Origin: a virus
DNA: 64,000 bases
IMG/VR virus record: IMGVR_UViG_3300021502_000037
Span: 1-64,000 of that record
Reading direction: 5' to 3' (one strand)
Positions 1 to 64,000 of this stretch are shown in pieces. Below the pieces are notes generated by a model that worked only from the letters and a program-made list of their open reading frames with translations, made no database searches and had not been told where the DNA came from. The position numbers were made by a program, and so were the translations under genes. Position 1 is the first letter of the stretch. The number at the start of each line of letters is the position of its first letter.

Positions 1-1
1 T

Positions 2-634
2 TATGAACTTTTAACTAAAAAATATATAAATGCGTATCAAAAATTAGAATATCTTTGTTCGAATGGCCATAAACATTCAATAACGTGGAATGATTGGCAA
101 CAAGGAACAAGATGCCCAACATGTTTTATTAATTCAATGAAAAATGGAATAGAATCTGTTAGAAAATCTTTTGAAAAGTACAATTATAAACTTTTAACTA
201 AAATGTATATTGATAGTCATCAAAAATTGGAATATATTTGTCCGAAAGGTCATAAACATTCCATGTCTTGGAACAATTGGCAACAAGAAAAAAGATGCCC
301 AACGTGTGCTAATATAAGTAATTATGGTAGCGGTAATCCAAACTGGAAAGGTGGCATCTCAAAAGAACCTTATTGTCAAGATTGGACAAACGATCTTAAA
401 GAACTTGTTAAGGAACGTGACGGACATAAATGTATGAACCCCGATTGTCGGTGCAAAGATAAAACGTTAGCGGTTCATCATATTAATTATAATAAAAAAT
501 TTTGTGGGGCTGAAAATCTTATTACGATTTGTAGATCTTGTAATTCTAGAGCAAATACAGATCGAGAATGGCACGGAGCTTGGTACAAAGCAATAATATA
601 CAGGAGAGGGTATAAATATGGAACTAGAATATGA
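2..634 (+). CDS. HNH homing endonuclease with zinc-finger repeats (5' end outside window)
   Basis: The reading frame is open from the first complete codon of the window, so the protein starts upstream. Two copies of a roughly 50-residue zinc-binding repeat are visible (pattern GY.LLTK.YI....KLEYICP.GHKH...W..W.....CPTC). They are followed by GNPNWKGGISKEPYCQDW and an HNH nuclease core with CMNPDC, VHHINYN and CRSCN. In known families the repeats bind DNA and the HNH core cuts it, so this is best read as a free-standing homing endonuclease. Close relatives lie at 5308, 45852 and 51324. Its 3' end overlaps the next virion gene by 17 bases, so it sits between structural genes as a guest. Family assignment is firm; its target is unknown. 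Confidence 0.9.
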   Translation, partial: YELLTKKYINAYQKLEYLCSNGHKHSITWNDWQQGTRCPTCFINSMKNGIESVRKSFEKYNYKLLTKMYIDSHQKLEYICPKGHKHSMSWNNWQQEKRCPTCANISNYGSGNPNWKGGISKEPYCQDWTNDLKELVKERDGHKCMNPDCRCKDKTLAVHHINYNKKFCGAENLITICRSCNSRANTDREWHGAWYKAIIYRRGYKYGTRI

Positions 635-1118
635 ATTAATTAACAACAATAAATTAACTAATAGATCAGATAAATTAAAACATTTTAATAGAATGGATGC
701 AACAGACGGAACAATTTTTGGTTCCCACAATACATTAGTTTCTATAAATCCATTTAAGTCTAGATTAATAGTTACATACCCTGATGGTACAAAAATGGTC
801 GGTAGTAATCTATTTGATACTGGTTGGGATAGTGTCAAGGATGGCATAGAAATGTTAATGTATGAGTTATCCACAGGGCATTTAATAGTAATACCAAAAT
901 TTAAAGCATATTTACCACTAATAGAAGTTAGTGATAGTTTACAGGGCAATAGAATATTTCATAATATAAATGTGAAATGTATGGGAAATAACCAAATGTT
1001 TAATTATAGAATTGTTTTGAAGCAGGATAGAATTACAAAATATAAAATAGGCGACATAATTATTACTAAAGAGGTTAAAGTAATAGACTCTCCAAAATGG
1101 AGATTTTCTGCCGCATAA
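618..1118 (+). CDS. Hypothetical protein, probable virion component
   Basis: The protein has 166 residues and I do not recognise a family. It starts at ATG 618 behind a good ribosome site (GGAGAGGG) that lies inside the 3' end of the homing endonuclease gene. The sequence is mixed polar and beta-rich, with no signal peptide, membrane segment or clear metal motif. It is followed 11 bases later by a large propeller-like structural gene in the same direction, so a small tail or baseplate role is plausible from position only. Confidence 0.7.
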   Translation: MELEYELINNNKLTNRSDKLKHFNRMDATDGTIFGSHNTLVSINPFKSRLIVTYPDGTKMVGSNLFDTGWDSVKDGIEMLMYELSTGHLIVIPKFKAYLPLIEVSDSLQGNRIFHNINVKCMGNNQMFNYRIVLKQDRITKYKIGDIIITKEVKVIDSPKWRFSAA

Positions 1119-1129
1119 GAGGGATTTTT

Positions 1130-3859
1130 ATGACTATATCAATAACCAAAAATTTCTGGAATAGTACAACAGACCAATATAATACAATAGCAAAAATTGT
1201 TTTTACATCTCCAAATATAGATAGCCCTGCTGTTGCTGGAACTAGATCACATATTTTACCGGGTTCTGATTTTATAGGGTCATGGTTTGAAGCCGTTGAT
1301 CTAATGCATAGAATATCTTGGAATGAAGATCCCCCAGATAAACAGGCAACATATTTTGCCAAATTAAGTATGAATCAAGATGAGGCTTTTAATTTTAATA
1401 GTGATATGACTGTGAGTGTTGTTTCTAATTATCCTGTGATATTTTCTGGCGGGCAAGTAGTAAACTATAATAAAGATGAATATGGTATTGTAGATACCGC
1501 AGTTTCTGGAACTATAACTACATTTGGCGGGCAACTATTAGGGTTTATAAAAGAGAATGTAAAAAAGGGCGGAGCAATTCATGGGGATATCAATGTTATT
1601 TATAGAACAGCACCAAATTCAGTGGATATTTATACTTACGACGTTATAAAAAATGTTTGGGACACTTATTTAGAAGCACCAGATAATTTTGGTGACTACC
1701 CTTCGATATTAAAAATAGGAACAAAAATATATTGTATAAAAGGTGATAGTAGTAATGTATTCTGGGAGTATGATACTGTCAGTTTTATATGGACTAATCT
1801 ATTTAATCTACCGGTTATCGCAGATAATTATACATTCATAGGAAGTTTTGATGATGAGAATAAAATATATTTTTTAAAAGCTGGAAATTCAATTTTATAT
1901 GAGTATAATGTATTGAGTAATACGTGGGATGGTGGTATATCTATTACACTTTCAGGGCACGATGAGGTTTGGTATGGACCTTCTTTTTGGAAGTATAATG
2001 ATAAATACTATATGTGGGTTGCAGCTAGAGATTCTAGTACTGTAGGTTTAAGGTGTGTAGAAATTGATACTTCTACAGGGGTTGCTACTGATAAGGGTTT
2101 ATATAAAGATATATCGGCAGCAGATATAACTAATTTTATATCTTTTGGTAAGGACACAACATGTAGTGGACTATATGGGGCTGGTATTTCTACTTTAAGT
2201 CATTATAATTTAAATGGTACTGATAATGAGTTTTTATACTCTTTTCATGATGTTACACAAAGTGGTATTGATATAATTAAAGAAGGAGATTATTCATCTG
2301 CTGATTGTTTTATAAATCCACAAGATCTTTTTTTTCCCACGCAAGAAAATATAAATCCAGAGGTAGCTTCTATTACTACTATTAGTGGTGGGAATGGTTA
2401 TTATTTTTTAGATAGGGAAAATAATTTTATAGACACATATTTATGTTTATATAATTTAACTGCCTCAGGGACATCCACTAATTGTTCTACTTCTTATAGT
2501 TTATTATCTGGAGAATCTTCAGACACAGCTTATACTAATTTAACAGAATTGAATGATAGTATATATTTATTAGAAGGTGTTTATTCAAATTCATTATGGA
2601 AATATAATATTGGTACAGAAGTTTGGTCTGTAGATGGTTGTATAGCAATCGATGAATTTAATACAGATCAAAAATATACTGTAAAAGAACATACATTTTT
2701 ATTAAGCGATGATACAGACTTATATTTATTGAAAGGTGCGGGTTATAACTCATTTTATAAATATACTACAGAATCTGGTGTTTGGTCACAATTAGATAGT
2801 ATGGCTGGTATCTTATCAGAGTATGCTCAAGGAGTTTATGTATCGTCTAATGATAGTATTTATGTTATACAAGGGAAAGATTCTTCAGCACTGTGGAAAT
2901 ATGATGTGTCTGGTGGTTCGTGGAGTATCATGACTGGATCTCCAAGTAGTTTCACTTCTAATTGTGGTTTTCACTACCCAGTATGGGGAGGGGATTACAT
3001 TTATGCAACTCGCGGTAGAGGATATGGTCATTTTTGGAAATATAAAATCTCTACAAATGAATGGGTACCAAATACCGGGTTACTATTATATGATTCTTTA
3101 ATCACAGGATTAACGTCTAGAGGAACTTCTGATAGTAATGGTAAAATATATAGTATAGATACTATTAGTGTTAGTGAGTACAGGGTAGCTACTGATTTAT
3201 GGTTACGTATAGATGGGTATATTTCATATAATGATCTTAATAAGAATTTTGTTTCTAATGACACCGGTTCTGATTTATATGTGGCAGGAGGTTCTGGTTT
3301 AAGATCATATTCTGTTGATAACTTAGCTATTATATCAGAACAAACTAATTATGATTTGACTTTTAGCGAGGTTGTTGGTACTAGTATAGTTTCAGTTACT
3401 AGCTATTTTAATACCTGGGAAAATAATTTGAGTAATGATGATATTTGGGCTGGGGCAAAAAATACTATTATATTCGAAGCCACAAATGGAGAAGCATATG
3501 CCTGTAAACTAACAGCTTGGGATGATGAGACACATGCTACTACTGCTAATCAAATTTTAAACGGAGATCATTATAGAGTTACTTGTGCAGCTTATAAATC
3601 AATAGGGGGATCAAAAACAGAACCATTATCAGGAAATCATACAGACACCATAGTGCATCCAGTAGGCGTGGATACAGTATTAAAAGGTGACGATTCTTAT
3701 TATGGTACTTTTACATTTATACACATACCTAACGGAGGGCCAACAGGGGATGAACATGGTGAGTATTTAATATTCCTTCCAAGATTGGCCGGTATTGATG
3801 ATACATTTTCTGCTGGAAATTATGATTTTGTAACTACATTCCATTATAGCTATACTTAA
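1130..3859 (+). CDS. Kelch-like beta-propeller virion protein
   Basis: The ATG at 1130 is preferred over one at 1097 because GAGGG lies just before it and the upstream start would run into the preceding gene. The protein has about 909 residues. Blade-like repeats recur through residues 150-750: short hydrophobic strands (IYCIKG, IYFLKAG, IYLLEG, IYVIQG) alternate with W-K-Y-[DN] and W-S-x turns such as LWKYNIGTEVWS and LWKYDVSGGSWS. This is the signature of kelch or galactose-oxidase-type propellers. In phages such propellers occur in tail fibres and baseplates, where they can bind receptor glycans. The C-terminal 150 residues look like a separate beta domain. No catalytic residues are evident. 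The fold call is fairly good; the exact place in the virion is inferred. Confidence 0.8.
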   Translation: MTISITKNFWNSTTDQYNTIAKIVFTSPNIDSPAVAGTRSHILPGSDFIGSWFEAVDLMHRISWNEDPPDKQATYFAKLSMNQDEAFNFNSDMTVSVVSNYPVIFSGGQVVNYNKDEYGIVDTAVSGTITTFGGQLLGFIKENVKKGGAIHGDINVIYRTAPNSVDIYTYDVIKNVWDTYLEAPDNFGDYPSILKIGTKIYCIKGDSSNVFWEYDTVSFIWTNLFNLPVIADNYTFIGSFDDENKIYFLKAGNSILYEYNVLSNTWDGGISITLSGHDEVWYGPSFWKYNDKYYMWVAARDSSTVGLRCVEIDTSTGVATDKGLYKDISAADITNFISFGKDTTCSGLYGAGISTLSHYNLNGTDNEFLYSFHDVTQSGIDIIKEGDYSSADCFINPQDLFFPTQENINPEVASITTISGGNGYYFLDRENNFIDTYLCLYNLTASGTSTNCSTSYSLLSGESSDTAYTNLTELNDSIYLLEGVYSNSLWKYNIGTEVWSVDGCIAIDEFNTDQKYTVKEHTFLLSDDTDLYLLKGAGYNSFYKYTTESGVWSQLDSMAGILSEYAQGVYVSSNDSIYVIQGKDSSALWKYDVSGGSWSIMTGSPSSFTSNCGFHYPVWGGDYIYATRGRGYGHFWKYKISTNEWVPNTGLLLYDSLITGLTSRGTSDSNGKIYSIDTISVSEYRVATDLWLRIDGYISYNDLNKNFVSNDTGSDLYVAGGSGLRSYSVDNLAIISEQTNYDLTFSEVVGTSIVSVTSYFNTWENNLSNDDIWAGAKNTIIFEATNGEAYACKLTAWDDETHATTANQILNGDHYRVTCAAYKSIGGSKTEPLSGNHTDTIVHPVGVDTVLKGDDSYYGTFTFIHIPNGGPTGDEHGEYLIFLPRLAGIDDTFSAGNYDFVTTFHYSYT

Positions 3860-3904
3860 TAATAATTAGATTCACTACTAATTATATCTTTGTAGGGGTG
3901 GTTT

Positions 3905-5311
3905 ATGGCAGAATATAAAAATAATATACACGTTAATTTTGATGTAAATGATAGTATAGATGCTATTACATATTTACCATCTGTTTTTAGAATACAAAGT
4001 TCTGAAAGTGGTATATTTAATATAAACAATGATTTATATATTAGTTTAGTTGATGCTATTGATACCTATGATATTCAGGTTGAAGCAACTCTAAGTGGTG
4101 TATTAAAAAGTTCAAATTTTAACCATATAGTAGATATTTCTATGGATGATCTATTTATGGATACACCAGTGCCTATAGAAGTAAATTTTTGTACTTCTAT
4201 CACTACTAATAAAGTTATTTCATATGTATCTACATTTTTAATCTATAGAGACATATTTGGTACAGAAGATATAGATGTTTCTTCATATATAGGTACTAGT
4301 TATGATGCTTCTTTTACCGATATACAAAATATATTTCATATTTATATAGACGCAGTAGATGTTAAAACTGATGTACCTGTAGATTTATATATATCTAATA
4401 ATAAATATTATAATTACCCTATGGATCAGTACTCTACGATATTGGATTTAGTTGGTATAGGTATGGATTTTGAACAGGGGCCTGGTAAAGTAGCTAATAC
4501 ACAGTTGGATGCTTTTTCTTCAGGGTTAATTTTGAATGGAGAGGTTTTATACGATTCTTATTGTACTGAGAGTGGGGTTGTTGGTGGGTGTAGATCGGAT
4601 ATTACTACTATATCTGGTGGACAAACTTATATTCAAATGGACGGATTTTCGTCTTTAGTTAATATTAGTGGGTCGGTTAATTGTGACATACGTACATGGA
4701 GTTTAGAATTTGGTGATTTTTTTGCTGATCATTGGAGTGTTACTACTGCGTCAGGGTCAGCATGGATAGATATAATAGATACATTTTGTAGTATTGATAC
4801 AGGTAACTGTTATTTTTCTGTTGATGGGGAAAGGGTTGAATCTACATTTGTTACTATAGATGGTGGATACAGGATGTGCTATGACCCAATAGATAATTTT
4901 AGTACTCTATTAGAATTTCAAATGGATGTACATGCACAGAATTTTTATGGTGATATATTAGAGAATTCTTATAAATTTTTATATGGTGCCGATATTAGAT
5001 TGCATGAAGTAGTTACTTTTGTTAATAAAAAATATATTCCAATATGGGCAAAAGTAAACAATGTAATGGATTGTCCTGAATTTTCTACAGTTGCTTATAA
5101 ATTTGAAACAAAAGACTACTATGGTAAAGATTTAGGGGCGTATATAAATCCAGTAATAGGAGTTGATTTACCTGTGATTTTATATCCACAAAATACATTC
5201 TTTTTTTATGGTCGAACTTACCGTATAGGAATTTCTGGGTTAAAAGATTTTTCTGGGAATGTAAAGTCTGATTACATATATACCTTTACTATAGAGAACC
5301 CTTTAGAATGA
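3905..5311 (+). CDS. Hypothetical beta-rich tail/baseplate protein
   Basis: The protein has 468 residues with GTAGGGGTGG as the likely ribosome site. It is rich in short beta strands, Ser, Thr, Asp and Tyr. The last 60 residues (..GRTYRIGISGLKDFSGN..) resemble an immunoglobulin-like 'GLKDxSGN' module common in surface and tail proteins. The neighbours on both sides are virion-type proteins. The stop codon overlaps the start of a homing endonuclease gene (ATGA), so that gene was placed precisely at the 3' edge without damaging this one. No enzymatic motif is seen. Confidence 0.7.
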   Translation: MAEYKNNIHVNFDVNDSIDAITYLPSVFRIQSSESGIFNINNDLYISLVDAIDTYDIQVEATLSGVLKSSNFNHIVDISMDDLFMDTPVPIEVNFCTSITTNKVISYVSTFLIYRDIFGTEDIDVSSYIGTSYDASFTDIQNIFHIYIDAVDVKTDVPVDLYISNNKYYNYPMDQYSTILDLVGIGMDFEQGPGKVANTQLDAFSSGLILNGEVLYDSYCTESGVVGGCRSDITTISGGQTYIQMDGFSSLVNISGSVNCDIRTWSLEFGDFFADHWSVTTASGSAWIDIIDTFCSIDTGNCYFSVDGERVESTFVTIDGGYRMCYDPIDNFSTLLEFQMDVHAQNFYGDILENSYKFLYGADIRLHEVVTFVNKKYIPIWAKVNNVMDCPEFSTVAYKFETKDYYGKDLGAYINPVIGVDLPVILYPQNTFFFYGRTYRIGISGLKDFSGNVKSDYIYTFTIENPLE

Positions 5312-6006
5312 AAAAATTAACATACGAATATATAAAAGAAAATATAGAGTTGGAAGGTTACATACTATTAACTAACTATTATATTAATAGCAAGCATAAG
5401 TTAAGATGTATTTGTAGACGAGGTCATTTATATAATGTTACTTGGTCAGATTGGAAGTCAAAAAAAAGATGCCCTAAGTGTTATCATATTGATAGGGCAA
5501 AAAGATTACGTTTAGATTTTAATGGTATAAAAAAAGAATTTAGAAAAGAAGGGTGTTATATACAATCTACAGAATATATTAATGTAGATCAAAAATTAGA
5601 TTATATTTGTAAACGTGGACATAAGCACAGTATAAGTTGGCACAATTGGAAAAGTGGTTGGAGGTGTCCTTATTGTCACCATGAAGATTTGTCAAAAAAA
5701 ATGTCTGGTATAAATCATCCAAACTGGAAAGGTGGTATTTCAAAAAAATCCTACTGTCAAGATTGGACAAATGATTTAAAAGAACTTGTTAAAGAACGAG
5801 ATGGTTTTAAATGTTTAAATCCATGTTGTTTGTCAAAAACCCCGAAGGATTTAACGGTTCACCATATAGATTATAACAAAAAATCTTGCGGGGCGGAAAA
5901 TCTTATCACTGTTTGCAGATCTTGTAATTCTAGAGCTAATACAAATAGAAATTGGCACGAAGCGTGGTACAAAGCGATTTTAAATAAAAGATATAATTAT
6001 AAATAG
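5308..6006 (+). CDS. HNH homing endonuclease, two zinc-finger repeats
   Basis: The protein has 232 residues. Two zinc-binding repeats (about residues 1-60 and 65-125, each ending CP.C) precede the HNH module (HPNWKGGISKKSYCQDW, CLNPCC, VHHIDYN, CRSCN). The HNH part is nearly the same as in the window-start gene and in the genes at 45852 and 51324, also at DNA level, which indicates recent spread. The start overlaps the stop of the preceding tail gene by four bases, so translation is probably coupled. It separates two virion genes and has no evident structural role. Free-standing homing endonucleases of this kind copy themselves into related phages. Confidence 0.92.
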   Translation: MKKLTYEYIKENIELEGYILLTNYYINSKHKLRCICRRGHLYNVTWSDWKSKKRCPKCYHIDRAKRLRLDFNGIKKEFRKEGCYIQSTEYINVDQKLDYICKRGHKHSISWHNWKSGWRCPYCHHEDLSKKMSGINHPNWKGGISKKSYCQDWTNDLKELVKERDGFKCLNPCCLSKTPKDLTVHHIDYNKKSCGAENLITVCRSCNSRANTNRNWHEAWYKAILNKRYNYK

Positions 6007-6034
6007 AAATAATATTTAATAGGAGGTATTAATT

Positions 6035-7642
6035 ATGGGTGCGGTATCAAGATGGGTAAAATATGGTATAGATGCAGTAGGTGTAGCACATGACGGAAGT
6101 ACAAATTGTAGGGGTGATAGGGGGTTTTCTATAGGGACCGTAGATCCTAGCGATAAAATGACATTAACTGGAACAACAAATAGACTATATCTATCTATAG
6201 ATGGTGAAAGTGGTCCTTATGTTACACTTGTTTCCGGTACTAATTTGGATGCTAGATTTATAGCTAAAGATATAACGGAAAAATTACGTGCTATTTCTGG
6301 ACATACAGGAACTAATTGGACAAACGCTATTTGTAAGTGGGAAAATGCACATGATCAACAAGCTTGGATAAGTTATGGTCATAGATTTAAGATTTACTCC
6401 GGTGATTCAGGGTCTTTTTCTACTGTTGCTGTTACAACTGGGAATACAAATGACGCTGGAGAAACCTTAGGTTTTGGGACAGCTAGAGAAAGAGGTGGAA
6501 GAACCGATAATTTGGCATCACATTCATATGGGTTTCAAGGTACAGTGAGTGTTTCCGGTGTTTATGAAGGGTTATTTGATGAGGTTTATAAAATTGTAGT
6601 ATCTAATGATCACGAGGAAGTAAGAGGTATAGCAACACCAACAAAAGGTGGGAGTAATACATATGACGGTACAATTACTACAGGGGGTATTTATAACGCA
6701 ACTGTAGACTCCTTATATACAATTTCTGTGAATGCTACCAGCGCAACTATGGGTGCGGGCGCAGGTAATGTACCTACAATTACTTGGACATCAAGTGGGG
6801 ACGACGATGATAGTTCTGGACCTGTAGAACTATTGTACCCAGAACATTGGATTAATATAGGTAAATATGGTCTAATGGTTAAATTTTCTGATGCTGTGTT
6901 TAATACCTGTTCTCCAGCTTGGACTATACAATGTAGAAAACCAGATTATGCTGAGGGTACAAATAATGAATCCGCAGTGGGTACAGCTAAATATGTTTGG
7001 GCATCGGATAGAGGAGAAATGTCAGATACCCCAGTAGCTACAGTATCCGGTGTTTATACAGCACTTGGAACTAAAGGTTTAAATATAAAATTTGAACCCA
7101 CAGACTCTACGGATAAATTACAAGCTGTAGATGAGTTTTATGTTTATTGTGCGGGACCAGAGCCTGAAGATCATGGTGGAGGTGGTATAAGCAGTTTAAA
7201 TTATGGAAATGTTACAGTATCAACAGAATCGGATGTTAAATGTGTTATGTTTGAGGTAATGTCTGGAGCAGTGGAGGTATCAACTGTAAGATTTGGATTA
7301 CAATCAAATGGTACTTTTGTTCATCATAATGATCAGGATGCCGATACGAAATTTAGATTTGGTACGGTAGGCATTGATAACTATGCGTTGGGTGCTGGAT
7401 TAGATGAAAAGATAGAATGGAGACAAAATGTTACAGCAGCGGATATTGATAGTAATACACCGCCACCTTATTTATATGCTACCAAAGAAAACTTGAGTGA
7501 GGTTAGTACGGCAGACGATTCTGAATCTGTTGGAAATTTCGGGTTAGTGAGTGATGTAATCTTTGTTAATATTCATTTAGGCTCTAGCGAGACCGGAGCA
7601 AATTCTAGCGTGAATATGCGCGCGTATTACGATTATTCTTGA
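6035..7642 (+). CDS. Repetitive beta-domain virion protein
   Basis: The protein has 535 residues and one of the best ribosome sites in the window (AGGAGG, nine bases before ATG), which suggests high expression. Repeated modules show the pattern SGVY.G..DEVYKI.V ... P.ITW ... GLMVKFSDAVFNTC..WTI. This motif is familiar from flagellar-hook-like and phage tail proteins (G.Y.G..D..Y.I ... GL.V.F ... GD.W.I). At least two such modules occur (about residues 165-310). The C-terminal part ends in a separate beta domain. It is likely an abundant tail or baseplate protein; whether it forms tube, sheath decoration or fibre cannot be told. Confidence 0.75.
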   Translation: MGAVSRWVKYGIDAVGVAHDGSTNCRGDRGFSIGTVDPSDKMTLTGTTNRLYLSIDGESGPYVTLVSGTNLDARFIAKDITEKLRAISGHTGTNWTNAICKWENAHDQQAWISYGHRFKIYSGDSGSFSTVAVTTGNTNDAGETLGFGTARERGGRTDNLASHSYGFQGTVSVSGVYEGLFDEVYKIVVSNDHEEVRGIATPTKGGSNTYDGTITTGGIYNATVDSLYTISVNATSATMGAGAGNVPTITWTSSGDDDDSSGPVELLYPEHWINIGKYGLMVKFSDAVFNTCSPAWTIQCRKPDYAEGTNNESAVGTAKYVWASDRGEMSDTPVATVSGVYTALGTKGLNIKFEPTDSTDKLQAVDEFYVYCAGPEPEDHGGGGISSLNYGNVTVSTESDVKCVMFEVMSGAVEVSTVRFGLQSNGTFVHHNDQDADTKFRFGTVGIDNYALGAGLDEKIEWRQNVTAADIDSNTPPPYLYATKENLSEVSTADDSESVGNFGLVSDVIFVNIHLGSSETGANSSVNMRAYYDYS

Positions 7643-7656
7643 TATAAGGTATTGAA

Positions 7657-8778
7657 ATGATTAATAAAATTAAATTATGTAAATGCGGTTGTGGTAAAGA
7701 AGTAAAATTGGGGAATATATACATACATGGACACAATAGAGCTGGTTTTTCAAGTTACCCTAAAAATGATAAATGGTCAATTAAATATGATGGATGTATC
7801 AAGTGTGGTTCTATAATGGAGAAGCATGCAGGTAGGGGATTGTGCGCATCTTGTTATAGAAAATTTATTTATTATCGTAAAAAACAAAAAATTGGGAAGT
7901 GGGCACGAAAATATACAAAATGTATACAATGTGGTACTAATAATTCACCGCATAGAGCAAGAGGGGTATGTCGTAAGTGTTATGATATTAATACTAATTT
8001 AAGTAATGGAAAAAGTAAACGTAATTTCGGACAATGGTCTTGGTATCATAAAGAATGTCAGAAGTGTGGAACAACGGCATCCCCTCATAGTAAAGGAGGT
8101 TTGTGTACGGATTGTCATGAGCAAAGTAAAAGAGACCTAAGCAAATGTGCCCCTTGCCCTGTATGTGAGTTTATGGTAGAAAAGTTAAATCAACATTTAA
8201 CAATGAAGTCTAAAAAATGTAAAGCCCATTATGATTATCAATATAAAATGTTTAGACAGTATTTTGATAGTGATTTGAATCTAAGTGATATAGCTGAGGA
8301 GATAAATGGGGAGAGGCACGCTGTTACACGACAATTCAATAGGTTTTTTGGAAAGGAAAAAACAAGAATAAGAAATGAAGCTGTAAAACGTTGTAATGTG
8401 TCTGAAAAAGCAGTAATAAATCATAATAGTAAAAATAGGTTTGGCACCGTGGTTGAATATAAATCACCAAATCAAGGCATAATAAAATTAAGATCTAAAT
8501 TGGAGGCTAAGTATGCTAATATTTTAGATAAAAATAATATAGATTGGTATTATGAATGTAAATCTTTTCAATATATAGATAAAGATAATAAAAGAAGGAC
8601 TTATACACCTGATTTTTTTCTTCCAGCGCAAAATAAATTTATAGAAGTAAAAGGGTTTAAACAAAGTAACGCAGATTATAAAATTGAATGGCTACAAAAT
8701 ATTGGAGTTAATATAGAAATGATAATGCAAAAAGATATAAAGGAGGCATTATGTATAGAGGATGGGCAGCGACATTAA
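7657..8778 (+). CDS. Zinc-ribbon plus PD-(D/E)XK homing-type endonuclease
   Basis: The protein has 373 residues. Residues 8-160 hold four small Cys clusters (CKCGCGK; then three copies of CxxCG..........GLCxxCy). A CPVCE motif and a helix-turn-helix-like stretch (NLSDIAEEINGERHAVTRQF) come next. The C-terminal 110 residues form a PD-(D/E)XK nuclease: SKLEAKYANILD, then YTPDFFLP and FIEVKGF give the E...D...E-x-K catalytic set. Its nuclease is unrelated to the HNH genes nearby, but its position between virion genes and its zinc-ribbon arms suggest the same selfish lifestyle (compare PD-(D/E)XK homing enzymes of the I-Ssp6803I type). The 3' end overlaps the next gene, whose AAGGAGG ribosome site lies inside this one. 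Confidence 0.82.
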   Translation: MINKIKLCKCGCGKEVKLGNIYIHGHNRAGFSSYPKNDKWSIKYDGCIKCGSIMEKHAGRGLCASCYRKFIYYRKKQKIGKWARKYTKCIQCGTNNSPHRARGVCRKCYDINTNLSNGKSKRNFGQWSWYHKECQKCGTTASPHSKGGLCTDCHEQSKRDLSKCAPCPVCEFMVEKLNQHLTMKSKKCKAHYDYQYKMFRQYFDSDLNLSDIAEEINGERHAVTRQFNRFFGKEKTRIRNEAVKRCNVSEKAVINHNSKNRFGTVVEYKSPNQGIIKLRSKLEAKYANILDKNNIDWYYECKSFQYIDKDNKRRTYTPDFFLPAQNKFIEVKGFKQSNADYKIEWLQNIGVNIEMIMQKDIKEALCIEDGQRH

Positions 8779-9047
8779 AAGATGGTAGGGTTTTAAGAGA
8801 GGATACTGTTGAGTGGATAGACGTACCAAAAAGAGATATAATAAAATTATCTTTAATATATGATAAAAAAAGATGGGACATAGAAAATAAGCAAGCTTAT
8901 TTTATTAAGACTAGAGTCTCGGTGGTACCTGGTAATAACGATAGTTTTAGGGTAGAAAAAAGAATGGTTGGGTGGTATGAGGGAAAGGACAAATTGGCTT
9001 ATGTTATAGATGAGCACACAGGGAGCTGTAAAATAGAGGTTTTATAA
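8751..9047 (+). CDS. Small hypothetical protein
   Basis: The protein has 98 residues behind a very strong ribosome site (AAGGAGG). It overlaps the end of the preceding nuclease gene by 28 bases, and its stop is immediately followed by the start of the 2,240-residue virion gene. It contains a basic middle part and mostly beta-type sequence (RVLREDTVEWIDVPKRD). I do not recognise a family. Tight packing with the giant gene suggests a shared assembly role or a chaperone-like helper; this is inference from position. Confidence 0.7.
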   Translation: MYRGWAATLKDGRVLREDTVEWIDVPKRDIIKLSLIYDKKRWDIENKQAYFIKTRVSVVPGNNDSFRVEKRMVGWYEGKDKLAYVIDEHTGSCKIEVL

Positions 9048-12000
9048 ATGGCATTAGATAATAAAAAAATAACAAAAGTTTGTAAATATTGGAATGAAGA
9101 AGAGTCATCCGTGTGTTCTTATTGGAGTTCCAGTAGTACTTCATGCACACATGGCGGCACAGATGGGATATACCCAACAGAGTATCCAACCTGTAATTTA
9201 ATTGGTACTAATTTAAAGTGTAATTTATACAATGGTAAGGGGGTAGAGCCAAGGTGTATCTTACCAGATGTACGTAGAGGGGGTATTAATAGACGAACAG
9301 GTACTCAATGGATAACAAAAGATGAAAATGATAGTTGGGTGGGTTTTGATGATATAACTTGCTATGGTTCATGGGGGTTTTGTGATGGAGATCCTGATGG
9401 GCTCGGTAACGGTTATGGATCTGGAGATGGTTTAAGTATAAAGTGTGCAGGGTATAACCCTAGTGAGATGGAGTTTGGTAGTTATTTTGGGGATATTCCA
9501 TTAGATATCCAAATATGTAATTATCGTGCTATTATTGGTAGATGTGCTTGGTGGAATTCTGAGGCATCTATGTTTCTTATAGATGATAGTGGTAAGGTGG
9601 TAAATTCTATAAGTATGTGCGTACATACAGACGCAATGGTTGATAAATTTAAAAACACACATTTTGATGAGGAATTAGGTATTTTTGTACTACCGTGCAA
9701 TGGTGCTGTTTCTGATTGTCCTTTTTATACAGGTATAAAATGGGAATATTGTATAAATAAAAAATTACACAGTGGTAGTAAAGTAAGAGCTGAACAAATA
9801 CAAGAGCTTAGATACTATTTGAGAAAAAATAAATGGGATGCCGAATCTTTTTCTAACACCTTTTATAACCCAGATATATATGCTTGGGATAGGGCCTCTG
9901 GTTTAATTATAAAAAAAGTTATGTCTCCTTCAGGTGTAATAGAAGATAATACAGTTTTAAATGTGATCAAGGTAGGATTTGAAGATTTTTCGAGTTTTAA
10001 TTTATCTTTTAGGAACATTGAAATAGATAGTGGGACTAAAGAAGAAGATATAGACGTTGATTATCCTACGTTAATAGAAAACCTATCCTTAGACGGAATG
10101 TTAACCCCGTTAATACTAAATGTATTTGATCAAAAGGTAGGTTCCTCAGAGAGTGATTTAACTAATATATTTGAAATGGTGGACATATTTGATGAGACTA
10201 TTCTTATTTTAGGAGAAACTAGATTTTTTTTATCGAAGCCCTATGTTTTAAATTTATCCTCTATAGATATAGAAGGGTTTCCTGTGGAATTAAACCAGTA
10301 TTCTTCTATGTTTGAAATTAGAAAAAATGTATCAAGTACTAAATATAATGAAATTTGTGAACAAATAGAGAGCAGATTGAATTTTTATATAAATTATAGT
10401 AAACAAGATGTTGGTTTAAATATTACACCTATTAGTGTGTTAAATGGTGGGGAGTTTTTTATAAAGGTAAAAACTATAATTGGGAACAATACTATTATAG
10501 TTTTTGATAAGGGCGGTGGTTCTTGGGATTATGATCGAGTTGAGGTTGAAAAAATATATCATGGGGTAGTTATAGCTCAGACAGAGTTTAATGTTACTTC
10601 TGTTGAAGGGGTAATAGAATACCCACCATATTATCCAGCAAGTTTTTGTGGTGCAGAAAATACAAATACATCTTTTAATAAAAAGATTTGTTTCGAATTA
10701 AAAACTTTTGGGGATGGAAAATCAGAAATAGAACATGTATACAATGATTATGTTATACCAAATTCATACGATGGTAAGACTTATGAAGTAGGGTATATAC
10801 CTTATGAAGTTACATTACCATCAAAAATTTTATCTTATGATGACGGTAATATAATACCATTAGGTATTGGTGGTTATTTATTGTTAATAATACCAGATGA
10901 AGATAATTTATTACAAAGTATATATAAACCATGGATGATTGGTGATGCAGAAACAGACGAGGATATAATATTAAAACTTGAATATAGCATCGAGCATGAA
11001 GATGATCAAAGCGTGGCTGTTGCTCAACAAGTAGCAGACAACAAAGCATTTGATTTAGAACTTTTTATGCGGTCTGAAAAATATCTACCTATTAATCAGA
11101 TTATTGTTAAACCAAAAGACGTCAACACCCTCCATGCTGTTGGTCCTGGATGTTTTATTGAGTTAAAAAGTATAAAAATCTATGAAAAAAAAAGTTTTAA
11201 TGAGCCTTCAAGTGGTACAAAATGTGATTATATTGATTCTAATGATGCAGTTTGCGGTAAAGATACTGTATTTTGTAAAGATGAAACTAAATTTGAACTT
11301 ATTAGTAATACGGTTGGACAATTGTCTGCTATTAACGACGAAACTTTACTTATTTCTGTAGTTTTCAAGAGTAAAAAAACAGGTAGAATTTTAGGAGTGA
11401 CTAGAACTAAAATGATAACCTGGGTTAGAAATCCTTCTTGTAGAGCAGCACCTATATTTTATAAATGGGCAACAGAATATGAAGAATTTGATATGATCCC
11501 ACTGCAATATTATAGATTTGATCATATTGGTATAATAAAAAGACCAGCAAGTGACTCCTATATCAGATTAGAGACTATACCTGGTTTTGGTGATTTTATA
11601 ATGCATCCATTTGTTTTTTCTCCAACAACAGCCTTATATAACATGGATCCAGATGTATTGTTTTTGTTAAACTTACCCGCAGAAGACTTTGTTATAGAAT
11701 ATTATAGAACAGAGGTTTTAGGAAGTGTAGATACAAAATATGAAGAGGGTGTGTGGGATAGTTCGTCACACACCATTCAGTATTTTAAATCATCCTCCAT
11801 AACTGCATCTGAAGAAGTTGTTTATACTCCACAAAGCGTGAAACATGGTTATTTTGATATGTGTAAACTATGCACACCAAAAAGTACTGTTACTATGTGG
11901 GCGATCGTAGCATTTGGCGGGGTAAATACGTTTTGTATGGCTAATTATTTGCCGGCAAATTTAGTCAGTTTAAATCCCCCAATGTTTACAGGTGCTACCA

Positions 12001-15000
12001 TGTATTACGCTGGGATTGGGATAGGTTATTTTGAAGAGTGTGCAATGAATATTCCTCAAGGTTTTATTAAGAGTAATCAGCACACAAAAGAATATAGTTA
12101 TGGTAAATTTGGTGGTGGAACAAGAGAAGTTATGGATAGTTATAGGAGCGTAGACAATGTTTGTTACGATAGTGGTGAGGTAAATTTTAGTGATTATAAA
12201 GATTTAATTGCATTTGAGGGGTTTAAAAATGGTAATATGTCTTTAGAAGAAAAAATTAAGGGTAATTTAGATATTCAGGATTATTTGTTTCGTAAATGGA
12301 TGCCTATATATAATACTTTTTCAGCATCGGATTTAAATAGTAATCTGGTTGATTACCCATTCGAAGAGTATACCTTTGATTTAAAATCTCCTTATTACCA
12401 TCCTTTTTCTATATATACTGCAGAGAGTATAGATGGTGTATCAATTGCAGAAAAAATAGTACAAAATATTCCCGAAGAAGCTGATATTGATGCCCCTATA
12501 TTTAAAACGTATGTTTTTGATGATGTTTTTAATGCTTGTACCTTTGGTAATACATTTTTAGGGACAATGAACCCCGATGGTACATACGATGGGGAGGTTG
12601 AGGGCGCAGAAGGTTTAGTTTATCCAAATATAGCCGGTGCCCAAGCTAATCATCCAAACACTTCTTGGTTATCTTTTAAAGAAAAACCTACAGAAGGTGG
12701 TGAAGGTAGTGAAGGCGGGGGAGATGGTGGATCAGAGAGTATACAGTGGGTTTGGAAAGAACGTTTATACCCTGTAAAAAGATTTTTTAAAGTAAGCAGT
12801 CTTAAAAGTAATATTGAACAAGACATAATTAAAAAAGAAGATATTAATAATTTTCTTGAGCCTATGTTAAAAGGTTCTTATATAGAAGTAGCTGGAAAAG
12901 TAACTAATTTTTTTGAATGGCTGTCTATAGGGGCATCAAAATGTGTTTTTAACTATGAATTAAGAGAATATAATTTATATTGTGAAACTAAGGAATCTAA
13001 ATTAAAAATTTTATTTTTAAACAATGAACAACTAAAAAATGAACAACCAAGTATGTTTTTTTTACAATTAAACGATGGGTACCCAAGGGGAGTAAGTAAA
13101 CATGGAACTTTTGACCCTGAAGAAATGCAAAATATAGATGGAACAATAGCTGGTTTTGAAATTAGGAAATTATATGAGTTTTATACCACATGTACTAAAG
13201 ATCCTTGGGAAGAATATATAACATTATTTGATAATGGGTATGTGGATATATTTATGGATGACCCAGAAGAAGATGCTATTGAAGATGATAGGTATTATTA
13301 TGACAGTAACCCAGCAACGTGCAATAAATCCTATTTTCAGAGAGGAATAAATATTGATTTATTAGTTTTTAATGCATGTAATTTACCAAGTATTAATACA
13401 ATAATAGAATCTTATGATATCAGTGTTTCTATTGCCCCCGATCTTGAAGCAAGTAACTCTGCTTATACTTCAATAACCCCAAATGAATGGTTTCCAAATT
13501 TTTCTTATTGTCCTAATATTGTTTATAGGGAAAGTAATTCAGAAATTGTAGATATTTCATTTAAATGTAAAGAAAAGGTCAGCATTTCAAAAATAATATG
13601 TAAATTTAAATGTAAAAAAGAACAAGAATATAAAGATTCAGAATTTTTTAAAGAAATAAAAGTTGATTATTTATATAATGTACCAGAGGTACAAGTAAAA
13701 GTTAATAACAGTGTAGTATATCAAACAGAAGGGATTGAATTTTGTGTTGAAGCTACTCCTTTGAAAGATAAAATTGAATACGAGGGTGGTGAGATTATAG
13801 GTTCTAAACAGGGTGCTGTAGAGTATAATTTTGAGACAATAGAAGAAAATCAGGTTAAAATACTTGATTGGGAAGTTAATTTATTAGAAGATGCTACTTA
13901 CAACGATACTATAACCATTTCATTTAGAATGAAACCTACATCTTCTGAACTTATTTCAGCCGGACTAATAGATACATTAGAGACATTTGAAAATAGCGAT
14001 ACAATTACATATACTGAGCATTGTTTTTATCTTGAGTGTGTTTATATATACGATACACAGCTTGTGGATGCTTATGAAGATATTGAGATAAATAATTCTA
14101 AATATTTTATTTCTACAGGTAACTTTGGAGATTTTCAGCCTAATAAGTTTGATATTTCAAATATAGAACGAGCTTTTTTAAAACAAGGAAATGGACTTAA
14201 TAGAATCTCTACATTAACACAGACGGATGGTTTTGATGGTATGGTTTTTTATATGGGTTCAGCCAACGAGTGCACTAGTATTGATAAATGTAGGGGGCGT
14301 TTGATGGGGAAAGTGCAAGATATAGAATTAAAAAAAGAAGACTCTGATGGGGTCTTATCAACTTTAGAAGAGTATGAAGGGGCTCAAAATAACTTATATC
14401 AAGATGCTATAGATAAAGGAGAAACATTTTTTACTATGAACTCTGTTTGTCCACCTGGGTTGGAAGTGGTGTTAAATGATAATTGTATAGAATTTCCACG
14501 GTGGAATTGTATTTTTACAAATAAAATGGTTTTACCACTTATACCCCCTTTAGATATGGAACCTATCCAACCAGATGGTTATTATTTTGATTGGGGTTTA
14601 GATAAGATTATTAAAAGACAGTGTTTTAGGCAAGATGCTGGATTAGTAGATTGTTTTGATGGGTATAAATTAAAATCTTATACTGACCAAGATAAAATTG
14701 TTGGTGTTTCTTTAATGGGTGAAATATGGACATACGCTGGATCTGTTCAATCTAGAGCCAGTTCTACAGTTTCTAAAGGGTGGTCAGCCAATAAAAATGA
14801 ATTAGGAGCTAATGATGAGTTTTATAAAAAATTAATAATTCTTCAAAATAAACACTCTTCAGAACAAGATACTTTACGAAATGGTAATGAGCGGAAAATA
14901 TTGGAGTTAAATAGAGATAACAAAAAAGCACTTGAAGATCTTCATACCGAGCACGTTGGTAGTATTAAAAGTCTTGAAGGCGATGAAAAAATAGATATGG

Positions 15001-15770
15001 AATTAGAATATGAAGAAGAGAAATATAATTTACTTAAAGAACAAACAACCATATTAATAGATACTAATATAGATCAACTCAATGCGTGGACAGTACTTAT
15101 ATCAACGCAGTATAGAGAAGTAGAAGCAGAAAATTTATTTTATGTAACACGTAGGAAGGTTGTAGCTTCACATATGTCCCCGAATATGTATATAATTAAA
15201 ATGGAGTATGATACTGGACAAAGTGTTGAACTTTTAGAATTAGAAAAAACACAAAAAATAGATATAATAACTTTAACACATGATTATGATGTAAAATTAA
15301 TAGAAAATGAGCGACGGAAAGATTATGACGATATAAATTCAGATGAAGAAACTGCAATAGAAAATAATAGACAATCTATAGAGGAAGAATTTAATGAGGA
15401 ATATGATACTTTAAAAGATGAACAAGAAGAAAGTATGGAAAATTTAATCAATGAACAAAAAGAATCACGCGAATCATACTATAATAGTAATGGTATAGAA
15501 GAAGAAGGGCCCACAGAGACTTTAGAATATTTACATCAAGCAATGTATGGGTATGGCACACAAGAAGAGAATAAACAATTGATGTATGGAGATGTAAGTT
15601 CTATGGATGATATAAGTGTTACTGTTTCTGCAGATAATGATGATTTAGTTGATTACGGTTTAGGTACAAATTTTAAGGTACAGAGAGAAGCTTATTATTA
15701 TTTATTAAAAGAAAAAGGGTTAACTACAGAATTTTTTCCACCACCAATAATGGCTTATTATGTTAAGTAA
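9048..15770 (+). CDS. Giant Cys-rich virion protein with C-terminal coiled coil
   Basis: The protein has 2,240 residues. The first 250 are rich in Cys (patterns such as VCSYW, SCTHGG, TCNLIGTNLKCNLYNG), suggesting metal-bound or disulfide knots. The middle is long and beta-rich. A glycine/glutamate linker (EGGEGSEGGGDGGSE, about residues 1215-1235) separates it from the rest. Residues about 1920-2160 are highly charged and heptad-like (LNRDNKKALEDLHTEH, EEEFNEEYDTLKDEQEES), a predicted coiled coil. No lysozyme or protease signature is evident. Size and place before an even larger gene fit a baseplate, tail-tip or fibre scaffold. The reading frame is intact over 6.7 kb. Confidence 0.75.
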   Translation: MALDNKKITKVCKYWNEEESSVCSYWSSSSTSCTHGGTDGIYPTEYPTCNLIGTNLKCNLYNGKGVEPRCILPDVRRGGINRRTGTQWITKDENDSWVGFDDITCYGSWGFCDGDPDGLGNGYGSGDGLSIKCAGYNPSEMEFGSYFGDIPLDIQICNYRAIIGRCAWWNSEASMFLIDDSGKVVNSISMCVHTDAMVDKFKNTHFDEELGIFVLPCNGAVSDCPFYTGIKWEYCINKKLHSGSKVRAEQIQELRYYLRKNKWDAESFSNTFYNPDIYAWDRASGLIIKKVMSPSGVIEDNTVLNVIKVGFEDFSSFNLSFRNIEIDSGTKEEDIDVDYPTLIENLSLDGMLTPLILNVFDQKVGSSESDLTNIFEMVDIFDETILILGETRFFLSKPYVLNLSSIDIEGFPVELNQYSSMFEIRKNVSSTKYNEICEQIESRLNFYINYSKQDVGLNITPISVLNGGEFFIKVKTIIGNNTIIVFDKGGGSWDYDRVEVEKIYHGVVIAQTEFNVTSVEGVIEYPPYYPASFCGAENTNTSFNKKICFELKTFGDGKSEIEHVYNDYVIPNSYDGKTYEVGYIPYEVTLPSKILSYDDGNIIPLGIGGYLLLIIPDEDNLLQSIYKPWMIGDAETDEDIILKLEYSIEHEDDQSVAVAQQVADNKAFDLELFMRSEKYLPINQIIVKPKDVNTLHAVGPGCFIELKSIKIYEKKSFNEPSSGTKCDYIDSNDAVCGKDTVFCKDETKFELISNTVGQLSAINDETLLISVVFKSKKTGRILGVTRTKMITWVRNPSCRAAPIFYKWATEYEEFDMIPLQYYRFDHIGIIKRPASDSYIRLETIPGFGDFIMHPFVFSPTTALYNMDPDVLFLLNLPAEDFVIEYYRTEVLGSVDTKYEEGVWDSSSHTIQYFKSSSITASEEVVYTPQSVKHGYFDMCKLCTPKSTVTMWAIVAFGGVNTFCMANYLPANLVSLNPPMFTGATMYYAGIGIGYFEECAMNIPQGFIKSNQHTKEYSYGKFGGGTREVMDSYRSVDNVCYDSGEVNFSDYKDLIAFEGFKNGNMSLEEKIKGNLDIQDYLFRKWMPIYNTFSASDLNSNLVDYPFEEYTFDLKSPYYHPFSIYTAESIDGVSIAEKIVQNIPEEADIDAPIFKTYVFDDVFNACTFGNTFLGTMNPDGTYDGEVEGAEGLVYPNIAGAQANHPNTSWLSFKEKPTEGGEGSEGGGDGGSESIQWVWKERLYPVKRFFKVSSLKSNIEQDIIKKEDINNFLEPMLKGSYIEVAGKVTNFFEWLSIGASKCVFNYELREYNLYCETKESKLKILFLNNEQLKNEQPSMFFLQLNDGYPRGVSKHGTFDPEEMQNIDGTIAGFEIRKLYEFYTTCTKDPWEEYITLFDNGYVDIFMDDPEEDAIEDDRYYYDSNPATCNKSYFQRGINIDLLVFNACNLPSINTIIESYDISVSIAPDLEASNSAYTSITPNEWFPNFSYCPNIVYRESNSEIVDISFKCKEKVSISKIICKFKCKKEQEYKDSEFFKEIKVDYLYNVPEVQVKVNNSVVYQTEGIEFCVEATPLKDKIEYEGGEIIGSKQGAVEYNFETIEENQVKILDWEVNLLEDATYNDTITISFRMKPTSSELISAGLIDTLETFENSDTITYTEHCFYLECVYIYDTQLVDAYEDIEINNSKYFISTGNFGDFQPNKFDISNIERAFLKQGNGLNRISTLTQTDGFDGMVFYMGSANECTSIDKCRGRLMGKVQDIELKKEDSDGVLSTLEEYEGAQNNLYQDAIDKGETFFTMNSVCPPGLEVVLNDNCIEFPRWNCIFTNKMVLPLIPPLDMEPIQPDGYYFDWGLDKIIKRQCFRQDAGLVDCFDGYKLKSYTDQDKIVGVSLMGEIWTYAGSVQSRASSTVSKGWSANKNELGANDEFYKKLIILQNKHSSEQDTLRNGNERKILELNRDNKKALEDLHTEHVGSIKSLEGDEKIDMELEYEEEKYNLLKEQTTILIDTNIDQLNAWTVLISTQYREVEAENLFYVTRRKVVASHMSPNMYIIKMEYDTGQSVELLELEKTQKIDIITLTHDYDVKLIENERRKDYDDINSDEETAIENNRQSIEEEFNEEYDTLKDEQEESMENLINEQKESRESYYNSNGIEEEGPTETLEYLHQAMYGYGTQEENKQLMYGDVSSMDDISVTVSADNDDLVDYGLGTNFKVQREAYYYLLKEKGLTTEFFPPPIMAYYVK

Positions 15771-15785
15771 AAGGGATTTTTAAAT

Positions 15786-18700
15786 ATGGCTTTTAATATA
15801 TTAGCATCAGCACGCAGCATAAAAAATTGTTATGAATGTATGTATGATTCTTTGAATTTTCATAAGTTTGAATTCACTGAAAAAGGGAATCTACGTGGGT
15901 GGGATCTTACATCTAATGTTTGTTTATATGGGTGTTGGTCTGAATTTTTATTTGGGCACTCAACAGATCGTAAATGTTATATAAGCAGAGAAGAAAATTT
16001 TATACACATAGAAGCAGAGCATCAATATATAATTAAGTTAACTATGAGGGTAATCAATAGAAATTTAGATGTATTAAAAGGTGCAGGTAGTTTAACTACA
16101 GGGCGTATACAATGGGTAAGTATAGAAGAGAGTATATGGGATGATATTAAACAAAAAGATTTTTCCATTGTGGCAGATGGAAAATGGCATATTTATACAT
16201 TAAATATGGGGCCGAGTACTTCTTGGGTTGGCAGGATTAATAATTTAAGAATCTATCCATTTATAGATGGGTGGGAAAAAGATAGTTTTGCAATTTCTTC
16301 TATAGGGTTGGGAGGTGTAGAAAAATATAATTGTTCAAATACAAATTGTTCCTATAATCAATATTATTCTCATCCATGTAAAGGAGCAGGATCATTTGGA
16401 TCTATAACATCTAAAGAAAATTTATCAGAAGCATATACAACTATTTCAGGCGTAAATGATATTTTTAGTATAAATATAAATAATTATGGGTATGAAAATT
16501 TAAGTCTTGGAAATAATATAGATCTTAATGGTATTGAAATAGCAGCGCTTTTAAATAAAAAAATATCTGACTTAGGTATTGGATCATACGCATACTCAGT
16601 TGTAGAATATATTAATAAATGTATAAAGATTACCTCTGGAGCAATCGGTATTGATAGTAATATAAAAATAGCCTATAATAATGCAGCTGTTACACTTGGG
16701 TTTTTTAATGACACGGGCGAGGATATATCAGATTATGAAATAGGTAGTGGTTGTGTAGATGGCTATAGTTGTATGAGTAGTGCTATACTAACTGTAGATG
16801 TTTTAAATAGGATGGTTGATGGTAATATAAAGTCTGCAGCCTATACACATGTCCCAAGTAACTACAGTGTTAGCAGTGGGAGACTTGATTATTATAATGT
16901 TGTTTCAGAAACTATGGATTATAGAACTGGAGACGGTTTAAAAAAAATTGCTTGGAATAATAGATTAAATACAATAATAGATATATCACACCCTATAAAT
17001 ACAAACGGTAAAATACATAATATACATATTAGTGGGAAAGTGTATAGTGATGATCAAGCAAAAGTATTTATACTTAGACCATTAAAGAATGGTAAGTATA
17101 AAACTATATATACATTTAATTTAAAAGTTAAAGACTCAGTACAATTATCAAGAGAGATTATATTTCATAGTGTAGAATGCAATGTTTATGTTCAAAAAGG
17201 AGATGTATTAGGTTTTTATAATATTGATCTTTTTTATAGCGCAGGAAAAAAATCAACACCAGATGCTGTATTTTTTCATATAGATGGAGAAATATCTGGA
17301 ACATTTAATCCTGGAAAATTATCAAATTATGGGGTAGCAGGGTTTTTATATTTTTGTTTTAGTGATACTAAACAAACTAATACGATTTTTGATGTTGATT
17401 TGGGAGATAGAATTAATATTAAAAATATAAATATTTTAGGATCAATATTAAATACTGATAATACTTTTAATATTGGAATATGTAATGACATTGGTTTTTT
17501 ATGCGAGCTTTATGAGGAACAGCATCGGCACCCACAGGTGGGCGGCGCTGTAATACATAACAATAAAGGGTACGGGCTGAGTGCTTTAACAGATGGGGTT
17601 ATTGTTTCATTGGATGGAGGGGTTGGGGATCAATACGGGGTTGATTCAGATGGTTTGTGGATCACAGGAGAGTCATCTTATTTTTATGTAAATGGTGACG
17701 AGGAATTTTCTACGGAAGAAGAAGATTCAGATACTATGGGGGGGTATATGTTAGATCATCGCTCCATACCAGAAATGTTTGAAAACGACCCAGTATCATT
17801 ATTTTTGACTTGGGATTATGGTTTTTCTATCCCAATAAACAAAGTAAAAATATATTTTAAGGAACCGTATAATTTTAGAAATATGGAATTATCTTATTAT
17901 TTAGGTGCATACAACGCTTCTGGTAATGCGACTTTAGAACCATATTTTAATAGAATACCGAATTATAATTTAGTAACATTAGATAACAGGCCTATTGAAA
18001 AAGATAATAATGTTTACATCTATGATAATCCAACATACGCAAAACCTATATTTGAATACGAAACATGTATAAACGCAGATGCGGTAAGAGTTGTTTCTCA
18101 AACTAAGTGGTTTGGATATGAGTGTGAATTTGATTCTGTAGATGCATATGGTTTTCGTATTTTTAGTGACTACCATAAAAGTACAAAAATATCAGAAATT
18201 GAAGTTTATACAGAATTTGAAACAGAAAATACTATTTCTTTGTGTGAGCTTTTAAATGTATCTTGTTCTAAATATGGTGATTTATGGTCAACAGTAGATT
18301 TTTTTGAAGTGTCAGATGGAGAGTTTACTGGGGTTATAAGTGATAGCCCTAGGTATGTAAAATTTGAATTTTTAGCTGCACAATCAATTTTTCAAATAAA
18401 TGAATTAGGTTGTGAATTAGATAAGAATATAAAAATTGAGGGGTGTAAAGAAACTGTATTACTAGAGAGTTCTAAAAACCTTGTAATAAATAAAGCTACA
18501 GAATTTAAATTAAAAAATACATACGACATATCATTAGATTTGGATATTGATATAAATAAAATTTTAAAAGTCCCTAATAGGCTACTTTTACACAATATTC
18601 CAGATTCTTATGAAAATATAAGTAATTCTCTTATTGGTCCAGGAGGGAAGATTTATAAATATAACGAACCCCATGAAATAAAAACAGTTTATAATGTATG

Positions 18701-21700
18701 TAGTTCAGGTGCTCCAATTTACACATTAAAAAATCTTTTGGTGGGCAAAAAATATTATTATAATATTGATAATAATGGGTGGCATGAAGGTCAAACGATA
18801 TCAGTTGCTGGGGATGTAAGTCAAACGATACCAGATACTGGGGCAATAAATTATGGTAAAGGAAAAAATTGGAAAAAAAATGTTTTAACATTTGACAACC
18901 CTGTTTACGGTAAATATTTTGAAATTAGTCTATATTCTCCATCTATAATCTCAGAGATACAATTATTAAAAGCATATTATATTAATGATATACTACCAAT
19001 TAAGAATATACTTATAGGAAGAAGTGACTCTGTAATAGACAATAGAGTACCTCTTAATTATAATAATATTAATTATGATGTAGAAGGTGAGGTTGTATTT
19101 CATGAAGAATTTAATAGTACTGTTTTATCTTCAAAATGGGAAAAAAACAAACCTCATGGTTGGATGTATTGCGGCATGGGTGAAGAAGAAAAAGATACCT
19201 TTATGTTAATTCCAACAACATCTGGGTTACGTTTTAATAAAATGTCTACCGCTTGTCATTTTCCAAATATATCTATGGACTTAGATTATAAATTAAAAGG
19301 TTTTGAATTAATTATAAAACAAACCCCGGCCCCATATTTTGAGACATATAAATCTGATAAACATGTTTATCACCGTGATTACGTAGTAGATATCTCTAAA
19401 TTTCATATATACTTACTCAATAGTGAAAATGAAATATTATATCAATATAGACACGATTCTGAAGTAGCTGAATCGTATTATAGCCATTCTTTTAAGGTTA
19501 TAGGGTCACACTCAATTACTAAATCCGAATTAACTACAGTAAGTAGAATTGAAATTGGGGTTGATGGCAATAGTAATCATTATGGAGATCGAGACACATT
19601 TAATTTGGCGATAGAAGAGGTAGAAGCCTTTAGCCCCACTGTATTAGATAGCCCTCTAGTATATACAGAACGCGCGTTACAATCAGTTACAATAAAAACT
19701 GTCAAAGAGATGGATATACACACAAAATTATATATTGAATTCGAACAAGAAGAATATTTAACCAAATTAGAATTATATGGAGATGCTTTTTGGTTAGGAT
19801 TGGGTGACACAGGTATAACACCAAGTACTTTACCAATTGTTTATGTAGGAAAAAGTACAGATGGATATATATATGATCAATTGGCTTCTACAAATACCAC
19901 AGACACTGTGTGTGGTGGGTTTAGTTATTTAACTTATAAAGAATGTATGTTAATGCGTTTACGAAAGACACTCACTAACGATGGAATTAAATATGTAGAA
20001 ATGCTTACTTCAGTACCAGAGGGGGAAGAGAAGATATTTAATTATAAAAGATATATAGATAGTTACCCATCTAATCAAGGTACTTATCCAACTACAGCTA
20101 ATAAAGAGTTTATGTACTCTTATAGAACACGCGATATAGAATTTAAATATGATATAACTTTAGGGGAGTATATTAGTTGTGATTTTGGGTCTAATGGACC
20201 TTATAAATTTGATGAAATAGAAATATTAGCTTCTAATAGTACCTACCCTATGTTAATTACTATATATGGAAGAAACTCAGTTGACGACGAGTACGAAGAA
20301 GTTTATACCATATCGGATGTTTTAAATTACTCTGGTACAACTCTTAATTATAGGATAATAGATGGTCTTGGGAGTACTTATTATAATAGAATTTTAATAA
20401 CCGATTTACCAGATAAAGGATATAGATGTTACAAGTTTGTATTTGGTAGAGATAGTTGGAAGATCCATATTAATCATATCGATTTTAAAAAGAATATACA
20501 GTTAAATGGGGGGTTGGTTTTAACTTTAGAGGATTGTATAGAAGAGATAGCTATTGATATAGAAAAAATACATAACATAGGGTGGTTTTCAAATAAAGTA
20601 TTTTATGGTACAGATACCAGTATTATATGGGGATATAATAGGTACGCGAATAGTATTAGTAATGCCCCTTTTATAGATATACATTCTGATAATGTGTTTT
20701 TTTCTAGTTCAATAGTTGAATGCCCTGATGAGGTAATGTGGGGGTCTCAAATAGATTTTACAGATGATTTTTCTGACGGTATTTATGATGACAAATGGGA
20801 GTTTATACGATTAAATAATGAAATGTTGTTAGAAGAAGATAATAAATTAAGTGTGTACTCATATGGCAACAATACTCCAAATTGGTATGGCCCTAAAATA
20901 ACTAAGTACTTTGATAAAACTGTAGCTATTGATTTTATTATTAATTTAATGTGTAAAGCCCCTGATATTTCTAAAGGAAGAACTACAATAGATTTTAAAG
21001 GTGCTTATGGAGAATCAATTTTAAAATTATCCATAGAAATTATAGATGATGAAGTAACAAGTTCTATATATGCATTAGAAGAAATAATATATTTTGATAC
21101 TACTAGTATTAGTAAATCTTCTTTAAATAGTATTCGTATTGTGCGAGAGATAAAACCTACAAAAATAAAGTATTTTGTTTCTAATACACTTATATATGAA
21201 GTTGAAACCCTTGTAGAAGAGAAGGTTTATTCTGTAGATATTATATTTGAAAAATATGAAAATGCTATAGTACTTAATGAACATTACATAGAGTTTGTAT
21301 CCATAGTCATAAATTCTATTTCAGATAATGTTAGATGGGTAAAATTATTGTTAGAACATAACGATATAAATTTTTATGGTACTTATATACAAAATTTATG
21401 TATGTACCCAACTACGTCAAAGGTATTAACATCAGAAGGCGAGTATAACTGTGAATGGGAGCCTTTTTTATATGATATTACTACTTTAATGCAAGAAACC
21501 TCTAATGTAGCAAGGCATGCTATTATTACTACAAACTATCCTGACGAATTTAATTATAAAGCTATAAATGTAGTCAATGGTGATAATACAGGAAAAGATG
21601 GTTGTTGGGAATTTGATATATTATCAGATGGGAGTTTTCCATACATAGAAATTGATCTTGGTGATACATATATTATTGATGAGATAAAGTTGTATCATGG

Positions 21701-24700
21701 AAGACGTAGTGCAGACACTGATTATATAAATAAGATTACCCCTAAAGGGTATGTCCCTGTTACAATGGATGCGGACGGGACTGCTAATTTTTTGGATGGG
21801 GTATTAGATATACCTATAGAATTTCAGGTTATAGAGTGTGCTGTTCCTCCACGTAGTAGGGGTGGGGTAGCAGTTACTAATAAAATGTTACTTACATTGC
21901 ATGTACAAATAACCAATAGGGATTTATTACCGGAGATTACAATTGGGTTTTGTAACTATGGTTTGTATAGGAGCTATGATGCAGCTAGTAGTGTTATAGC
22001 AGTATCGAATTTATACATAAATATAGATACATTTGATGAAGGCACTAATAAAGCGTTAGCTTATGCTTATGTAGATTTTTATGATATACCATCAGCAGGT
22101 ATAGGGGCTTTATTTATTACATGTACAAATTATGAGGATGTTGAGTATTGGGGGGTTGATAGTATAGAGTTAAGTAGTTATAGCTTAGGTGTGGATACCC
22201 CATCATCTTTTTCATGCTTTCAAAGGGATGGTAGTTATGTTATACAAGGGTCTACCACATCTTCTGGTGACGATTTTGAATACCTTTGTCCCACAGAACT
22301 TAGAACTATAGTAGAGTGCCCTGGTAGCGACCCATTTTTTTTTATAGAGCGCATGGGATCATCTATAAATGCAGATGGAGAAGTAGTGAAAAAAATGTTT
22401 TATTATAAGTATCAATATGATATAAAAACATCTGGTACAGTACATGATAAAGTACATTATTATGATAATGTATCTATAAGAAGAATTAAAGTAATATTTG
22501 AGGGGTGGAGTGGTGACAGAAAAACACGTTTTAATCCACTTAGTGGTTTATACGAAGTTTTTACTGGTAGTTATTTACGAGAAATAGAAGTACATAAGTA
22601 TAGTCCTGTAGGTATAAATGAGGTCTTCGATGAATTAGCATATAGTAATAAAGACACCGCGGAGTTGTTATTTACATCAGATTACCCTATTATGGCCCTT
22701 AATCTTGGTAAGCCTTATAATATAAAGGAAATTAAACCATATTTACCAGCAAGTAGGTATGGTGACTTTTCTAGTAATCAATATGATGAATTTAGTCGTA
22801 GAACCTTACGTTGGTACACAGACGGTAATGATATTAGATTTTCCGATTACATATTTGATAACCCAAGTAAAATTTTATTTGATAGTAAAGATGAAACACA
22901 GACGGTATATAATTCCGATAAATCTAGTGACATTATAGAGCCCCTGGTACAAGGGGATGGTACAACTACCGAGTCAGAAATTACTTATATATTTGAATAT
23001 AATTTTTTTTTAGAGGGCGGGGTTTATAACATAAGTTTTGAAGCGTATGATATTACGGAAGAAAGGAAGATAAGTATTTGGTTTGAAGGTAATACTAACT
23101 ATGAATGTATTATAACTATTACTGGGAGCAGTTTAGATTGGATAGAATGTAGAGGAACTGTTGGTATTGATACAAATGGTTATTATACTATATTAGCAAA
23201 ACAAAATAGTAATTTTGATGAACCTTGGGGAATAAGAAATTTACTAATTAATTTTATACAGGGATCAAATAAACAATGGGTAATGTTTGCCTGGAAAAAT
23301 TTTTTTAATATGGTATTAACACCATCATTTACATTAGAGTATATAGAAATAAGGTCTATAGATGATTTAACCCCAACTTATAATAGTAATTGGTGGCATT
23401 CAATAGGCAGTGTTTTATCTACGGAGGAGTATAATTTAAAAGAGGGTAAGGCGGGTATAAGAATAGAATTACCTGGGAATAATGTACTTGATGTAATAAG
23501 GTATAGAGGTGGTGATTGTTTTACTCAAGATAAATATTGGTCAGATAAAGATAAATTAACTTTTTGGTTATATATAAGTGATATAACAGCTTTGAAACTT
23601 GAGGAATGCTTTATTCTATATGGTATAGAAAATGCGGGTGTATTAGATCAAGGTTTAATAATAGTTGATGTGGAGGAAATAACATATTATACTTGGCAGT
23701 TAAGTAACTGTACTCTTAGTAATGGGTGGAATAAAGTTGAATTATATTTTAATGATTACTTTATGGTATTTCCAATGGATCCAATAAATGATTTCTATGT
23801 TAATAGTGGTATAGATAGTCTATTGGATTTCAATAATAAATTTGGTTTAAATTCTTTTAAATTTATTATACAATGTGAAGAACAAGCATGTTATATGGTA
23901 TTAGATACTTTAAAACATGAGCGAACAGAATTTTTACCTGTAAAAAATAATAATGGTGTTTATCTATCTGGTAATGAGTCGTTAATTTTTAATATAAATA
24001 ATTTATCTTTAAAGCGCGGAACAGTGGAATTTGATATAAAATTGTCTTCTGATACTATAGGTGTGAATAGTTTTGGTTTAACCAACGCTGTAACTTTATT
24101 ATCTATAGTCACAAATAACAATGAAATTATAACTTTACTTATAACTATTGGAAAAGGGTTAAATGTTTGTATAGGTAAAATTGGTACAATGATGTTATTA
24201 ACAGATACTTACATTTCTAATAAAAAAAATTCACCAATGTATATTGGAATAGATCAAGATGTAACTATAAAAATTGTATGGTCCAACGACGGTACAGAAA
24301 TGGACAATTCGGATACATTTAGATTATATATGAATAATGAATGGGTGTACTCTGTTATTGATAAGTGGGCTATAACATCTAATTCTATAGATAGTATAGT
24401 TTTTGGAGGTACAGCAACTTCTTTTGCAGCTGTTAGTACAGATGGTAGTGGTATTTTTTCTAATATAAAAGTATATAATTATTGTAAAACAGATAATAAT
24501 GTAATTGCTGATAGTATAGTAGCAAATGATTTTTTAGAGATATCTAAAGATAATGAAAATTTTTTAAAGCTGGGCGATAAAAATTTACCTATACAATACC
24601 CTGGAATAGAGCCAGGAGAAGCTATAACTGTATATGTTAGATCAAATAAAGAAAATGATTCTACCATAAATAATGAAATGACTGGTAATTTAATAGCTAG

Positions 24701-24719
24701 TTGGACACTTATAGTTTAA
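15786..24719 (+). CDS. Giant multi-domain virion protein (discoidin- and LamG-like)
   Basis: At 2,977 residues this is the largest gene of the window. It starts at ATG 15786 after AAAAGGGA. The N-terminus is Cys-containing and similar in style to the preceding protein. Several segments resemble F5/8 type C (discoidin) sugar-binding domains, for example around residues 1910-1980 (INVVNGDNTGKDGCWEF ... YIEIDLGDTYIIDEIKLYHG) and 1460-1500. Residues about 2720-2900 resemble a LamG/concanavalin-like jelly roll (GTVEFDIKLSS ... FRLYMNNEWVYSV ... SIVFGG). It is thus a string of carbohydrate-binding beta domains, as expected for a long tail fibre or adsorption protein. No catalytic residues were recognised. 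Domain names rest on pattern recognition, not on a profile search. Confidence 0.78.
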   Translation: MAFNILASARSIKNCYECMYDSLNFHKFEFTEKGNLRGWDLTSNVCLYGCWSEFLFGHSTDRKCYISREENFIHIEAEHQYIIKLTMRVINRNLDVLKGAGSLTTGRIQWVSIEESIWDDIKQKDFSIVADGKWHIYTLNMGPSTSWVGRINNLRIYPFIDGWEKDSFAISSIGLGGVEKYNCSNTNCSYNQYYSHPCKGAGSFGSITSKENLSEAYTTISGVNDIFSININNYGYENLSLGNNIDLNGIEIAALLNKKISDLGIGSYAYSVVEYINKCIKITSGAIGIDSNIKIAYNNAAVTLGFFNDTGEDISDYEIGSGCVDGYSCMSSAILTVDVLNRMVDGNIKSAAYTHVPSNYSVSSGRLDYYNVVSETMDYRTGDGLKKIAWNNRLNTIIDISHPINTNGKIHNIHISGKVYSDDQAKVFILRPLKNGKYKTIYTFNLKVKDSVQLSREIIFHSVECNVYVQKGDVLGFYNIDLFYSAGKKSTPDAVFFHIDGEISGTFNPGKLSNYGVAGFLYFCFSDTKQTNTIFDVDLGDRINIKNINILGSILNTDNTFNIGICNDIGFLCELYEEQHRHPQVGGAVIHNNKGYGLSALTDGVIVSLDGGVGDQYGVDSDGLWITGESSYFYVNGDEEFSTEEEDSDTMGGYMLDHRSIPEMFENDPVSLFLTWDYGFSIPINKVKIYFKEPYNFRNMELSYYLGAYNASGNATLEPYFNRIPNYNLVTLDNRPIEKDNNVYIYDNPTYAKPIFEYETCINADAVRVVSQTKWFGYECEFDSVDAYGFRIFSDYHKSTKISEIEVYTEFETENTISLCELLNVSCSKYGDLWSTVDFFEVSDGEFTGVISDSPRYVKFEFLAAQSIFQINELGCELDKNIKIEGCKETVLLESSKNLVINKATEFKLKNTYDISLDLDIDINKILKVPNRLLLHNIPDSYENISNSLIGPGGKIYKYNEPHEIKTVYNVCSSGAPIYTLKNLLVGKKYYYNIDNNGWHEGQTISVAGDVSQTIPDTGAINYGKGKNWKKNVLTFDNPVYGKYFEISLYSPSIISEIQLLKAYYINDILPIKNILIGRSDSVIDNRVPLNYNNINYDVEGEVVFHEEFNSTVLSSKWEKNKPHGWMYCGMGEEEKDTFMLIPTTSGLRFNKMSTACHFPNISMDLDYKLKGFELIIKQTPAPYFETYKSDKHVYHRDYVVDISKFHIYLLNSENEILYQYRHDSEVAESYYSHSFKVIGSHSITKSELTTVSRIEIGVDGNSNHYGDRDTFNLAIEEVEAFSPTVLDSPLVYTERALQSVTIKTVKEMDIHTKLYIEFEQEEYLTKLELYGDAFWLGLGDTGITPSTLPIVYVGKSTDGYIYDQLASTNTTDTVCGGFSYLTYKECMLMRLRKTLTNDGIKYVEMLTSVPEGEEKIFNYKRYIDSYPSNQGTYPTTANKEFMYSYRTRDIEFKYDITLGEYISCDFGSNGPYKFDEIEILASNSTYPMLITIYGRNSVDDEYEEVYTISDVLNYSGTTLNYRIIDGLGSTYYNRILITDLPDKGYRCYKFVFGRDSWKIHINHIDFKKNIQLNGGLVLTLEDCIEEIAIDIEKIHNIGWFSNKVFYGTDTSIIWGYNRYANSISNAPFIDIHSDNVFFSSSIVECPDEVMWGSQIDFTDDFSDGIYDDKWEFIRLNNEMLLEEDNKLSVYSYGNNTPNWYGPKITKYFDKTVAIDFIINLMCKAPDISKGRTTIDFKGAYGESILKLSIEIIDDEVTSSIYALEEIIYFDTTSISKSSLNSIRIVREIKPTKIKYFVSNTLIYEVETLVEEKVYSVDIIFEKYENAIVLNEHYIEFVSIVINSISDNVRWVKLLLEHNDINFYGTYIQNLCMYPTTSKVLTSEGEYNCEWEPFLYDITTLMQETSNVARHAIITTNYPDEFNYKAINVVNGDNTGKDGCWEFDILSDGSFPYIEIDLGDTYIIDEIKLYHGRRSADTDYINKITPKGYVPVTMDADGTANFLDGVLDIPIEFQVIECAVPPRSRGGVAVTNKMLLTLHVQITNRDLLPEITIGFCNYGLYRSYDAASSVIAVSNLYINIDTFDEGTNKALAYAYVDFYDIPSAGIGALFITCTNYEDVEYWGVDSIELSSYSLGVDTPSSFSCFQRDGSYVIQGSTTSSGDDFEYLCPTELRTIVECPGSDPFFFIERMGSSINADGEVVKKMFYYKYQYDIKTSGTVHDKVHYYDNVSIRRIKVIFEGWSGDRKTRFNPLSGLYEVFTGSYLREIEVHKYSPVGINEVFDELAYSNKDTAELLFTSDYPIMALNLGKPYNIKEIKPYLPASRYGDFSSNQYDEFSRRTLRWYTDGNDIRFSDYIFDNPSKILFDSKDETQTVYNSDKSSDIIEPLVQGDGTTTESEITYIFEYNFFLEGGVYNISFEAYDITEERKISIWFEGNTNYECIITITGSSLDWIECRGTVGIDTNGYYTILAKQNSNFDEPWGIRNLLINFIQGSNKQWVMFAWKNFFNMVLTPSFTLEYIEIRSIDDLTPTYNSNWWHSIGSVLSTEEYNLKEGKAGIRIELPGNNVLDVIRYRGGDCFTQDKYWSDKDKLTFWLYISDITALKLEECFILYGIENAGVLDQGLIIVDVEEITYYTWQLSNCTLSNGWNKVELYFNDYFMVFPMDPINDFYVNSGIDSLLDFNNKFGLNSFKFIIQCEEQACYMVLDTLKHERTEFLPVKNNNGVYLSGNESLIFNINNLSLKRGTVEFDIKLSSDTIGVNSFGLTNAVTLLSIVTNNNEIITLLITIGKGLNVCIGKIGTMMLLTDTYISNKKNSPMYIGIDQDVTIKIVWSNDGTEMDNSDTFRLYMNNEWVYSVIDKWAITSNSIDSIVFGGTATSFAAVSTDGSGIFSNIKVYNYCKTDNNVIADSIVANDFLEISKDNENFLKLGDKNLPIQYPGIEPGEAITVYVRSNKENDSTINNEMTGNLIASWTLIV

Positions 24720-24740
24720 AAACATAATAAGGATAGTTAT

Positions 24741-27700
24741 ATGGATTATAATCTAGTTAGAAATTCACAATTAAGCTATGACTTTTTTAATAGCAGCAGG
24801 GTGTTTTCCACAACAGAAATATCATATATAGATGATAATGATATGTCTTTTGAAAAAAGTATACAGGTATCAGGAACAGAAAGTCTATGGTTTCTATCTG
24901 ATTTTAATAAAAGAATAAAAATAGACGAGGTTAGGTTATATTTATACTCATCTACAGCTTCAGGAACAGTATTAGACGGTATAAATTTTTATTATAAAGA
25001 TTATACAGAGGATTCTTATACTTTAATTACGGATAAATATATTGGAAATGATAATTTTTATTATGGGAAAGTACCTTACCCTTCAGCCCCCATAGAAGTT
25101 AAAACTACTATAAGTGGTATAACTTGTAATATTTCGGAATATTTTATTTCAAACGATGACTACGCAGTTGGGTTCGGTGAAGATGGTAATTTAAATAAAA
25201 AGTATATAACCAGATCCGATGATGCTAATCGAACACAACCTCAAACAGTAGCTATATATAATAGAAATGTAAATGGTGTAAATGAGTTAACAGATGCTTA
25301 TATATGCGTAGAATACACAGGTGAAATTGGGGACAATTATTTAAAAATATCTACAGATAGTAATGGGGGGTATATAGGTATAGATGATGGAGTATTGATA
25401 GAAGGTAATAATATTACTAGTGATTATCAATGGGAGATGGGAAGTTTTTATAATACTAAAATAGATGTTGATAAATTAATATTAGATGCTATTGATTTAG
25501 ACTATATGAGGGGGACTGTACCACATCCAGATTCTACATCTACACGATTAAATTGGGGACCAAATTGTTTTGCTAAAGATGAGGTAGAAAAAGTTTTATA
25601 TATAGTTGTACCAGATTATTATTTAAAATTATATAGGTATGATTATTTTTTAGATACTTGGGAATTTATAGGGAAAATAAATCCAGGATGTAATTTTTTA
25701 AGTTTGTATGCATCGTCGGGGGCGTATAGTATTGCCAAAATGGGAAACTATATTTATGTTCTTCTTAACTATGATGGTGAGTTTGGCAGGTATGATTTAA
25801 ATGGATCAGAAAATAATTGGGAAGTTTTACAGTCAATAAATATTATCACTCCTGTTCATACCTACGATAAATACACACTCTGTGGGGACTTGGATGAATA
25901 TATATATACTATTAATAGTAAATATAGTGGTGATAGTATAGACAGCTCTTTTGCTAAATATAGTACTATTTCTGGAAGCGTTGCTGGGTGGGAACCATTA
26001 AGTGGAGGATATGACCACAGCCAAAGCTCATACGTACATATTTCGTTTACATATGATAATGATCATAATTGTTTTTATTATTTTAATGGGATTAATAATG
26101 GTTCGACTAAAGTACAAAAATACGATATTAATAGTAATACTTGGAATAAAGAATGGCTTGATCCATTTGTTTATTCACCCTACTCTTATACATATCATAT
26201 GAGTTATTTAAATAATTATTTATATATTTTAGTTGCGGGAGAATTATGTAAATATAATGTTGAACTTTTTAACTTTGAAGTTATTCAACAAATAGTTGAT
26301 GATGTCTATACTCTATATTATAATCAACAATCTATTGTTATTCTAAGGAGTGTATTTGACGAAGGGGATAATCTTGATTTCCTGTGGATAGGGACAAATA
26401 TCCAGAGGTATTACAATCTAGATCGTATGTTTAGTTATAATAATGAATTATTAAAAGGTAGTTATAAAACACCTATTTTTAATACTAGTGATGGTAATGA
26501 GTATAGTTATTTCTTAATAGACTGTACGCTTGAAAATAATACTAATGTGACGTTTAATCTATATAACACAACAAATACTATGCGTTTAAGAAGTAGTAAT
26601 ATTTCTCCAATTCCATTAGAAAAACTTTTTTATGTAAAATCTTCAAAGTTAAGCTCCATTAATTTGTTTACCGATGGAGTTGATTCGGACGAATGTAATA
26701 GTAGTATGAATGGGTATAATTTTTCAGAGAATCATGTATACGACTATGCAATTGATAGAAGGACCGGATATAGGGCGATTTCATATAAATATGCAAGTTC
26801 AACTCAGCATGGTTTGGATATGTATGATTATGAGGGCAATTTAAAAGAAAGAGCGCTTGATGATTATCCTGAAAGTAATTCTGATCATCCTTTTATGTTA
26901 GATATAATGACGTTTGACAATAACGATGGAATTTGGGGGTATTGTAGTTCTGAAAAAATAATTTTGCATTTTTCATCAACATTTTCGTTTATAGCAATAG
27001 TTACCGCAGAAGACGAAGGTGTGAGTAGTTATGGGTTTGGGCAGTTGTTATCTTATATGTGTGCAGGTTATTCTGCATCCTTATGGTATATTCAGACCGC
27101 GCGTGGAAAATTACGCCATTTAGATACTCACGGTAATTTAATAACAGAAACTGTATTAGATGAACCTATGATGATGGTTTCTAATGGTAATGGTGGGGTG
27201 TGGATATTACATAAAGACAATAAAGAAATTATTAAATATGCTGAAAATCACGATGTTGAATTAGTAATTACATTGACTACGGATGTATTAAAGATGGCAT
27301 CAGATTTAGATGGTGGTTTATGGTTTTCTCACGAATCAATATTACGATATACAGATAGTTCTGGGACAGCAACTTATTCAGTTGAGATCAGCGCAGATTT
27401 TACATCTATTGAGGGTGGCCACTCTTCTTGTATTGTGTATAGTGATACAGTACAAACAGCTTATTATGTAAAATTAAATGAAGGCGTAGTTAAAGAGATA
27501 GTACTAGACGAGGCCCAACCTTTGGGCGTGAAATTTTTTTCTTATGGTAACGATGACATGTTTGAAAGTAAAACAAATTTATTACCGGTAAGTTATGATC
27601 CTTATTGGGGTAATTCTGGTAATATAGAGTGGGAAGAAGTACAATTAAATGGTTATTTTTTAGATAAAGTTAGATACTATCAATTAGAATTAACATTAAA

Positions 27701-27881
27701 AACCAGTTCGGCTTCTACAACCCCTACTGTTAATAAAATTAATTTAGTTCCAGGTATTAAACTTGTAGATATACCAAAAGGTGGTTTTAAAAATATTTAT
27801 GTTAAATTAGATGTTCCAACAGACGAGAGAAATCAAACTTATAATACTAAATTAAAATGTTGGTGGGAGGATAAGGAATAA
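24741..27881 (+). CDS. Beta-propeller tail fibre/baseplate protein
   Basis: The protein has 1,046 residues. The N-terminal 130 residues resemble a discoidin-like or adaptor beta domain (SGTESLWFLSDFNKRIKIDEVRLYLYSS). Residues about 260-560 contain kelch-like blades (WEFIGKINPGCNF, NNWEVLQSINI, NTWNKEWL). Residues about 650-930 contain a second, NHL-like set (NDGIWGYCSSEKII, NGGVWILHKDNKEIIKY, DGGLWFSHESILRY). Two propellers in tandem are therefore likely. The C-terminus (GGFKNIYVKLDVP..) is a beta domain seen at the end of many tail proteins. The gene is spaced 21 bases after the giant gene and three bases before the next, so all are probably co-transcribed. Confidence 0.78.
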   Translation: MDYNLVRNSQLSYDFFNSSRVFSTTEISYIDDNDMSFEKSIQVSGTESLWFLSDFNKRIKIDEVRLYLYSSTASGTVLDGINFYYKDYTEDSYTLITDKYIGNDNFYYGKVPYPSAPIEVKTTISGITCNISEYFISNDDYAVGFGEDGNLNKKYITRSDDANRTQPQTVAIYNRNVNGVNELTDAYICVEYTGEIGDNYLKISTDSNGGYIGIDDGVLIEGNNITSDYQWEMGSFYNTKIDVDKLILDAIDLDYMRGTVPHPDSTSTRLNWGPNCFAKDEVEKVLYIVVPDYYLKLYRYDYFLDTWEFIGKINPGCNFLSLYASSGAYSIAKMGNYIYVLLNYDGEFGRYDLNGSENNWEVLQSINIITPVHTYDKYTLCGDLDEYIYTINSKYSGDSIDSSFAKYSTISGSVAGWEPLSGGYDHSQSSYVHISFTYDNDHNCFYYFNGINNGSTKVQKYDINSNTWNKEWLDPFVYSPYSYTYHMSYLNNYLYILVAGELCKYNVELFNFEVIQQIVDDVYTLYYNQQSIVILRSVFDEGDNLDFLWIGTNIQRYYNLDRMFSYNNELLKGSYKTPIFNTSDGNEYSYFLIDCTLENNTNVTFNLYNTTNTMRLRSSNISPIPLEKLFYVKSSKLSSINLFTDGVDSDECNSSMNGYNFSENHVYDYAIDRRTGYRAISYKYASSTQHGLDMYDYEGNLKERALDDYPESNSDHPFMLDIMTFDNNDGIWGYCSSEKIILHFSSTFSFIAIVTAEDEGVSSYGFGQLLSYMCAGYSASLWYIQTARGKLRHLDTHGNLITETVLDEPMMMVSNGNGGVWILHKDNKEIIKYAENHDVELVITLTTDVLKMASDLDGGLWFSHESILRYTDSSGTATYSVEISADFTSIEGGHSSCIVYSDTVQTAYYVKLNEGVVKEIVLDEAQPLGVKFFSYGNDDMFESKTNLLPVSYDPYWGNSGNIEWEEVQLNGYFLDKVRYYQLELTLKTSSASTTPTVNKINLVPGIKLVDIPKGGFKNIYVKLDVPTDERNQTYNTKLKCWWEDKE

Positions 27882-27884
27882 AAT

Positions 27885-28358
27885 ATGGATGCTGTTTATG
27901 TATCAAACAACTCATTCACTGTAGCAAATAATCATGTTGAAGAATTTATTTCTGGCCGGAGGTTAAAATTAAACTGTAGTAGTGACGGTATAAGATACTC
28001 AACAGTTACTTCATCTAGTTATTTTATTCCAAATACAACAGTTGTAATTAATGAGGATGAATTAACCTCTAATTTATTATCGGTAGCTTATGGAGTTGTT
28101 CAACCAGGTGATTCTGGCAGCTTACCAGATCATATTCATAGTTCCGCAGAAGGTACTGGTGGATTAATAGATATAGATTTTATAGATTTAAATGATACAC
28201 CAATAACTTTTTCCGGCTCGCAGGGAAAATATTTAATTGTAAATTCAACAGAAAGTGGGATAGGTTTTAAAGAACCAATAATTTTATACGGTACAGGTAG
28301 TCCACCACCAGCATTAAACTATGATGAAGGTACTGTATACTTCAAATATACAAACTAA
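27885..28358 (+). CDS. Short tail fibre protein
   Basis: The protein has 157 residues. The N-terminal 65 residues follow a pattern very common in phage tail proteins (SFTVANNH..EFISGRRLKL ... YSTVTSSSY ... NTTVVI). The following LPDHIHSSAEGTGGL and DLNDTPITFSGSQGKYL stretch is typical of fibre shafts and of the 'DLxDTPxxxxG..GxxL' repeat in distal fibres. It starts at ATG 27885 with AAGGA upstream, three bases behind the previous gene. A role in the distal tail fibre or baseplate is well supported by these motifs, though no receptor specificity can be read. Confidence 0.8.
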   Translation: MDAVYVSNNSFTVANNHVEEFISGRRLKLNCSSDGIRYSTVTSSSYFIPNTTVVINEDELTSNLLSVAYGVVQPGDSGSLPDHIHSSAEGTGGLIDIDFIDLNDTPITFSGSQGKYLIVNSTESGIGFKEPIILYGTGSPPPALNYDEGTVYFKYTN

Positions 28359-28370
28359 AGGAGTAATAAT

Positions 28371-29579
28371 ATGGCGTACCATTGTTTACATACAAATTCA
28401 TTTACAGGTTACGAAGAAGCACTATCATTTATTTCAACATCTTTACAAACTATGGGTTGGACATTATATGATGATGTAAGCTCTACTGAGAAAGTATTTA
28501 CATCTACAGGGTCAGACAATCAGTTTGTTAATGCTTATGTACGAATATATATATCAACATATTTACAATTTAATGGTTATATGTGGTGGGACAATAGCAC
28601 ACATGCTGGTACAGGTAAAACTTATACACATTCCGCATATAATTATATTACTATTAGAGATAATCACTCTATAGTACTTTATGGAGATGAAGATGAGATA
28701 GTTATTTGGCACGCTGGAATTGTGAGTAATAGTAAGTGTATCGGGTTTGGATTTGTGCAACCATACATTGTTGGTTACACGGTAGCCTCTGGAATATCCT
28801 CTGGATCAAATATTATTGTTGATGTAGATAGCACAGCTAATCTTATGACGGGTGCAAATTTAATGATAATTGGAAGTAGTACAGAAGGTAGAGATGCAGT
28901 AGAATTAAAAGAAATAATAAGTGATACACAAATAGAATTAACGAGTACACCTAGAACATATGCTTCTGGGGCTAAAATAGGTCACTACCCCTGTACTTTT
29001 TATTGCTCTACAGCAAACTATAATTTTAGTACTACTGGTTTCCATTATGTATGTGGGGCTGGAAGTGCATCAACTATTGATGGTGACTACTATGAGGTAT
29101 ATGTATCCGACGGTAGGTTTCATGCTACAAGTTCACAATTAGATCCAGAAGACTATTTAAATAAATACATAGTTCAACCATTTGGTTTAAAAGAGCAGTA
29201 TACGCCATACAGTATAACTGGGTACTGTAAATATATAAAATATGCACCGGTGGGAGCCTCCTCAGCTACAGGGTATGAGCCAATTTTATATTGTGTTGGT
29301 GAAGTGTTATTTAGTGGTACACCAACATCCACAACAAGTTCTGGTATTATTGATATTGGGCACAGTTGGGGCACTGATAAGTTTAAAGATAAGATTATTG
29401 TAATTACATCTGGACCTGGATTAGGAGAAACAAGAAAAGTATCATATAATAATAATGATACTTTATCTATAAATACTTTGTGGAGTACCTCTCCTGATAA
29501 TTCATCTACCTATGAAATTTATAGTTCAGTTTATAGAAATTTTAGTTCCCATTTATGTATGAGTGAGATTATTGATTAA
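28371..29579 (+). CDS. Tail/baseplate structural protein
   Basis: The protein has 402 residues behind AAAGGAG. The N-terminus (SFTGYEEALSFISTSLQTMGWTLYDD) resembles the start of phage virion proteins that begin by describing a 'time or surface' beta sandwich; I recognise the style but cannot name a family. Ser, Thr, Tyr and Gly are abundant, and there is no signal peptide or coiled coil. Residues 135-200 (GISSGSNIIVDVDSTANLMTGANLMIIG..) again form a repeated beta module found in tail proteins. It belongs to the run of fibre-region genes and is followed 11 bases later by the duplicated small gene. Confidence 0.7.
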   Translation: MAYHCLHTNSFTGYEEALSFISTSLQTMGWTLYDDVSSTEKVFTSTGSDNQFVNAYVRIYISTYLQFNGYMWWDNSTHAGTGKTYTHSAYNYITIRDNHSIVLYGDEDEIVIWHAGIVSNSKCIGFGFVQPYIVGYTVASGISSGSNIIVDVDSTANLMTGANLMIIGSSTEGRDAVELKEIISDTQIELTSTPRTYASGAKIGHYPCTFYCSTANYNFSTTGFHYVCGAGSASTIDGDYYEVYVSDGRFHATSSQLDPEDYLNKYIVQPFGLKEQYTPYSITGYCKYIKYAPVGASSATGYEPILYCVGEVLFSGTPTSTTSSGIIDIGHSWGTDKFKDKIIVITSGPGLGETRKVSYNNNDTLSINTLWSTSPDNSSTYEIYSSVYRNFSSHLCMSEIID

Positions 29580-29585
29580 GGAGAG

Positions 29586-29866
29586 TTAATATGGCTATTA
29601 GAAACGCACTAATCATAGAACGGGATGACCTTTTGTGCGATCATTTATTAATTGCACGTAGAGTTTATGGAAGTAAAATTAAATATAGAAAACATGCTTT
29701 TATATCTTTAGATAGTTTTGGAATAAAATTTAAATTTACGATGGAAATAAATTAATATGGCTATTAGAAACGCACTAATCATAGAACGGGATGACCTTTT
29801 GTGCGATCATTTATTAATTGCACGTAGAGTTTATGGAAGTAAAATTAAATATAGAAAACATGCTTT
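29586..29866 (+). repeat. Tandem duplication with 115-bp perfect repeats
   Basis: Bases 29586-29700 and 29752-29866 are identical as read, with a period of 166 bp. Each copy begins with TTAAT and the ATG of a small gene and ends at the same GCTTT. The 51 bases between the copies form the unique tail of the first gene. Perfect identity implies a young event or gene conversion. Confidence 0.93.
29591..29755 (+). CDS. Small protein, copy 1 of a tandem duplication
   Basis: The product has 54 residues (MAIRNALIIERDDLLCDHLL...). GGAGAG lies upstream. Its first 36 codons are identical at DNA level to those of the gene that follows at 29757, after which the two diverge completely. The stop at 29753-29755 is immediately next to the second start. 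It may be a functional paralogue with a new C-terminus, or a remnant left after a 166-bp tandem duplication. No family is recognised. Confidence 0.6.
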   Translation: MAIRNALIIERDDLLCDHLLIARRVYGSKIKYRKHAFISLDSFGIKFKFTMEIN

Positions 29867-30023
29867 AGTAATTAAAATGGAGTTTATCGCTTCTGAAGAT
29901 GTATTTAAGATATTAGTTAATTCTCAATGGGAAGATGTTATAGAAACTAAAATAGTTATTAATGGTGAGTGGAAAAATGTAATAAGTTCACATATAATTG
30001 TAGATGGCGAATGGAAAAATTAA
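29757..30023 (+). CDS. Small fibre-region protein, copy 2
   Basis: The protein has 88 residues. The N-terminal 36 residues are identical to the preceding 54-residue product. The C-terminal half contains an internal repeat, TKIVINGEWKNVI followed by SHIIVDGEWKN, preceded by KILVNSQWEDVI, giving three short strands of the same kind. Such 'xIxxNGEWKxV' repeats look like a small beta-solenoid or cap. It lies between tail genes, so a fibre or tip component is plausible. No catalytic motif is seen. Confidence 0.7.
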   Translation: MAIRNALIIERDDLLCDHLLIARRVYGSKIKYRKHALVIKMEFIASEDVFKILVNSQWEDVIETKIVINGEWKNVISSHIIVDGEWKN

Positions 30024-30038
30024 TTTAATAGGATATAA

Positions 30039-32762
30039 ATGGCTGATAATACAACTATTTGGACACAAACTAATTTAGCTCAGTGGGCTGAAGATAGTAA
30101 TAGGGGCTCGTGGTATAAATACTTGCAGTCTTCTAAGTCATTACAGTTATCTATTAAAGGTAAAATGACCATTTCTTCTAATTTAAAAGGCTGTTTGACT
30201 GTAAGTAATATTGGAACATTAAATTTACAAGGGTATTTAAAACAAAATTTTAATAGCTTAATAAATTTAAATAGTAGAATAAAAATTTTTGAACATACTA
30301 ATATTAATTTGGTATCCGCAGTAAAAGGAAAAGTAGTAGATAATAAGGGCCTACAAAGTTTCATACGTAGTACTTCTCAAGAAAATATTAATTTATTGTC
30401 TTATATTAAGCAACAATTTCAATTCCAGAAGAATTTATTATTTGCAGTGAAAGGGAAAGCAATTAGCAGCGTAGATTTTGTTGAGGCAATAAAAGGAACA
30501 ACAATTGGGTCTATTAATATAATTGGTTTTACTAGAAGTGTAGTTGAGGAGTATATTAATTTATATGGATATACTAAACAAACATATAATTATTTTGAAG
30601 ATATAAGAAATATTATACGTGGAAAAGTAATAGAAGAACAATCAAATTTATTTAATTATATTAAAAGCCAAGTAATTTTATATAAAAATATAATTGGGTA
30701 TACAAAAGCAATAGAACCCTATTCAATAATAGAGATTAAAAATATTGTGAAGGGAATTGGGTATGGTTTTGAAGACATTAGAAATATTATTAAAGGATTT
30801 AAAAGAGATGTAAATTTTAATTTAAGTAGTTATTTGAAAATTTTTTTCCCCGCTGGTAATAAAAATTTATCTTTTTATCTTAAAACGACTATAATAGAGT
30901 ATAGTGATTTTAATATTTATTTACAAACCATACCTTATATGTTATTGACTATTAATATAAGAGGTATTTTTCCTACAAATTTACCAACTATAGATTTATC
31001 AGCTGAAATGCTCACAAATAATAATGCTAGATGGTTACCTGCTTATATTTCAGCATTTCAATATAAAGATCTTTCAATAAATCTTATATCCACATATATT
31101 TTTAATTTACCATCCTATCTTAATACTATACAACCTGTTAATATAGGTGTTTCTTTACATGGTTTTGCTAAACATGACTTGGGTATAGTGTTTAATACTG
31201 GTTTTTGGCCAGAACTTAATGCTAATATAGTATCTATACCACCAAAAAATTTGGGGGCAATAATAATTGGTTACTTGGGGATGTTGTATAAAAAAGATTT
31301 AGGTATTATGGTTGGTGGTGTTTTAAAGACTAATTTATTAGCATATTTAAAGCCTGTTTTACCCATTGATTTAAAAGTATTTTTAACGCCGAAAGGTAAA
31401 ATTTTTAATCTTGGAGCAGAGATAAAACCTAAAATTATTTTTATGAAGTCTGTAATTTATGTTGCACTTTTAGAACATATGGATTTAAATGCCATAATAA
31501 ATTATGGTTGTGAGTTTTCAACATATAGTAATCTTCCAGTTTATTTTAATACTTTATTTTTAAAAGAACTAACCGCTGTAATACAACCTAAATTAGCTAC
31601 GAATCAAGTTAATAATTTAAATTTTGTGATTAACTATAATGAATATATAGGAACAAATATATTTGATATAAATTATTTTATTGGAAGAAATAAAGATATT
31701 TATACTTCTATGAAAATAGAATTTGAAGGTTATAGTAATGTTATAAATATTGGGTATATAGAGTTAGATTTTGTTAAAACTTTTGCAAAAAATCTTAATT
31801 TAACATTAAATTGTATTTTATCTTCTATGGATTTATCAGCTAAAATACAACCTATATCTATTTTAGGGTATCAATATAACCCTTTAAATATTGATTTGAG
31901 TACTAGACGTATAATTATAGATATAAATAAAATACATGAGCAGTGGTATAGAGTAGTAGAATTATTTTTTAGCTCTGGGACAAAAGAAAATTATAACTTA
32001 AATTATGTTTATTTTGACGGTGTAAAAAAAGTTTTTAAAGAAGATAAAGATAGATATTGGACAGTGCTATTGGCGTCCCATTTACCAAATAAAGACGATT
32101 TATTACCACAAAAATTAGATATTAAAAAAAAATATTTAATAAAATTATCTGATTACTCTACAATAGACGAAGCAGTTAAATATTTAATTGATAGGGTTGC
32201 TATCCCTAGAAAATTAAATTTAAAAGGTATACTAAACGTAATTCAATTACCACAATTAAATTTATCTTGTAGTTTAATAAGTGATTTTAAATATAAATGG
32301 GCAAAAAATCTTAAGAATAGTATTATAGGTGATTATGTAGAAGTAACACTTCTCTCAAGTATAAAATCTGTGGTACAGACAATGAACGACTTATTAACCG
32401 CAACTAAAAGTATTCATCGAACATTTAGTAACTTACAAAATAGAATTGGGTATATGTCTGATACAAATGGGTTACAAGTAGCACTACTTGCTGGAGGGTC
32501 TGATGCAATTGAATTAAAAATGGCAACAAAACATTTATATAAATTCTCGACGGGCCTATTAACCACTTTAAATTATTATTATGGTAATTTAAGTATTGTG
32601 AATGCAATAAAAGGAACGTTGGCCGGTATGTATGATGTAAAGGTCACACTGTCGCCTATCGGTTATCTGGTACCAGAAAGTTTTAATTTGGTGTTTAATT
32701 TTACAGAGGGTAATTATGTAGAGCCAGAGCATAATAGTATTGAATTTAATTTTTATATTTAA
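30039..32762 (+). CDS. Long repetitive fibre-like protein
   Basis: The protein has 907 residues. The N-terminus (TTIWTQTNLAQWAEDSNRGSW) is followed by many degenerate repeats of about 20-25 residues containing patterns like INL.SYIK, IKNIVKGI, FEDIRNIIKGF and NLNLSSYLKIFF, rich in Ile, Asn, Leu, Tyr and Lys. The repeats suggest an elongated beta-structured shaft. No Cys-rich or enzymatic section is visible. The start is ATG 30039 behind TAGGAT. By position among adhesion-type genes it is likely a tail fibre or tape-like shaft; the highly repetitive character is visible, the function is inferred. Confidence 0.72.
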   Translation: MADNTTIWTQTNLAQWAEDSNRGSWYKYLQSSKSLQLSIKGKMTISSNLKGCLTVSNIGTLNLQGYLKQNFNSLINLNSRIKIFEHTNINLVSAVKGKVVDNKGLQSFIRSTSQENINLLSYIKQQFQFQKNLLFAVKGKAISSVDFVEAIKGTTIGSINIIGFTRSVVEEYINLYGYTKQTYNYFEDIRNIIRGKVIEEQSNLFNYIKSQVILYKNIIGYTKAIEPYSIIEIKNIVKGIGYGFEDIRNIIKGFKRDVNFNLSSYLKIFFPAGNKNLSFYLKTTIIEYSDFNIYLQTIPYMLLTINIRGIFPTNLPTIDLSAEMLTNNNARWLPAYISAFQYKDLSINLISTYIFNLPSYLNTIQPVNIGVSLHGFAKHDLGIVFNTGFWPELNANIVSIPPKNLGAIIIGYLGMLYKKDLGIMVGGVLKTNLLAYLKPVLPIDLKVFLTPKGKIFNLGAEIKPKIIFMKSVIYVALLEHMDLNAIINYGCEFSTYSNLPVYFNTLFLKELTAVIQPKLATNQVNNLNFVINYNEYIGTNIFDINYFIGRNKDIYTSMKIEFEGYSNVINIGYIELDFVKTFAKNLNLTLNCILSSMDLSAKIQPISILGYQYNPLNIDLSTRRIIIDINKIHEQWYRVVELFFSSGTKENYNLNYVYFDGVKKVFKEDKDRYWTVLLASHLPNKDDLLPQKLDIKKKYLIKLSDYSTIDEAVKYLIDRVAIPRKLNLKGILNVIQLPQLNLSCSLISDFKYKWAKNLKNSIIGDYVEVTLLSSIKSVVQTMNDLLTATKSIHRTFSNLQNRIGYMSDTNGLQVALLAGGSDAIELKMATKHLYKFSTGLLTTLNYYYGNLSIVNAIKGTLAGMYDVKVTLSPIGYLVPESFNLVFNFTEGNYVEPEHNSIEFNFYI

Positions 32763-32774
32763 AATAGGTGGTAT

Positions 32775-33686
32775 ATGGAAATTTTAAAGGTTGGAAATAA
32801 TAAAGAATATAGTACCGTACAGGCAGCAGTAACCGCAGCCGTGGATGACGATATAGTATTGATTTACCCAGGTAATTATGAGGAAGAGGTAGTAATTCAA
32901 AAAAGGGTACATTTACGTGGTAACACAAAAAACGTGTCCAACGGGGATGTGACAATAACCTCTGATAACTCAACACCGTTATCTATAAATTGTAATACAA
33001 CAACTACAGGTATAATATATATAGAAAATATAAAATTAATTACTGACTCGACTAGTTCTATTGATGGTTCGTTTAAGGTAGTATCTGCGGATGAGGCTTT
33101 GTATATAAAAGTAAATCGTTGTAGTTTACATGCTACCAATAATAGTGGGGATTCATCAAATATCTATATTGGAGACCCTGTATTTTGTGGTGGGGTGTCG
33201 GTTTCTTACTGTTATTTATATTCAAATAATTTTCATACAAAATATTTAGAAAATGTGAATGTATCATCGTTAATAAAAACAGAGTGTAATTATATATTAC
33301 AATCATATTACGGATGTCCTACCGTAGATGATACAGTATATACGCCTACATATGGATATGGAACAGATTATGGTTCTAATTTAATAACCCCTTATATGTA
33401 TTATTTTTCTGGTTATACAAAAAAGCTTGGAATTCCAGTTAGTAGAGTGGTAAAAGCTTTTACAGAAGATAAATATGAGTATTCGCCAGTTATGTCTGAA
33501 TCAAATTATACTTGTATAGCGGAAGAAACGTCAGTTACTGGTACGGGTTATTTTTATTTACAAACAACTTTTTCTGGTGCACACCAAATAATATGTGAAG
33601 ATGACAAGACTGGAGTAAAGTATAATGATTTAATATATTCAGATGTTTATCCTTCTACAGTATCTGGATTTACAGGATTACCATAA
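32775..33686 (+). CDS. Parallel beta-helix (pectin-lyase-like) tail spike protein
   Basis: The protein has 303 residues. It opens with VGNNKEYSTVQAAVTAAVDDDIVLIYPGNYEEEVVIQKRVHLRG, which is the classic start of right-handed parallel beta-helix proteins of the pectinesterase/pectin-lyase type. Rungs of the helix continue to about residue 200 (IIYIENIKL, LYIKVNRCSLHAT, VSVSYCYLYSN). In phages this fold builds spikes that bind or cut polysaccharide. No obvious catalytic triad can be assigned. It is the last gene of the structural run: 88 noncoding bases with a promoter follow. Confidence 0.8.
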   Translation: MEILKVGNNKEYSTVQAAVTAAVDDDIVLIYPGNYEEEVVIQKRVHLRGNTKNVSNGDVTITSDNSTPLSINCNTTTTGIIYIENIKLITDSTSSIDGSFKVVSADEALYIKVNRCSLHATNNSGDSSNIYIGDPVFCGGVSVSYCYLYSNNFHTKYLENVNVSSLIKTECNYILQSYYGCPTVDDTVYTPTYGYGTDYGSNLITPYMYYFSGYTKKLGIPVSRVVKAFTEDKYEYSPVMSESNYTCIAEETSVTGTGYFYLQTTFSGAHQIICEDDKTGVKYNDLIYSDVYPSTVSGFTGLP

Positions 33687-33704
33687 ATTTTTAATAATTA
33701 ATAC

Positions 33705-33732
33705 TTGACAAATATTTATACTGTATTACTAT
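33705..33732 (+). promoter_or_regulatory. Promoter for the replication module
   Basis: TTGACA at 33705-33710 and TACTAT at 33727-33732 are separated by 16 bases. The gap of 88 bases between the last tail gene and the sliding clamp holds this promoter and a ribosome site (GAGAGGA) 10 or so bases before ATG 33775. It is the first promoter-like element after more than 33 kb of tightly packed structural genes. Confidence 0.7.
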
Positions 33733-33774
33733 GTATATATTAGCAATTAATAATTATAAAGAGAGGAAAAATTT

Positions 33775-34902
33775 ATGGAATTTACAATTAATATTTTAGA
33801 ATTACAAAAAGCCATGAAAATTGTAGGAGTAGCAGCAAATATAAATGCTGTAGATTTGTCAGGTAAGATACATATATTCGCAAAAAAAGACATAATAATT
33901 TTTAGTGTAGTAGGTTACAATTTATCTGTAACTTACACAGTTTCGGAATGCGATGTTATTGTAGAAGGAGAGGTTCTAGTAGAATACAATAAAATAAAAC
34001 CTTTTGTAACATCGTTCAAACCTTGGGATGGTAAGATAGGAGTTAAAGAATTTAAATTTATTTTAAATGATGTATTTATAGTTAAAGTTAAGAATATTCA
34101 TAAGGATGGTACATTTTCTGCAGGCGTAGTGAAATTACCGCATTATGCCCCACAAAAACCTATAGGAGATACAGTCATAGTATCCCCAACATTTACTTTA
34201 GATGCTGCCGATTTTATAACTGCTACAAATAAAGTTTTATACGCAGTTAACCCGTTAGAATTTAATATAAAGATTATAAGTGGTATGAACATTGTATTCT
34301 CTGACGATACAGTAAGTTTTGTTGGGACTGACGGCAGGTCTTTATCTGAGTACATAGTTAAAAATGATGGCGGGCTAAAAGAAGGTAACTTTGTTGTTAA
34401 ATATGATTTTATAATGGGTATACGTAGAATAGTTAGTACAGACTCTAAAATTTTTTGGAAGGTTTCTAATAATAAAATACAAGTATTTTTTGATAATATT
34501 TTCTTTTCAGGTAGTAGAATTATAAGTGGGGAGTATCCTCCATATAGAGACATGTTTTCACAATATGAAAATGAAATACTATTAGATAAACAAATTATAA
34601 TGGATAGTTTATTACCATTTAAAGATCTATTAGAGTCAGAAGATAATAATAGACTTACTTTTTCTATACATGGAGATACAGTATATTTTAAAAATCCAGC
34701 GTTAGAATTTGAAACTAAACAGGATATAAAAGATGTCGAATTAATTATAGATATTGATGGTAGTTTATTAGTTAAAGCTATAGAACATATAAAATCTGAA
34801 AAGATCAAAATGTATTATTCTGATTCTGATGGAATTCTTATTTTTGATGAAGAAGAAGGAAGTAACCAAAAAGCCCTTATAACTCCGCTTAAATTTAGAT
34901 AG
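33775..34902 (+). CDS. dnaN: DNA polymerase sliding clamp (beta clamp)
   Basis: At 375 residues the protein matches the usual beta-clamp length. Landmarks: FVGTDGRSLSEYIV (compare ATDGHRLA in the middle domain), ISGEYPPYRDMF (compare GKYPDYRRVIP at the start of the third domain) and the C-terminus ALITPLKFR (compare YVVMPMRL). In bacteria this ring tethers the polymerase to DNA. A phage-encoded bacterial-type clamp implies a phage or host C-family or clamp-dependent polymerase. It has its own promoter and leads the recombination genes. No clamp loader or polymerase gene is seen in the window. Confidence 0.88.
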   Translation: MEFTINILELQKAMKIVGVAANINAVDLSGKIHIFAKKDIIIFSVVGYNLSVTYTVSECDVIVEGEVLVEYNKIKPFVTSFKPWDGKIGVKEFKFILNDVFIVKVKNIHKDGTFSAGVVKLPHYAPQKPIGDTVIVSPTFTLDAADFITATNKVLYAVNPLEFNIKIISGMNIVFSDDTVSFVGTDGRSLSEYIVKNDGGLKEGNFVVKYDFIMGIRRIVSTDSKIFWKVSNNKIQVFFDNIFFSGSRIISGEYPPYRDMFSQYENEILLDKQIIMDSLLPFKDLLESEDNNRLTFSIHGDTVYFKNPALEFETKQDIKDVELIIDIDGSLLVKAIEHIKSEKIKMYYSDSDGILIFDEEEGSNQKALITPLKFR

Positions 34903-34906
34903 TACT

Positions 34907-35527
34907 GTGGGTAAAGACATGGACATTGGTACTTTTATAGACAAATTTAATAGTTTATTACTGGAAAGTAAAACGAATAATATATTTGGAAAAGATTATT
35001 TGTATGATAATTTGGATAAAGTTTGTGTAGATTATTTAAGATATCGTGGGTATATCGTTCCGAATAAAATTTCTTATACTTCTAATATAACAAAAATGGA
35101 TCAATTAATAGATATATTTTATTTGAATTTATATAAATATCATCCAGACTATATTAAGCTGTATAAAGATAAAATTAAAGATAGGCAAGCTGTTTCAGCT
35201 TTTGTTAAGAGTAGACAAACAGCCTCTGAAACATCTAGAAAAGAAGCTTTAAATGAATGTGCGGATATTATATATAAATTTTTTGAATACGAGAGTGATA
35301 TAGGGTTTTCAGGAACTGTAAGTTTATCAATTTTTTCTGTAGTAAAGTTAAAATGGGTAGTAGAAAAGGTTTTGGATCTTATAAATAATAAGAGACAAGA
35401 AGATAAAGACAAGGAATTAAAAATAAAAATAGATAAAATGACTAATGATAACAAACATGAAAATGTTGGAATAGGTAATTTAGATACTATTTTAAATAGT
35501 ATAATAGGGGGTGCCGATGTCGAGTAA
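34907..35527 (+). CDS. Hypothetical protein of the clamp-RecA operon
   Basis: The protein has up to 206 residues. The start could be GTG 34907 or ATG 34919; neither has a strong ribosome site. The sequence is largely helical and charged (DKDKELKIKIDKMTNDNKHENVG near the C-terminus), with a SAFVKSRQTASETSRKEALNECADII helix in the middle. It lies between the clamp and recA and overlaps recA, so a replication or recombination accessory role is likely by position. No family is recognised. Confidence 0.7.
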   Translation: MGKDMDIGTFIDKFNSLLLESKTNNIFGKDYLYDNLDKVCVDYLRYRGYIVPNKISYTSNITKMDQLIDIFYLNLYKYHPDYIKLYKDKIKDRQAVSAFVKSRQTASETSRKEALNECADIIYKFFEYESDIGFSGTVSLSIFSVVKLKWVVEKVLDLINNKRQEDKDKELKIKIDKMTNDNKHENVGIGNLDTILNSIIGGADVE

Positions 35528-36605
35528 ACAAAAAAAAGAACCTAGAAAGAAGATAGATATAAATAATGATAATAAAGAAGCACAATTGGAACTTATAAAA
35601 AAAGCTATAGTTAAAAAGTATGGCAACGTTATGAGTAAGTTGAGTGACTATAATGATATATTGATTCAGACTATTTCTTCTGGATGTATAGGATTAGATT
35701 TAGCTATGGGGAGAGGTGGTTTTGCTCGTGGTAGGATTTATGAAGTTTATGGCCCTAATAGTAGTGGTAAAACTACCTTGGCATTAAATGCTGTAATACA
35801 GGCTCAGAAGCGTGGATTAAAGGCGTGTTTTATAGACGCAGAGCATTCAGCAGATAGAGAATTGTTTAAGAACTATGGGGTTGATATAGAAGCTTTAGAT
35901 ATAATTCAAGGTTATGATGGAGAAGCTAATCTAGATATTTTAGAGAAACTTGTGCGAACAGGGGCTTATGACATAGCAGTTGTTGATAGTGTTAGCGCTT
36001 TAATACCGAGGAGTGAAGCTGAAGCAGATATAGATAAGGAGTTTATGGGTCTTCATGCTAGATTAATGAGTAAAGCTCTACGGAGGTTGGCACCTCTTGC
36101 TGATGAAGTTAATTGTTTAATTATATTTATAAATCAATTAAGAATGAAGATTGGGAGTTATGGGGATCCAACCACAACAACTGGTGGGGAGGCTCTAGGT
36201 TTTTATTCTAGTGGTAGGATATTCGTAAGGGGGCCAGAAGCTAAAGCAAGAAGGATTGTGGACTCAGTAACTGGAGATGTAATTGGACATACTACAGAAT
36301 TTGAAATGATAAAAAATAAATTGTCTTCGCCGTTTAAAAAGGCTACTGTAAATTTAATTTATGGTAATGGGTATGATCTATATACTGAACTAGTAGATTT
36401 AGCAGTTAGTGTTGGGATAATAGATAAAGCCGGTTCATGGTATAAATATAATGGTGAGTCTATAGGGCAGGGCTCTATTGGTGTTGTAAAGTACTTAAAA
36501 GAATATCAAGATATTCACGGTGAAATTAGAAAAAAAGTATTGGAGCTTTTAGGTATTGATAAGATTTATAATGAACAAGTAGATAGTTTAGAAGAAACTA
36601 ATTGA
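35517..36605 (+). CDS. recA: RecA recombinase
   Basis: ATG 35517 is preferred over GTG 35511 because AGGGGG sits at the right distance. The 362-residue protein has Walker A GPNSSGKT (about 79-86), Walker B DIAVVDSVSALIP, and the RecA DNA-binding loop region with FINQLRMKIG and GDPTTTTGGEALGFYSSGR. It is therefore of bacterial RecA type rather than T4 UvsX type. It forms filaments on single-stranded DNA for strand exchange and repair. Such a recombinase also helps homing endonucleases, of which this genome has many, to be copied by repair of their cuts. It overlaps its neighbours on both sides, so it is co-translated. Confidence 0.95.
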   Translation: MSSKQKKEPRKKIDINNDNKEAQLELIKKAIVKKYGNVMSKLSDYNDILIQTISSGCIGLDLAMGRGGFARGRIYEVYGPNSSGKTTLALNAVIQAQKRGLKACFIDAEHSADRELFKNYGVDIEALDIIQGYDGEANLDILEKLVRTGAYDIAVVDSVSALIPRSEAEADIDKEFMGLHARLMSKALRRLAPLADEVNCLIIFINQLRMKIGSYGDPTTTTGGEALGFYSSGRIFVRGPEAKARRIVDSVTGDVIGHTTEFEMIKNKLSSPFKKATVNLIYGNGYDLYTELVDLAVSVGIIDKAGSWYKYNGESIGQGSIGVVKYLKEYQDIHGEIRKKVLELLGIDKIYNEQVDSLEETN

Positions 36606-36958
36606 GTTTAATATCTGAAAATATTTATGATACTGTACGTAAAATTTTGCCGGGGTTAAGAATAACAAAAGAATACTATGTTAAATTTAAGAATAAAAAA
36701 TTATTTTTTGATTTTTATATAGCAGATTTAAGTCTTTTAGTAGAAGTACAGGGTATACAACATGTAGAATTTGTAAAACATTTTCATGGGAATAAAGAAA
36801 AGTTTTTAGAACAAAGATATAGAGATAATTTAAAAATAGAATATACAGAAAACAGTAACAAATCTTTGGTTAGATTTTATTACGATGAAATTATAACCGA
36901 AGACTTGGTAATGCTAAAATTTAATAAAGTATTTGACAAAGGTGGGTTTTATGAGTGA
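36602..36958 (+). CDS. Small PD-(D/E)XK-like nuclease
   Basis: The protein has 118 residues, starting at TTG 36602 overlapping the recA stop. The core FFDFYIADLSLLVEVQGIQHVEF fits the D...E-x-Q variant of the PD-(D/E)XK/Vsr-like fold found in small phage nucleases. The usual Lys is replaced by Gln, which is known in some active members. It could process recombination intermediates beside RecA. The weak start codon and missing ribosome site suggest low expression or coupling. Confidence 0.65.
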   Translation: MSLISENIYDTVRKILPGLRITKEYYVKFKNKKLFFDFYIADLSLLVEVQGIQHVEFVKHFHGNKEKFLEQRYRDNLKIEYTENSNKSLVRFYYDEIITEDLVMLKFNKVFDKGGFYE

Positions 36959-37241
36959 GATTTTGATTTCAACTACTAATGACTCCTTAAGGTATAAAAA
37001 AGATTGTAAAGATTTTGAATGTTTAAAAGATGGAACCTTAACTGGAGATGAGAGGTATTGTGAAAAAAGTCATAGATGTCAACAACGTGGTTTTAGAAAT
37101 GGTAAATCTGTTGGTATGTTGCTTGGTATATTAATAATTAAAGATATAGTTACTGGGGAAGTTATAGAGCATTTACCTTTTTGTACTGGTATACATGACT
37201 TAAGAACTATAGATAAAAAATTTACTGATTCAATAATATAA
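36951..37241 (+). CDS. Small Cys-containing hypothetical protein
   Basis: The ATG at 36951 follows AAAGGTGGG and is preferred over an upstream TTG. The product has 96 residues with four Cys in the first 45 (CKDFEC ... YCEKSHRC), possibly a zinc site, then a short hydrophobic stretch (VGMLLGILIIKDIV) that looks like a beta-rich core rather than a membrane anchor. It overlaps the preceding nuclease gene by eight bases. No family is recognised. Confidence 0.65.
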   Translation: MSEILISTTNDSLRYKKDCKDFECLKDGTLTGDERYCEKSHRCQQRGFRNGKSVGMLLGILIIKDIVTGEVIEHLPFCTGIHDLRTIDKKFTDSII

Positions 37242-37256
37242 TTGGAGATTTTATAA

Positions 37257-37718
37257 ATGGATAATGATGTGTTGTTATTTCGATATGTAAAACCAAACAC
37301 AGGTTTGATTGAAGAGGCCATGTCTTATGATGTTAGAAAGCTAGAACAAACAACCGGAGAAGTATTAAGTAAGTATGCTTTAGTTTTATCGCAATATAAT
37401 GTATTTTTTACTTCGGAACGGAATAAAATAAAGGTAACAATTCATAAAGCAAAAAGGTTACTAGATGGTATAATCAATACCATTTTAACAAAGGAAGATG
37501 TAAAAAAGCATGGTACAAAAACTGCAGCAGTCAATTATATTGTAAGTAGCAGTGCAAAATACAATGGGATTAGCGAGGACATTAATGCAGCCAATGAAGA
37601 GTTACTTTATATAGAAGGTATAGATAAAACAGTATCTGATTTGGTTGCTACTATAAAAAGAGAGTTGACTAGAAGAGAAAATGAGTTGCATGCTACAAGG
37701 TTTGAAAGAAAAATTTAA
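37257..37718 (+). CDS. Hypothetical helical protein near RecA
   Basis: The protein has 153 residues behind TTGGAGA. It is strongly helical (EEAMSYDVRKLEQTTGEVLSKY; LVATIKRELTRRENELHATRF) and has no Cys clusters. Helical proteins of this size downstream of phage RecA are often annotated as recombination or DNA-metabolism accessory proteins, but I recognise no diagnostic motif. It is the last gene of the clamp-RecA operon before a new promoter. Confidence 0.7.
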   Translation: MDNDVLLFRYVKPNTGLIEEAMSYDVRKLEQTTGEVLSKYALVLSQYNVFFTSERNKIKVTIHKAKRLLDGIINTILTKEDVKKHGTKTAAVNYIVSSSAKYNGISEDINAANEELLYIEGIDKTVSDLVATIKRELTRRENELHATRFERKI

Positions 37719-37726
37719 AGAAATAC

Positions 37727-37754
37727 TTGACAAAGTTGTTTAGATGATTATATT
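37727..37754 (+). promoter_or_regulatory. Promoter, TTGACA-N16-TATATT
   Basis: TTGACA 37727-37732, TATATT 37749-37754. The bases around it (TTTAGATGATTATATTTATA) recur almost unchanged at 40081 and 51078, so it belongs to a family of related promoters in this genome. It drives the gene at 37825. The leader between holds a weak hairpin (ATAGTT near 37775, AACTAT near 37794). Confidence 0.75.
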
Positions 37755-37824
37755 TATATAAAATTAATAGTATAATAGTTTAGCGGTTTATCAACTATAA
37801 CTTGTGATTATCGGAAAGGAAATT

Positions 37825-38766
37825 ATGACAGAAAACGATATTAAAAATTTGGCAGAAATAAAAGAGTTTTTAGAAGAAAACAACATTGAATACAGCACTG
37901 AGTTGGGTAATTTTTGTTTGTTTTATGATAGAGAACCTGAAAAAAGAAGATACGAAATCGAGTATGTGTCCTCATTAGATTTTCCTATAGAGTACCCTAA
38001 ATATGATATAGAGGGTGTTAATAAAGATTATTTTTTTAATAAATCTGTAGAGGCAGAAGAAAATAATTCATTCAAGATGTGGATTAAAGATTTTGAATGG
38101 GCTGATGACAGAAAAAGACCAATACTGAAGTCACAAATACTACATGCTTATGGGGTCACACCTAACAAATTCTACGCACGTGAGTGTGTTGTGAAAGAAG
38201 TTAGTACAAAAGAAGGAAGGGCTTTTGAGGTTGAAAATTGTTTTTATGGGAAAAGAGGGGCATCTCTTAGCTTGGGGTTGTATTTGAAAAAGGATAAGAA
38301 CGGTTTGAAGAAGGATACGTTGTTGATGCTTTATACGTTTGGAAAAAATTTTTTTGGCGGAAAAAAAGCAGAAAATATATTAGAGGTACTTCGAGTTGGG
38401 ACACTGAAAAAATCTTACGTTACAGGCGGGGCCTCTAAATTGCTTAAATATTTTGTGAAGAATTATGAAACGATTCAGATTGGTAAGCATGAAGTAAAGG
38501 TTGAGATTCTTAAATTTTATAGCGATTATGATCATAATCTGGGGTCTAGTATGGATGGAGTAGGTTTTAAATTCCATAGTTACTCAAAGGGAGGGTTCAT
38601 GAATCTATGGCTGAAGTCTATGACGGCTAAGCATCGTCAGCCGATGAAACATAAGTGGGTTATGGAACAGATAAAAATAGGGAAATGTAGGAGTATTCCT
38701 AATGCAGGAGTTAAAACATTCCTACTTGATGTTACAACTTATAAAAAAGAAGTTGGGATAGTTTAA
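37825..38766 (+). CDS. Stand-alone homing-endonuclease-associated C-terminal domain protein
   Basis: The ATG at 37825 follows GGAAAGGA and is preferred over GTG 37804. The protein has 313 residues. Residues about 115-290 (FYARECVVKEVSTKEGRAF ... LSLGLYL ... TGGASKLLKYFV) match the domain found at the C-terminus of the homing endonucleases at 38771 and 54823 (YAKNLMVKEVKPSESRVF ... GLYF). That domain is common in phage homing proteins and looks acetyltransferase-like; its function is unknown. Here no nuclease is attached. The N-terminal 110 residues are unique. It may be a degenerated homing protein, a helper for its neighbour, or a domesticated factor. It has its own promoter. Confidence 0.7.
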   Translation: MTENDIKNLAEIKEFLEENNIEYSTELGNFCLFYDREPEKRRYEIEYVSSLDFPIEYPKYDIEGVNKDYFFNKSVEAEENNSFKMWIKDFEWADDRKRPILKSQILHAYGVTPNKFYARECVVKEVSTKEGRAFEVENCFYGKRGASLSLGLYLKKDKNGLKKDTLLMLYTFGKNFFGGKKAENILEVLRVGTLKKSYVTGGASKLLKYFVKNYETIQIGKHEVKVEILKFYSDYDHNLGSSMDGVGFKFHSYSKGGFMNLWLKSMTAKHRQPMKHKWVMEQIKIGKCRSIPNAGVKTFLLDVTTYKKEVGIV

Positions 38767-38770
38767 AATA

Positions 38771-40079
38771 GTGTCTAAAAAATTAACAATAAAAGAGTTT
38801 ATTAAAAAAGCTGAAAGTGTACATAATTTTCGATACGATTATTCAAAATCAATATATGTGAATAATCGTATCAAAATTGAAATTATATGTCCAAAGCATG
38901 GCAGTTTTTGGCAAAATCCAAATGGTCATATGAGAGGAAGTTGGTGTAAAAAATGCTCTAATAGCTATAGAAGTAAAAAAAGAAGAACGCCATTGCGAAG
39001 ATTTATAGAAAGAGCAAATCAAATTCATAATAGTAAGTATGACTATTCGTTGGTAAAATATGTAAACAATCCCCACTAAAGTAAAAATTATATGCCCTAT
39101 TCATGGTATGTTTGAGCAAAAACCAAATAATCATTTACAAGGGCGTAATTGTTTGAGGTGGGGATATGAAATAAACAGTCAAAATTTTAGAAAGACACTT
39201 AAGCAATTTATTTTTGATGCTATATTAGTTCATGGTGATAAATACAATTATTTAATGGTTGAATATATAAATGATGGAACAAAAGTTAAAATTATATGTC
39301 CAAAACACGGAGAATTTTACCAAACACCAACCCATCATCTTGGAGGCCAAGGTTGTGCTAAATGTTCCCACCATGTTTCAAAAGGTGAGACAGAGGTATC
39401 AAATTGGTTAAAATCCTTTAATTTAAATGTAGAAATAAGTAATAGAACTATTATTAAACCAAAAGAAATTGATATTTATTTACCAGATTTCAAACTTGGT
39501 ATAGAGTATAATGGAACATATTGGCATACAGAAAAATACCGAAAAAATATAAATTATCACAGAGATAAAACATTTAAAGCAAGAGAAGCTGGTGTTCATT
39601 TGATGCAGTTTTGGGACATTGAGTGGGATGAAAAACAAGATATAGTAAAGTCAATTATTCTTAGAAAAATTGGTAAAAGTAAATATAATTATTACGCTAA
39701 AAATCTTATGGTAAAAGAAGTAAAACCAAGTGAATCGAGAGTCTTTTGTGAAGTTAATAGTATTCATGGGTTTCGTGATGGTAGAGTTCACAACGGCCTT
39801 TACTTTGGTGATGAGTTAATGGTATTAATTGTTGTGGGTAATGGTGGAGAAATGATTCGATTTGTAGTAAAAAATTACTGTTCTGTAAAAAATAGTTTTT
39901 CTAAATTATTAAAGTATTCTGATATAAAATATTCTTTTGTTGATCAAAGAGTGTTTAATGGTTTAGAGTATTATAAAAATGGTTTCAAACTTTTATATAT
40001 CACGAAACCAAATTATTTTTATATAAACAAGCATTATAAATTATATGATTGTGGGTATATGAAATTTAAAAAAAAGTAA
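38771..40079 (+). pseudogene. Homing endonuclease interrupted by a frameshift
   Basis: The gene starts at GTG 38771 and reads zinc-finger repeats of the form KYDYS.V.Y.N...KI.CP.HG.F.Q.P..H..G..C..C. It hits a TAA at 39077-39079. Removing one C from the CCCC run at 39071-39074 restores frame, so that NNPTKVKIICPIHG continues the second repeat into the frame that ends at 40079. The rest holds a third repeat, a Vsr/PD-(D/E)XK-like nuclease (KEIDIYLPDFKLGIEYNGTYWH) and the associated C-terminal domain (YAKNLMVKEVKPSES). The restored protein would have about 435 residues. The shift could be true decay, programmed frameshifting or a sequencing error in a homopolymer. It lies downstream of a stand-alone copy of its C-terminal domain. 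Confidence 0.8.
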
Positions 40080-40080
40080 C

Positions 40081-40108
40081 TTGACAAAATTATTTATATG
40101 ATTATATT
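40081..40108 (+). promoter_or_regulatory. Promoter, TTGACA-N16-TATATT (repeat block copy 1)
   Basis: TTGACA 40081-40086 and TATATT 40103-40108 lie right after the homing endonuclease stop. The promoter is part of a block repeated at 51069-51248. Transcription from it would run through the GC-rich hairpin at 40131. Confidence 0.75.
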
Positions 40109-40130
40109 TATATAAGGTTAATAACATTAT

Positions 40131-40166
40131 AAATCACCGGCGCAGTTTTTGGCGTCCGGTGTATTT
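40131..40166 (+). terminator. GC-rich hairpin between two promoters
   Basis: AAAT-CACCGG-CGC pairs with GCG-T-CCGGTG-T-ATTT around an eight-base loop. It is strikingly GC-rich for this genome. It is followed by TTTGATGG, only a weak U-run, so it may be an attenuator or an RNA-protecting structure rather than a full terminator. The same stem recurs at 51128-51165. Confidence 0.5.
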
Positions 40167-40187
40167 GATGGCTATTAAAAATAAAAT

Positions 40188-40215
40188 TTGACAATATTAA
40201 AATAAGTATTATGTT
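40188..40215 (+). promoter_or_regulatory. Helicase promoter
   Basis: TTGACA 40188-40193 and TATGTT 40210-40215 have a 16-base spacer. The expected transcript starts about 10 bases before AAGCAAAGGTAGTTCA (40232-40246), which is identical to the 5' part of the tRNA-like gene at 51233, and then enters the helicase ATG at 40247. Confidence 0.7.
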
Positions 40216-40246
40216 AATATATAAAAGAAGTAAGCAAAGGTAGTTC

Positions 40247-41644
40247 ATGGGTATATTGGAAAAAGAAAAATTTTGTAAACCTACAGAAGAAAGAGCATTA
40301 CTATCATACCTTTTTATAGATATAGATTATTTTTATTCTATGAAAACGGTTATATCTGAGAGTTGTTTTTTATATCCAGAACACAAATTATTGTTTATTG
40401 CTGTGTCCGCCCTTGTTAATTCAGGTGTTAAATTATTAAGTATAGATTTAGTTACTAACTATATATTAACAAATGGCATTATGGACTCTGTTGGAGGGTT
40501 AGAGTATGTTCAAACAATAAGTAGCATGAATTTACCAGAGGAAAATTTTAATATCTATTTAGATTCAGTATCAGATACTGCAAATAAATTTAAACTTTAT
40601 ACCGTTTTAACTGATAGTGTTAAGGATGTATCCGATAATGCTAAAGTTGGGAATGACAGCCAGCATTTAATAGGAAAAGTAGAATCTAAAATAATGGATT
40701 TGTCAAATAAATCTAAATTTAAACAAGAGCCTATTAATTTAGGTGAAGGTTTGAGGGACTATATTGAAGACTTAAGATTGAACCCTGTTGAGCAAACCGG
40801 GTTATCGACTGGCTATCCTATTTTAGATAAACAAATTGATGGTTTAATACCTGGAACATTGACTATATTTTGTGCTAGAAAGAAGATGGGTAAAAGTGCT
40901 TTATTAACAAATATAGCAATAAATTCAGCCTATATATTACAAGAACCTGTTCTATACGTTGATACTGAGTTATCTTTTAAAGAATGGAGAACGAGGGCTT
41001 TAGCTATACTTAGCAGAGTTCCAGAACGTACTATAAAACATGGAAAGTATACGGAACAAGAATATAAAGACATTATGAAGTCTGTAGAAATAATAGAAAA
41101 AGGTAAACTATTTCATGAATACATGCCTGGATTTACTGTTGATAAAATTGTAGCGTCCTTTAATAAATATAAAATAAAAGAAGATATAGGTATGGGAATT
41201 TTTGATTATTTAAAAGAACCACAATTATCTGATGAGTCGGCGGGTAGAAAAGAGTATCAAATTTTAGGAGATGTTACTACTAGGTTAAAAGATTTAGCTG
41301 GACAATTAGATATACCAATGCTTACAGCAGTACAATTAAACAGGAAACACGACATTGCCGATAGTGACAGAATTGCACGGTATGGGGATATTATAATTTT
41401 TTGGGAGTATAGAACTGAAGAAGAGATTGAAAATGGTGGAGATAAATCAGGCTCACATAAATTGATAATTAAAGATACACGACGCGGTGGTGGAACACCG
41501 GAAGAAGGTATATGTTATTGGTTTTTTAAAGAAACTTTAAATATAAAAGAAGTAGCACCTACTAATCAACCAATAATGACAGGTGAAAGTGTAATGAATG
41601 ACAAAAGTGCCAATATAAAGGATTTCGATGACTTTCTCACATAA
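40247..41644 (+). CDS. dnaB: Replicative DNA helicase, DnaB type
   Basis: At 465 residues the protein is close to the usual DnaB size. The N-terminal domain (EERALLSYLFIDIDYF ... AVSALVNSGVKLLSIDLV) matches the DnaB N-domain, and residues about 195 on form the RecA-like motor: Walker A FCARKKMGKSALLTN, then VLYVDTELS, MLTAVQLNR and the arginine-rich IKDTRRGGGTPEEG near the end. The ring unwinds DNA ahead of the fork and partners with the primase encoded next, which overlaps by 17 bases. The start ATG is preceded by AGGT within a leader copied from a tRNA-like gene. Confidence 0.92.
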   Translation: MGILEKEKFCKPTEERALLSYLFIDIDYFYSMKTVISESCFLYPEHKLLFIAVSALVNSGVKLLSIDLVTNYILTNGIMDSVGGLEYVQTISSMNLPEENFNIYLDSVSDTANKFKLYTVLTDSVKDVSDNAKVGNDSQHLIGKVESKIMDLSNKSKFKQEPINLGEGLRDYIEDLRLNPVEQTGLSTGYPILDKQIDGLIPGTLTIFCARKKMGKSALLTNIAINSAYILQEPVLYVDTELSFKEWRTRALAILSRVPERTIKHGKYTEQEYKDIMKSVEIIEKGKLFHEYMPGFTVDKIVASFNKYKIKEDIGMGIFDYLKEPQLSDESAGRKEYQILGDVTTRLKDLAGQLDIPMLTAVQLNRKHDIADSDRIARYGDIIIFWEYRTEEEIENGGDKSGSHKLIIKDTRRGGGTPEEGICYWFFKETLNIKEVAPTNQPIMTGESVMNDKSANIKDFDDFLT

Positions 41645-42638
41645 TGATATAAGTTTTAGGGATAAAATGGAAACTTTAAAGTTGTCTATTGAACCAAAAT
41701 ATTTAATAGAGTCTTTAGGTTTTAAAATTGAAAAAGAAAGTAGTAAAGAATTAAGATGCGCTTGTATTATACATGGTGGTGATAATAAAACATCTTTTAG
41801 ATTTAATATAGAAAAAAGAACTTGGATATGTTTTTCTCATCATTGCCATGAAACTCATGGGTACGATATGATTTCGTTAGTTCAAGCGGTTTTAAAAGTT
41901 AATTTTATGGAGGCAATAGAGTATTTACAGGGAATGACCTCGTGTGATGTAAATTTGTATCAGTATAAACGTAATCAGGAGATAGGTAAATTTATAAATT
42001 CAAATAAACCAATACAGACACTTGTAAGTGAGAGTAACCTAAAATGTTATAATGGGTTAAGGTCGGGTTATTTTACCAAGGAAGGTTTTTCAAATGAGAC
42101 ATTAGACTACTTTGAGGTTGGTGGAGGGTATACAGATAGTAATGGAGTTATAAGGGATGTTATACCTATAAGAGATGATAAAGGTGGATTAATAGCATAC
42201 AGTTTTAGAGACATACGAAATTTTATTATAGATGATAAGTATATAAATACACCTAATTTTGAAAAAAATAAAGTATTATACAACCTCCATAATGTTATAA
42301 ACAGGAGAATAAACAAACCAGTTATTGTTGTAGAAGGATATAAAAGTGTATGGAAATTGTATGAGTATGGTATTTATAATGTAGTTGCTTCTATGGGGTC
42401 AGTGGTTACAGATGGACAAGTTAATTTGTTATGTAAATATGCTTTAAATGGAGCTATTATAGCGTTTGATAATGATTTACCTGGAGTAGTAGGGACATTA
42501 TACAGTTATAAATTATTACGTAATAAGATAGATGTGGTACCATTGTTTTTATCAAGTGTAAGTTTAAATATTGGAGATAGTCCTGCTGAATTTAGTAAAG
42601 AGATTGCTTATAGATATTTAGAAATTGAAAATTGTTAA
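41628..42638 (+). CDS. dnaG: DNA primase, DnaG type
   Basis: The protein has 336 residues, shorter than bacterial DnaG (about 600) because the helicase-binding C-terminal domain is missing. A CHC2-like zinc domain lies at about residues 44-85 (CACIIHGGDNKTSFRF ... CFSHHCHETHGYD). The Toprim core follows: VIVVEGYKSVWKL (Glu) and GAIIAFDNDLPG (Asp pair). It makes RNA primers at the fork. The ATG at 41628 lies inside the helicase gene (AAGGATTTCG upstream), so the two are translationally coupled. ATG 41667 is a possible alternative start. Confidence 0.9.
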   Translation: MTFSHNDISFRDKMETLKLSIEPKYLIESLGFKIEKESSKELRCACIIHGGDNKTSFRFNIEKRTWICFSHHCHETHGYDMISLVQAVLKVNFMEAIEYLQGMTSCDVNLYQYKRNQEIGKFINSNKPIQTLVSESNLKCYNGLRSGYFTKEGFSNETLDYFEVGGGYTDSNGVIRDVIPIRDDKGGLIAYSFRDIRNFIIDDKYINTPNFEKNKVLYNLHNVINRRINKPVIVVEGYKSVWKLYEYGIYNVVASMGSVVTDGQVNLLCKYALNGAIIAFDNDLPGVVGTLYSYKLLRNKIDVVPLFLSSVSLNIGDSPAEFSKEIAYRYLEIENC

Positions 42639-42668
42639 TAATTGTTGACTAGAAAGGATGTAGTACAT

Positions 42669-42980
42669 ATGACTAAAGCAAATAAAAATGAAAAAATTGT
42701 TGGAACACCGTCTTTGGCACTATTACCAAAGCGTAATTATAAATATAATGTAAAAAGTAAAAAGGTTACTATTTTAGTACCCATAGATAATAAGGAGGTT
42801 AGCGGAGTAGATATTTTTGATGTTGAGAATAATGTTTTTTATATTAGTAATATTTCAGATATATTAATTAAACTTGATTTATATCCAAAATTAAAATCAA
42901 ATCAATTATTTACACCTACAGTAGTTCTATTTAAAAAGAAGGCCATTGAAATTATAGGAAGTATTATAACTATGTTATAG
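42669..42980 (+). CDS. Small hypothetical protein
   Basis: The product has 103 residues from ATG 42669 (GAAAGGA upstream); a TTG at 42642 would add nine residues. It is basic at the N-terminus and then beta-rich (KVTILVPIDNKEVSGVDIFD). No motif is recognised. It sits in the replication operon between primase and a zinc-ribbon protein. Confidence 0.65.
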   Translation: MTKANKNEKIVGTPSLALLPKRNYKYNVKSKKVTILVPIDNKEVSGVDIFDVENNVFYISNISDILIKLDLYPKLKSNQLFTPTVVLFKKKAIEIIGSIITML

Positions 42981-42991
42981 GGGAATAAATT

Positions 42992-43348
42992 ATGAGTATC
43001 AAATGTCCAAAATGTAATACAGACAGTCCAGTTCATTTTTTTCAAGAAAATTTAATTTGTGATCATTGTGGGGATGAAGTAGACATAGATTATTATATGT
43101 GTCCAAAATGTGGTTCCACTTTTAAAATGTCTGGTGGGGAAGTTTATTCTTGTGTTCAGTTTTCTAAAGACGAATTTAAAAATTTATTTGGGGCAACAAC
43201 AGAAGAAGTTTTAAAACAATATACCACAGATATGATGTCTGATAATATACATTCTTGTATAAAATGTGGCGGGTTAGCTTTTGAGGTTAGTGAGGGTTTA
43301 TATAAATGTAATAGTTGCGGGTTTGAGATAGAAATAGAGGAAACATAA
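42992..43348 (+). CDS. Zinc-ribbon protein
   Basis: The protein has 118 residues and holds four zinc-ribbon half-sites of the CPKC/CDHC/CPKCG/CIKCG type, at about residues 4-7, 24-27, 37-40 and 90-93, with a closing CNSCG near the C-terminus. Such modules usually mediate nucleic-acid or protein contacts. The gene lies between primase and dnaJ, and its stop overlaps the dnaJ start (ATAATGA), so it may act with the chaperone in replisome remodelling; this is inference from position. Confidence 0.8.
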
Positions 43349-44130
43349 TGATTGATTATTATTCTGTATTAGGTGTAAGTAAAGGAGCTTCTGATGAGGA
43401 AATTAAAAAGTCTTATAGAAAATTAGCTATGGAACATCACCCTGATCATACTAATGGAAATAAAGAATCAGAAGAAAAATTTAAAAAAATAAGTGAGGCT
43501 TACAATATTTTATCTAATAAAGAAAAAAGACAGGAATATGACAACCCACAACATGATTTTTTAAATGATTTGTTTAATAGGTCTATGGGTGGGTTTGGGT
43601 CCAATCCATTTCGACAACGTAGAAACAGTGTTGATAGAGATACTTTACCTAAAAGAGGTGCTGATGTACAAGAAGAAATACATATTAATATGTCATATTT
43701 TATTCTCGGCGGGCAAATAGAAAAAGATATTAATTATATTGATTTGTGCGATGAGTGCAATGCTAATGGAGGAAAAAATAAATCAACATGTAATGAGTGT
43801 GGTGGTATAGGAATGAAAACCGTAAGAATTCAACAAGGCAATCATACAGTATCAACAGCTGCACAATGTACAGTTTGTAATGGAAGTGGAATAACTTATA
43901 AAAATGTATGTGAAAAATGTAATGGTCAAGGTAAAACATCTAGTACAAAAAAAATAACGATAAATATACCTATTGGATTAAAAGATGGTATGGGTATACG
44001 GTTGTCAGGAGCAGGTGGTAAAGGGACCGGAGGGGCCCCTAATGGGGATGTATTAGTAAAAGTTAATATGATATACCCAACCGTATCAACGTTGACTGAA
44101 GAACAAATTACTCTGCTTAAAGGTATATAG
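43348..44130 (+). CDS. dnaJ: DnaJ co-chaperone, C-terminally short
   Basis: The protein has 260 residues compared with about 375 in bacteria. The J domain is complete ([23 protein letters not shown] at 31-33). A Gly/Phe/Asn-rich linker follows, then the zinc-binding region with four CxxCxGxG-like motifs ([23 protein letters not shown]-like, CEKCNGQG). One substrate-binding beta domain ([19 protein letters not shown]) remains, and the dimerisation end is missing. DnaJ recruits host DnaK; phages such as lambda need DnaJ-DnaK to free their helicase, so a phage-borne DnaJ in a helicase-primase operon makes sense. Confidence 0.92.
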
Positions 44131-44132
44131 TA

Positions 44133-44705
44133 ATGAATATAAGAGTTTTAAGTTTAGATATCTCATCGGTATCCACCGGTTGGTCAATATATGATGGTAA
44201 AAATTTTACTGGTGGAACAATACTTTTAGATAAAAAAATAGATAAAGTAGTTAAACTGCAGAAATTTAGAAAAGCATTAACAGATATATTAGTAAAAGAA
44301 AAACCAACACATATAGTTATTGAAGCAGTGTTTATGGGTATTAATGTTAAAACTATAAAAATTTTATCTGAATTCTCTGGAGTAGCTCAAGAATGTTGTT
44401 TTTCTACCACAAATGTTACTGCCTATGTAGTTGAGAATACTACTGTAAAATCATTTTTTAAAACTAGAAAGAAAGAAGAGCTATACTATTTTGTTTTAAG
44501 CATATTTGATTTAGAAGAAAAAGATGATATGCCATTTAAAACAAATAATGATATAATTGATTCTATAGCGCAGAATATATATTATTGTGATATAGTTTTA
44601 AATTATATTGAATTTAGAATTGAAACTGAATACGGATATAAATATAGTGTTAATAAAAGTAAATTTGTAAAAATAATAGGAGATACAGATGGCAAAAGAA
44701 ATTAA
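44133..44705 (+). CDS. RuvC-like Holliday junction resolvase
   Basis: The protein has 190 residues. The RNase-H-like fold is visible: VLSLDISSVSTGWSIYD at the N-terminus (first catalytic Asp), HIVIEAVFMG with the Glu, and NNDIIDSIAQNI near the C-terminus (Asp pair). It would cut branched DNA made by recombination before packaging. It overlaps the next nuclease gene by 17 bases, and AAAGGTA lies before its ATG. Family placement is good; it is closer to phage RuvC-like enzymes than to bacterial RuvC. Confidence 0.82.
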   Translation: MNIRVLSLDISSVSTGWSIYDGKNFTGGTILLDKKIDKVVKLQKFRKALTDILVKEKPTHIVIEAVFMGINVKTIKILSEFSGVAQECCFSTTNVTAYVVENTTVKSFFKTRKKEELYYFVLSIFDLEEKDDMPFKTNNDIIDSIAQNIYYCDIVLNYIEFRIETEYGYKYSVNKSKFVKIIGDTDGKRN

Positions 44706-45849
44706 ACTTAGTGCTTCTAGAATAAGTACATTTCTATCGTGTAAATTGAAATATTGGTTTCAATATATAGAAAAGATTATCAAGTTAGATAAGGAGGTAT
44801 TTATTTTTGGTAATGTAGTCCATAACACTTTAGAGTTTGCTGGCGGATTATTTATTAAAAATAAAAATAAATTTTTAAAGAAAGACTATAAAAAGATTTA
44901 TGATTTTTACAATACTGTTAGTATTGAATTAGGTCTTGAGGACCCTGAACTTTGTAAAGAGGGGAAAGGGCTTGTAGAAAAACGATTAGCAGATTTTATG
45001 GATGGTCGAGCTGTTATAGGGTTAGAAACTAAGTTTGGATTTAAAAAGGAAGATGAATTAATATTGGATAATGGTGTAAGTTTAATAGGTGCAATAGATA
45101 AGGTTGAAGAGTTGAATGCTACTACCGTATTAATTGTTGATTATAAAACTTCTAAAACTGCTCCAACACAAGAACAATTAAATGTCGATGTTCAGTTATC
45201 TATTTATGATTTGGTTGCAAAAAAGCTGTGGCCGGGCTATGAAAATGTACTATTATCTTTAGATCTATTAAAACATGATAAAATATATACTTATAGAACA
45301 GATGAACAACGTGAAAGTTTTATGGACTACTTAAAAGAAATTCATACACAAATGAGTAAGTTAACTGAAGAAACAGCTAAACCAAAGTTAAACATATTTT
45401 GTGCATGGTGTGATTTTAAAGATATTTGTCCAGCATATAAAAAAGTTATTGAAGCAGAAGAAGAAGTAATACCAGCATATATGAATATGAATGATAAAGA
45501 ATTAGTGGATCTATGGACTAATTTAAAATCTAAAAGTCAAATTCTTTCTAGAAAGGAGAAAGATATAGCAGAAATTTTAAAAGCTAGATTAAAAAATAAT
45601 GTAAGGAATGAATTAAATAGTGATGACGTGGTTGTTTATACTAGACAAAATAGAATGTCTTATTATGATGTTAATAATGTGGCTAAATATATACCTAAAC
45701 ATGACTTTAAAAAAGTTGTGAAGGTTAATAATGCTATGTTAACTGCGTATTTAAATAAGAATGCTGCGCTTAAAGAAGTTATTGATGGGACTGTACAGAA
45801 TAGTTATACTAAACCATTTTTATCTACTAGAAAGTTGAAGGGTAAATAA
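44689..45849 (+). CDS. Cas4/RecB-like PD-(D/E)XK nuclease
   Basis: The protein has 386 residues. It has an N-terminal Cys (C18, in STFLSCKLKYWFQYI) and a distant CAWCDFKDIC cluster (about 240-250) that together resemble the iron-sulfur site of AddB/Cas4 nucleases. The RecB-type nuclease motifs lie between: FGNVVHNTLEFAGG, GAIDKVEE and VLIVDYKTSK (D...D-x-K). Such phage exonucleases prepare single-stranded DNA ends for recombination and fit beside RecA and the RuvC-like gene. No CRISPR array or cas1 was seen, so this is a recombination enzyme rather than an adaptation protein. Confidence 0.87.
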   Translation: MAKEIKLSASRISTFLSCKLKYWFQYIEKIIKLDKEVFIFGNVVHNTLEFAGGLFIKNKNKFLKKDYKKIYDFYNTVSIELGLEDPELCKEGKGLVEKRLADFMDGRAVIGLETKFGFKKEDELILDNGVSLIGAIDKVEELNATTVLIVDYKTSKTAPTQEQLNVDVQLSIYDLVAKKLWPGYENVLLSLDLLKHDKIYTYRTDEQRESFMDYLKEIHTQMSKLTEETAKPKLNIFCAWCDFKDICPAYKKVIEAEEEVIPAYMNMNDKELVDLWTNLKSKSQILSRKEKDIAEILKARLKNNVRNELNSDDVVVYTRQNRMSYYDVNNVAKYIPKHDFKKVVKVNNAMLTAYLNKNAALKEVIDGTVQNSYTKPFLSTRKLKGK

Positions 45850-45851
45850 TT

Positions 45852-46706
45852 TTGGGTAAAAAATGGACTATAGAGATTGTTAGAGAGGGATTTGAAGCTG
45901 ATGGGTATGAATTGTTGACTATTGAGTATATTAATAATCATCAAAAATTGGATTATATTTGCCCGAAGCAACGTAAAGGGCAGGTTACTTGGCATCATTG
46001 GCTGATGGGTAGTAGGTGTCCTTGTTGTTCTGGGATTCTTAAAAAAACTATAGATTTTATCCGCTCCGAATTTGAAAAAGAAGGCTACAAACTTTTGACT
46101 AAAAAATATATAAATAATTCACAAAAATTGGATTATATTTGTCCAAAAGGACATAGATATTATATAACATGGGGAAATTGGCAGCAGGGCAGACGTTGTC
46201 CTTGTTTTGCTGGTAGACCGCCAATTAATATAGATTCAGTTAAATTTGAATTTAATAAAAGAGGGTATGAATTATTGTCAAAAAAATATATTAATGCCCG
46301 TTCAAATTTAAAATTTAAATGTAAACGGGGACACATTGGTAAAATGTCTTGGGACAATTTTAGTCATGGATCAATTTGTTTAAAATGTGCAATAGAAAAT
46401 AATACTGGTCCAGGCCACCCAAGTTGGAAAGGTGGTATTTCAAAAGAACCTTATTGTAAAGATTGGGATAAAGATTTGAAAGAATTTGTAAAAGAACGTG
46501 ATGGTTACAAATGTATGAACCCCGACTGTTGGGAAAAAGACAATGTGTTGCATGTTCATCATATTAATTATAATAAAAAGTCTTGCGGGGCTGAAAATCT
46601 TACTACAGTTTGCAGGTCATGCAATGGAAGAGCAAATAAAGATAGAGAATGGCACGAGGCGTGGTATAAAGCAATTTTACATAAAAGATACAATTACATT
46701 TATTAA
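45852..46706 (+). CDS. HNH homing endonuclease, three zinc-finger repeats
   Basis: The protein has 284 residues from TTG 45852, with no ribosome site but only two bases behind the previous stop. Three repeats (about residues 1-60, 62-122, 124-180) of the GYELLTKKYINNSQKLDYIC type precede HPSWKGGISKEPYCKDW and the HNH core (CMNPDCWEK, VHHINYN, CRSCNGRAN). It is nearly the same as the other HNH genes of the window. The first repeat has lost the usual GH (QRKGQ instead). It separates the replication genes from the glycosyltransferase region. Confidence 0.92.
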   Translation: MGKKWTIEIVREGFEADGYELLTIEYINNHQKLDYICPKQRKGQVTWHHWLMGSRCPCCSGILKKTIDFIRSEFEKEGYKLLTKKYINNSQKLDYICPKGHRYYITWGNWQQGRRCPCFAGRPPINIDSVKFEFNKRGYELLSKKYINARSNLKFKCKRGHIGKMSWDNFSHGSICLKCAIENNTGPGHPSWKGGISKEPYCKDWDKDLKEFVKERDGYKCMNPDCWEKDNVLHVHHINYNKKSCGAENLTTVCRSCNGRANKDREWHEAWYKAILHKRYNYIY

Positions 46707-46727
46707 TTTATAAATTAAGGAGAAGGA

Positions 46728-49184
46728 ATGAAAAAAATTAAAAGAAGTAAAAAACAAAACAAAATTAAAGTTGTAGCGTATTGTGATAGCCCCTCAGTTG
46801 CAACAGGGTTTGGAACAGTATCTAGAAATATTTTATCTGGTCTTTACGATACAGGTAGGTATGATATTGATGTGCTTGGTATTAATTATTGGGGAGATCC
46901 TCATGAATTTCCGTTTAGAATTTTCCCAACAGGAGTTAATTCACAACGTGACCCCTATGGGAGAGAAAAAATTTGTGGAATGATACCACAAATGCAGTAT
47001 GATATTTTATTTTTCCTACAGGATACATTTATTCTCTCATTTTTGCCAGAATTAATTAAAAAACTCGAATATGAAAAAAAGAATGATTTTAGATCTATTT
47101 GTTATTTCCCCGTAGACGGTCGACCAAAAAATCAATGGATCCATAATATAAATGCTGTCCATTATCCTGTAGCATATACGCAGTTTGGGCATGATCAAGC
47201 TAAAGAAGTTTGTCCTGAATATAAAGGATCTGATATTATAGTTCATGGTGTAAATACAAAAGAATATTTTGTTTTACCAGAAAAAGATAGTCTTGCTTTT
47301 AGGTCTCAATATTTTGGTAGGCACTCAGAAAAATTTATTATAACCAATTTAAATAGAAATCAACAAAGAAAAGATATACCTAGAACAATTCAAGCTTTTG
47401 CTGAATTTAGAAAAGAAGTTAAAGATAGTATTTTATATTTACACATGGCAAGAAACGATCAAGGATGGGATTTAGTTGAAGTATGTAAAGCATATGGATT
47501 AGATATTAGTAATGATGTAATTTTTCCTGAGAATTTCGGTCCAAATCAAGGTTATCCGAGAGAGGTTGTGAACATGATTTATAATGCAAGTGATTGTGTT
47601 GTCAGCACTACCTTGGGCGAGGGTTTTGGATTTTGTGTACATCCTAAAACCAATGTGTATACAGAAGAAGGTGTAAAATATATTGAAAATTTAACAATTA
47701 CTGATAATGTTTTGTCCTCTGATGGTAGTTATAATAGTGTTGAGGCTATTATGTCTAAAAATCATGATGGAAATTTGTATGAAATAACTACTTGGATGTC
47801 AAATATACCAATAAAAGCATCTCCAGAACATGGTTTCTTGGTTAAGGGATCTAAAACAGAGTATAATTGGAAGAAGGCTTCCGAGTTAAATATAAAGGAC
47901 ATACTAGTTTTTCCTAAAGGCAGTGTTTGTAGTTCTAATGTTATAGATATACTTGAGTTAATAAAACCAAATTTGTCTGTTGCTCAGTTGAATAATCTTA
48001 TAGAGACTAAAAATCATTTTAAAATCCAGTCAAATTTTACAAAAGAAAGTAAATTTATACCGAAAAAGTTAAAAATAACTGAAGATTTAATGTATTTATT
48101 TGGGTTATATTTGGCTGAAGGACATGTTGGTGCTTCTAAAATGGATAGTATAGGATTTAGTTTTCATAAAAAAGAGGTAAATTTACTTACATTTGTGGAA
48201 AATTTCATGGCAGATACTTTTGGGTTATCTTGTACATATTTAGATCATACAAGTAGAGGGAGTGATTATAAAGGACAAACCATAGTATTTTACTCTAGTG
48301 TTTTAGCTCAACTATTTAAAACTTTATTTGGTTTGGGAGCTAGGAATAAATATATACATAACATATTATTAACACAGCCAAATATAATGTTACAGAAATT
48401 ATTATATGGTGAATTTTTAGGTGATGGTAGTTATGGTGAGTCTACTTATGAATTTTCTATATCGACTACTTCTAAACATATAGCTTATGCGTTAAGATTA
48501 ATAATGGCAAAAATGGGTATTATTTCTTCAGTGAGAACAAGTAGGGTTGAATATAAAGTAAATGTTAGTGGTTCATCTAAAAGAAAGCTTCTTGATTTAT
48601 TTAATATTTATTATGATACAAATAGACCTTGGGAAAAAGGTGTTGATAGGGCTACTCAGAATGATGATTATTTATTATTACCTATTAAAGATATAACCAT
48701 AACTAAGTATGCTGGGAAATTAGTAGATATACAGGTTGCAAATACTAATAATTTTGTGGCAGAAAATGTGGTGGTACATAATTCGTGGATCGAAGCAATG
48801 GCAACAAAAACTCCAGTAGTTATACCAGACAATACTGCAATGACAGAATTTGTTAATGATACTAATGGTTATTTAGTTAAAAGCGGAACAAATTCAAGTT
48901 TATTCACAGTAATTCCCAATGATAATGAAATTATACGACCGCTGGTAGATGTAGAAGATTTGGTAGATAAACTAAAACAAATTTATTATGATAGAGATGA
49001 AGCAAAATGCCGTGCTGAAACAGCTTATAAATGGGTAACGGAAGAGATGGATTGGAAAAAAAATATTGTTCCACAATGGATAAAAGTATTTGATAAAGTT
49101 TATGCTGATTTGAAAAGCGGTAAACCAAGTAATCTTTTAGTTGATGGTAAGGCTGATAATATAATTAATGCGGAATCGTTTTAA
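46728..49184 (+). CDS. GT4-like glycosyltransferase containing an intein
   Basis: The precursor has 818 residues with an intein at 303-685. The joined host protein has about 435 residues: an N-terminal GT-B domain with ATGFGTVSRNILSGL, and a C-terminal GT4 domain with the E-x7-E-like motif GEGFGF^SWIEAMATKTPVV split exactly by the intein. It would transfer a sugar from a nucleotide donor. It has a strong ribosome site (AAGGAGAAGG). Because the intein lies in the donor-binding motif, activity depends on splicing. It is one of two intein-bearing glycosyltransferases here. The acceptor is unknown: phage DNA, virion protein or host surface glycan. Confidence 0.88.
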   Translation: MKKIKRSKKQNKIKVVAYCDSPSVATGFGTVSRNILSGLYDTGRYDIDVLGINYWGDPHEFPFRIFPTGVNSQRDPYGREKICGMIPQMQYDILFFLQDTFILSFLPELIKKLEYEKKNDFRSICYFPVDGRPKNQWIHNINAVHYPVAYTQFGHDQAKEVCPEYKGSDIIVHGVNTKEYFVLPEKDSLAFRSQYFGRHSEKFIITNLNRNQQRKDIPRTIQAFAEFRKEVKDSILYLHMARNDQGWDLVEVCKAYGLDISNDVIFPENFGPNQGYPREVVNMIYNASDCVVSTTLGEGFGFCVHPKTNVYTEEGVKYIENLTITDNVLSSDGSYNSVEAIMSKNHDGNLYEITTWMSNIPIKASPEHGFLVKGSKTEYNWKKASELNIKDILVFPKGSVCSSNVIDILELIKPNLSVAQLNNLIETKNHFKIQSNFTKESKFIPKKLKITEDLMYLFGLYLAEGHVGASKMDSIGFSFHKKEVNLLTFVENFMADTFGLSCTYLDHTSRGSDYKGQTIVFYSSVLAQLFKTLFGLGARNKYIHNILLTQPNIMLQKLLYGEFLGDGSYGESTYEFSISTTSKHIAYALRLIMAKMGIISSVRTSRVEYKVNVSGSSKRKLLDLFNIYYDTNRPWEKGVDRATQNDDYLLLPIKDITITKYAGKLVDIQVANTNNFVAENVVVHNSWIEAMATKTPVVIPDNTAMTEFVNDTNGYLVKSGTNSSLFTVIPNDNEIIRPLVDVEDLVDKLKQIYYDRDEAKCRAETAYKWVTEEMDWKKNIVPQWIKVFDKVYADLKSGKPSNLLVDGKADNIINAESF
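47634..48782 (+). mobile_element. LAGLIDADG intein in the glycosyltransferase
   Basis: The element has 383 residues. It begins with Cys (CVHPKTNVYTEEG) and ends with HN before Ser (VVVHN^S), the standard splicing residues. The B-block-like PEHGFLV and the two LAGLIDADG helices (YLFGLYLAEGHVG, LLYGEFLGDGSYG) are present, so it likely encodes both splicing and homing activity. The insertion site is the conserved GEGFGF^S donor-binding motif. Confidence 0.93.
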
Positions 49185-49210
49185 GGAATTTTATATTTAA
49201 ATAATAAGAA

Positions 49211-49237
49211 AACCACTAAGTCTTTAGCTTAGTGGTT
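49211..49237 (+). other. Perfect hairpin resembling a TnpB omega-RNA terminal stem
   Basis: AACCACTAAG pairs perfectly with CTTAGTGGTT around the loop TCTTTAG. The loop and 3' arm (TCTTTAGCTTAG) recur in the stem at 49424-49448. This form, with CTTTAG in the loop, is familiar from 3' ends of IS200/IS605-type elements. There is no U-run after it, so it is a poor terminator. Confidence 0.55.
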
Positions 49238-49257
49238 GAATTATTACAAATTAAAAC

Positions 49258-49286
49258 TTGACAAAAGCTTTTACACGTATTATATT
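49258..49286 (+). promoter_or_regulatory. Promoter ahead of structured leader and ThyX-like gene
   Basis: TTGACA 49258-49263 and TATATT 49281-49286 have a 17-base spacer, a nearly perfect consensus. The predicted transcript carries about 160 bases of structured leader (hairpins at 49296-49340 and 49360-49374) before the ATG at 49454, much longer than other leaders here. Confidence 0.8.
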
Positions 49287-49295
49287 ATAATTAAC

Positions 49296-49340
49296 ATTAA
49301 TCCTGCTATAAATGAAAACCAAGTTTATAGTAGGATTAAT
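49296..49340 (+). other. Long hairpin in the ThyX-like leader
   Basis: ATTAATCCTGCTATAAA (49296-49312) pairs with TTTATAGTAGGATTAAT (49324-49340), 17 pairs with one G-T wobble, loop of 11 bases. It starts within about five bases of the expected transcription start, so it would form the 5' end of the RNA. Confidence 0.8.
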
Positions 49341-49358
49341 ACATTTTTAAACATATTA

Positions 49359-49453
49359 ACCGCAGGGACTGCGGGGTTAGCCTACCAAATTTAGATGGTA
49401 ACAAACATCTAATTACTTAGGAAACCCGTAAATCTTTAGCTTAGGGGTAGTTC
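49359..49453 (+). mobile_element. TnpB 3'-end / omega-RNA-like remnant abutting a start codon
   Basis: The bases at 49359-49382 still read T-A-G-T-A-G-L-A, matching the NTAGT[AS]G tail common at the C-terminus of TnpB proteins. They also fold into CCGCAG-GGA-CTGCGG. Further on, TTTAGATG and CATCTAA pair, and the end ACCCGTAAATCTTTAGCTTA-GGGGT resembles the final stem of IS605-type omega RNAs. No TnpB frame precedes it. The element ends in GGGGTAGTTC directly before ATG 49454, so the place where a guide would begin is the ThyX-like coding start. The family link is pattern-based inference. Confidence 0.6.
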
Positions 49454-51025
49454 ATGGATGTAAAAATATTAGAAGAAGCAGGTTATAAACACGCATTATA
49501 TGGTATATCTTTGAGTTATAATAAAGATATAGAAAATATGGAGAAAGTTTCTAAATCTTTGTGTAAATTAGATGGTGGCCATAATAAATTTTTAGAAAGT
49601 ATTGTGGTATGGTTAGAAATAAATGCTGCTAGATATTGGTGGCAAGAATTTGATACATATAGAGTTGGTATCACCAAACAATCTGAGTGTTTTGATGATA
49701 AAACTGAAATCTTAACTTTAGATGGTTGGAAATATTTTAAAAATTTAAAAAATGAAGATTTATTTTGTACGATGAATATAAAAAATAGAAATATAGAATA
49801 TCAGAAAGCAACTAATTATATAGAGAATGATTTTAATGGGGAGGTACTTTCTATTAATGGTAAATCAATAGATTTAATTGTAACTAAAAATCATAATATG
49901 GTAATAAAATGTAGACGAAGTGAAAATTTGAGAATTATACCCGCTGATAAATTTACACATTCACATGGTATTCCAAAGAAAGCAATATGGAAGGGTAAAG
50001 AGGTGTCAGAGTTTATACTACCTATGGTACAGAAAGAAACGAAATACTCTACATTTTACCCAGAAAAAAAAATTAATATGGATTTATGGTTAAAATTTTT
50101 TGGTTTTTGGTTGGCAGAAGGATGTGTTTTTTGTAATCGTAATAAAAAAAATTACATATCATCCGCTTGTCAAGTTGAGGATAGTAAATATATACCTGAA
50201 ATAGATGCAATTTTTGATGAATTACCCTTTAAGGTTTATAGATATGTTGAGAAGAGAAAAGATAAGAAATCAATAATTGTATGGAAAATTTCTAATAAAC
50301 AGTTATATTTTTATTTATTAGAATATAAAGGAGCATTGAATAAATATATAAATAAAGATTTACTTACTTTATCTAAAAGACAATTAAACATTCTTGAAAA
50401 ATGGTTAATGGTTGGAGATGGTTGTGTTACTTTTAAGCACTATATTTACATTTCAATTAGTAAAAAATTAATTGATACTGTTCAAGAACTATGGTTAAAA
50501 TTAGGGTATTCCTCTTCTATTAGAATTCATCGTGAAGCTCAAAATAATTGTAAACGTGTTTATTCAATTGCAAGACATAGAACGTCTTATGCATATGCTT
50601 TGAAAAATAATATAAAAAAAGTAAATTATAAAGGTAAAATTTATTGTGTTGAGGTTCCTAATCATATTATTTTAGCTCGTAGAAATGGAAAGATAGTATG
50701 GACTGGTAATTCAACAATACATACACTTTTAAAAAGTAGATTAACTCAAAATAATTTTGAATCTGATATACCAGAAAAATTTTTAAATTATTTAAATACA
50801 ATTATTACTAATTATCATAATAGTAAGAATAAAAATAAAGCTGAATTTACAAAGGAAATAAAAAATATCCTTCCAGAAGGTTTTTTACAGCGAAGAATTG
50901 TGTGCACAAATTATAAAGTTTTAAAAAACATGATTAATCAAAGAAAGAATCATACTTTAGGTGGTTGGAAAATGTTTATAAATCATTTAAAAAATAATTT
51001 AGAACATTCAGATTTAATATTTTAA
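49454..51025 (+). CDS. ThyX-like protein containing an intein
   Basis: The precursor has 523 residues with an intein at 79-419. The joined protein has about 182 residues: ARYWWQEFDTYRVGITKQSE^STIHTL and LPEGFLQRRIVCTNYKVLKNMINQRKNH. This layout matches a phage family related to flavin-dependent thymidylate synthase ThyX, with a degenerate RHRxxSxxxxSxRY motif (TYRVGITKQSES). If active, it would make dTMP for phage DNA. Missing canonical residues leave the activity uncertain. The intein splits the motif itself. The start has GGGGTAG as a possible ribosome site within an omega-RNA-like remnant. Confidence 0.7.
   Translation: MDVKILEEAGYKHALYGISLSYNKDIENMEKVSKSLCKLDGGHNKFLESIVVWLEINAARYWWQEFDTYRVGITKQSECFDDKTEILTLDGWKYFKNLKNEDLFCTMNIKNRNIEYQKATNYIENDFNGEVLSINGKSIDLIVTKNHNMVIKCRRSENLRIIPADKFTHSHGIPKKAIWKGKEVSEFILPMVQKETKYSTFYPEKKINMDLWLKFFGFWLAEGCVFCNRNKKNYISSACQVEDSKYIPEIDAIFDELPFKVYRYVEKRKDKKSIIVWKISNKQLYFYLLEYKGALNKYINKDLLTLSKRQLNILEKWLMVGDGCVTFKHYIYISISKKLIDTVQELWLKLGYSSSIRIHREAQNNCKRVYSIARHRTSYAYALKNNIKKVNYKGKIYCVEVPNHIILARRNGKIVWTGNSTIHTLLKSRLTQNNFESDIPEKFLNYLNTIITNYHNSKNKNKAEFTKEIKNILPEGFLQRRIVCTNYKVLKNMINQRKNHTLGGWKMFINHLKNNLEHSDLIF
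49688..50710 (+). mobile_element. LAGLIDADG intein in the ThyX-like protein
   Basis: The element has 341 residues. It begins with Cys (CFDDKTEILTLDGW) and ends TGN^S. TKNHNMVIK marks block B and VEVPNHIILARRNGKI the C-terminal splicing block. The homing helices FFGFWLAEGCVF and EKWLMVGDGCVTF are intact. The C-terminal penultimate residue is Gly rather than His, a variation seen in active inteins. Confidence 0.92.
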
Positions 51026-51068
51026 TTTAATTAGCGGTTGATTAAATAACCAATCGCTAATTAAATTA
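51023..51068 (+). terminator. Long stem-loop after the ThyX-like gene
   Basis: TAATTTAATTAGCGGTTG pairs with CAATCGCTAATTAAATTA (18 pairs, one wobble) around a 10-base loop. The stem begins at the stop codon and is followed by A-rich sequence, so it is not a classical U-tract terminator. It may protect the 3' end or stop transcription weakly. Confidence 0.5.
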
Positions 51069-51077
51069 AAAAATAAC

Positions 51078-51105
51078 TTGACAAAATTATTTAGATGATT
51101 ATATT
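51078..51105 (+). promoter_or_regulatory. Promoter, repeat block copy 2
   Basis: TTGACA 51078-51083 and TATATT 51100-51105, 16-base spacer. It is the counterpart of the promoter at 40081 and is followed by the same GC-rich hairpin. Confidence 0.75.
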
Positions 51106-51127
51106 TATAGAAGGTTAATAACACCCT

Positions 51128-51165
51128 AAATCACCGGCGCCGGCTGTTTGGCGTCCGGTGTATTT
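51128..51165 (+). terminator. GC-rich hairpin, repeat block copy 2
   Basis: CACCGGCGCC pairs with GGCG-T-CCGGTG, with AAAT/ATTT closing pairs. The stem is kept from copy 1 (40131) while the loop has changed, which suggests that the structure rather than the loop sequence matters. Confidence 0.5.
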
Positions 51166-51186
51166 GATTGTTATGAAAAATAAAAC

Positions 51187-51214
51187 TTGACATTAATAAA
51201 CTAAGCATTATATT
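51187..51214 (+). promoter_or_regulatory. Promoter of tRNA-like gene 1
   Basis: TTGACA 51187-51192 and TATATT 51209-51214, 16-base spacer. The expected start site lies about 10 bases before the tRNA-like fold. Confidence 0.75.
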
Positions 51215-51232
51215 ATTAGATAAGGTTAATTA

Positions 51233-51307
51233 AGCAAAGGTAGTTCAATGTAGAATATTCGGTGACCAGCCGGAAGATGCAGGTGCAATTCCTGCCCTTT
51301 TGCTCCA
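51233..51307 (+). tRNA. tRNA-like RNA 1 with encoded CCA
   Basis: The RNA has 75 bases. The acceptor stem AGCAAAG pairs with CTTTTGCT, followed by CCA. The D-arm is short (GTTC-AATGTA-GAAT, no GG in the loop). The anticodon stem TTCGG/CCGGA has the loop TGACCAG. The T-arm is GCAGG-TGCAATT-CCTGC. Position 33 is G instead of the nearly invariant U, and one extra base lies between T-arm and acceptor, so the anticodon (ACC if read by position) is doubtful. It is either an unusual tRNA or a tRNA-shaped RNA with another role. Confidence 0.6.
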
Positions 51308-51323
51308 AATAAAATAAAATAAA

Positions 51324-52010
51324 ATGATTAAACATAAAGATTTAATGGGCAAAACATTCGGGAGATTAAAAGTTATTGGAAAGGAAGGCCCAGCAAAAAA
51401 TAGAATAATGCAATGGTTATGTGAATGTTCGTGTGGCAATATATTAATAGTAAGATCCAATCATCTTATACATGGGCATACAAGAAGTTGTGGATGTTTA
51501 CAGAAAGAAAAAGTTACGGATGTTTTTATTCCAGATCTTATTGGAAAAAAATTTGGTAGACTTACAGTGCTGAGTTTAAGTAAAAAAAGAAAAAATAGAG
51601 CTGCAGTATGGAGATGTAAATGTGATTGTGGGAATTATACAGAAGTAATAACATCATGTCTTATAATTGGACATACAAAATCGTGTGGCTGTCTTCAAAC
51701 AGAATCTTGTTCTGGTGATAATAATTTTAATTGGAGAGATGACACCTCAAAAGGAATTTATTGTCGAGACTGGACTAATGATTTAAAAGATTGTGTTAAA
51801 GAACGTGATGAATATAAATGTTTAAATCCTGATTGTTGGGGTAAAGATAAGACATTATCTGTTCATCATATTAATTATAATAAAAAATCTTGTGGTCTAG
51901 AAAATCTTATTACAGTTTGCAGATCTTGTAATACTAGAGCAAATACAGATAGAGAATGGCACGAGGCTTGGTATAAAGCAATTTTATATAGTAGATATGG
52001 TTATATTTAA
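51324..52010 (+). CDS. HNH homing endonuclease with GRLTV zinc modules
   Basis: The protein has 228 residues. Its DNA-binding part differs from the other HNH genes: two copies of DL[MI]GK.FGRL.V ... W.C.C.CGN ... L..GHT.SCGCL (about residues 7-65 and 75-132). The C-terminal HNH part is the same family as at 5308 and 45852 (CLNPDCWGK, VHHINYN, CRSCN). This shows that one nuclease module has been joined to different DNA-binding arms. The ORF starts 17 bases after tRNA-like gene 1 and lies between the two tRNA-like genes. No ribosome site is evident. Confidence 0.9.
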   Translation: MIKHKDLMGKTFGRLKVIGKEGPAKNRIMQWLCECSCGNILIVRSNHLIHGHTRSCGCLQKEKVTDVFIPDLIGKKFGRLTVLSLSKKRKNRAAVWRCKCDCGNYTEVITSCLIIGHTKSCGCLQTESCSGDNNFNWRDDTSKGIYCRDWTNDLKDCVKERDEYKCLNPDCWGKDKTLSVHHINYNKKSCGLENLITVCRSCNTRANTDREWHEAWYKAILYSRYGYI

Positions 52011-52011
52011 C

Positions 52012-52039
52012 TTGACAATGTTAATATATGTATTATATT
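52012..52039 (+). promoter_or_regulatory. Promoter of tRNA-like gene 2
   Basis: TTGACA 52012-52017 and TATATT 52034-52039, 16-base spacer, right after the HNH stop. The tRNA-like fold begins about 17 bases after the -10 box, as for copy 1. Confidence 0.78.
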
Positions 52040-52055
52040 ATATGTAAGGTGAATG

Positions 52056-52130
52056 AGCAAAAGTAGTTTAATGTAAAATATCTGATGACCAATCAGAAGA
52101 TGTTGGTTCAATTCCTGTCCTTTTGCTCCA
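52056..52130 (+). tRNA. tRNA-like RNA 2 with encoded CCA
   Basis: The RNA has 75 bases, the same length as copy 1. AGCAAAAG pairs with CTTTTGCT (8 pairs), then CCA. The anticodon stem TCTGA/TCAGA differs from copy 1 by compensating changes while the loop stays TGACCA[AG]. The T-loop TTCAATT is canonical, but its stem (GTTGG/CCTGT) has a mismatch. As in copy 1, U33 is missing. Compensating changes indicate that the fold is kept by selection. Confidence 0.62.
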
Positions 52131-52161
52131 AATAATTAATTTTAAATGTTAAGGAAAAATT

Positions 52162-52215
52162 ATGAACAGCTTTAGAGCCGCAATCCCAGAAAGGTCTTCG
52201 GGGTTAGGCTCTTGA
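52162..52215 (+). CDS. Possible 17-residue leader peptide
   Basis: A short ORF (MNSFRAAIPERSSGLGS) starts 11 bases after AAGGA. Its stop overlaps the TTGACA of the next promoter. The first 24 bases closely resemble those of the short ORF at 59164 (MNSFRTTV...), which also precedes a glycosyltransferase gene. It may be a translated leader or simply a piece of a repeated noncoding element. Confidence 0.35.
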   Translation: MNSFRAAIPERSSGLGS

Positions 52216-52239
52216 CAAATGAAATTTAATACTTATTAT
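52212..52239 (+). promoter_or_regulatory. Promoter of the TnpB fragment and glycosyltransferase
   Basis: TTGACA 52212-52217 and TATTAT 52234-52239, 16-base spacer, 20 bases before ATG 52259 (AAAGGG ribosome site). Confidence 0.75.
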
Positions 52240-52258
52240 TAATTTAAAGGGAAAATTT

Positions 52259-52639
52259 ATGATAACAAGAGAATTAAAATTACAATTACAATTAAAAACT
52301 AAGCAGAAAAACTTATGCAATTTAATAGGTATTTCTCAATTAAGACAATTTATTTCCTACAAGAGTGACATACACGGTAGAAAATGTGTTTTAGTTGATT
52401 CAAAATATACCACCATGACTTGTTCAATTTGTGGAGTCAAAACTGGTCCTACAAGTTTAAACGGGCTTGCTGTAAGAAATTGGGAGTGTAGTGCTTGTGG
52501 AGCACAACATGACCGCGACATTAATGCGGCTAATGTAATTCTCAATTTTGGGCTGGGATACAGCCTCGATAACGCTGCAACCCACGCCTGTAAAGGGCCG
52601 GGGATTTGTAAACTGGAATCGTCGGGCGGTGCCCGATGA
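52259..52639 (+). CDS. Truncated TnpB (C-terminal zinc finger and RuvC-III)
   Basis: The protein has 126 residues; full TnpB has about 370-410. Residues 24-92 match the TnpB C-terminus: GISQLRQFISYKSDIHGRK, a four-Cys zinc finger (C55, C58, C77, C80; TGPTSLNGLAVRNWEC) and RuvC-III HDRDINAANVIL with Asp 87 kept. RuvC-I, RuvC-II and the RNA-binding domains are absent; the first 18 residues (MITRELKLQLQLKTKQK) resemble a TnpB N-terminus, so an internal deletion is likely. It cannot be an active nuclease alone. It has its own promoter and ribosome site, and its stop overlaps the glycosyltransferase ATG (ATGA), so it now acts at least as a coupled leader cistron. Its 3' part is GC-rich compared with the genome, a sign of transfer. 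Confidence 0.85.
   Translation: MITRELKLQLQLKTKQKNLCNLIGISQLRQFISYKSDIHGRKCVLVDSKYTTMTCSICGVKTGPTSLNGLAVRNWECSACGAQHDRDINAANVILNFGLGYSLDNAATHACKGPGICKLESSGGAR
52545..52636 (+). mobile_element. GC-rich TnpB 3' end with terminal hairpin at the glycosyltransferase start
   Basis: The last 90 bases of the TnpB fragment are clearly richer in G and C than the surroundings. They end in the hairpin TCGGGC-GGT-GCCCGA (52622-52636), whose last base is the A of the glycosyltransferase ATG. In active elements this position is the scaffold end of the omega RNA and the following bases are the guide. Folding would cover the start codon, so it may also tune translation. Confidence 0.5.
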
Positions 52640-54819
52640 GTATCAAAATAAAAGGTATAAAATATGTGGGGCCACTAACAGATGGTTCTGGTTATGGAAA
52701 AGCTTGTAGAGAAAATATAAAAGCACTATTATCTGTTGGAGTAAATTTAACATTATCTCCTATATCTTTTGAAACAATTAGACCAGATTTAGGTGGTGAT
52801 GGTGAAATATTAAAAAAATTAATAAATAAATCTATAGATTATAATATAGTTATTATTCATACAACACCTGAATTTTGGGAAAAATATAGAGAAGATGGTA
52901 AATTAAATTTGGGATACACTATATGGGAAACTACAAAATTACATCCGGCGTGGAAAGATTATATTAATAATAATGTTGAAAAAGTTTTGGTAGGTTGTGA
53001 ATGGAATGTAGATGTCTTTAAAGAAAGCGGAATAACATTACCAATAGAAGTTATTCCACATCCAATAAATATACCAGATGAAAATGTAAAAGCATTCAAT
53101 ATAAATGGTGTTTCTGATGATACTTTTACATTCTACAGTATTTTTCAATGGTGTTACGATGATAAAACTAGGGTATTAACTGAAGACGGATTTAAATATT
53201 TTAAAGATTTAACATATGATGATAAGTTGGCTACATTAAATTTAAATACGGAGGAATTAGAATATCATAAACCAGATAATCTTGTAAGTTTCGATAGAAA
53301 AGATAAAATGATATCTATACAAGGTAATTTATTTGACGTTTGTGTTAATCCAGAACATAAAATGGTTGTTAGAAATGCGGACAGTAGTGATTGGTTTTTA
53401 AAACCTTTAAAAGATATGTTAAGTAGTAATAAAAAAAATGAATTAATTGTTAGCGATAAATATAGAGCAAAGAAAAATTGTAAATGGTTTGGAGAAGAAT
53501 GTGAAAACTTTTATTTACCTAAATATAAGCATGGTAAAGATGAAAAATTAGATGAATTTACCATAATTTTAATGGACGACATGTTGGAATTTATAGGTTG
53601 GTATATTTCAGAAGGTTCCACCTATAAGGGTGAAAGTGGTTATGTTACTACAATTACACAATCTAAAAGTGCTGTATATATAAAAGAAATTACAGAATGT
53701 ATAAAACGTATGGGATTTACTCCTTTTAAAAGGGATAAGGATATTAGATTTAATTCTAAAGACATGTATTATTTGTTAAAAAATTTAGGTACATCTCAAT
53801 ATAAATTTATTTTTAATTGGGCAAAAAAATTAAGTTCAAGACAAATAATTATTCTATTAACATCATTATTTAAAGGCGATGGTAGTTTATATGAGAATGG
53901 GGATTGGGTAAAGTATACTACAACGTCCAAAAAATTAGCAGAAGATGTTCAGGAATGTTTGTTAAAAGTAGGAATGTCTGGAGCAATTTCTATATCAGAT
54001 CCAACAAAAAAGAAACCTGGAACAATAGATGGAAGAGAAATTAGAGGAAAATTACTACAATATACTGTATCTGTGAATAGAAAATTTAATGAGCCGAGTA
54101 TGTATTATGCAAATGTAAAAGAAATTAATTATGATGGTAAAATATATTGTGCGGAAATAAAAAATCATACTATGTTAGTTGAACGTAATGGTAAAATATT
54201 ATTTTCTGGGAATACAGAAAGGAAAAATCCTGTAGCAGCTATAAAAGCCTATTGGTATGCTTTTCAAAATGATGAGAATGTAGCATTAGTATTAAAAACA
54301 TATAGAAGTGACTATTCTGAACAAGAAAAAGAAGCAATTAGAAGGACACTTAATAGGTTAAAAGATATTATGCCTATGGATACTTATCCAAAAATATATT
54401 TAATTCCAGATTTATTGACAGATAATGAAATAAATGGTTTACATAAACGTGGGGATTGTTATTTAAGTACAGACCGTGGTGAAGGTTTTGGTTTAAGTGG
54501 TGCTGCTGCTGGTTCTTTTGGCAATCCAATAATGGTAACAGGTTTTGGCGGGGCTTTAGAATATGCTAAAGAAGATAATAGTTATTTAATTGATTATCAG
54601 TTAACACCGGTTTTCGGACAGCCATGGAGTCCGTGGTATAAGGGTACTCAACTATGGGCGGAAACAAGTGTATTACACACATCTCAGTTATTAAGACATG
54701 TTTATGAAAATCAAGATGAAGCAAAACAAAAAGGTTTAAAGTTACAAAAATTTATAAAAGATAATTTATCTTATGAAACTATAGGTAATAAAATAATTAA
54801 AGAAATTGAGATGATATAG
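52636..54819 (+). CDS. GT4-like glycosyltransferase containing an intein
   Basis: The precursor has 727 residues with an intein at 173-526. The joined protein has about 373 residues. The N-terminal part (YVGPLTDGSGYGKACRENI) and HTTPEFWEKYR, GYTIWETTKLHPAW, VPH-like IPHPINIP and the C-terminal STDRGEGFGLSGAAAG donor-binding motif mark a GT-B retaining glycosyltransferase common in phages. The intein lies at SIFQW^TERKNP, in the linker to the second domain. The start codon overlaps the stop of the TnpB fragment and lies in the foot of a hairpin. It probably works with the glycosyltransferases and sugar-modifying enzymes downstream. Confidence 0.88.
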   Translation: MSIKIKGIKYVGPLTDGSGYGKACRENIKALLSVGVNLTLSPISFETIRPDLGGDGEILKKLINKSIDYNIVIIHTTPEFWEKYREDGKLNLGYTIWETTKLHPAWKDYINNNVEKVLVGCEWNVDVFKESGITLPIEVIPHPINIPDENVKAFNINGVSDDTFTFYSIFQWCYDDKTRVLTEDGFKYFKDLTYDDKLATLNLNTEELEYHKPDNLVSFDRKDKMISIQGNLFDVCVNPEHKMVVRNADSSDWFLKPLKDMLSSNKKNELIVSDKYRAKKNCKWFGEECENFYLPKYKHGKDEKLDEFTIILMDDMLEFIGWYISEGSTYKGESGYVTTITQSKSAVYIKEITECIKRMGFTPFKRDKDIRFNSKDMYYLLKNLGTSQYKFIFNWAKKLSSRQIIILLTSLFKGDGSLYENGDWVKYTTTSKKLAEDVQECLLKVGMSGAISISDPTKKKPGTIDGREIRGKLLQYTVSVNRKFNEPSMYYANVKEINYDGKIYCAEIKNHTMLVERNGKILFSGNTERKNPVAAIKAYWYAFQNDENVALVLKTYRSDYSEQEKEAIRRTLNRLKDIMPMDTYPKIYLIPDLLTDNEINGLHKRGDCYLSTDRGEGFGLSGAAAGSFGNPIMVTGFGGALEYAKEDNSYLIDYQLTPVFGQPWSPWYKGTQLWAETSVLHTSQLLRHVYENQDEAKQKGLKLQKFIKDNLSYETIGNKIIKEIEMI
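53152..54213 (+). mobile_element. LAGLIDADG intein in the second glycosyltransferase
   Basis: The element has 354 residues. It begins with Cys (CYDDKTRVLTEDGF) and ends SGN^T. NPEHKMVV is block B and AEIKNHTMLVERNGKI the C-terminal block. The helices EFIGWYISEGSTY and LTSLFKGDGSLY are the homing motifs. Its start is similar to the ThyX-like intein (DDKT...LT.DG), suggesting shared descent, while the first intein of the region is more different. Confidence 0.92.
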
Positions 54820-54822
54820 CTT

Positions 54823-56172
54823 GTGTTTAAAAAATTAAATATTGAAGATATAAGAAAAGAATTTAAAGATAAAGGTAAAACTTTAATTACTGAAATTTAT
54901 ATTAATAGTAAGCAATCATTAGATTATATTTGTAAAAATGGACATAAACATCATATGAGAATTGACCATTTACGAAGTGGTGTTGATTGCCCTTATTGTA
55001 ATGGTATGGCCAAAAAATCAATAGAAAAAATAAAACCGTATTTTTCTATAGAAGGGTATGAATTGCTTTCAGATGCATACGAAAATGCTTTTGGAGAATT
55101 AATTTGTAAATGTAAATTAGGTCATGTATTTAAAACTACTTGGCATAGTTGGAGCTCTAGTAAAAACAGGTGTCCAATATGTAATAAAGGTGTTAGATTT
55201 GATTTTGATATAGTTAAAAAAGATATTGAAGATGGTGGTTATGAATTAATAACTACTGAATATATTAATTCAGCACAAATTTTACATACTAAATGTCCCA
55301 AAAATCATGATTACTTTGTTAATTTTGGAAATTGGAAGCATAAAAAATCTAGATGTCCGCGTTGTTCAGGTAATGGTGCTTCTTCTCCAGAATATATTAT
55401 AAGGGAATTTTTAGATATAAATAATATTGATTATTTAATTAATGATAAAAAAATTATTGCTCCATATGAATTAGATATAGTTATCCAAGATAAAAAGATT
55501 GCTATAGAATATTGTGGTTTATATTGGCATTCTGAAAGTAAAGGAAAATGTAATGATTATCATATACACAAATATAATTTATGTAAAGAAAAAGGTTATA
55601 GGCTAATAACAATTTTTGAAGATGAGTATATATTTAATTATGATGTAGTTAAATACAATCTTAATTCTATTTTGAAATTGAATAATATTAAAACAAAACA
55701 ATTAACTAATTATAATATTATAGAAGTATCAAATATAGAAGCGAAAGTGTTTTTTAATAAAAATTCATTTATAGGTTGTTATGCAGATACAGATATAAAG
55801 TTAGGTATATTTATAAACGGTAATTTGGTGGGTGTTGGTTTATTTTCTTATCAAAACTCTGATAATTATTTATTAATTGGGTTTTGTTCTAACATGGTAT
55901 ATAGAAAAAGAGATATTTTATTTAAAATTATAGAGTATTTTAAAATTAATTATAGGTGGAGAACTATTTCTGTAGAAGTTGATAAAAGATGGTATAGCGG
56001 TGACATATTTTACAGATTAGGATTTGATTTTATAAAAATTATTAAACCTATTAGTTGGAATTTTAAATCGAAGAAAAGAGTAACTAATAAAATAAAAGAT
56101 ATAAATTATGATAAGATTTGGGATTGTGGTAAAAATAAATATATGTTAAAAAATAGAATGGAGTTAACATGA
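54823..56172 (+). CDS. Homing endonuclease: zinc repeats, Vsr-like nuclease, associated C-terminal domain
   Basis: The protein has 449 residues from GTG 54823, three bases behind the previous stop and without a ribosome site. Three zinc repeats (to about residue 180) of the same type as in the HNH genes are followed by a PD-(D/E)XK/Vsr-like nuclease (SSPEYIIREFLDINNI ... YELDIVIQDKKIAIEYCGLYWHSE). The C-terminal domain of unknown function (IEVSNIEAKVFFNKNSFIGCY ... KLGIFINGNLVGVGLFS ... VDKRWYSGDIFYRLGF) comes last. The first nuclease half and the last domain are shared with the frameshifted gene at 38771. The stop overlaps the methyltransferase start (ATGA). Confidence 0.9.
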   Translation: MFKKLNIEDIRKEFKDKGKTLITEIYINSKQSLDYICKNGHKHHMRIDHLRSGVDCPYCNGMAKKSIEKIKPYFSIEGYELLSDAYENAFGELICKCKLGHVFKTTWHSWSSSKNRCPICNKGVRFDFDIVKKDIEDGGYELITTEYINSAQILHTKCPKNHDYFVNFGNWKHKKSRCPRCSGNGASSPEYIIREFLDINNIDYLINDKKIIAPYELDIVIQDKKIAIEYCGLYWHSESKGKCNDYHIHKYNLCKEKGYRLITIFEDEYIFNYDVVKYNLNSILKLNNIKTKQLTNYNIIEVSNIEAKVFFNKNSFIGCYADTDIKLGIFINGNLVGVGLFSYQNSDNYLLIGFCSNMVYRKRDILFKIIEYFKINYRWRTISVEVDKRWYSGDIFYRLGFDFIKIIKPISWNFKSKKRVTNKIKDINYDKIWDCGKNKYMLKNRMELT

Positions 56173-56675
56173 AAAAAACATTAAATGTAGGTTGTGGCGA
56201 AAGAATTTTTAAAGAATATCCTGAAGGATATCAATGTATAAATTATGATGAACGTAATCTTGATTGTGTTGATGTTGTTGGTGATGTAAGAAAATTAGAT
56301 TTTCCAAATGAAGAGTTCGATTATATAATTGCATTTGATATTATAGAACATTTTAAAATTTCTGAAACGGTTAATATTTTAACCGAATGGAAAAGAGTAC
56401 TTAAAGTTGGCGGTACTATAGAGTTTAGGCTGCCAAATTTGGAGGAAATATGTAAAGATTATTTGAAAAGAAAAGATGAGAATCGTGTTGATGGGGCTCC
56501 TATGGCACAGTACTTCTCTTGGCTGCTTTATGGAGGACAAGATTATTCAGGTAACTTTCATTATATTGGGTTTGACCGTCGCCTTATTGCTTATGAATGT
56601 AATAAAGTCGGTCTGCTTGAGGTTTCTTGGAAGGCAGAAGGGTATAATATGATAGTTAAGTGTAGGAGACCATAA
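56169..56675 (+). CDS. SAM-dependent methyltransferase
   Basis: The protein has 168 residues with a class I methyltransferase core: LNVGCGERIFKEYPEGY (glycine loop), INYDERN, VGDVRKLDFPNEEFDYIIAFDIIEHF and LKVGGTIEFRLPN. Small enzymes of this type often sit in glycan clusters, where they methylate sugars or lipid-linked precursors. The start overlaps the previous stop by four bases, and the stop overlaps the next start, so translation is coupled. The substrate cannot be read from the sequence. Confidence 0.88.
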   Translation: MKKTLNVGCGERIFKEYPEGYQCINYDERNLDCVDVVGDVRKLDFPNEEFDYIIAFDIIEHFKISETVNILTEWKRVLKVGGTIEFRLPNLEEICKDYLKRKDENRVDGAPMAQYFSWLLYGGQDYSGNFHYIGFDRRLIAYECNKVGLLEVSWKAEGYNMIVKCRRP

Positions 56676-57331
56676 TGATTAAAGTAATTAGTGCTAATTT
56701 TGTTAAGAATGAAGCGCACTGTATAGAAAGGATGCTTGACGGTGTGCAGCCTTATGTTTCTGAAAGTTATGTGCTTATAGACAGAGAAACTACAGATAAT
56801 ACTAAAGAGATATGTGAGGCTCGTGGTTGTATAGTAGATTATTTTGATTTTGAAAATTTTTCTAAGGTATGGAACCAGTTATTGTATTGGGTTAATGACA
56901 AAAGCGATTGGACAGTTTTTATCGCCCCCGATGAGACTATAGACAAAAATTTTGGTGAAATGTTAGTTCCTTTGGCTAATAAAATTTCTAGTACAGAGGT
57001 AGATGGTGTGTGGTTTTCTAGACGACACTGGCTGGATTTAGAGAAAAAAGAAGAATACACTGCACAAAATTGGTATCCTGATTGGCAACTTAGGTTTATA
57101 CGGAATGATTTTCCTAGAGTGCACCTACAGAATTATGTGCATGAGTGGTCGGTTGGCGTAAGAAAATCTATTAGAATGCCTGGAAAAGATATACATCACT
57201 ACAATATGTATTGGAAACCGAAAATTGACTACGATTTTGAAAAGATGAATCAGCTGTATGAGCGTTTGACGCGACAACAAAACGAAGACGGTGGACATAA
57301 CATATGGCCAAATGAGTTTAAGAAGGAGTAA
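56675..57331 (+). CDS. GT2-type glycosyltransferase
   Basis: The protein has 218 residues. The fold is GT-A-like: VISANFVKNEAHCIERMLD, YVLIDRETTDNTKEICE and WTVFIAPDETIDKNF, where APDE stands at the usual DxD site. The C-terminal RFIRND..RVHLQNYVHEW fits the acceptor side of 'glycosyltransferase involved in cell wall biogenesis' relatives. The start overlaps the methyltransferase stop by one base. It ends 3 bases before the oxidoreductase gene, which has its own AAGGAG. Confidence 0.82.
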   Translation: MIKVISANFVKNEAHCIERMLDGVQPYVSESYVLIDRETTDNTKEICEARGCIVDYFDFENFSKVWNQLLYWVNDKSDWTVFIAPDETIDKNFGEMLVPLANKISSTEVDGVWFSRRHWLDLEKKEEYTAQNWYPDWQLRFIRNDFPRVHLQNYVHEWSVGVRKSIRMPGKDIHHYNMYWKPKIDYDFEKMNQLYERLTRQQNEDGGHNIWPNEFKKE

Positions 57332-57334
57332 TAT

Positions 57335-58339
57335 ATGAATTTAGTTTTAGTAGGGTTAGGTTATTGGGGTCCAAATTTACTACGGACATTTAATAGTTTG
57401 GGATCTGTGTACGCTGCAGTAGATAATAATATTGATAGACTCAATAAGTTTAGTAGTGACCCTGTTTATAATGGTATCAAATTTGAAGAAAGTTGGAATA
57501 AATTTCTTACAGATGATAAAGTCGATGGGTTTATTATAGCAACACCACCTAATACTCATTATGAGATAGCTATGGCTGCTATATTAAGCAACAAACATAT
57601 ATTTATAGAGAAACCCATGGCTCTAGATCCAGAAGAAGCAGCTACTATAGTAGAAGCCGCCGCTTTAAGGGATTTGGTAGTTATGGTAGGACATATATTT
57701 TTATACAGCCCAGAAATTATTAAACTTAAAGGAGTAATTACTTCCAAGGAGTTTGGTGATGTACAATATATTTACACACACCGTCTTAATTTGGGTAAAG
57801 TTCAGAGACCAGTTAATGTAGTAGATGATTTGGCTCCTCACGATATAAGTATTTTAGATTACCTGTTGGGGGAGCAATGTACAGCTGCACAGGTTACAGC
57901 CGAGTCACATGTTATCGACACTGAGGATGTAGCTTTTGTTAATTTAAAGTATAATGATGTTCTTTGTCATTTACATCTAAGTTGGTTGGACCCGTTGAAG
58001 ATTAGAAATATTGTTGTTGTCGGCACAAGGCAGATGGTGGTGTGTGATTCTATGAATAAGACAATTAATATTTATAATACAGGTATAGATGTTGCTAAAG
58101 CTGAAAGTGAGATGAGTGAGTCATACTCAAATTATCTTATGACTTACAGGTATGGTGATACTCTTATTCCACATATAGAAAATTTTGAGCCTATGAAAAC
58201 CGAATGTAAAGACTTCATTGATTGTATAGAAAGCGGTAATGTGCCTATATCCTCAGGTAGAGTTGGCCAATCAGTAGTTAATACTTTAAATATTATTCGT
58301 AAATCTTTGTGTAGTGGTGGTGGGTGGGTGTCCTTATGA
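57335..58339 (+). CDS. Gfo/Idh/MocA-family sugar dehydrogenase
   Basis: The protein has 334 residues. A Rossmann motif VGLGYWGPNLLRTF begins the protein. DGFIIATPPNTHYEIA and IFIEKPMALDPEEA (the EKP catalytic Lys) and the downstream HRLNLGKVQRPVNVVDDLAPHDISILDYLL are typical of the branch that oxidises nucleotide-activated sugars (WlbA-like). It uses NAD(P). Next to an LpxA-like acyltransferase and glycosyltransferases it probably makes a modified sugar, although no aminotransferase is seen here. The stop overlaps the next start (ATGA). Confidence 0.9.
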   Translation: MNLVLVGLGYWGPNLLRTFNSLGSVYAAVDNNIDRLNKFSSDPVYNGIKFEESWNKFLTDDKVDGFIIATPPNTHYEIAMAAILSNKHIFIEKPMALDPEEAATIVEAAALRDLVVMVGHIFLYSPEIIKLKGVITSKEFGDVQYIYTHRLNLGKVQRPVNVVDDLAPHDISILDYLLGEQCTAAQVTAESHVIDTEDVAFVNLKYNDVLCHLHLSWLDPLKIRNIVVVGTRQMVVCDSMNKTINIYNTGIDVAKAESEMSESYSNYLMTYRYGDTLIPHIENFEPMKTECKDFIDCIESGNVPISSGRVGQSVVNTLNIIRKSLCSGGGWVSL

Positions 58340-59163
58340 TCTCAGCACACCTCATAACACACCAATGTGTTATTTTAGACTATTGTCTTGAAGCAACTAT
58401 ACGTTGTATGATGGATTTGTGTGATGACATTTATATAAATGATGGACAGTCTGATGATGGTACACAAGATATACTTTATACTTTGCGGAACGAATATGGA
58501 AAAGACCGTGTAAAAATCTTTGTGCGTGATTGGCAACATAATAGGAGTATGTGGGCGAACGAAAAAAATTTTATACTTGACAAAATACCAAATGATACTT
58601 ATATTTTAGCTATTGACGCTGACGAAGTTATACATGAAGATGAAATGGGGTTAATTAAGACGGCGGTAAAATTAAAAACTAACTCAATAGCATTTGACGT
58701 TATTCATTTTTATGGAAGGCCTACACACCATATAGTAGGCCCAGCGTGGTATAAACAACATACAAGGTTGTGGCATCGTTCTACAGGGATTAGATTGGTG
58801 CACAGAGAACGCGGTTGTGCCGATGATGTTTTGTGGCCGGATGGTTATCCAGCTCATATGGGAAGGTTTTTAAATTGTGGAGCAAAGCTTTATCATTACG
58901 GCAATTGTAGAGATCCAAAGGCTTTAGGGATGAAAGCTAAAAAAGCAGATGATCTTTACCAATATAGTACTGAGTATAGTGGTGGTAAATTGGCAAAACC
59001 AAGATCATTTACATATGCTTTTGACTCTACTGGAGCAATACCCTTCACCGGTTCACAACCTAAGTATATAAAAGAGTGGTATGAGGCACATAAGAGCCAA
59101 CAAACAAGTTATGATGTCAGAGATGGAAAGCAAAACAAACTTTGGTGTTTTGAGGAGAATTAA
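58336..59163 (+). CDS. GT2-type glycosyltransferase
   Basis: The ATG at 58336 overlaps the previous stop and is preferred over GTG 58324. The 275-residue protein has DDIYINDGQSDDGTQDIL, the nucleotide-binding site ILAIDADEVIHEDE with DAD, and HTRLWHRSTGIRLVHRERG in the acceptor part. It is a GT-A enzyme related to cell-surface glycan synthesis. The first residues (MISAHLITHQCVI) are not a signal peptide. It precedes a short leader ORF shared with another glycosyltransferase locus. Confidence 0.82.
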   Translation: MISAHLITHQCVILDYCLEATIRCMMDLCDDIYINDGQSDDGTQDILYTLRNEYGKDRVKIFVRDWQHNRSMWANEKNFILDKIPNDTYILAIDADEVIHEDEMGLIKTAVKLKTNSIAFDVIHFYGRPTHHIVGPAWYKQHTRLWHRSTGIRLVHRERGCADDVLWPDGYPAHMGRFLNCGAKLYHYGNCRDPKALGMKAKKADDLYQYSTEYSGGKLAKPRSFTYAFDSTGAIPFTGSQPKYIKEWYEAHKSQQTSYDVRDGKQNKLWCFEEN

Positions 59164-59226
59164 ATGAACAGTTTTAGAACCACAGTCACAAAATGGTGCT
59201 TAGTGTTGTTTGGGGGTACTCGATGA
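59164..59226 (+). CDS. Possible 20-residue leader peptide overlapping a glycosyltransferase start
   Basis: The ORF reads MNSFRTTVTKWCLVLFGGTR with its stop TGA overlapping ATG 59223. Its 5' end resembles the leader at 52162 (MNSFRAA) and its 3' end resembles the end of the TnpB fragment (GGAR, TGA overlapping ATGAGTATCAA). It therefore looks like the 52.2-52.6 kb module with its TnpB middle removed. Whether it is translated is unknown. Confidence 0.4.
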   Translation: MNSFRTTVTKWCLVLFGGTR

Positions 59227-60116
59227 GTATCAAGTTGGCTGTAGGTATACCGGTCTATAATGATAGTGTATTTATAGAACGTAGTGTCCAGAATTGTATA
59301 GATATGGGGTATGATTACGTTGTGTATTTAGACGACGGTAGCACAGACGATTCGTTTGATAGGTTGGTAGAGCTTACTAGAGGCCATTCACATATAGACA
59401 TATTGAGGAGAAAAGAGAACAGTGTGTCAAGCAATAGTGGTAACCGTTGGGAAATAGTTGCTGAACAGTGTAGGACAGTTAATCCTGATTGGATAATGAC
59501 AAGAGCAACTGATGAGGTACTATCTCACAATGCAAAGGGTGTTTTACGAGAAAAAATAGACGCCTTAAATTCCTTTGGTGTTAATATGGTAGTTTTTAAC
59601 TATATACATCTATGGAGGTCTGAGTGGTGGTATAGAGTGGATAGTTTTTGGGGGGGCCACCACACAATATGTATGTGGAAGAATGATACTGGTTGGAAGT
59701 TTAAATTCGGTAGCGGAATACATTTAGGAGCACATCGTCCTAATAGTTTAGAGGTTAAGAATATTGTACACAATATTAATGGTTCTGACTCGAAAGATAT
59801 TGTTGTGGTTCATTATGGCATGTCTTCACATGATTTGTTGGCACGTAAGTTGGATTATCAGATAAGTACTTCTCTTAAGATAGGAAAGAGAGCGGCTGGA
59901 ATGTCTATAACTATCCCACATCCTTCTGGTTGGCAACATATTAATGGGTATAAAGCTGCTTACGAAGAAAATGTAAATTTAGAAAAAGTTAATCAGAAAT
60001 GGTTTAGTGAACCTATTCCAGATGTCCCAGCCCCAGAAATAAAATCTCTTTATAAAGTTGTTAATAAACATAGCGTTCGTATTGCAGATGAATATGCAAA
60101 AATTTATGGGAGGTAA
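59223..60116 (+). CDS. GT2-type glycosyltransferase
   Basis: The protein has 297 residues from ATG 59223 (MSIKLAVGIPVYNDSVFIERS). A start at 59193 is possible but lacks the GT2 beginning. YVVYLDDGSTDDSFDRL and WIMTRATDEVLS (DxD-like position) define the GT-A core. The first five codons match those of the glycosyltransferase at 52636 (ATGAGTATCAA), part of the shared leader. The C-terminal portion (SGWQHINGYKAAYEE) is of unknown function. It is followed by GGGAGG and the acyltransferase gene. Confidence 0.85.
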   Translation: MSIKLAVGIPVYNDSVFIERSVQNCIDMGYDYVVYLDDGSTDDSFDRLVELTRGHSHIDILRRKENSVSSNSGNRWEIVAEQCRTVNPDWIMTRATDEVLSHNAKGVLREKIDALNSFGVNMVVFNYIHLWRSEWWYRVDSFWGGHHTICMWKNDTGWKFKFGSGIHLGAHRPNSLEVKNIVHNINGSDSKDIVVVHYGMSSHDLLARKLDYQISTSLKIGKRAAGMSITIPHPSGWQHINGYKAAYEENVNLEKVNQKWFSEPIPDVPAPEIKSLYKVVNKHSVRIADEYAKIYGR

Positions 60117-60118
60117 AT

Positions 60119-60730
60119 ATCAAACCTTATTTTATACACCCAACAGCTGTTGTGGAAACTGTAAAGATAGGAGCAGGTACTTATATAGGGCCTTACACTT
60201 ATATATCAGATAGGGTAACTATAGGTAAGAATTGTAAGATATACAATGCCTCAATAGGCCTCTCTGGTGAACACCCAAACGCCCATGAAGATTGTGGTGG
60301 CGTGGTAGTTATTGGTAACAATGTAGAAATTCGTGAATATGTAACCATTAATGCCCCGATATTTGGAGAAGTTACTAAAGTAGATGACGGTTGTTATCTT
60401 ATGGCTAAGTCACATGTAGGGCATGATGCACATCTAAAAGAGCGTGTTGTGTTACATACAGGTTCTGTTATAGGTGGTCATTCTGTAATAGGAAAGTATT
60501 GCTATATGGGACTTAATTGTTCGACTCACCCTTACGCTGTTTTAGGTGACTATTGTATAGTAGGAGCCAACGGTGTATACAAAGGGGAATCCCCATCAGC
60601 TATAGTGTGGGCTGGTGTCCCTTGTAAACCATTGAAAACAAATGTTGTTGGTATTGATAGGCATGCCAAGAAGGAAGAAAAATTAGTACTTATTGAAGCT
60701 TGTCAAAGGTTTCTTGGGGGGAACATTTGA
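60119..60730 (+). CDS. LpxA-like acyltransferase, probable non-standard start
   Basis: The hexapeptide left-handed beta-helix is clear: VVIGNNVEIREYVTIN, AKSHVGHDAHLKERVVLHTGSVIGGHSVIG and HPYAVLGDYCIVGANGVYKG, with the His of SHVGHDA at the catalytic place of LpxA. The conserved start FIHPTAVVE (from codon 60131) lies upstream of the first standard start, GTG 60152. GGGAGG at 60108-60113 is placed for ATC at 60119, giving KPYFIHPTAVVE. Either AUC is used as a start, or one base of an ATG has changed or was misread. The enzyme would acylate a sugar nucleotide, acting with the Gfo/Idh dehydrogenase. Confidence 0.82.
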   Translation: MKPYFIHPTAVVETVKIGAGTYIGPYTYISDRVTIGKNCKIYNASIGLSGEHPNAHEDCGGVVVIGNNVEIREYVTINAPIFGEVTKVDDGCYLMAKSHVGHDAHLKERVVLHTGSVIGGHSVIGKYCYMGLNCSTHPYAVLGDYCIVGANGVYKGESPSAIVWAGVPCKPLKTNVVGIDRHAKKEEKLVLIEACQRFLGGNI

Positions 60731-60731
60731 T

Positions 60732-61470
60732 ATGCAGCGATTAATATTAACTGGCCCATCTATATGTGGAATAACTATTACAAGTAGTGTATTAACCACT
60801 CATGCTGATATATGTGTGACTAATGAGTTAAGAACTTATATGCATGCACCTAATAATGACCATGCTATATCTATTTATAATAATATAAAAATAAGAATCT
60901 TAATTTTTTCAATCTATCGGCGGATATTGATTTTGAATTTATAAAGTATTTGGATTTATTACCGTCAAAGAAAAGAATATTGAAATTAGAAGAGGTGATT
61001 TTTAATAATAGTTATAGTTTTTTTGGAGATAAGGGTATTTTTAATCCAGGAGCTAAGCTATTACACGAAAACAATTTAGATTTTATATTAATAATTATAT
61101 ATAGAGACCCTAGAGATGTGGTCAGTAGTGTGGTACGCCAATATCCAAGTTCTCATTTTGGTTACAATAGTAATGATCCTAATGTAATATATAGAATTTG
61201 GTCAGAATGGTTAACAGAGATGATAACTATAGGCAATGATTATGCTACTAAAAGTTTAATTATTCGATTTGAAGACTATATAGAAAATCCTGGTCTTAAT
61301 GGTACCAAGATAAATTCTTTTTAGGAATTTCAGGGATGGGTCTAATAGAAAAACAGTTAATTAACTACAAAACCGCCCACAAAGTGTATTATAAACATCT
61401 TTGTGCTGATTGGCAAAAAACTTTTTCAAAAAAGGCTATAAGATTGATGAAAGAATTACATTATACATAA
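60732..61470 (+). pseudogene. Sulfotransferase-like gene with two frameshifts
   Basis: The gene starts at ATG 60732 (GGGGGAAC upstream): LILTGPSICGITITSSVL resembles the phosphosulfate-binding P-loop. The frame is lost at the A-run 60887-60891; the next frame continues NLSADIDFEFIKYLDLL, then YRDPRDVVSSVVRQY, the RDPRD-x-x-x-S 3'-phosphate motif. A second shift at the T-run 61318-61322 leads to FLGISGMGLIEKQ and an end at 61470. Joined, it is a protein of about 245 residues. Both breaks lie in homopolymers. It is either decayed, phase-variable or misread. Confidence 0.6.
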
Positions 61471-61491
61471 TTTATACTGGAGGAATTTTCA

Positions 61492-62202
61492 ATGACTGAA
61501 AAAATAAAAGGTATCTGGATGCCCCCGCATTACAAGTTTTATCAAAAGCCAGATGAATATAGACAAGCTTTACGTGTTATAGTTGAGTCTCTAGACGAAG
61601 CCGACCTACCGTATTTTATTTACGGTGGATTGTTGTTGGGTTGGTGCAGAGATGCTGAGTTCATTTCTTGGGATAATGATATAGATATTGCAATAAGAGA
61701 CCAAGATTTGGATAAGTTCGAAAGAGTAGTTGATATAATAAGAGACAAGGGGTTTAAGATAAATCCTTATTACGACGGAAGAGATTCTATAGTGTCTTTT
61801 GAGCAAGGCCCATATAGATTAGGGCCTTTAGTGGATAAAGATAGATGTAGAATTTATGTGGTTGATGGTGTTAAGGAAGTTATAATAAACAGCGGTCCGC
61901 GTTCTTGTTATTTCAAACCTTTTGATATTAAAGTGGAAATAAATGTATTTTATAAAATAAATAATAGTTATTATTGGATTATAGAGGATCCTACTGAACC
62001 TAAAATAACTACATACGTTTTACCGGCAGCTAACATAGATAACCTAACTACATTTTTATATGACAATAAGAATTATTCTATACCCAGCAATCCGGAACAA
62101 ATTTTAGAATTACATTTTGGCAAAGGGTGGGCTATTCCAAAAAGCGATGATTCTACTTGTAACCATATGTATGAAAATAAACAAGGAATAGTATTGAAAT
62201 GA
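61492..62202 (+). CDS. LicD-like phosphotransferase
   Basis: The protein has 236 residues with an excellent ribosome site (GGAGGA). YFIYGGLLLGWCRDAEFISWDNDIDIAIRD is the LicD/fukutin nucleotidyltransferase-fold signature, with the DNDID metal site. LicD proteins add phosphocholine or related phospho-groups to teichoic acids and glycans. With the TagD-like gene that overlaps its stop (ATGA), it could form a CDP-alcohol-dependent decoration pathway. The C-terminal FGKGWAIPKSD is typical for the family. Confidence 0.88.
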   Translation: MTEKIKGIWMPPHYKFYQKPDEYRQALRVIVESLDEADLPYFIYGGLLLGWCRDAEFISWDNDIDIAIRDQDLDKFERVVDIIRDKGFKINPYYDGRDSIVSFEQGPYRLGPLVDKDRCRIYVVDGVKEVIINSGPRSCYFKPFDIKVEINVFYKINNSYYWIIEDPTEPKITTYVLPAANIDNLTTFLYDNKNYSIPSNPEQILELHFGKGWAIPKSDDSTCNHMYENKQGIVLK

Positions 62203-62630
62203 CTAATATTGTAGGATATACAACTGGTGTGTTTGATTTATTTCATGTGGGCCACTTAAACTTATTGAGAAATGCTAAGAGTATGTGTGATAAACTTGTG
62301 GTGGGGGTTACTGTGGATGAATTGACTTACTACAAAAATAAAAAATCAGTTATACCTTTTGAAGAAAGATTAAAGATAGTGGAAGCTATTAGTTATGTAG
62401 ATTTAGTAATACCTCAACGGGAAATTGATAAAGTAGCTGCATGGCATAAACTAAAATATAATATTTTATTTGTTGGTGATGATTGGTATGGTACAAAGAA
62501 ATGGCAGATTATGGAATTAAAACTTAAAGATTATGGGGTCAAGGTAGTATATTTTCCTTATACTAAAGGTACCTCTTCTACTCTAATAAATGAACTTTTA
62601 ATTAAGCTAAGAGGTGATGATGGTGTTTAA
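62199..62630 (+). CDS. TagD-like cytidylyltransferase
   Basis: At 143 residues it fits the usual size (about 130-140). YTTGVFDLFHVGHLNLLRNAK holds the HxGH nucleotide-binding motif; FVGDDWYGTKKW and TKGTSSTLI (compare RTEGISTT) are the other signature sites of glycerol-3-phosphate and related cytidylyltransferases. It makes a CDP-activated small alcohol, which the LicD-like protein could use. It overlaps both neighbours, so the genes are translated together. Confidence 0.9.
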   Translation: MTNIVGYTTGVFDLFHVGHLNLLRNAKSMCDKLVVGVTVDELTYYKNKKSVIPFEERLKIVEAISYVDLVIPQREIDKVAAWHKLKYNILFVGDDWYGTKKWQIMELKLKDYGVKVVYFPYTKGTSSTLINELLIKLRGDDGV

Positions 62631-63642
62631 TTCATTTTGTTTAAATTCATATTTAACATTCAGATATATCCCGAAATCTGGCATTGAGTGGTTGCCTGGA
62701 GTTAAGTCACTTGTTATTGATGATCAGACGGGCACTGTCCCAGTTAGTTCTTCTGAAGATATATATGCTTTTTTAGAGGAAGATATAAAAATTACAATCA
62801 AGAACCGTTCGCCGGGAATTCTTTTGAGTAGTGGTATAGATTCTGCTATATTAGCTTCTTTTCTACCGTCAGGCACTCCTGCTTATACTATTCGATTTGA
62901 AGCTGAAGGAGCTATTGACGAAAGTCAGATGGCCTCTGAATACGCAGGTTTATATAACTTAGATCATAAAGTTATAGATGTTAGGTGGGAAGATTACGAA
63001 AAGTATATGGACAATTTGATGCTGGTTAAAGGAGCCCCTCTGCATGCGGTTGAGGTTGGTTTGTTTAAAGCGTCTAGAGAGTTTACAAGTGCCGGAGTAG
63101 ACTTAATTATAGTAGGTAACGGTGCCGATTCAACTTTTGGCGGTCTGGATAAACTTCTTTCCGTAGATTATACTTGCGCAGAGTTTATTGAAAGATATAC
63201 ATTTGTATCCCCCAACGATGTTCTTAAAGACGTAGTTGATTTATCTTATATATTTGAGGACTATATCACACACGAGAAGTTTAATACTGTAAGGTTTCTA
63301 AAAACCGTACACGGGTTAGGCATTGTTCAAGCGTTTGGTAATGCTTTGGGTTTAAATACGTATGAACCTTATGAAAAATTAATATTATCTGGGCCACTGG
63401 ATATAAATAAAATACGATCTGGACAGAGTAAATATGTTCTTCGTGAGTTATTCAATCGAAGATTTCCTAAGTTTCAAATCCCAGAAAAGATAGCTTTTGC
63501 TAGGCCAATGGATTTGTGGTTAGAAGGTTGGACCGGCCCAGTTAGAGAAGAGTTTTTGGATAACATAGATATATCTAAGTTTACTGGAGATCAGAAATGG
63601 TTAATTTATTGTTTAGAGAGGTTTATGAATATTAATGAGTAA
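62620..63642 (+). CDS. Asparagine-synthase-like amidotransferase/ligase domain protein
   Basis: The protein has 340 residues from ATG 62620 (AAGAGG upstream; ATG 62617 is possible). GILLSSGIDSAILASFLP is the PP-loop (SGGxDS-like) and GNGADSTFGGLDKL matches GDGADELFGG of the asparagine synthase C-domain. The N-terminal glutaminase domain is missing, so ammonia or another nucleophile must come from elsewhere. In glycan clusters such enzymes amidate sugar acids. It overlaps the TagD-like stop and the next gene start. Confidence 0.82.
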   Translation: MVFNSFCLNSYLTFRYIPKSGIEWLPGVKSLVIDDQTGTVPVSSSEDIYAFLEEDIKITIKNRSPGILLSSGIDSAILASFLPSGTPAYTIRFEAEGAIDESQMASEYAGLYNLDHKVIDVRWEDYEKYMDNLMLVKGAPLHAVEVGLFKASREFTSAGVDLIIVGNGADSTFGGLDKLLSVDYTCAEFIERYTFVSPNDVLKDVVDLSYIFEDYITHEKFNTVRFLKTVHGLGIVQAFGNALGLNTYEPYEKLILSGPLDINKIRSGQSKYVLRELFNRRFPKFQIPEKIAFARPMDLWLEGWTGPVREEFLDNIDISKFTGDQKWLIYCLERFMNINE

Positions 63643-64000
63643 TGTATCTATCATAAAAACAAAAGATGAATATCCTAATTCTATATTAGAAGATAATACA
63701 CACATCCATAAAGCAATGCTTAAAGGTTTTGAACTTTTAGGCTATGATGTATCTAATCCTTTAGGACATATAGTAAAACCAGGAAACCGTGTATTTATAA
63801 AGCCTAATTTTGTTGTTGATGTTTATAGGGCTTCCTGTTCAATGGTTGGTGATATATATTCAGTTATAACACACCCTTCAGTTATCAAAGCCGTAGTTGA
63901 TTTTGTAGCTATAGCTTTAAATGGTAAAGGGGAAATTATAGTCGGTGATTGCCCTTCCATTGACGCTGACTTTGAAAATCTTATGTGTGTAACTGGATTA
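63635..64000 (+). CDS. DUF362-type protein (3' end outside window)
   Basis: ATG 63635 overlaps the previous stop. The first 122 residues are seen. NVSIIKTKDEYPNS ... VKPGNRVFIKPNFVVD ... ITHPSVIKAVVDFV ... EIIVGDCPSIDADF match the DUF362 domain (K-P-N, T-[HS]-P and G-[DE] signature sites). The function of this family is unknown, and the end of the protein cannot be judged. It continues the glycan operon. Confidence 0.8.
   Translation, partial: MSNVSIIKTKDEYPNSILEDNTHIHKAMLKGFELLGYDVSNPLGHIVKPGNRVFIKPNFVVDVYRASCSMVGDIYSVITHPSVIKAVVDFVAIALNGKGEIIVGDCPSIDADFENLMCVTGL

Follow-up and report, generated by a model that had tools for sequence, protein, structure and literature searches.

Non-autonomous derivatives of IS200/IS605 transposons, known as MITE-like or PATE-like elements, are internally deleted and retain both ends. 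In IS608, each cleavage site is recognised by a guide tetranucleotide that pairs with it and lies at the foot of the respective end hairpin, the left site TTAC with the left guide AAAG and the right site TCAA with the right guide GAAT (PMC5934647). IStrons are chimeras of a group I intron and an IS605-type element, which render insertion into genes harmless (PMC4227781). TldRs are TnpB-derived, phage-borne proteins that have kept guide-RNA and DNA binding and possess a dead RuvC (PMC13418256).

We analysed a window of 64,000 nucleotides of viral DNA (positions 1 to 64,000 of IMG/VR record IMGVR_UViG_3300021502_000037), in which a sequence-only reading had picked out a 126-residue TnpB remnant as an expressed gene, fused by translation to a glycosyltransferase and perhaps a new, smaller use of the TnpB fold. 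Judged by its ends, the natural unit at this locus is a 480-bp transposon and not a newly evolved gene; it is best described as a non-autonomous, internally deleted element of IS200/IS605 type (Table 1). We consider it probable, at roughly 0.6, that the frame of 126 codons has been retained as a translational leader cistron of the glycosyltransferase.

Table 1. Positions of the features discussed (window coordinates unless a locus is named)
Feature	Position	Strand	Basis or remark
ATGAA, original start codon of the glycosyltransferase plus two bases	52162..52166	+	same WTGAA boundary at other left ends
Whole internally deleted IS200/IS605-type element	52167..52646	+	480 bp; boundaries from divergence directly beyond them in unrelated insertions
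Left-end imperfect palindrome (hairpin)	52175..52211	+	folding; conserved in L003, L004, L034, L035, L037, L066
Left guide CAAT, foot of left hairpin	52181..52184	+	equals the guide predicted from TGAA by the IS608 rule
TTGACA-N16-TATTAT promoter-like site of the element's tnpB	52212..52239	+	11/12 consensus match
Shine-Dalgarno-like AAGG of the mini ORF	52247..52250	+	8 nt upstream of ATG
Mini ORF	52259..52639	+	ATG start; 126 aa = 23 N-terminal + 103 C-terminal TnpB residues
GGCUG/CAGCC stem, probably belonging to the omega RNA scaffold	52551..52565	+	100% paired in 7 sequences
Right guide GAAT, foot of right hairpin	52616..52619	+	identical to the IS608 right guide
Right-end hairpin enclosing GGGCGG and ATG	52620..52638	+	RNA and DNA folding
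ATGAGTATCAA, replacement start codon from the right end	52636..52646	+	conserved in classes A and B
Glycosyltransferase with LAGLIDADG intein, started from the element's ATG	52636..54819	+	ORF, domain matches, homologues
Flank, putative guide for any full TnpB acting in trans	52647..52666	+	inferred from reRNA layout (PMC8612924)
L036 right end	412-436	-	
Endonuclease VII-like protein	L035:10306-10938	-	tnpA in L096

Alignment of the DNA with that of relatives carrying either of two TnpB classes (A and B, described below) gives a common left end, TGAACAGCYTTAGAGCCGCAATCCCCGAA...TTCGGGGTTAGGCTCTTGACA-N16-TATTAT, and a common right end, CTGGAATCGTCGGGCGGTGCCCGATGAGYATCAA. On the left side divergence sets in directly beyond TGAA, and on the right side directly beyond TCAA; conservation of the right end runs to GATGAGYATCAA, with unrelated DNA beyond, so that the TGA/ATG overlap contained in GATGAGYATCAA is itself transposon right end. 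TCAA within ATGAGTATCAA is the right cleavage site and ends the element, with divergence following directly in both classes. WTGAA (once ATGAT) precedes every left end, joined flanks rebuild open reading frames, and insertion occurs 3' of a fixed tetranucleotide with no target duplication; the last four bases of ATGAA are the TGAA target, or left cleavage tetranucleotide, and WTGAA is a probable TAM. Broad scans for left and right ends produced matches that were mostly due to chance, and these were discarded after inspection of their flanks.

Both ends carry subterminal hairpins whose foot guides pair with the cleavage sites (CAAT with TGAA, GAAT with TCAA), and CAAT is exactly the left guide that the IS608 pairing rule derives from a TGAA target. 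Among the genuine left ends for which the scan gave a TGAN target (13 are listed as matching), every left hairpin has CAAT at its foot, and in one compensated variant, L026, target and guide covary as TGAT and CAAA. In the window the left hairpin is partly decayed relative to its relatives; the right hairpin folds at -15.8 kcal/mol as RNA for 43 nt (z = -4.0; DNA z = -3.3), and the right end of L002 folds no better than shuffles. The promoter-like site has the same place and spacing in L004, L034, L035, L037 and the second copy in L039. The family thus shares with the IS608/IS605 group the GAAT guide, hairpin and TCAA right cleavage site, a left guide at the hairpin foot that pairs with the target tetranucleotide and, in class B relatives, divergent Y1 tnpA and tnpB genes (PMC5934647). 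It differs in that the target is TGAA where IS608 has TTAC, that the window copy and all class A copies lack a Y1 TnpA, and that a start codon, in phase and overlapping the stop of tnpB, is built into the right end. With no TnpA encoded in the window copy or in the 65-kb record, this copy cannot be more than a non-autonomous derivative; from MITE-like and PATE-like elements it differs by the open frame that still leads into the start codon of its right end.

The open reading frame, the promoter-like site, the ribosome site and the overlap of stop and ATG claimed for the remnant are all present. The TGA of the mini ORF overlaps by 4 nt the ATG of a 727-aa ORF at 52636, which makes the supposed fusion to the glycosyltransferase an overlap with its start. 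Residues 26-94 match the Pfam family Cas12f1-like_TNB (E=1e-20), the two CxxC pairs are kept, as is the HDRD of RuvC-III, and solved TnpB and Cas12f structures are relatives of this C-terminal zinc ribbon and RuvC-III. These two features of an active TnpB are therefore in place, as reported, except that they are not all that remains: the first ~23 residues are the N-terminus of the same TnpB family. The net loss relative to L002 is ~240 internal tnpB codons, a multiple of three and so in frame, and it removed RuvC-I, RuvC-II and the WED/REC parts, which are absent from the mini ORF. The predicted fold of the mini protein, made from a shallow alignment, is of low confidence (mean pLDDT 44.9). 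Although TnpB-derived and phage-borne like the TldRs, the mini ORF is not of their kind, having lost the binding lobes and kept the RuvC-III aspartate; the remark that known TnpB-derived repressors keep the RNA-binding parts and this one does not was correct, the regions retained by TldRs being those deleted here (PMC13418256). Promoter, start and overlap had also been taken as marks of a maintained gene. They are conserved parts of the two ends of the parent transposon, and hence are not independent signs that a new gene has been maintained; promoter-like sites as a class are, moreover, in no excess in the AT-rich region (24, against 19.3 +/- 4.5 in shuffles).

Four loci in IMG/VR (L002-L005) encode full-length TnpBs of ~365 aa that are 68-73% identical to the window copy and share with it the start, the LESSGG(A)R end with its stop, and the overlapping ATG. 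This class A TnpB lies between the shared ends in the window, L003, L004 and L005, and a class B TnpB, ~25% identical, occupies the same ends in L025, L034, L037, L113, L117 and L121. Inside the same ends a Y1 TnpA (PF01797), divergent from tnpB, is found in the class B relatives L091, L092 and L094, and we infer that class A elements, the window's included, would be mobilised by TnpA supplied in trans. In L035 and L096 the ends hold TnpA together with an endonuclease VII-like protein (PHROG E=2.6e-13) in place of TnpB, joined in frame so that the class B TnpB frame contributes its first ~19 residues before it and its last ~21 after it. The 32-kb viral contig G002, which contains L003, has three right-end matches, at 4196, 10197 and 17126, and in one of them the hairpin sequence is a variant (GGTGTATGATGAGTATCAA); this points to active spread inside a phage.

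At the window insertion, the joined flanks AAGGAAAAATTATGAA and AATAAAAGG give MKIKGIKYVGPL, an empty site that reads MKIKGIKYVG and matches element-free homologues: L100, which starts MNIVGIKYV and is directly preceded by an HNH gene of the same kind, and L099, which starts MEIRGIKYVGP. The insertion point is directly after the ATGAA of the glycosyltransferase gene, and the element exchanged MK for MSIK at the N-terminus; phase was kept, the right-end ATGAGYATCAA exceeding ATGAA by six bases. The right-end ATG leads in frame into an ORF of 60 codons or more in 11 of the 21 distinct insertions, against 18.5% of other or random WTGAA sites in the same loci (p=5e-4). ATGAA gene starts account for four of the 14 insertions with a known left end (the window, L004, L025 and L121) where 3.8% of sites would be expected (p=0.0016), in a comparison which, like that of the leaders below, covers few loci and was designed after the pattern had been seen. 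The target of L121, as read from its flank, is itself a TGA/ATG gene junction. Since other insertions lie away from starts, within genes in L034 and L037 and beside a tRNA gene in L003, start codons would appear to be favoured or tolerated and not required.

We propose that the element was inserted by single-strand transposition directly after this ATGAA, which would have severed the glycosyltransferase from its own ribosome site and start, and that a new start in the same phase came from ATG-AGT-ATC-AA of the right end. Ribosomes ending the tnpB frame at TGA would then open the hairpin and restart on the glycosyltransferase by translational coupling; the locus has the stop/start overlap and the downstream start within secondary structure that characterise a coupling leader, and the hairpin with its ATG and GGGCGG is also the transposase hairpin. 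When the middle of tnpB was lost, only frame-keeping deletions would have left the downstream gene on. The ends, internal deletion, start-codon insertion, phase, hairpin and frame retention in reduced copies are read from the DNA, and to these we add transcription across the element and selection on the leader as presumed steps. IStrons likewise make insertion into a gene harmless, by self-splicing where translational hand-over, limited to gene starts, is proposed here.

The reduced copies among the relatives bear on whether the frame itself is important. A leader that is led by a Shine-Dalgarno sequence and runs in frame into the TGA/ATG junction is present in six of eight, against 17% of random upstream DNA (p about 5e-4, with the post hoc design already mentioned), and in copies in front of genes its length ranges from 14 to 151 codons. 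Nothing but the right end, 39 nt long, is left in L036, where it occupies the start region of a gene that by eye looks HAD-like. There the host's Shine-Dalgarno sequence and ATGAA read a 14-codon leader, MKKVVQLESSGGAR and a stop, followed by MSIKYRLGFDIDEVV, the start of the HAD-like gene, which makes this locus a naturally occurring test of coupling. The leader of L027, read from the host ATGAA, has 42 codons, those of L029 and L066/L030 have 34 and 48, and L155 is a 151-codon TnpB remnant with a GTG start; no leader is seen in L033 or L026, neither of which precedes a gene. Common to the reduced copies are the frame, its LESSGG(A/V/T)R ending and stop, and the overlap; the zinc finger is not, being absent from the leaders of L036, L027 and L066. 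Because an in-frame leader is all that the other reduced copies before genes retain, leader retention is the best supported of the three uses that the sequence-only reading had suggested for the remnant. This is tempered by the odds for any single deletion, one in three of which would keep the frame by chance.

Chance and youth are the main rival of the leader reading: the element would be a recent, decaying remnant whose open frame reflects no selection on leader or protein, which we regard as unlikely, though less so than the other alternatives. The partly decayed left hairpin fits such a remnant, as do the missing start in L033, the missing ORF in L026, the stop codon in a related copy (L039:10200-) and the one-in-three odds of a deletion in frame; against it, all five reduced copies counted before genes keep a Shine-Dalgarno-led frame (~5e-4 by chance) and the leaderless copies are those not in front of a gene. 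Comparison of the mini ORF with L002 gives dN/dS = 0.17, and on the window branch there are 12 silent and four replacement codon changes, with no excess of replacements. That ratio is compatible, too, with ongoing selection on the protein or with a very recent deletion, and it does not distinguish between selection before the deletion, on an overlapping guide RNA or on the protein. The same figures, with the intact cysteines and HDRD, are what could be said for a working mini-protein, in which the zinc ribbon and RuvC-III have been adopted as, for instance, an RNA-binding or DNA-binding regulator or an inhibitor of transposition. We think this very improbable: the conservation may predate the deletion or stem from overlapping RNA, the search turned up no independent family with this truncation, the predicted fold is of low confidence, and the in-frame remnant L155 has another breakpoint and LDRV for HDRD, so that its RuvC-III aspartate is lost. 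The notion of a new, smaller use of the fold is further weakened by the copy at L039:10200-10600, a second class A remnant in the phage of L002, independently deleted, with left end and promoter intact, an early in-frame TAG and the right end lost; a stop codon in a related remnant, which had been named in advance as evidence against a maintained gene, is here seen in one copy.

A role as donor of guide RNA is doubtful, and is compatible with the leader reading more than it is an exclusive alternative. The 3' third of the element would provide omega RNA plus right end to a full TnpB acting in trans; it is equally doubtful that this TnpB cuts empty sites (TAM TGAA, guide from 52647), the element being copied in during mixed infection. 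The retained 3' part does cover the region from which TnpB guide RNAs originate (PMC8612924), and the GGCUG/CAGCC stem is conserved with a compensatory G-C to C-G/U-G change at one pair across seven sequences. L036, L027 and L066, however, persist without most of the scaffold and the TnpB C-terminus. A partnership with a full TnpB elsewhere had been suggested. By way of the guide RNA, and not of the protein, it is conceivable: the related phage of L002 has both a full class A TnpB and a remnant, but neither TnpA nor a second TnpB is present in this phage's 65-kb record, which may be a fragment.

The surroundings of the element are dense in selfish elements, with three ORFs within 8 kb that are apparently interrupted by inteins (46728-49184, 49454-51025 and 52636-54819), two of them (49454 and 52636) with LAGLIDADG endonuclease matches, and a homing-type HNH endonuclease at 54823-56172. 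Another HNH gene (51324-52010) is flanked by two similar tRNA-like genes (51231-51305 and 52055-52129), each behind a TTGACA promoter-like site; Infernal scores both at 35 bits as tRNA, ARAGORN calls neither, and loop position 33 is apparently not U. The phage has no nucleotide similarity to named phages, where protein matches stay below 60%. A search for a bacterial source with the right-end pattern in 84,980 species gave three matches, judged to be chance because no TnpB or left end accompanies any of them, and group I intron/IStron or HEARO-type RNAs gave no Rfam match at E up to 5.

It is the wider pattern, hand-over right ends together with exchange of TnpB and endonuclease VII cargo, that is of most interest. 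We put at about even odds the proposition that the right ends of this phage IS605-type family double as a device for translational hand-over, with insertion into start codons tolerated, any cargo carried in frame, and reduced copies serving as leader cistrons. It is a similarly balanced matter whether class A TnpB, class B TnpB, endonuclease VII and a bare leader are all cargo of that device. The open-access literature yielded nothing relevant on TnpB with start-codon or translational-coupling insertion, and neither right-end hand-over nor TnpB/endonuclease VII cargo exchange was found there; also new here is one element with these ends carrying endonuclease VII instead of TnpB.

If true, hand-over would give TnpB transposons a second route, besides the self-splicing of IStrons, to occupy a gene without inactivating it, and would predict which deleted copies persist. 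The locus also carries a warning, in that transposon ends can endow a TnpB fragment with an open frame, a promoter and a stop/start overlap, which should then not be taken as evidence of a new domesticated gene. Finally, the exchange of TnpB for an endonuclease VII-type protein between the same ends is of direct relevance to the idea of TnpB as a homing nuclease for its transposon.
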